Positions 1 to 17,331 of a stretch of 17,331 nucleotides of DNA are shown in pieces; position 1 is the stretch's first letter; each line of letters opens with the position of its first letter. The stretch is taken from assembly GCA_025464925.1 (NCBI GenBank), contig JAODMS010000203.1, positions 1 to 17,331 on the forward strand, in the 5' to 3' direction. A model generated the notes under the pieces. That model saw nothing but the letters and a program-made list of their open reading frames with translations. It searched no databases and was not told the DNA's origin. A program made the translations under genes and the position numbers. Source of the DNA: Arthrobacter sp. GTDB taxonomy: Bacteria; Actinomycetota; Actinomycetes; Actinomycetales; Micrococcaceae.

Positions 1-264
1 ACCGAACGCCTCGGCATGCACCGGACCCTGGACCTGATCTACACAGCGGAGCTGATGAGCGGCACCGAGGCGGTTGCCCGGGGGCTGTTCAGCAGGGCCA
101 TGCCGGCGGCGGAACTGCTCGCGAGCACGCGCGCCATCGGTGCCACGGTGGCCGGCGGCGCCACCGGCGCGTTCAGGACCACCTCGGCGATGCCGCTGGC
201 GATGGAGAGGGAAATCATGGGGCTCCTAGCTGTTGAGCGGCTCAGACGTCGAAGTCGACGGTGA
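1..264 (+). CDS. Enoyl-CoA hydratase/isomerase-like protein, C-terminal part, shortened end
   Basis: The gene enters from outside the window and is open in frame 1 from the first base to the TGA at 262-264 (87 residues visible). The pattern 'LDLIYTAELMSGTEAVARGL' followed by 'FSRAMP' and 'AELL' matches the crotonase stretch where a helix is followed by eA-x-x-GLv-x-x-vvP, so the protein is probably an enoyl-CoA hydratase/isomerase family member. Crotonases normally continue about 60-70 residues past the 'A-F-R/K-T' position, ending in a motif like AFxxKRxPxF. Here only about 34 residues follow, ending in an Arg-rich tail with no such motif. The other two + frames stop at 227-229 and 234-236, so a simple frameshift near the end does not restore the tail. 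It overlaps the end of convergent paaE by 23 bases. Adjacency to paa genes fits a role in CoA-ester degradation, but that is inference; it may be a decayed gene. Confidence 0.6.
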   Translation, partial: TERLGMHRTLDLIYTAELMSGTEAVARGLFSRAMPAAELLASTRAIGATVAGGATGAFRTTSAMPLAMEREIMGLLAVERLRRRSRR

Positions 265-1480
265 CTTCCGGGGTGGCGGGGTGCGACTGGCAGGTCAGGA
301 CGTAGCCCTTGTCCAGCTCATCCTGCTCCAGGGCGTAGTTCTCGTCCATGGTCACCTTGCCGGAGACCACCTTGGCGCGGCAGGTTCCGCAGACGCCGCC
401 GGCGCAGGCGAACGGCACGTCGGGGCGGACCCGCAGGGCGGCGTTCAGGAGGGATTCGCGGGCATGGGTGGGGCTGGCAACCTCGCCCTGGAGGCCATCC
501 AGCTTGAAGGTGATCTTGTACGTCTCCTGGGACTCGTCCGTTGGAACGGGACGGCCGATGTTGCCCTCGGGACGGTCCGGCTTGCCGGAGGTGAACAGCT
601 CAAAACGGATGTGTTCGGGTTTCACGTCGCGGGCGGCCAGGGTGTCGCGGCACAGCTGCACCAGCTCGAAGGGCCCGCAGAGGAACCATTCGTCCACGTC
701 CTCGGCGTGGATGGCGGTGCCCAGCAGGGCCTGGAGCTTCTCGGCGTCGATCCGGCCGCTCAGCAGCGGTGCGATCCGCTGTTCGCGGGAGAGCACATGG
801 TGCAGGGCCAGCCGGGACGGGTACTTGTCTTTCAGGTCCGCGAGCTCCTCAAGGAACATCACATCCATGGCGGCCTTGTTGGCGTAGACCAGGTCGAAGC
901 GGGTTTGCGGGTGCGCCGCCAGCAGGGTGCGGGCGATGGCGATCACGGGGGTGATCCCGGACCCGGCCGCGATGGCCACGAAGGAGCCCGGCTCCCCCGC
1001 CAGCTCGCCGGCCATGTCCTGGGGATGGTTCAGGGAGCTCATCAGGTCCCGGTCGACGGCCTTGCCGTCGCGGCCGTGCTTGGAGACGAACGCGCCCATG
1101 GGACTCATGACGTCCAGGACGTCGCCGGCCTTGAGCTCGGCGTTGGCCCAGGTGGAGAACAGCCCGCCGAGGTCTTTCTTGATGGCCACCCGGATCTCGC
1201 TGCTGCCGTCCGCAAAGCTCCGGGGTTCGGCGCAGATGGAGTAGCTGCGGCGGATCTCATGGGGCTCGCCGTTTTCATCCGGCAAGGTGGTGCGCAGGGC
1301 GACGTACTGGCCCGGTAGGTAGTCGAACTGCCCCGCGAGCTCGGCCGGAACGCCGAAGGTCACCTCGATGGCGTCCTCGGTCAGCCGGCGGACCTCGTCC
1401 ACCGTCAGCGGGTGGAAGGACGCACGACGGCGGCCGGTCGCCGCGGCCGATTCAGCGGCGGTCTGGCGGACAACAGTCAT
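242..1480 (-). CDS. paaE: Phenylacetyl-CoA 1,2-epoxidase reductase subunit PaaE
   Basis: This 412-residue protein is the reductase that passes electrons from NADPH through FAD and a [2Fe-2S] cluster to the PaaABC oxygenase. Visible parts in order: a flavin-binding barrel with 'PGQYVALR' and the R-x-Y-S motif at 78-81, an NAD(P)-binding domain with 'GSGITP' at 173-178 and 'CGP' at 268-270, and a C-terminal plant-type ferredoxin domain. That domain has the cluster cysteines C359-x4-C364-x2-C367 and C397. It is somewhat longer than the roughly 356-residue E. coli protein, partly through an N-terminal extension and an insertion around residues 136-162. The ATG at 1478-1480 is preceded by 'AAGGTACAGGTG', which overlaps the paaD stop, so translation is probably coupled to paaD (15-base gap). 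It is the last gene of the paaABCDE operon. Confidence 0.95.
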   Translation of the reverse strand: MTVVRQTAAESAAATGRRRASFHPLTVDEVRRLTEDAIEVTFGVPAELAGQFDYLPGQYVALRTTLPDENGEPHEIRRSYSICAEPRSFADGSSEIRVAIKKDLGGLFSTWANAELKAGDVLDVMSPMGAFVSKHGRDGKAVDRDLMSSLNHPQDMAGELAGEPGSFVAIAAGSGITPVIAIARTLLAAHPQTRFDLVYANKAAMDVMFLEELADLKDKYPSRLALHHVLSREQRIAPLLSGRIDAEKLQALLGTAIHAEDVDEWFLCGPFELVQLCRDTLAARDVKPEHIRFELFTSGKPDRPEGNIGRPVPTDESQETYKITFKLDGLQGEVASPTHARESLLNAALRVRPDVPFACAGGVCGTCRAKVVSGKVTMDENYALEQDELDKGYVLTCQSHPATPEVTVDFDV

Positions 1481-1495
1481 GGGAGCACCTGTACC

Positions 1496-2074
1496 TTACA
1501 AAACTTTGAAGTAGTCGAACGGTTCCCTGCAGTCCTGGCAGACGTACAGCGCCTTGCAGGAGGTGGAACCGAAGCGGGTGAGTTCCTTGGTGTTCAGCGA
1601 TGAACACTGGGGACATTTGACGGTCAGGGACAGGCGGACCGGGCCGGTATGGCCTCCGGCGGCCGAGCGGCCGGAGGGGGGCGCGATGCCGTACTCCTGC
1701 AACTTGGCCTTGCCGGCCTCACTCATCCAGTCCGTGGTCCACGCCGGCGAGAGGACCAGTTCAACCTGCACGCTCGGGAAGCCTTCGCGCCGGAAGGCCT
1801 CCTGGAGGTCGTCCCGGATGGCGTCCATCGCGGGGCAGCCGGAGTACGTGGGCGTGATGGTGACCTGCACCGCCGGGACCATGCCGCCGTCGGCCGCGTC
1901 CTGGTCCTGCAGAACGCGGACGTCCCTGAGGATGCCCAGGTCCTCGATGGTGAGGACCGGGATCTCGGGATCGCAGACGGTGGCCGCGATCGCCCAGAGC
2001 TTCTCCTGCGCAGTGCGCGGATCCGCCGGGATGGCGGCATCGGCCGGGGGGTGGCTGACGTACATCTCCGGCAT
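1496..2074 (-). CDS. paaD: Phenylacetyl-CoA epoxidase assembly protein PaaD (MIP18/DUF59 family)
   Basis: This 192-residue protein belongs to the MIP18/DUF59 family. Its homologs are needed for a functional phenylacetyl-CoA epoxidase and are thought to help in Fe-S or metal-centre maturation. The N-terminal domain shows the family signature 'DPEIPVLTIEDLGI' (C34, D35, P36, E37) and the 'TYSGCPAMD' loop with C80. The C-terminal part is a zinc-ribbon-like segment with C154-x2-C157, C173, C179 and C182, ending in 'FDYFKVL' as in other PaaD proteins. Only two bases separate its ATG from the paaC stop codon, so it lies inside the operon and is very likely translationally coupled. A central Gly/Ser-rich linker (about residues 132-145) separates the two domains. 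Confidence 0.93.
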   Translation of the reverse strand: MPEMYVSHPPADAAIPADPRTAQEKLWAIAATVCDPEIPVLTIEDLGILRDVRVLQDQDAADGGMVPAVQVTITPTYSGCPAMDAIRDDLQEAFRREGFPSVQVELVLSPAWTTDWMSEAGKAKLQEYGIAPPSGRSAAGGHTGPVRLSLTVKCPQCSSLNTKELTRFGSTSCKALYVCQDCREPFDYFKVL

Positions 2075-2076
2075 GG

Positions 2077-3024
2077 TTACCAGCTGGCCCCGGGGTACTC
2101 GCGGGCGAGCACCTGCATTTCGGCGAGGAGGTAACCGAGGTGTTCGGAGTGCAGGCCGCGCCGGCCGCCGCCGAGGGCCGGCTGCACCTTTGGAACCTCG
2201 AGTTCAGCTTCGGCGAGGACTTCGCCGGTCAGGCGGTCAAAGTCCGCGCGCAGGCTGGACGGCTCGACGGCGGCGCCGGACGCGCTCAGGCTGGCGGTGA
2301 GCTCGTCGTCGCGGAACAGCTCGTCCACGTACGGCCAGATGACCTTGAAGGCGTTGACCATCCGACGGCGGGACTCGTCCGTGCCGAGGGCCAGGCGCAG
2401 GACCCACTGGGCGCTGTGGTCGCGGTGGTAGTCCACTTCCTTCACTGCCTTCGCGGCGATGCCGGCCAGGGTGTGGTCGGTGGAGGCGGCCAGCCGGCGG
2501 TACAGCTCGAACTGGGAGTAGCTCACCACGAACTGCCGGGCGATGGTGACGGCGAAGTCCCCGTTGGGCTGCTCGAAGATCTCCACGCAGCGGAATTCCG
2601 GCTCGCGGCGGAAGAAGGCAAGATCGTCCTCGCTCTTGCCCGGCTTTCCGTCCTTGGCATAGGCGCCGCCGGCGTAGCTCAGGAAGGAGCGGGCGTGGCC
2701 CAGCTGGTCCAGGGCGATGTTGCCCAGGGCGACGTCCTCCTCAAGCTCCGGCGCGCGGGAAATCCAGTGGCCCAGGCGCTGGGCCAGGATCAGGGCGTCA
2801 TCGCCGAGCCGCAGCGCAAACTCGGCGACGTCGTCGTTGGCCGTCGCGGTGCCGCGGCTGACGGCCAGGGCGATGTCCTCCGGGCGGAGCGCGTTGCCCG
2901 GGGTGATGCGGGTGGCGCTGGCGGCGCCGTCGCCGCTGGCACCGGCACCCGTGACGCCCACGGAGATGTCGCCGTGGGCGCCGGGTTCTTCCCCGGTCAC
3001 GGCGGTGTCAGGTGCGGTGCTCAC
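2077..3024 (-). CDS. paaC: Phenylacetyl-CoA 1,2-epoxidase structural subunit PaaC
   Basis: PaaC is the ferritin-like, catalytically silent partner of PaaA in the phenylacetyl-CoA epoxidase. The family core starts near residue 64 with 'FALRLGDDALILAQRLGHW', followed by 'APELEEDVALGNIALDQLGHAR', 'EQPNGDFAVTIARQ', 'KAVKEVDYH' and the end 'GLHSEHLGYLLAEMQVLAR'. These match PaaC point by point as remembered from E. coli. The start codon is GTG at 3022-3024, overlapping the paaB stop in the arrangement GTGA. About 63 residues precede the core. They are rich in Gly, Ala, Ser and Thr and look disordered; E. coli PaaC (248 residues) has no such extension, so either this is a lineage-specific tail or the true start is further in. 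The protein is 315 residues with the GTG start. Confidence 0.93.
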   Translation of the reverse strand: MSTAPDTAVTGEEPGAHGDISVGVTGAGASGDGAASATRITPGNALRPEDIALAVSRGTATANDDVAEFALRLGDDALILAQRLGHWISRAPELEEDVALGNIALDQLGHARSFLSYAGGAYAKDGKPGKSEDDLAFFRREPEFRCVEIFEQPNGDFAVTIARQFVVSYSQFELYRRLAASTDHTLAGIAAKAVKEVDYHRDHSAQWVLRLALGTDESRRRMVNAFKVIWPYVDELFRDDELTASLSASGAAVEPSSLRADFDRLTGEVLAEAELEVPKVQPALGGGRRGLHSEHLGYLLAEMQVLAREYPGASW

Positions 3025-3440
3025 AGGTGCTTCACGCCTTCGCTCTTGGTGTAATACGTGGCATGGCGGTAGTCCTTGCCCTGGGGCGACTCGAAGAACG
3101 AGCCCTTGGCATCCGGATCGCTCGCGGCGATGGCGTCCGCCGGGACCACCCAGATGGACACGCCCTCGTTGCGGCGGGTGTAGAGGTCACGGGCGTTGCG
3201 CAGGGCCATGGCGGCGTCCGGGGCGTGCAGGGATCCGGCGTGGACGTGGGAGAGGCCGCGGCTGGAGCGGACAAACACTTCCCAGATCGGCCAGACGTTG
3301 CCGGTTACCTCGGTGAGGCGGGGCTCCGTGGCGGCGGGTGCGTTCGCCCGGGATGCTGCCTGATCTTCCGCCTTGTCAATGGACCGGGAGCCGCTGTCCG
3401 CGGTACTTGCCGGAAACTCCGGGTTGCCGTGGGGGCTCAT
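3021..3440 (-). CDS. paaB: Phenylacetyl-CoA 1,2-epoxidase subunit PaaB
   Basis: PaaB is the small subunit that helps assemble the PaaA-PaaC hetero-oligomer. The conserved core begins near residue 49 with '[20 protein letters not shown]', followed by '[20 protein letters not shown]', '[16 protein letters not shown]', and ends with 'KSEGVKHL'. This agrees with known PaaB proteins, which are about 95 residues. Here 139 residues are predicted because of a polar, Ala/Ser-rich N-terminal extension of about 48 residues. The ATG at 3438-3440 overlaps the paaA stop (ATGA), and the stop overlaps the paaC GTG start (GTGA), so the gene is coupled on both sides. Confidence 0.93.
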
Positions 3441-4450
3441 GCTGCAAATTCCTTCTCTGTTTGCTTCTTGGCCTGTTTTTCCGCGTACGCGGAGGCGGCT
3501 TCGCGCACCCAGGCGCCGTCCTGGTGTGCTTGGCGGCGCCGTTCCAGGCGCTGGGTGTTGCAGGGGCCGCGGCCGGCCAGGACTTCGTGGAACTCATTCC
3601 AGTCCAGGGGTCCGTGCTCCCATTTCTTGGTTTCCTCGTTGAAGCGGATGTCCTTGTCCGGCAGCGTGAGTCCCAGGACCTTGACCTGCTCCATCATCAT
3701 GCCGACGAAGCGGCTGCGCAGTTCGTCATTGCCGAAGCGCTTGATGTTCCACGCCATCGACTGCTTGGAGTTGGGGGAATCCTCATCCGGCGGGCCGAAC
3801 ATCATCAGGGCCGGGGCGTACCAGCGGTTTACCGCGTCCTGGGCCATCTGCTTCTGTTCGGGTGTGCCGTTGGAGAGTTCCAGCAGGATCTCGAAGCCCT
3901 GGCGCTGGTGGAAGGATTCTTCCTTGCAGACCCGGACCATGGCCCGGCCGTAGGGGCCGAAGGAGGCGCGGCAGAGCGGCACCTGGTTGGCGATGGCGGC
4001 GCCGTCGACCATCCAGCCGATGGCCCCCATGTCCGCCCAGGTCCGGGCCGGGTAGTTGAAGATTGAGGAGTATTTGGCCTTGCCGTCCATCAGGTCCTGC
4101 ATCATCTGATCGCGCGGCTGGCCGAGGGTCTCCGCCGCGGAGTACAGGTACAACCCGTGGCCTGCCTCGTCCTGGACCTTGGCCATGAGGATGGCCTTGC
4201 GCTTGAGGCTGGGAGCGCGGGAGATCCAGTTGGCTTCCGGCTGCATGCCGATGATCTCCGAATGCGCGTGCTGCGAGATCTGGCGCAGCAGGGTCTTGCG
4301 GTAGGCGGCCGGCATCCAGTCCCTGGGTTCGATGCGCGAGTCTTCGGCCATGACGCGGTCAAAGTACGCCTGGCCTTCGGCCTCGATCCGGGCTGCGTCT
4401 TCGAGTTGCTCCGGCTCTGCGGGCACTGACTGCAGGGTCTGCGATGCCAT
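3437..4450 (-). CDS. paaA: Phenylacetyl-CoA 1,2-epoxidase catalytic subunit PaaA
   Basis: PaaA is the di-iron oxygenase subunit that converts phenylacetyl-CoA to its ring 1,2-epoxide, the first step after PaaK activation in aerobic phenylacetate degradation. The 337-residue protein shows the ferritin-like iron-binding signature: E65 in '[12 protein letters not shown]', E95-x-x-H98 in '[13 protein letters not shown]', and E178-x-x-H181 in 'KEESFHQRQ'. The C-terminus continues slightly beyond E. coli PaaA (309 residues) with a Lys/Glu/Ala-rich tail. The ATG at 4448-4450 has 'AGGAGC' a few bases upstream. It is the first gene of the operon and lies about 40 bases downstream of the inferred transcription start and PaaR-like operator. 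Confidence 0.96.
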
Positions 4451-4477
4451 GGTTGCTCCTATGGATTTCCGATAAAT

Positions 4478-4499
4478 AATTACCGACCGTTCGTTCAGA
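4478..4499. promoter_or_regulatory. PaaR-like operator upstream of paaA
   Basis: The site contains ACCG-ac-CG-tt-CG-tt, the core of an imperfect palindrome. It agrees at about 13 of 16 fixed positions with the 22-bp operator of the TetR-family repressor PaaR that I recall from Corynebacterium. It overlaps the -10 box of the paa promoter by three bases and covers the expected transcription start, the right place for repression relieved by phenylacetyl-CoA. The regulator gene itself is not in the window. Confidence 0.75.
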
Positions 4500-4526
4500 A
4501 TATGCGGAAGGCGGGAGATGCGTCAA
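4497..4526 (-). promoter_or_regulatory. Sigma-70-type promoter of the paaABCDE operon
   Basis: On the minus strand the -35 box TTGACG (forward 4521-4526) and the -10 box TATTCT (forward 4497-4502) are separated by exactly 18 bases. The -35 differs from consensus at one position and the -10 at two. The predicted start lies near 4490, giving an untranslated leader of about 40 bases before the paaA ATG. The -10 box abuts the PaaR-like operator. Confidence 0.75.
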
Positions 4527-4733
4527 GCATCCGCATTGGCAACCAGCTGATCTCTGTATGGCCGTCGGTGGGCCCAAGAGAAACCCAAGTCCCCCTCAGT
4601 ATCCTCGGGCGTAATCGGCGGGGGCCGCGAGATCACCCCGTGTACCTTGCCGACCCTGCACGACCTCGGGGGGCGCCAGTTGAATCTTTTCGAAGTAGGA
4701 CGCCTGGCCTCCTCGGAAGGCCTTCTGTCACCG

Positions 4734-5795
4734 ATGCAAATTCTGCCCCGGCGTGCGGCAAGACTCCGCCGCAAAAAGCGCAGGAGGCGTACCGTTCTGT
4801 CCGGCCTCCTGGCCTTGGTGCTCCTGGTACCAGGGGCGGCGAGCGCGTACCTCTTCTCCCTAGCCAAAAACTACGATCCCCGGACCGTTCAAATCGAAGA
4901 CGCGTTTCCGCCGGAGGCCACCAGGGTCAAAGCGGCCGAGACCCCTGCCGGCGTCGCGAAACCGTTGAACATCCTGGTGATGGGCACCGACAGCCGCGAC
5001 ACGTCCGACGGGGCAGCGGCCACAGCGCTGGCCGCGACCGCCTCTGACCAGAGGGCCGACACCCTCATGCTCGTCCATATTCCCTCCGACCGCGCCCATG
5101 TCTTCAGCATCTCGCTCATGCGCGACCTCTGGATAAACATTCCGGACCACGGAGAAGCCAAAATCAACGCCGCCCTTGCTTTCGGCGGCGTTCCGCTCCT
5201 GGTCCAGACGGTGGAATCCCTACTCCAGCAGCGGATCGACCATGTGGTGAGTATAGGTTTCGCGGGTTTCAAGGGACTGACCGACGCCCTGGGCGGGGTG
5301 GAGGTGGACGTCAAAATGCCATTCGCCACCGTCAGGGCTGGAAACCGTTACACCTTCGCGGCAGGCCTGAACACCCTCAACGGGAGCCAGGCGCTGGCGT
5401 TCGTCCGCGAGCGCTACGCCTTCCGCGACGGCGACTACCAGCGGGTGCGCAACCAGCAGTCCTTCCTGCGGGCGGTCATCGCCAAGACGCTCGACACCGG
5501 CGGACTGGAAAACCCGATTGCCTTCCACGGGATACTCAGGGCGGTCTCCCCCTATCTCAGCATCTCGCCGGCACTGGACTCCGTAGAGATCGCCCGGCTG
5601 GCGTTCAGCCTTCGTGGACTGAGCAGCCGCGACACCGCGTTCTTTACCCTGCCGACTGCCGGAATCGGCACATCCGCGGACGGCCAGTCCATCGTCCTGC
5701 CGGACCTGGGCGCCATCGAGGAAGTCAAGGCAGCACTCAGCGAGGATAGACTCGGAGCCTACGCCGCCGCCCAGAGTCCAGGAAACGGGAACTAA
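4734..5795 (+). CDS. LytR-CpsA-Psr (LCP) family cell-wall polymer attachment protein 1
   Basis: LCP proteins transfer teichoic acid, capsule or arabinogalactan-type polymers from lipid carriers to peptidoglycan on the outer face of the membrane. From the ATG at 4734 the protein has 353 residues: a very basic cytoplasmic start (many Arg/Lys in residues 6-19), one membrane helix at about 21-41, then the LCP domain. Domain hallmarks are 'LNILVMGTDSRD' (about 78-89), 'SLMRDLWINIP', 'GEAKINAALAFGG', 'DALGGVEVDV' and the Arg-rich 'FVRERYAFRDGDYQRVRNQQ' (about 223-242). The frame stays open upstream to a TTG at 4647, but the added 29 residues show no family features; 'GGAAGG' lies 13 bases before the ATG. 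The stop is 5 bases before the phosphatase gene, suggesting an operon. It is a close paralog of the protein at 6450-7586. Confidence 0.88.
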   Translation: MQILPRRAARLRRKKRRRRTVLSGLLALVLLVPGAASAYLFSLAKNYDPRTVQIEDAFPPEATRVKAAETPAGVAKPLNILVMGTDSRDTSDGAAATALAATASDQRADTLMLVHIPSDRAHVFSISLMRDLWINIPDHGEAKINAALAFGGVPLLVQTVESLLQQRIDHVVSIGFAGFKGLTDALGGVEVDVKMPFATVRAGNRYTFAAGLNTLNGSQALAFVRERYAFRDGDYQRVRNQQSFLRAVIAKTLDTGGLENPIAFHGILRAVSPYLSISPALDSVEIARLAFSLRGLSSRDTAFFTLPTAGIGTSADGQSIVLPDLGAIEEVKAALSEDRLGAYAAAQSPGNGN

Positions 5796-5800
5796 AAACG

Positions 5801-6394
5801 TTGGAATCGTCGTCACTTGTCCGGATCCTCACCGTCTGCACCGGCAACATCTGCCGCTCCCCGGTCGCTGAGCGCCTGCTCCAGGCCGGGCTCGACCAGG
5901 TGAGGCCGGGTGCTTTCCGCGTGCAGAGCGCCGGCACCCGAGCCATGGTCGGCGATCCGGTCCAGCCCGGCTCGGCAGGAATCATCAGCACCTACGGCGG
6001 ATCCTCCGAAGGGTTCGCGGCGCGCCAACTGACTCCAAAGATCCTGCGTGATACCGATCTGGTGCTGACAATGGCCACCCGGCACCGCGGTGAAGTCCTG
6101 CAAATGGATCCATCCCTGCTCCGGCGGACCTTTACCATCCGTGAATTCGCCCGGATGGTCGACATCCTGGCGCAGCGGGATACTGACCCTTCCCCCGTGG
6201 CCGACGTGGCCGCCCTGTGGCGCGAGCTGCCCGCCCGGGCAGCGTCCGTCCGGCACCTGGCCCTGGCCGAGGACGCGTCCGATAACGACGTCGTGGACCC
6301 CTACCGTCGCAGCGAGGAAACCTACCGGCAGATGGAGGATGAACTCTCGCCCGCCATCCTCACCATCCTGCGTTTCGCCCGCCAGCACAGCTGA
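5801..6394 (+). CDS. Low-molecular-weight protein tyrosine phosphatase
   Basis: This 197-residue protein carries the LMW-PTP active-site loop 'CTGNICRS' at residues 13-20 (nucleophile C13, phosphate-binding R19). It also has the 'SAGTRA' motif and, near the C-terminus, 'VVDPYRRSEETY', where the family has its general-acid Asp in a DP-[YF] motif. Bacterial members of this type (Wzb, Ptp, YwlE-like) dephosphorylate tyrosine kinases or other proteins in polysaccharide export. Its place between two LCP proteins fits a role in surface-polymer assembly; that link is inference. The start chosen is TTG at 5801, 5 bases after the preceding stop. It lies only 12 residues before the catalytic Cys, as usual for the family, and no in-frame ATG is available. 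'GGGA' lies about 10 bases upstream. Confidence 0.9.
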   Translation: MESSSLVRILTVCTGNICRSPVAERLLQAGLDQVRPGAFRVQSAGTRAMVGDPVQPGSAGIISTYGGSSEGFAARQLTPKILRDTDLVLTMATRHRGEVLQMDPSLLRRTFTIREFARMVDILAQRDTDPSPVADVAALWRELPARAASVRHLALAEDASDNDVVDPYRRSEETYRQMEDELSPAILTILRFARQHS

Positions 6395-6449
6395 CTGAAG
6401 GGCCTTTGTCCCTGTAGAACGCGCACGCCTGCGGTGGTACGGTCCACTC

Positions 6450-7586
6450 ATGGTGCAACCGTCCGATCCGGTCGGGGCCGCCGGACAGCCGGTTTCGGCC
6501 CCGGAGGACAAGCGCCGCCGCCGGACCGTTGTAGCAGCCCTAGTGGCTGGCCTGCTGGTTCTGGCACTCGCCACCGCGGCGTACGTCCTGAGCCGGCCGC
6601 GGGTCCAGACCGCCGCACCGGCCGAGAACGCGGCGCCTGTCGCCACCGCGCCAGCACCGAGTACCGCACCGGAAGCGCCTGCACCGAGCGCCGTCCCCGC
6701 GCCTCCCGCCGTCCCGGCGCCCGCCGTGCCGCCGCCCGTCGAGGCGCCGGAACCGCCCGCCGTCGCACTGAACGTCCTGTTGATCGGCAGCGACAGCCGG
6801 GTAAACGCCCGCGCTCCGGCTGCCGCCGGAGGCGTCTCGAACCAGCGCGGGGACGCCCTGGTGCTCATCCATCTCCCGGCCGACCGGCAGCGGGTCTACG
6901 GCATCTCCGTCATGCGCGACCTGTGGGTGCAGATCCCGGGGCGGGGAGCGGCGAAAATCAACGCCGGACTCGAGCTGGGCGGGCTTCCGCTGATGACGCG
7001 GACCGTGGAGGCCCTGTTCAACCAGCACATCGACCACACGGTGATGCTGGACTTCGAGGGTTTCAGCGCCCTCACCGATGCCCTCGGCGGGGTGGAAGTG
7101 GACGTCAAGCGGCCGTTCGCTACCACCGTGGACACCCGGCACTACTTTCCGGCCGGCGTGAACCGGCTGAACGGAGCCCAGGCGCTGGCGTTTGTGCGGG
7201 AGCGTCACGCCTTCTCCGACGGCGACTACCAGCGCGTCCGCAACCAGCAGACCTTCCTGAAGGCGGCGCTGGCCAAACTCATTAATGAAGGCGGGCTGGC
7301 GGACCGCAACACCGTCCGGCAACTGCTCCTGGCCGTGCTGCCCCATGTCACGGTGGACGCCGGCTCCACCGTTGAATCATTGGAACGCCTGGCCTTCAGC
7401 CTCCGCGGTACGGCCCCGGAAAGCAGCGTGTTCTTCACGCTGCCCACGGCCGGCACCGGAACCAGCCGGGACGGGCAGTCGATCGTCCTGCCTAACCGCG
7501 CGGCGATCGCTGCAGTCTCCGCCGCACTCGCCAACGGCACGTTGGCCGGCTACGTGGCCGCTAACGGACTGGAACGCGGGAACTGA
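6450..7586 (+). CDS. LytR-CpsA-Psr (LCP) family cell-wall polymer attachment protein 2
   Basis: This is a 378-residue paralog of the LCP protein at 4734-5795. It has a basic start (K21-R25), a membrane helix at about 26-46, then a 50-residue linker made almost only of Ala, Pro, Val, Thr and Glu (about 52-105) that the first copy lacks. The LCP domain follows from about 107: 'LNVLLIGSDSR', 'ISVMRDLWVQIP', 'AAKINAGLELGG', 'DALGGVEVDV', and 'FVRERHAFSDGDYQRVRNQQ'. The C-terminal parts of both copies also match ('TLPTAG', 'DGQSIVLP' and a final Gly-Asn), which points to tandem duplication. The Pro-rich linker may place the catalytic domain deeper in the wall. The gene starts 55 bases after the phosphatase, with only a weak ribosome site, and converges on the STAS-like gene. 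Confidence 0.9.
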   Translation: MVQPSDPVGAAGQPVSAPEDKRRRRTVVAALVAGLLVLALATAAYVLSRPRVQTAAPAENAAPVATAPAPSTAPEAPAPSAVPAPPAVPAPAVPPPVEAPEPPAVALNVLLIGSDSRVNARAPAAAGGVSNQRGDALVLIHLPADRQRVYGISVMRDLWVQIPGRGAAKINAGLELGGLPLMTRTVEALFNQHIDHTVMLDFEGFSALTDALGGVEVDVKRPFATTVDTRHYFPAGVNRLNGAQALAFVRERHAFSDGDYQRVRNQQTFLKAALAKLINEGGLADRNTVRQLLLAVLPHVTVDAGSTVESLERLAFSLRGTAPESSVFFTLPTAGTGTSRDGQSIVLPNRAAIAAVSAALANGTLAGYVAANGLERGN

Positions 7587-7605
7587 GATTCCTAACTGGG
7601 CGGGG

Positions 7606-7953
7606 TCAGGCCGCCAGGGGCATCATGGCCCTAACCCGTCTTCTGGGCCGGTCCTCGGCTGCGGGGGCGACCGGAGGCCGGATCCTGAGGTTGCACCGGG
7701 ACTGGAACGGATCAATCGAAGCCGGCAGGTGCTGGCATTTGGAGGAGGCCTGCAGCTGCTCCATCGCTGCTGGTTCAACATTTGCGTGGCTCACATCCAC
7801 CACCAGGCGAAGGCCCTTCCTCAGATGGTTGGCGCGCTTTACCACCACGTACAAAGCCTGAAGACTCTGCGCCGTCACATGCCCCTGGGCCGCTACTTCT
7901 GCCTCTCCGCAATCGAGATCGAGCCGGACGAGAACCCTGAGCTTGTCGTTCAC
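7606..7953 (-). CDS. Small STAS-like hypothetical protein
   Basis: The GTG at 7951-7953 is preceded by 'AAGAAGGGAAAGCATT', a plausible ribosome site, and opens a 115-residue protein. The frame is longer upstream but without recognisable protein character. The sequence alternates strands and helices: 'LRVLVRLDLDCGEAEVAAQG', 'HVTAQSLQALYVVVKRANHL', 'GLRLVVDVSHANVEPAAMEQL'. This resembles the beta-alpha-beta order of STAS (anti-sigma factor antagonist) domains, including a 'vvDvs' strand. The phosphorylatable Ser of classical antagonists is not evident: the corresponding place reads HANVEP. The last 25 residues are Pro/Arg-rich and look disordered. The gene faces LCP protein 2 across a 19-base gap. 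The STAS assignment is by pattern only; the exact function is unknown. Confidence 0.65.
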   Translation of the reverse strand: MNDKLRVLVRLDLDCGEAEVAAQGHVTAQSLQALYVVVKRANHLRKGLRLVVDVSHANVEPAAMEQLQASSKCQHLPASIDPFQSRCNLRIRPPVAPAAEDRPRRRVRAMMPLAA

Positions 7954-8123
7954 AATGCTTTCCCTTCTTACACGGCCACAACGCAGCCACCGCTTTCCAC
8001 AGTAGGGAGGCAACATGAGGCGGCCAACAGAACGGTCACATCGGGAAATGGCGGCGTTAAAAGAGGAAGAACAGTTGAAGGACGGCGGAACTTGAGGTCC
8101 AATTGGCTGGAACAACGTTGAAA

Positions 8124-8177
8124 GGGCCGGCGGTGACTGGGGAAGCCCGGTCTCAGGAGGCTTAACACCGCCGGCCC
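8124..8177. repeat. Perfect 12-bp inverted repeat with nested hairpin (possible structured RNA)
   Basis: The arms GGGCCGGCGGTG (8124-8135) and CACCGCCGGCCC (8166-8177) pair perfectly over 12 bp. Inside, GACTGGG and CCCGGTC (8135-8152) can form a 7-bp hairpin, with one G-U pair, closed by a GAAG loop. Thirteen bases remain unpaired (8153-8165) and include AGGAGG at 8155-8160. There is no T-run after the stem on the + strand; on the minus strand the stem is followed by TTTC. It could be a leader RNA of the minus-strand STAS-like gene (170 bases upstream of its start), a + strand regulatory RNA, or a terminator. No known riboswitch motif was recognised. Confidence 0.55.
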
Positions 8178-8394
8178 AGCTCACGTGGCCCGCGACTTGG
8201 CAGGACCATGCGTCTGCCGGCGGTTTGGGGGAGACCAGTTCCACCACCGACCGACACCTAAGCTTAGAAGGCGGACAGGCCTTGGGCGCGAGTGGTGACT
8301 ACTTGTCTTTAAGCCACTGGAGCAGCATTTCTCGGCCGGCACTACCCGGATGAGCTGCCGAGCACCCCAGTAGCGAAGCTCCCGCTCTCGAAAG

Positions 8395-8416
8395 TTGAGC
8401 AAAACTTGAGCAAAAG
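8395..8416. repeat. 11-bp tandem direct repeat upstream of the TasA-like gene
   Basis: TTGAGCAAAAC (8395-8405) is followed directly by TTGAGCAAAAG (8406-8416), identical in ten of eleven bases. The 11-base period is about one DNA helical turn, so a regulator could bind both copies on the same face. It lies about 107 bases before the GTG start of the TasA-like gene. Confidence 0.5.
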
Positions 8417-8522
8417 CCTGCCTTCATCCTGAGATTGCCGCAGAAGACTGGACGTATCGGACGGGAAACGTCCGCAGGCTTCCCGGCCAGCAGGCCAGGG
8501 TTCAACGAAATGGACAGATTCC

Positions 8523-9137
8523 GTGGCTATCACCATGAAGAGCACCTCCGGCAAACTCCTGGCCTCCGCGGCCCTCGTCGCCTCCGCCGCTGCAGTCGCA
8601 GGCCTCGGCACCTATGGCGCTTTCACGGATACCACGCAGGCTGATGTGAAAGTCGATGCCGGTGACGTTGTCATCGAGCTCAATAAAGCGGGAGCTAACA
8701 GCAACCTGGACCTCGCCGCTACGAAAATTCTTCCGGGGGACACCATCCAGCGTCTCGCCACTCTTACCAACGATGCATCCAGCCTCGCTTCGGTGTCCCT
8801 GACCACCACAGCCACGGAGTCGTCTGCGCTGACCACGAATCCAAAGCACGGTCTGCAACTCACGATCGACCGTTGCTCGGCGGCTTGGACCGGCGCTCCG
8901 GAGACCGGGTACACCTGTGCAGCCCCCGCTACTCAGAGCCAAGTGGTGGAGCGCAGCGCCATCATCGCTGCTGATCGGAAGCTGAGCGGACTGGGTGTCG
9001 AACAAACCGGAGGCGTCGATTACCTGCTCGTGACTGCGGCCTTCCCCGCCGAGGCCGAAGATAAGCTCTTCCGGAATGCAGCCGCCACTGTGAACTTCAC
9101 CTTCACCGCGATGCAGCGCAGCGGCACGAACAAGTAA
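8523..9137 (+). CDS. TasA/camelysin-like secreted protein with SipW-dependent signal
   Basis: This 204-residue exported protein begins with a signal sequence: basic start, hydrophobic core about 12-28, and 'GLGTYGAFTDTT' at 27-38. That is the typical SipW-dependent pattern seen in TasA, TapA and CalY/camelysin (M73) proteins. The mature part ('ADVKVDAGDVVIELN', 'LPGDTIQRLATLTN') fits the jelly-roll beta domain of that family, whose members form biofilm fibres or surface proteases. Two cysteines (C118, C132) could form a disulfide. I chose the GTG at 8523 because 'GGACAG' lies 5 bases upstream; an ATG at 8535 would shorten it by four residues. It is the first gene of a cluster with its likely signal peptidase, separated from it by a strong hairpin. 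No metalloprotease motif is visible, so a structural role is more likely than proteolysis. Confidence 0.82.
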   Translation: MAITMKSTSGKLLASAALVASAAAVAGLGTYGAFTDTTQADVKVDAGDVVIELNKAGANSNLDLAATKILPGDTIQRLATLTNDASSLASVSLTTTATESSALTTNPKHGLQLTIDRCSAAWTGAPETGYTCAAPATQSQVVERSAIIAADRKLSGLGVEQTGGVDYLLVTAAFPAEAEDKLFRNAAATVNFTFTAMQRSGTNK

Positions 9138-9146
9138 CCCTATGCA

Positions 9147-9180
9147 GGTTCCGTCCGCTCAATGGCGAGTGGACGGAACC
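9147..9180 (+). terminator. 14-bp hairpin between the TasA-like and signal peptidase genes
   Basis: GGTTCCGTCCGCTC (9147-9160) pairs with GAGTGGACGGAACC (9167-9180) over 14 bp, with one G-U pair, around a six-base loop. No T-run follows, so it is not a textbook terminator. It starts 9 bases after the TasA-like stop codon and 47 bases before the next start. Partial termination or 3'-end stabilisation would give more of the abundant structural protein than of its peptidase; this is inference. Confidence 0.6.
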
Positions 9181-9226
9181 ATTACCGACTGAGCCCGCGC
9201 TCGCGACTACACAGGAGGCAACAGCG

Positions 9227-9835
9227 ATGAGCACGGCCACTGCGCCCCGTCCTGGGCATACCGTCGGTGCGGCGGGGGCCGCGACTCCCGGCCGCCAAAG
9301 CACCGGACGCCGCGCAGTCTCCCGTGCTGTGGCAGTGATTTCAAGCGTCATGGTGGTCTTGGCCCTTGCTGCTTTCCTGTTCCTGGCCGTCGGCCCGAGG
9401 ATCCTCGGTTACCAGACAGCCACCATGCTGACCGGCTCCATGTCGCCGCTGATCAACCCGGGCGATGTGGTGGTCACCGCCCCGGTGCACTCCGATCAAC
9501 TCGCAGTGGGCGACATCATTACCTACCACATCCCCGTCGATGACCACCGGGTTGAAACCCACCGGATCGTGGAGGTGCTCGCCAATTCGGATGGCAGCAC
9601 TGCCGTTCGCACGAAGGGCGACGCCAACGACGGAGTGGACCCCTGGACGGCCACCCTGGTGGGCGGCACCGCCTACCGGCATGTCGCCACCGTCCCCTAC
9701 CTGGGCCATGCGATCCGGGCCCTCCGGGATCCCACGGTGAAAGCCGGACTGATGTACGGGGCGCCGGCGCTGCTGGTGGCCGGAACCCTGGCTGCGATCT
9801 GGCGCAAGAACCCGGAAGGCGAAACTGATGGCTAG
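9227..9835 (+). CDS. sipW: Signal peptidase I, SipW-like (ER-type Ser-His)
   Basis: The 202-residue protein has one membrane helix near the N-terminus (about 32-54), the catalytic box 'MLTGSMSPLINPGD' with Ser71, and 'VETHRI' with His112. In SipW-type and ER-type peptidases this His takes the place of the Lys found in ordinary bacterial signal peptidase I. 'RTKGDAND' at 128-135 is the third conserved box, and a second membrane helix lies at about 174-191. A strong ribosome site AGGAGG (9213-9218) precedes the ATG. The neighbours on both sides encode proteins with SipW-type signals, so this enzyme very likely matures them during export. Its stop overlaps the next gene's start by eight bases. 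Confidence 0.9.
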   Translation: MSTATAPRPGHTVGAAGAATPGRQSTGRRAVSRAVAVISSVMVVLALAAFLFLAVGPRILGYQTATMLTGSMSPLINPGDVVVTAPVHSDQLAVGDIITYHIPVDDHRVETHRIVEVLANSDGSTAVRTKGDANDGVDPWTATLVGGTAYRHVATVPYLGHAIRALRDPTVKAGLMYGAPALLVAGTLAAIWRKNPEGETDG

Positions 9836-10280
9836 GGGTTGGCGGGGAACCGGGCCCCGCTTTCCGGGGCTGTGGCGCCGGACCACCGCAGTTGCCGTCG
9901 CCGTCGGTATCCTTGTCGGCGTCCCGGCCGTGGCCGAAGCCTCTTTCACCGGTTCTACGCAGGCCCGGATGGCTGTGTCGACGATGGACATGAAGCCCAC
10001 CGCGACTGTTCGACAAACCTGCCACGGGGCGTCGTACACACTTGAAATCACTCCTGGGCCCGTCCCAGATCGGCTCGTAAGCACTTTCATAGTGACTGTG
10101 AATGGCAACGAAGAATCTAGAGCAAGCATCCGCGATCCGAAGCAAGTCCTCACTTACACCGACAAGAATCCTGCCGGCAAGGACGTCGTGCGGTGGACGG
10201 TCTCCAACCAGTACACGGCGCCGGGATCCTCGAACACTTGGTCAAGCCAAGAGACACCGACGGTTGTGACGTGTAAGTGA
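9828..10280 (+). CDS. Small exported protein, probable SipW-type substrate
   Basis: The ATG at 9828 lies inside the end of the signal peptidase gene (8-base overlap), so the two are co-translated. The 150-residue protein has a basic start, a hydrophobic stretch at about 19-37 and 'AEASFTGSTQA', which resembles the A-x-F-T region of SipW-dependent signals. The remainder is polar and beta-rich ('SYTLEIT', 'STFIVTVNGN', 'VVRWTVSNQYT') and has two cysteines, C65 and C149, that could link the ends of a single domain. I do not recognise a named family. It may be a minor fibre component or anchor, as TapA is for TasA in Bacillus, but there is no sequence proof. The second half (about 10010-10260) is less GC-rich than surrounding genes. 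Confidence 0.75.
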   Translation: MARGWRGTGPRFPGLWRRTTAVAVAVGILVGVPAVAEASFTGSTQARMAVSTMDMKPTATVRQTCHGASYTLEITPGPVPDRLVSTFIVTVNGNEESRASIRDPKQVLTYTDKNPAGKDVVRWTVSNQYTAPGSSNTWSSQETPTVVTCK

Positions 10281-10330
10281 GCATCCGCTCCCCCAGTAGC
10301 GAACACTTACGGCCGGCCTCCCGCCCCCTC

Positions 10331-10345
10331 TATATATTGGGTCCA
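10331..10345 (+). promoter_or_regulatory. Possible leaderless promoter of the S9 peptidase gene
   Basis: TATATATT (10331-10338) is the only AT-rich block in this stretch and looks like a -10 box. It ends only 6-8 bases before the ATG at 10345, and no purine-rich ribosome site lies between. A weak -35-like TTACGG (10307-10312) is 18 bases upstream. Transcription would then begin at or next to the start codon, giving a leaderless mRNA, which is common in actinobacteria. Confidence 0.45.
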
Positions 10346-12561
10346 TGACCCAGACTCCTGTGCAGCCGTCCCCGCAGCCCCCCGTTGCCAAGAAGGTCCC
10401 CATCGAACGGACGCACCACGGCGATTCATTCGAGGACAACTACGAATGGCTGCGGGACAAGGAATCGGCGGAAGTCGTGGAGCTGCTCAAAGCCGAAAAC
10501 GCCTACCAGGAGGCGGTGACCGCGCACCAGGAACCGCTGCGCGAGGCCATCTTCCAGGAAATCAAGGCCCGCACGCAGGAGACGGACCTCTCCGTACCCC
10601 GGCGCCAGGACGGCTGGTGGTACTACACCCGCTCGGCGGAGGGCAAGGAATACGGCATCCAGTCCCGGGTGCGGGCCCAGGATACGGGTGACCGCGTCGC
10701 GGATTGGACTCCCCCGTCCGTTGAGGCCGGCGTCGAGGTCCCCGGCGAGGAACTCCTGCTGGACGGCAATCTCGAGGCGGAGGGCAAGCCGTTTTTCGCC
10801 TTGGGCGGGGTTTCCGTGACGATCGACGGAAACCTCTACGCGTACGCCGTGGACAATGCCGGCGACGAGCGCTTCACCCTGCGCATCAAGGATCTCCGGA
10901 CCGGCGAGCTGCTCCCGGATGTGATCGAGAACGTCTTCTACGGAATCGCCTTCTCCCCCGACGGCACCCGGATTTTCTACACCGTGGTGGACGATGCCTG
11001 GCGGCCGTACCAGGTGAAGTCGCACGTGCTGGGCACGCCCGTCGCCGAGGATGAGGTCATCTACCAGGAGGACGACGTCGCCATGTGGCTGGGCTTCGAG
11101 CTCTCCGCCGACAGGCGCCACCTCGTGCTGGGCATCGGCAACTCCGAATTCAGCGAAACCCGGCTTCTGCGCTTTGACGCGCCCGACGCCGGACTCAGCA
11201 CGGTGATTTCCCGCGAGGAACGCATCCTCTACGAGGCCGAGCCATTCCTGCTCGACGATGCCTCCGGAACGCCGAAAGAGCGGATCCTGCTGACCCACAA
11301 CAAGGACGCCATCAACTCCATGGTCTCGCTGGTGGATCCGGCGGAACTCGCCAAGCCGCTCGCCGAGCAGCACTGGACTCCCGTCGTCGAGCATTCCGAT
11401 GACGTCCGCGTCAACGGCGCGGCCGTCACCTCCACGCACCTGGCCGTCTCCATCCGCAAGGACACGATCGAGCGGATCCAGGTGCTGCCGCTGGCGGGGC
11501 TCGGCACGCCGGAGCAGGGCGCACCGGTGGAGCCAGCCTTCGACGAGGAGCTTTACACGGCCGGCATCGCGGGCTCGGAGTACGACTCCCCCCTGATCCG
11601 CGTCGGCTACACATCCTACTTCACGCCGTCCCGGGTGTATGACTTCGTCCTGCCGACCGCGGAGCAGCCCGCCGGCGAGCTGCTCCTGCGCAAGGAAAGC
11701 CCGGTGCTGGGCGGCTACACGCCTGGCGACTATGTCGCCACGCGGGAATGGGCGGTGGCCGGGGACGGCACCCGGATCCCGCTCTCGGTACTGCGCCACG
11801 CCTCCGTGAAGCAGGATTCGACGGCCGCCGGCCTGGTCTACGGCTACGGCTCCTATGAGCTGAGCATGGATCCGGGGTTCGGCATTCCCCGGCTCTCCCT
11901 GCTGGACCGCGGGATCGTGTTCGTGATCGCCCATGTCCGCGGCGGCGGCGAACTCGGCCGGCCCTGGTACGACGACGGCAAGAAGCTGAACAAGAAAAAC
12001 ACCTTCACGGACTTCATCGCCGCCACCGACTGGCTGGCCCGGTCCGGCTGGGCGGACCCGGAGCGGATCGCCGCCATGGGCGGTTCCGCCGGCGGCCTGC
12101 TGATGGGCGCCGTCGCCAACCTGGCCCCGGAAAAGTACGCCGCAGTGGTGGCACAGGTCCCGTTCGTGGACGCGCTGACCACCATCCTGGACCCCGAGCT
12201 CCCGCTCTCGGCGCTGGAGTGGGAGGAATGGGGAAACCCGATCACGGATCCGGACGTGTACGCCAACATGAAGTCGTACACGCCGTACGAGAACGTCCGC
12301 GGAGTGGCCTACCCCAAAATCGCGGCCGTCACGAGCTTCAACGACACCCGGGTGCTGTACGTGGAACCGGCCAAGTGGGTGCAGCGCCTGCGCGAACAGA
12401 CCACCGGCAGCGAACCCATCGTGATGAAGATCGAGATGGAAGGCGGCCACGGCGGCGCGTCCGGCCGGTACGTGCAGTGGCGCGAACGGGCCTGGGACTA
12501 CGCCTTCGTCGCCGACTCCCTGGACGCCACGGAGCTTTTGCCCGGAGCCGGGGTCAAGTAG
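10345..12561 (+). CDS. S9 family prolyl oligopeptidase / oligopeptidase B-like protease
   Basis: The 738-residue protein is a cytoplasmic serine oligopeptidase. The N-terminal part ('HGDSFEDNYEWLRDKES' from about 25) and the beta-propeller region ('AFSPDGTRIFYTVVD') are followed by the alpha/beta-hydrolase domain from about residue 440. Its catalytic triad is readable: Ser581 in 'GGSAGG', Asp667 in 'SFNDTRVLY' and His702 in 'EGGHGG'. The block 'HVRGGGELGRPWYDDGKKLNKKNTF' is typical of oligopeptidase B (PtrB), which cuts after basic residues in short peptides. Length is slightly above E. coli OpdB (686). No signal peptide is present. The ATG is chosen because the downstream sequence is conserved from there and an AT-rich -10 box precedes it directly. 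Confidence 0.93.
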   Translation: MTQTPVQPSPQPPVAKKVPIERTHHGDSFEDNYEWLRDKESAEVVELLKAENAYQEAVTAHQEPLREAIFQEIKARTQETDLSVPRRQDGWWYYTRSAEGKEYGIQSRVRAQDTGDRVADWTPPSVEAGVEVPGEELLLDGNLEAEGKPFFALGGVSVTIDGNLYAYAVDNAGDERFTLRIKDLRTGELLPDVIENVFYGIAFSPDGTRIFYTVVDDAWRPYQVKSHVLGTPVAEDEVIYQEDDVAMWLGFELSADRRHLVLGIGNSEFSETRLLRFDAPDAGLSTVISREERILYEAEPFLLDDASGTPKERILLTHNKDAINSMVSLVDPAELAKPLAEQHWTPVVEHSDDVRVNGAAVTSTHLAVSIRKDTIERIQVLPLAGLGTPEQGAPVEPAFDEELYTAGIAGSEYDSPLIRVGYTSYFTPSRVYDFVLPTAEQPAGELLLRKESPVLGGYTPGDYVATREWAVAGDGTRIPLSVLRHASVKQDSTAAGLVYGYGSYELSMDPGFGIPRLSLLDRGIVFVIAHVRGGGELGRPWYDDGKKLNKKNTFTDFIAATDWLARSGWADPERIAAMGGSAGGLLMGAVANLAPEKYAAVVAQVPFVDALTTILDPELPLSALEWEEWGNPITDPDVYANMKSYTPYENVRGVAYPKIAAVTSFNDTRVLYVEPAKWVQRLREQTTGSEPIVMKIEMEGGHGGASGRYVQWRERAWDYAFVADSLDATELLPGAGVK

Positions 12562-12602
12562 CCGGCCGGAGTCCGGGGACCGGGTGGTACCCAAAAAAGC
12601 TA

Positions 12603-12617
12603 ATCATGCTTACTATT
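12603..12617 (+). promoter_or_regulatory. Shared upstream motif, copy 1 (before the DUF2945 gene)
   Basis: ATCATGCTTACTATT occurs 59 bases before the DUF2945 start and again, identically, at 14131-14145 before the repeat-protein gene. The TACTAT part (12611-12616) could serve as a -10 box; no convincing -35 box is present 17 bases upstream. It may be a promoter for an alternative sigma factor or a regulator half-site. Confidence 0.5.
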
Positions 12618-12675
12618 GAGGCCCGCCCTGCTGGTGGCCAAGCCGCCGCAGGGCCGTCCCACCCAAGGAGCACAG

Positions 12676-12882
12676 ATGTCGCTGAGCAAGGGAACACCCG
12701 TGGAATGGAACACGCCCCAGGGCCCCACCCACGGCACGGTCGTGGAGAAAAAGGTCAGCGACTTCGAGCTGGACGGCAACACCCACCGGGCCAGTGAAGC
12801 GGAACCGCAGTACGTGGTCGAGTCCGCCAAGACCGGTGCCCGGGCGGCCCACAAGGCCTCCGCCCTGACCGAGAAGAAGTAA
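12676..12882 (+). CDS. DUF2945 (HVA1/TUDOR-like) small protein
   Basis: A 68-residue protein with 'GTPVEWNTPQGPTHGTVVEKK', 'HRASEAEPQYVVES' and 'AAHKASAL', the full pattern of the DUF2945 family (hypervirulence-associated protein, TUDOR-like fold). Family members are small, basic-acidic mixed proteins of uncertain role, common in soil actinobacteria and proteobacteria. The ATG at 12676 has AAGGAG five bases upstream. The frame extends further back but without family features. The downstream flavoprotein starts four bases after its stop, so both are probably made from one mRNA. Confidence 0.88.
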   Translation: MSLSKGTPVEWNTPQGPTHGTVVEKKVSDFELDGNTHRASEAEPQYVVESAKTGARAAHKASALTEKK

Positions 12883-12886
12883 CGCC

Positions 12887-14086
12887 ATGACCAAGCAGCA
12901 TTACGAGGTTCTGGTGATCGGTGGCGGAAATGCCGGGGTCTCCCTGGCGGCACGCCTCCACCGCTACGGCGTGAAGGATCTGGCCGTGGTGGAACCGAAG
13001 GAACACCACCTCTACCAGCCGATTTTCTCCCACATCGCCGGCGGGAGGGCGAAAATTTCGGAAGCCTTCCGCTCGCAGGCCTCGGTCATGCCGAAGGGCG
13101 TGGAATGGATCCGGGACGGCGCGGTGGACATCGACCCGGCGAGCAACACGGTGTCCTTGGCCTCGGGCCGCCCGGTGGAGTATGACCAGCTGGTGGTCTG
13201 CCCCGGCCTGCAGCTGGACTGGGACAAGATCCCGGGACTGGCGGAAGCCATCCATTCCCCCTTCGTAGCGTCCCACTATGAATTCAGCCTGGTACCCAAG
13301 GCGTGGACACTGCTCAGCGAACTGAAGGCCGGCACGGTGGTGTTCACCATGCCCTCCGGCCCCATCAAGTGCGGCGGCGCGGCGCAGAAACCGATGTACC
13401 TGGCCTGCGATTACTGGCGTAAACAGGGGATTCTCCAGGACATCCGGGTGGTCATGGTGCAGCCCTACCCCACGGTGTTCGGGGTGGCCGGAGTGGATGA
13501 AGAGCTGAACCGGAAAATTGCCGAGTACGGCATCGAACTGCGCACCAACAGCGAACTGGCCTCGGTGGACGCTGCAGCGCAAACAGCGCTGATCCGGGAC
13601 AACATTACCGGCGCCACCGAGGAGCTGCGGTACGACGTGCTCAATGCCGTCCCGCCGCAGTCGGCACCGGACTGGCTCAAGGCCACGGCCCTGCCCGCAC
13701 CGGGCGACTCCGGCGGGTTCGTGGAAGTGGACCCGCAGACTCTCCAGCACGTGCGTTTTCCGAACATCTGGTCCCTGGGGGACGCCGCGGCGACCACGAA
13801 CTCCAAGGCCGGCGGTGCCCTGCGCAAGCAGGCGCCCATCCTGGCGAAGAACCTGGTTGCGGCCAGGAAGGGAAAGACCCCGACGGAAAAGTACAACGGC
13901 TACTCCGTCTGCCCCTTCACGGTGTCCCGCTCCACCGTTGTCTTCGCCGAGTTCGATGACAAGTACGAGCCCATGCCCAGCATCCCCAAGGTGCCCACGT
14001 GGAAAGAGAGCCGCGCATCCTGGGTGGTGGACCGCGACATTTTCCCCCAGGTCTACTGGAACCTGATCCTCAAGGGCCGGGCCTAG
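12887..14086 (+). CDS. Sulfide:quinone oxidoreductase-like flavoprotein (type II SQR pattern)
   Basis: The 399-residue protein begins with an FAD-binding Rossmann motif 'VIGGGNAGVSLAARL' (10-24). 'PIKCGGAAQKPMYLACDYW' holds C162 and 'YNGYSVCPFTVSRSTVVFAEFD' holds C342. These two cysteines sit where type II sulfide:quinone oxidoreductases, including mitochondrial SQOR, have their redox pair; 'IWSLGDAA' (294-301) is the second FAD motif. The expected reaction is oxidation of sulfide to persulfide/polysulfide with electrons passed to menaquinone at the membrane. The C-terminal 'VYWNLILKGRA' ends with a short amphipathic segment as in membrane-associated homologs. No persulfide dioxygenase or rhodanese gene is visible nearby. 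It starts four bases after the DUF2945 gene. Confidence 0.87.
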   Translation: MTKQHYEVLVIGGGNAGVSLAARLHRYGVKDLAVVEPKEHHLYQPIFSHIAGGRAKISEAFRSQASVMPKGVEWIRDGAVDIDPASNTVSLASGRPVEYDQLVVCPGLQLDWDKIPGLAEAIHSPFVASHYEFSLVPKAWTLLSELKAGTVVFTMPSGPIKCGGAAQKPMYLACDYWRKQGILQDIRVVMVQPYPTVFGVAGVDEELNRKIAEYGIELRTNSELASVDAAAQTALIRDNITGATEELRYDVLNAVPPQSAPDWLKATALPAPGDSGGFVEVDPQTLQHVRFPNIWSLGDAAATTNSKAGGALRKQAPILAKNLVAARKGKTPTEKYNGYSVCPFTVSRSTVVFAEFDDKYEPMPSIPKVPTWKESRASWVVDRDIFPQVYWNLILKGRA

Positions 14087-14103
14087 GGCCCGGAGCCGGG
14101 CCC
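14086..14103 (+). terminator. GC-rich hairpin after the SQR-like gene
   Basis: GGGCCCG and CGGGCCC pair over at least 7 bp around a GAGC loop (14086-14103), starting at the last base of the stop codon. No T-run follows, as in many actinobacterial intrinsic terminators. It separates the SQR transcript from the following motif-led gene. Confidence 0.5.
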
Positions 14104-14129
14104 ACCGCCGGCCCCACGGCCGAAATGGT

Positions 14130-14158
14130 CATCATGCTTACTATTTGCTGGCATGATG
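14130..14158 (+). promoter_or_regulatory. Shared upstream motif, copy 2, inside an inverted repeat
   Basis: The same 15-base motif as at 12603-12617 lies at 14131-14145. Here it is also part of an inverted repeat: CATCATGC (14130-14137) and GCATGATG (14151-14158) flank the TACTATT block with a 13-base spacer. Such symmetry around a possible -10 box suggests an operator. The repeat-protein ATG is 88 bases after the inverted repeat. Confidence 0.5.
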
Positions 14159-14245
14159 GGCACATCGACGTGGAACCCGCCTGCTGGGGGCGGGGCGTCG
14201 GAGAGCCAGAACCCGGCACCGTGCGTGCCAGAGATGGAGATTGCC

Positions 14246-14923
14246 ATGAGCGCTGAGCAGGAAATGACCCCGTTGACCGACGACGAGCTGATGGCGCAAG
14301 CCGGAACCGCCCTCCCGGACAAGGAAGTGGCCTCCGTCCTGGACCTCAATGCGGATCTTGACCTGGGCATCAGCGCGGCCGCGCCGATCGACCTCGCCGT
14401 CGCAGCCAATGCGAATGTCGCGGCCCCGATCGATGCTGCAGCTTCCGCCAACATCCTCTCCTTCGGGTCCGAAGCCCAGGCCCTCTCGGACCAGGGCGTC
14501 ATCATCAACCAGGGCATCACCGCCGACGCGACGGCTGAATCCACGCAGGACAGCACGATCGACCAGGCCACCGACGCAGGCACCGCCGAACCCGCAGCCG
14601 AGCCGGGCACCGCGGAGGCCGGCACCGCCCCCGACCTGGGCGCGTTGCCCACAGACGCCGCAGCCGCAGCCGGCGCCGTCAACGGCAACCTCCTCAACGT
14701 CAACGTGGACCTCGACGCCAACGCCGACATCGCCGCCCCGATCAACGGTGCTGTCGCTGCCAACGCCAATGTCGCAGCTCCGATTGATGCCGCCGTGGCG
14801 GCCAACATCGGTTCCATCGACAGCGACGCCTTCGCCGTGGCGCAGCAGGATGCCATCATCACGCAGAACATCGAGGGCGAAGCGACGGCCACGGCCGACC
14901 AGCAGTCCGATCTGAAGCAGTAG
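14246..14923 (+). CDS. Acidic Ala/Asn/Asp-rich protein with nested repeats, possible substrate of the adjacent M50 protease
   Basis: The 225-residue protein has no recognised family. It contains no Cys, Trp, Tyr, His or Arg and is strongly acidic. Residues about 8-30 ('TPLTDDELMAQAG', then 'TALPDKEVASVL') resemble leader peptides of exported or modified peptides. Two related halves follow: about 32-110 and about 149-225, joined by an Ala/Glu/Pro-rich linker. Each half contains two 14-residue units of the type AAPI-x-x-AVAANANV (starting at 45, 59, 163 and 177), then a stretch with 'GVIINQGI' or 'AIITQNIE'. There is no signal peptide or membrane helix. The ATG at 14246 has GGAG seven bases upstream. 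The membrane protease gene starts seven bases after the stop, so the two are coupled; a substrate, cargo or fibre role is inference. Confidence 0.8.
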   Translation: MSAEQEMTPLTDDELMAQAGTALPDKEVASVLDLNADLDLGISAAAPIDLAVAANANVAAPIDAAASANILSFGSEAQALSDQGVIINQGITADATAESTQDSTIDQATDAGTAEPAAEPGTAEAGTAPDLGALPTDAAAAAGAVNGNLLNVNVDLDANADIAAPINGAVAANANVAAPIDAAVAANIGSIDSDAFAVAQQDAIITQNIEGEATATADQQSDLKQ

Positions 14924-14930
14924 CTCCCCG

Positions 14931-17331
14931 ATGAGTACTCCGCACAGCGGGCCGTCCGAAGCGGACGGCCCGCTGGCCTCCCCTGCCATCAGCACGCAGC
15001 AGCTTCCCGTCCGGGCCGACGGGATCCAGCTGATCGGCGAGACCAAGGGCTCCGGCTACCGCGAGGCGCCGTCGCTGGTCCGGCGCGCCGACGGCCAGAC
15101 GCTCCAGCTCACCCGCCTGCTCTACCTCGTTCTCGAGGCGATCGACGGCACCCGCGGCGCCGAGGAAATCGCGGAACACGCCAGCGCCAGCTTCGGCCGG
15201 CTGGTCAGTGCGGACAACGTCCGGACGCTGATCGACTCCCAGCTGCTCCCGCTGGGGCTGCTGCGGCTGGCCGACGGCTCGCAGCCCGAGGTCCGGAAGT
15301 CGGACCCGCTGCTCGGGATGCGCTTCCGCTACACCGTCACCGATCCCGAGCGCACCCGCCGGATCACCGCACCGTTCACCTTCCTCTTCAACCCGCTGAT
15401 CGTCGTGGCCGTGGCCGCCGGGTTCCTCGCCACCTGCTGGTGGGTGCTGATGGTCAAGGGCCTCGCCTCGGCCACCCATCAGGCCTTCGCCAATCCGGGC
15501 CTGGTGCTGCTGGTCCTGGCGGTCACCGTGTTCTCCGCCGGGTTCCACGAGTTCGGCCACGCGGCCGCGGCCCGCCGCGGCGGCGCGACCCCCGGAGCCA
15601 TGGGCACCGGCCTGTACCTCATCTGGCCCGCCTTCTACACCGACGTGACCGACTCCTACCGGCTGGGCCGGGCAGGCCGGCTCCGGACCGACCTCGGCGG
15701 GCTGTACTTCAACGCCATCGTGGCCGTGGCGATCATGGGCATCTGGTGGGCCACCGGCTTCGACGCGCTGCTGCTCGTCGTCGTGACCCAGCTGGTGCAG
15801 ATGGTCCGGCAGCTCCTGCCGCTGGTCCGGTTCGACGGCTACCACATCCTCGCCGATGCCACCGGAGTACCGGACCTGTTCCAGCGGATCAGACCCACGC
15901 TGCTCGGCCTCCTGCCCTGGCGCCGCAAGGACCCCGAGGCGCAGCTCCTGAAGCCCTGGGCCCGCGCCGTCGTCACCGCGTGGGTGCTCGTCACCGTGCC
16001 GCTGCTGCTCTTCAGCCTGGTGGTGATGGTCCTGTCCCTGCCCCGGCTCCTCGGCACGGCCTGGGCCAGCGCCCAGAAGCAGTACGCCATGCTCGCGACC
16101 AGCCTCGGCGACGGTAACTTCCTCGACGCGTCGGTGCGGGTCCTGGCGCTCGCCGCCGTCGCGCTTCCCGTCCTGGGAATCCTCTACGTCCTGCTCCGCC
16201 TGGCCCGGCAGCTCACCGCCGGGCTGTGGCGGAAGACGCGCGGCAAGGCGCTCCGGCGCGGAACCGCGGTGGCCGCGATCGCCGCCGTGGTGGCCGGCCT
16301 GGCCTGGGCGTGGTGGCCCGCCGGCGAAAGCTACCGCCCGGTCCAGCCCTACGAGCGCGGCACCCTGGCCGACGCCACCACCGCCATCTTCCCGGCCGGT
16401 TCCACCGGCCCGATGAGGTCCGGCCAGGCCGGCCGGACCGTGGCCCTGTGGCCGGCCGGCACAACGAAACCCACCCGCGAGGAACCGCAGCTGAGCATGG
16501 TCCTGGTCCCCCGGCAGTCCGGCGCCTCCGCGAACACCGGCGGCTCCGGCACGGCGGAGGCCCCGGCCGCGGCGCCGTCGTGGGTGTTCCCGTTCGATCT
16601 GCCGGCCGCTCCCGGGCAGGACGGCAACCAGTCGCTCGCCGTCAACACCACCGACGGCTCCACCGTCTATGACGTTGCCTTCGCCCTGGTCTGGGCCGAG
16701 GACGGCGACGCGGTGGACACCCGCAACGAGGCCTATGCCTTCGCCAGCTGCACCGACTGCGCCGCGGTGGCCGTGGGCTTCCAAGTGGTCCTGATCGTGG
16801 GCCAGACCGACGTGATCGTCCCCGAGAACCTCTCGGCGTCCGCGAACTACAACTGCGTCCGGTGCCTGACGTACGCCCTGGCGAGCCAGCTGGTCCTCAC
16901 CCTGGACGGTCCGCTGAGCGCCGACGGCACGGCCAGGCTCGATGCGCTGTGGCAGGAGATCGCGGAATTCGGCAGGAACCTGCGAAACGTGCCGCTCTCG
17001 GAGATCCAGGGCCGCCTGAGCGTCTTCAAGGAGCAGGTTCAGCAGCTCGTCAAGAACGATCCCAGCGCCACCCCGGCCGGCCGCTCCCCCGCTGCCACGG
17101 CACCGGCTGCTCCCGGGACCCCGTCGCCGGGAGCAACGCAGACCCCCGTCCCCGGCGCAACGCAGCCGGCACCACAGCCCGCGCCATCGACCGGCAGTCC
17201 GGCGTCGGTTGGTCCCGCGCCGGCCACCACCTCGGCGGCGCCTGCGCAGCTTGCTCCGGGTACGGGGCGGGCCCCCGGCACGGCACCGTCCGTGCCGCAG
17301 CCGACGCAGACCGCGGGCACGGCCACCGAGC
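14931..17331 (+). CDS. PqqD-like/M50-type membrane metalloprotease, incomplete at the window end
   Basis: The frame is open from the ATG at 14931 to the last base (800 codons visible). Parts in order: a PqqD-like winged-helix domain at about 40-113 ('LTRLLYLVLEAIDGTRGAEEI'); membrane helices near 150-175 and 187-210, the second carrying the zinc motif H206-E-F-G-H210; 'LVRFDGYH' with Asp302, the third M50 zinc ligand position; and further helices near 258-290, 346-375, 401-425 and 444-463. An outer domain follows with two CxxC pairs, C607/C610 and C642/C645. From about 709 there is a disordered Pro/Ala/Thr/Gln-rich tail. It resembles proteins annotated as putative peptide zinc metalloproteases (YydH-like). 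It likely binds a peptide leader through the PqqD-like part and cuts or exports it; that function is inferred. Confidence 0.82.
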   Translation, partial: MSTPHSGPSEADGPLASPAISTQQLPVRADGIQLIGETKGSGYREAPSLVRRADGQTLQLTRLLYLVLEAIDGTRGAEEIAEHASASFGRLVSADNVRTLIDSQLLPLGLLRLADGSQPEVRKSDPLLGMRFRYTVTDPERTRRITAPFTFLFNPLIVVAVAAGFLATCWWVLMVKGLASATHQAFANPGLVLLVLAVTVFSAGFHEFGHAAAARRGGATPGAMGTGLYLIWPAFYTDVTDSYRLGRAGRLRTDLGGLYFNAIVAVAIMGIWWATGFDALLLVVVTQLVQMVRQLLPLVRFDGYHILADATGVPDLFQRIRPTLLGLLPWRRKDPEAQLLKPWARAVVTAWVLVTVPLLLFSLVVMVLSLPRLLGTAWASAQKQYAMLATSLGDGNFLDASVRVLALAAVALPVLGILYVLLRLARQLTAGLWRKTRGKALRRGTAVAAIAAVVAGLAWAWWPAGESYRPVQPYERGTLADATTAIFPAGSTGPMRSGQAGRTVALWPAGTTKPTREEPQLSMVLVPRQSGASANTGGSGTAEAPAAAPSWVFPFDLPAAPGQDGNQSLAVNTTDGSTVYDVAFALVWAEDGDAVDTRNEAYAFASCTDCAAVAVGFQVVLIVGQTDVIVPENLSASANYNCVRCLTYALASQLVLTLDGPLSADGTARLDALWQEIAEFGRNLRNVPLSEIQGRLSVFKEQVQQLVKNDPSATPAGRSPAATAPAAPGTPSPGATQTPVPGATQPAPQPAPSTGSPASVGPAPATTSAAPAQLAPGTGRAPGTAPSVPQPTQTAGTATE

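Follow-up and report, generated by a model that had tools for sequence, protein, structure and literature searches.

Short modified peptides are the familiar setting of RRE domains and of M50 enzymes embedded in the membrane. The site-2 protease SpoIVFB acts on pro-sigmaK, and the curli proteins CsgA/CsgB combine a repeat product with an anchored relative from which assembly of the product begins, their units containing Asn, Gln and Ala. MpaP, the daptide RRE-fused intramembrane peptidase (NF041824), likewise joins an RRE to a site-2-protease core and has a leader-bearing substrate. EpeP, grouped with YydH and LiaK as epipeptide M50 proteases (NF058609), is thought, according to one part of PMC10885120, to both cut and export. 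By analogy, MpaP and EpeP offer a precedent for the reading that we favor with moderate confidence for a gene pair of Arthrobacter sp.: a stand-alone two-gene maturation module in which tag binding, cleavage, export and assembly on an outer domain would follow one another.

The window, that is, the whole stretch of DNA analyzed, is the 17,331-nt contig JAODMS010000203.1 (GCA_025464925.1); coordinates are those of its forward strand, and all features lie on the + strand. The product gene (14246..14923, stop at 14921-14923) follows a GGAG at 14236..14239, from its sequence a likely ribosome-binding site, and encodes a 225-aa leader-bearing two-repeat protein. In the product alignment, mean column conservation was 0.75 in the leader region (residues 8-30, TPLTDDELMAQAGTALPDKEVAS; 14267..14335) compared to 0.32 in residues 1-7. 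Repeat 1 (residues 31-107; 14336..14566) and repeat 2 (residues 148-225; 14687..14920) are separated by a variable linker (residues 108-147; 14567..14686), and column conservation was near 0.80 in both repeats. The window product is acidic, has no cysteine and ends in Gln, and its Ala/Asn/Gln repeats are conserved. A domain-model search found no known domain above cut-off in the product, no signal peptide was seen, and the predicted structure was poor (pLDDT 54). Weak matches of a few single products to the unrelated GLTT repeat and FliH models were taken as an effect of composition.

The original prediction, which placed a 225-residue acidic repeat protein seven bases before a PqqD-M50 gene with a CxxC-bearing outer domain, was confirmed; its further proposal, that the repeat protein is a substrate recognized by its leader-like region and then cut or moved across the membrane, is supported in part. 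It had also regarded protease homologs that usually lack a nearby repeat protein as evidence against itself; this was not the case in the close family, where the product gene lay directly upstream of the protease in 80/80 retained relatives (one a fragment), whereas some more distant RRE-M50 proteases do lack the repeat protein. With L051 left out, 79 loci were measured: between the stop codon of the product and the next start codon in frame with the protease lay -4 to 40 bases in 78 of them and 389 bases in the other. Both genes were present in the same 3 of 21 genomes, the 21 including the carrier used as the center. At E up to 1e-3, at least 3840 product-like and at least 4496 protease-like proteins were found, and the two-gene pair is widespread and kept together across many actinobacteria. 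Among the 120 entries listed for each, the names were hypothetical protein, peptidoglycan-binding or -bound protein, and putative peptide zinc metalloprotease. Although many listed homologs carry the peptidoglycan-binding name, it was rejected as a guide to the product because no Pfam, NCBIfam or PDB sequence match backs it. Defense and mobile cargo were rejected as well: PADLOC gave no match for the pair, the protease had no match in phages and no confirmed relative was found in viral contigs, and the product had no plasmid match while the protease had three distant plasmid relatives. No description of the product-protease pair was found in the open-licence literature, the scope of the search, subscription papers lying outside it.

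No third conserved gene was found beside the pair in 28 loci. Distant M50 relatives adjoin radical SAM, LanKC or YcaO genes, which would fit a peptide whose core-modifying enzymes are encoded elsewhere in the genome, the pair performing only the last step. We consider this very improbable: no conserved modification gene was found near the pair in the 28 loci, a count that covers the loci only, and cysteine was absent from 38/38 products.

The protease gene (14931..17331) is open at the window end. It encodes an RRE/PqqD-like domain (residues 21-116; 14991..15278), assigned by fold model, and an M50 membrane core (residues 139-435; 15345..16235) with HEFGH at 15546-15560 and the D-G motif at 15834-15839. 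An extra hydrophobic, likely transmembrane segment (residues 443-465; 16257..16325) precedes the outer domain (residues 466-712; 16326..17066), which has four invariant cysteines, and a variable Pro/Thr/Ala-rich tail (residues 713-800; 17067..17331) is cut by the window end. The M50 catalytic residues, HExxH and the second D-G motif, were invariant in 38/38 proteases, and by sequence or fold the window protease qualifies as a site-2 protease of Peptidase M50. Foldseek with the whole protease model gave no match at E up to 0.001; a second structural aligner found RRE and site-2-protease-like folds in the model. The RRE and M50 folds are, on these models, supported but not proven. In one branch, a MinD/ParA-like ATPase is added to the same protein as the protease. 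This ATPase-bearing protease matched 21 of 25 genomes, but high-scoring matches to the RRE-M50 part were confined to G025 and G049; in most of the other matched genomes the similarity covered the ATPase part alone, and G046 (L150) gave a weak M50-like match.

Products and short peptides have a common N-terminal motif, roughly [E/Q/D]L-x7-LP-x-[K/R], which in the window-type leader is EL-x7-LP-x-K/R followed by E-V/T. The 'LTDDELMAQAG' region that had been proposed for recognition does belong to this conserved leader motif; however, the motif is longer, and its best-kept part, LPDKEV, lies just beyond. The leader pattern fit 78/80 products compared to 31/10658 other ORFs. Its spacing was drawn from Streptomyces loci and the window family, after a leader profile had found nothing significant, and was fixed before the loci of the protease search (L123/L115, L125/L117, L124/L116, L126/L118 and L158) were read, so that only those loci test it. 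Two ORFs fit the pattern in each of L123 (of 113), L125 (of 120) and L158 (of 102), and in every case both lay immediately upstream of the protease. The pattern failed in L126, where the one fitting ORF of 152 did not adjoin the M50 gene. Five distant RRE-M50 loci without the repeat protein have short leader-motif peptides upstream, in support of a leader-substrate relationship. The leader-peptide rule breaks down in weaker M50 relatives; no ORF fit in L121, L086 or L122, and the single fitting ORF of L120 overlapped its radical SAM gene.

With the window-type leader profile, no Streptomyces peptide reached an E below 1; that of L084 ranked second, and those of L085 came at about 13th and 19th place. 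Aligned over leader and core, the short-peptide family matched the window-type products at E 2.9e-5 over 67 columns, with a score of 34.5, the best of 200 column shuffles reaching 19.5. With the short-peptide profile, L053 scored 18.3 and L056 14.8 bits, but the window product scored no more than 5.3 bits, and one of 1000 shuffles did better (5.8). The peptides of S. changanensis keep the leader motif on a Gly-rich body that, by eye, has no shared unit, indicating that the tag, not the body, goes with the protease.

These short-peptide loci bear on the possibility that the family makes antimicrobial or signaling peptides, the window protein being an enlarged form and the protease a bacteriocin-type leader peptidase. 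L123, L125 and L158 have two peptides per locus, ABC transporter-like genes adjoin the L158 locus (by eye), and MpaP and EpeP serve such peptides. However, no immunity-like or transporter family was common to at least 5 of 28 loci, and a 200-aa product as conserved in both repeats as this one is unlike a fast-changing bacteriocin; we regard this explanation as unlikely.

The maturation module draws further on the outer domain. From sequence, the product and the outer domain appear to share a unit of about 21 residues, with SxxS in the product and CxxC in the outer domain, a likeness that is supported but not proven; the unit is absent from the original prediction. By the unit pattern, it lies at residues 63-83 of repeat 1 (DAAASANILSFGSEAQALSDQ; 14432..14494) and 181-201 of repeat 2 (DAAVAANIGSIDSDAFAVAQQ; 14786..14848), both in SxxS form, and at residues 633-653 of the outer domain (NLSASANYNCVRCLTYALASQ; 16827..16889) in CxxC form. 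A first CxxC stretch (residues 599-618; 16725..16784), placed by eye in the alignment, is one residue shorter than the unit. Outer domains and short peptides aligned over 30 ungapped columns with a score of 23.8, compared to at most 19.0 in 200 shuffles. The unit pattern, which was derived from these families once their sequences had been seen, fit 35/38 products and 35/38 proteases, and its two matches among 10580 background ORFs were both outer-domain copies. Its strict form fit 15/50 short peptides and the relaxed S form 37/50. The match of the outer domain to the window-type product was weak (P 0.011, probability 3.9%). When 25 outer domains were scored with the peptide-core model, 14 lay above the 95% point of the shuffles (2.1) and 2 above their maximum (8.9); the outer domain of the window protease itself scored -0.1.

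In L084, L123, L125 and L158, the outer domain is encoded by a gene of its own and begins with a hydrophobic or signal-like stretch; homology was tested for L084, L123 and L125 were aligned, and L158 was judged by eye. Homology of the protease to the free outer-domain gene was shown for residues 580-717. L123 and L125 have no hydrophobic segment at the position matching protease residues 443-465, and in L037 one more free outer-domain copy precedes the pair.

A product-like outer domain could also mean a permanent partnership, in which the protease spares its partner and uses its M50 site on some other substrate. The leader motif on different bodies, together with the intact HExxH, is instead as expected from substrate recognition, and we judge a stable complex to be highly unlikely. 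Alternatively, the pair could serve regulated intramembrane proteolysis, whereby a cytosolic partner is held and then released by the protease, giving a signal and no export. The structural matches of the protease include SpoIVFB with pro-sigmaK, and BTAD regulator genes adjoin the two short-type loci L123 and L125. However, the product has no known domain above cut-off, and its conserved Ala/Asn/Gln repeats and apparently shared unit suggest an extracellular, structural role; we consider signaling rather improbable.

Under the preferred maturation module, the RRE domain of the membrane protease would bind the N-terminal tag of the repeat protein, and the M50 core would remove the tag at or near the membrane. 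The tag-free repeat protein would then reach the outside, via the protease itself or an unseen helper, and there meet the protease outer domain, which seems to consist of the unit found in the product, with CxxC replacing SxxS. Tethered as it is, this domain may receive, chaperone or nucleate a product that stays bound to the surface and is possibly a fiber. The gene pairing, conserved catalytic motifs and leader motif are established; leader-guided cleavage by an MpaP/EpeP-like enzyme, followed by surface assembly on a tethered look-alike, is what we infer. More tentatively, and with doubt outweighing confidence, a single membrane protein could read the leader of an unmodified protein, cut it, export it, and nucleate its polymerization on its own disulfide-stapled copy of the unit, giving a fiber or surface layer. 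No description of such a single-protein export-and-assembly route was found in the open-licence literature searched. The window-type locus shows neither an energy source nor a channel; the MinD/ParA-like ATPase of one branch is a possible energy source. If true, the module identifies a substrate tag, a protease and a receptor that serve an unrecognized surface protein of actinobacteria common in soil. The likeness of the outer domain to the product hints at a way in which a protease could steer assembly as well.

Compared to curli, the likeness is in idea only and no homology is claimed; at E up to 1, the 38 products between them matched 11 Pfam families, and the curlin repeat is none of these. 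SpoIVFB, RseP and MjS2P have a similar membrane-core fold with middling Z, whereas the RRE tag reader and product-like outer domain belong to the window protease. The NF058609 model matched the M50 core at 32.8 bits, far below the cut-off of 225; in contrast to EpeP, the window protease has an RRE and an outer domain, its substrate is protein-sized, and there is no conserved radical SAM partner in the 28 loci. All 38 aligned proteases matched the MpaP model NF041824, the window protease scoring 105.7 bits, below the cut-off of 300. A daptide cluster has an oxidative decarboxylase, an aminotransferase and a methyltransferase, whereas only the pair is conserved in the 28 loci here. Daptide precursors have an invariant C-terminal Thr, in contrast to the terminal Gln of the window product and to 0/36 aligned products ending in Thr. 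MpaP also differs in that the window substrate is a 225-aa repeat protein and the window protease has a CxxC outer domain. The RRE and M50 logic of short modified peptides appears here to serve a protein-sized, apparently unmodified substrate, and the pair appears to be a variant of RRE-guided leader proteolysis distinguished by that substrate and by a product-like outer domain.

The product gene (14246-14923, plus strand) and the protease gene (14931-17331, plus strand, open at the window end) were confirmed at the positions given in the original prediction. The product has 225 residues, is Ala-rich, and contains 35 acidic residues, 2 basic residues and no cysteine; hydropathy revealed no stretch with the hydrophobicity of a signal peptide. 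It consists of a leader (residues about 1-30) and two repeats, repeat 1 (31-107) and repeat 2 (148-225), which are separated by a variable linker (108-147). The kinship of the two repeats is far above chance, with a score of 186 that was reached by 0 of 2000 shuffles (shuffle maximum 69). Mean column conservation, in an alignment of the window product with those of 37 of the 80 loci described below, was 0.75 for the leader, 0.80 for each repeat, 0.46 for the linker and 0.32 for residues 1-7.

One genome per species was scanned with the protease alignment, via two short peptide patterns, and 168 protease relatives were confirmed; the analysis used the best 80. The relatives came from Arthrobacter, Pseudarthrobacter, Sinomonas, Nocardioides, Kribbella, Phycicoccus, Pedococcus, Mycetocola, Naasia, Mycolicibacterium, Planosporangium and others. 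A product homologue was present just upstream, on the same strand, at 80 of 80 loci, which bears out the predicted adjacency; being drawn from the best-scoring relatives of the 168, this count speaks for the close family only. The homologue at one locus (L051) was only a 50-residue fragment. At the remaining 79, the product stop and the next protease start in frame, located mechanically, were separated by a median of 7 bases (range -4 to 40, with a single outlier of 389). No third conserved gene family accompanied the pair in 28 diverse loci, and other families found in at least 5 of these were shadow frames of the two genes or scattered enzymes. In a set of 21 genomes centred on a Mycolicibacterium carrier, which was itself counted, searches with each of the two proteins found the protease in 3, the product in the same 3, and neither in 18.

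At 8523-10280, 4-6 kb upstream of the pair, the window encodes a Camelysin-like protein (PF12389), then a protein that by eye resembles SipW-type signal peptidases but matched no Pfam model, and a third small protein. Camelysin is related to TasA, and this region is possibly a second surface-protein locus.

Distant relatives show what appears to be the rule behind the pair. Two Streptomyces RRE-M50 proteins at 39% identity were found among plasmid records. Both loci lacked a window-type product and instead had upstream small ORFs whose N-terminus is similar: NBC_00557 has QLDAETAELLPGREAL and S. changanensis has ELNKLAGELLPERAVLS; the latter ORF is directly upstream of the protease and a near-copy sits further off. 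The window-type leader profile did not match these peptides significantly. When the product family was set aside by a simple text filter, the pattern [EQ]-L-x7-LP-x-[KR], derived from the same peptides, occurred in 8 of the other 11074 ORFs, and 3 of the 8 were the Streptomyces peptides. The S. changanensis locus (L085) encodes two similar Gly-rich leader-bearing peptides (3918-4145 and 5816-6076) with two cysteines each, unlike the unit-bearing products.

With the Streptomyces protease as query, further copies were found in four of 20 carrier genomes, and a widened pattern, [DENQ]-L-x6-8-LP-x-[KR], was fixed before these were read. The fitting ORFs, 2 of 113 in Nocardioides guangzhouensis (L123) and 2 of 120 in Pedococcus cremeus (L125), were all directly upstream of the protease, as were 2 of 102 in L158, another genome reached via its protease. 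In N. jiangsuensis (L124), 2 of 141 ORFs fit: the window-type product upstream of the protease and one shadow-frame match. The weakest relative (L126; E 7e-12 over 132 residues) had a single fitting ORF among 152, which did not adjoin its M50 gene. Across the 80 close loci, the leader pattern occurred in 78 products (exceptions L075 and L051) versus 31 of 10658 other ORFs.

Four still more distant M50 genes (L086, L120, L121 and L122) lacked this arrangement. On a Rhodococcus plasmid (L120, 3261-5783), a radical SAM gene precedes the M50-like protein, possibly a peptide cluster, and on a Streptomyces virginiae plasmid (L121, 82-5505) an mpaP-annotated gene adjoins LanKC and YcaO genes. On an E. 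coli plasmid (L122), the M50-like region lies within a gene named HlyD family, which adjoins TolC, two more adaptor genes and a gene for a giant Ig-like protein; no ABC ATPase was annotated in the 10.4 kb examined.

The short leader-bearing peptides form a family of 878 proteins at E <= 1e-3; among the 120 matches listed, those with names were hypothetical or uncharacterized. The consensus of 50 of these 120 was ELxxExAELLPxRETL, then NxANVxAxNxAxAVNAxSxxSxAxAxAxQxIxVxQ. Profile comparison with the window-type products (E 2.9e-5, probability 74%, 67 columns) aligned the two leaders with each other and likewise the two cores, and its score of 34.5 compared with at most 19.5 in 200 column shuffles. 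Single products scored 18.3 bits (L053) and 14.8 bits (L056) against the short-peptide model, and the window product only 5.3 bits, beaten by one of 1000 shuffles. The window product is best regarded as a two-unit, lengthened member of this family. A second copy in N. jiangsuensis (L124, 6063-7694) has a much longer product whose linker carries many VVDSAGNVIGTLD-like repeats.

The outer domain of the protease (residues 466-712) appears to have a unit in common with the product. A profile of 25 outer domains, of which 22 were fused and 3 free, matched the short peptides over 30 ungapped columns (P 8.6e-4, probability 23.5%), with a score of 23.8 that exceeded 200 of 200 shuffles (at most 19.0); the match to window-type products fell on the same stretch and was weak (P 0.011, probability 3.9%). 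The pattern [ND]x3[AS]xNxx[SC]xx[SC]x5[AS]xQ, written after these matches were seen, fits the window's product twice, at residues 63-83 and 181-201, and its protease at residues 633-653. It fits 35 of 38 products and, always in the CxxC form, 35 of 38 proteases, as well as 23 of 25 outer domains; among 50 short peptides it fits 15, or 37 when the S form is relaxed. Its only two matches among 10580 background ORFs were the L051 protease, missed by the filter, and a free outer domain in L037. Models predicted, at low confidence, a strand after the second S or C in each of the four instances, at 77-92 and 195-210 in the product and at 613-623 and 648-658 in the outer domain. Scores with a peptide-core model count against a shared unit: 14 of the 25 outer domains scored above the shuffled 95% point and 2 above the shuffled maximum; the window's own scored -0.1, not above the 95% point. 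Given these modest statistics, common descent is plausible but not proven.

The outer domain also occurs as a separate gene. The L084 protease lacks it, and a downstream gene encodes it (BLASTP 3e-10, hhalign 96.7%). Arthrobacter sp. 9AX (L037, 6349-7143) has an additional free copy with a signal-like N-terminus directly upstream of the pair; neither the pattern nor BLASTP revealed any other among the ORFs at the 80 loci. In L123, L125 and L158, the outer domain has its own gene with a hydrophobic N-terminus (L158 by eye), and RRE, M50 and a MinD/ParA-like ATPase are fused in one protein (6812-9292, 5075-7777 and 6273-8576, respectively), the ATPase replacing the outer domain at the C-terminal end. 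The ATPase part matched PF01656 at 2.9e-10 (L123) and 7.1e-9 (L125); L158 has the same motif by eye. Because L123 and L125 lack, at the equivalent place, the hydrophobic segment that precedes the window type's outer domain, hydropathy suggests that the ATPase should be inside and the outer domain outside. The ATPase of this sister branch gives only a hint of how the product might cross the membrane.

Taken together, a tag reader, intact membrane-protease motifs, an immediately upstream tag-bearing partner and a tag kept across changing bodies are consistent with an RRE-guided leader protease. The two-gene pair is as originally observed, and its interpretation as a leader-bearing substrate with its PqqD-M50 protease is partly supported. 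We think that the tethered outer domain would act on the cleaved product, whether as a receptor, a chaperone or an assembly starter. MpaP is described as an RRE-fused intramembrane peptidase proposed to take off daptide leaders (PMC10036551) and EpeP as thought to both cut and export an epipeptide (PMC10885120); both are precedents for the predicted leader protease. In contrast to MpaP and EpeP, the pair has a product that is protein-sized and apparently unmodified, together with a tethered CxxC form of the product's unit.
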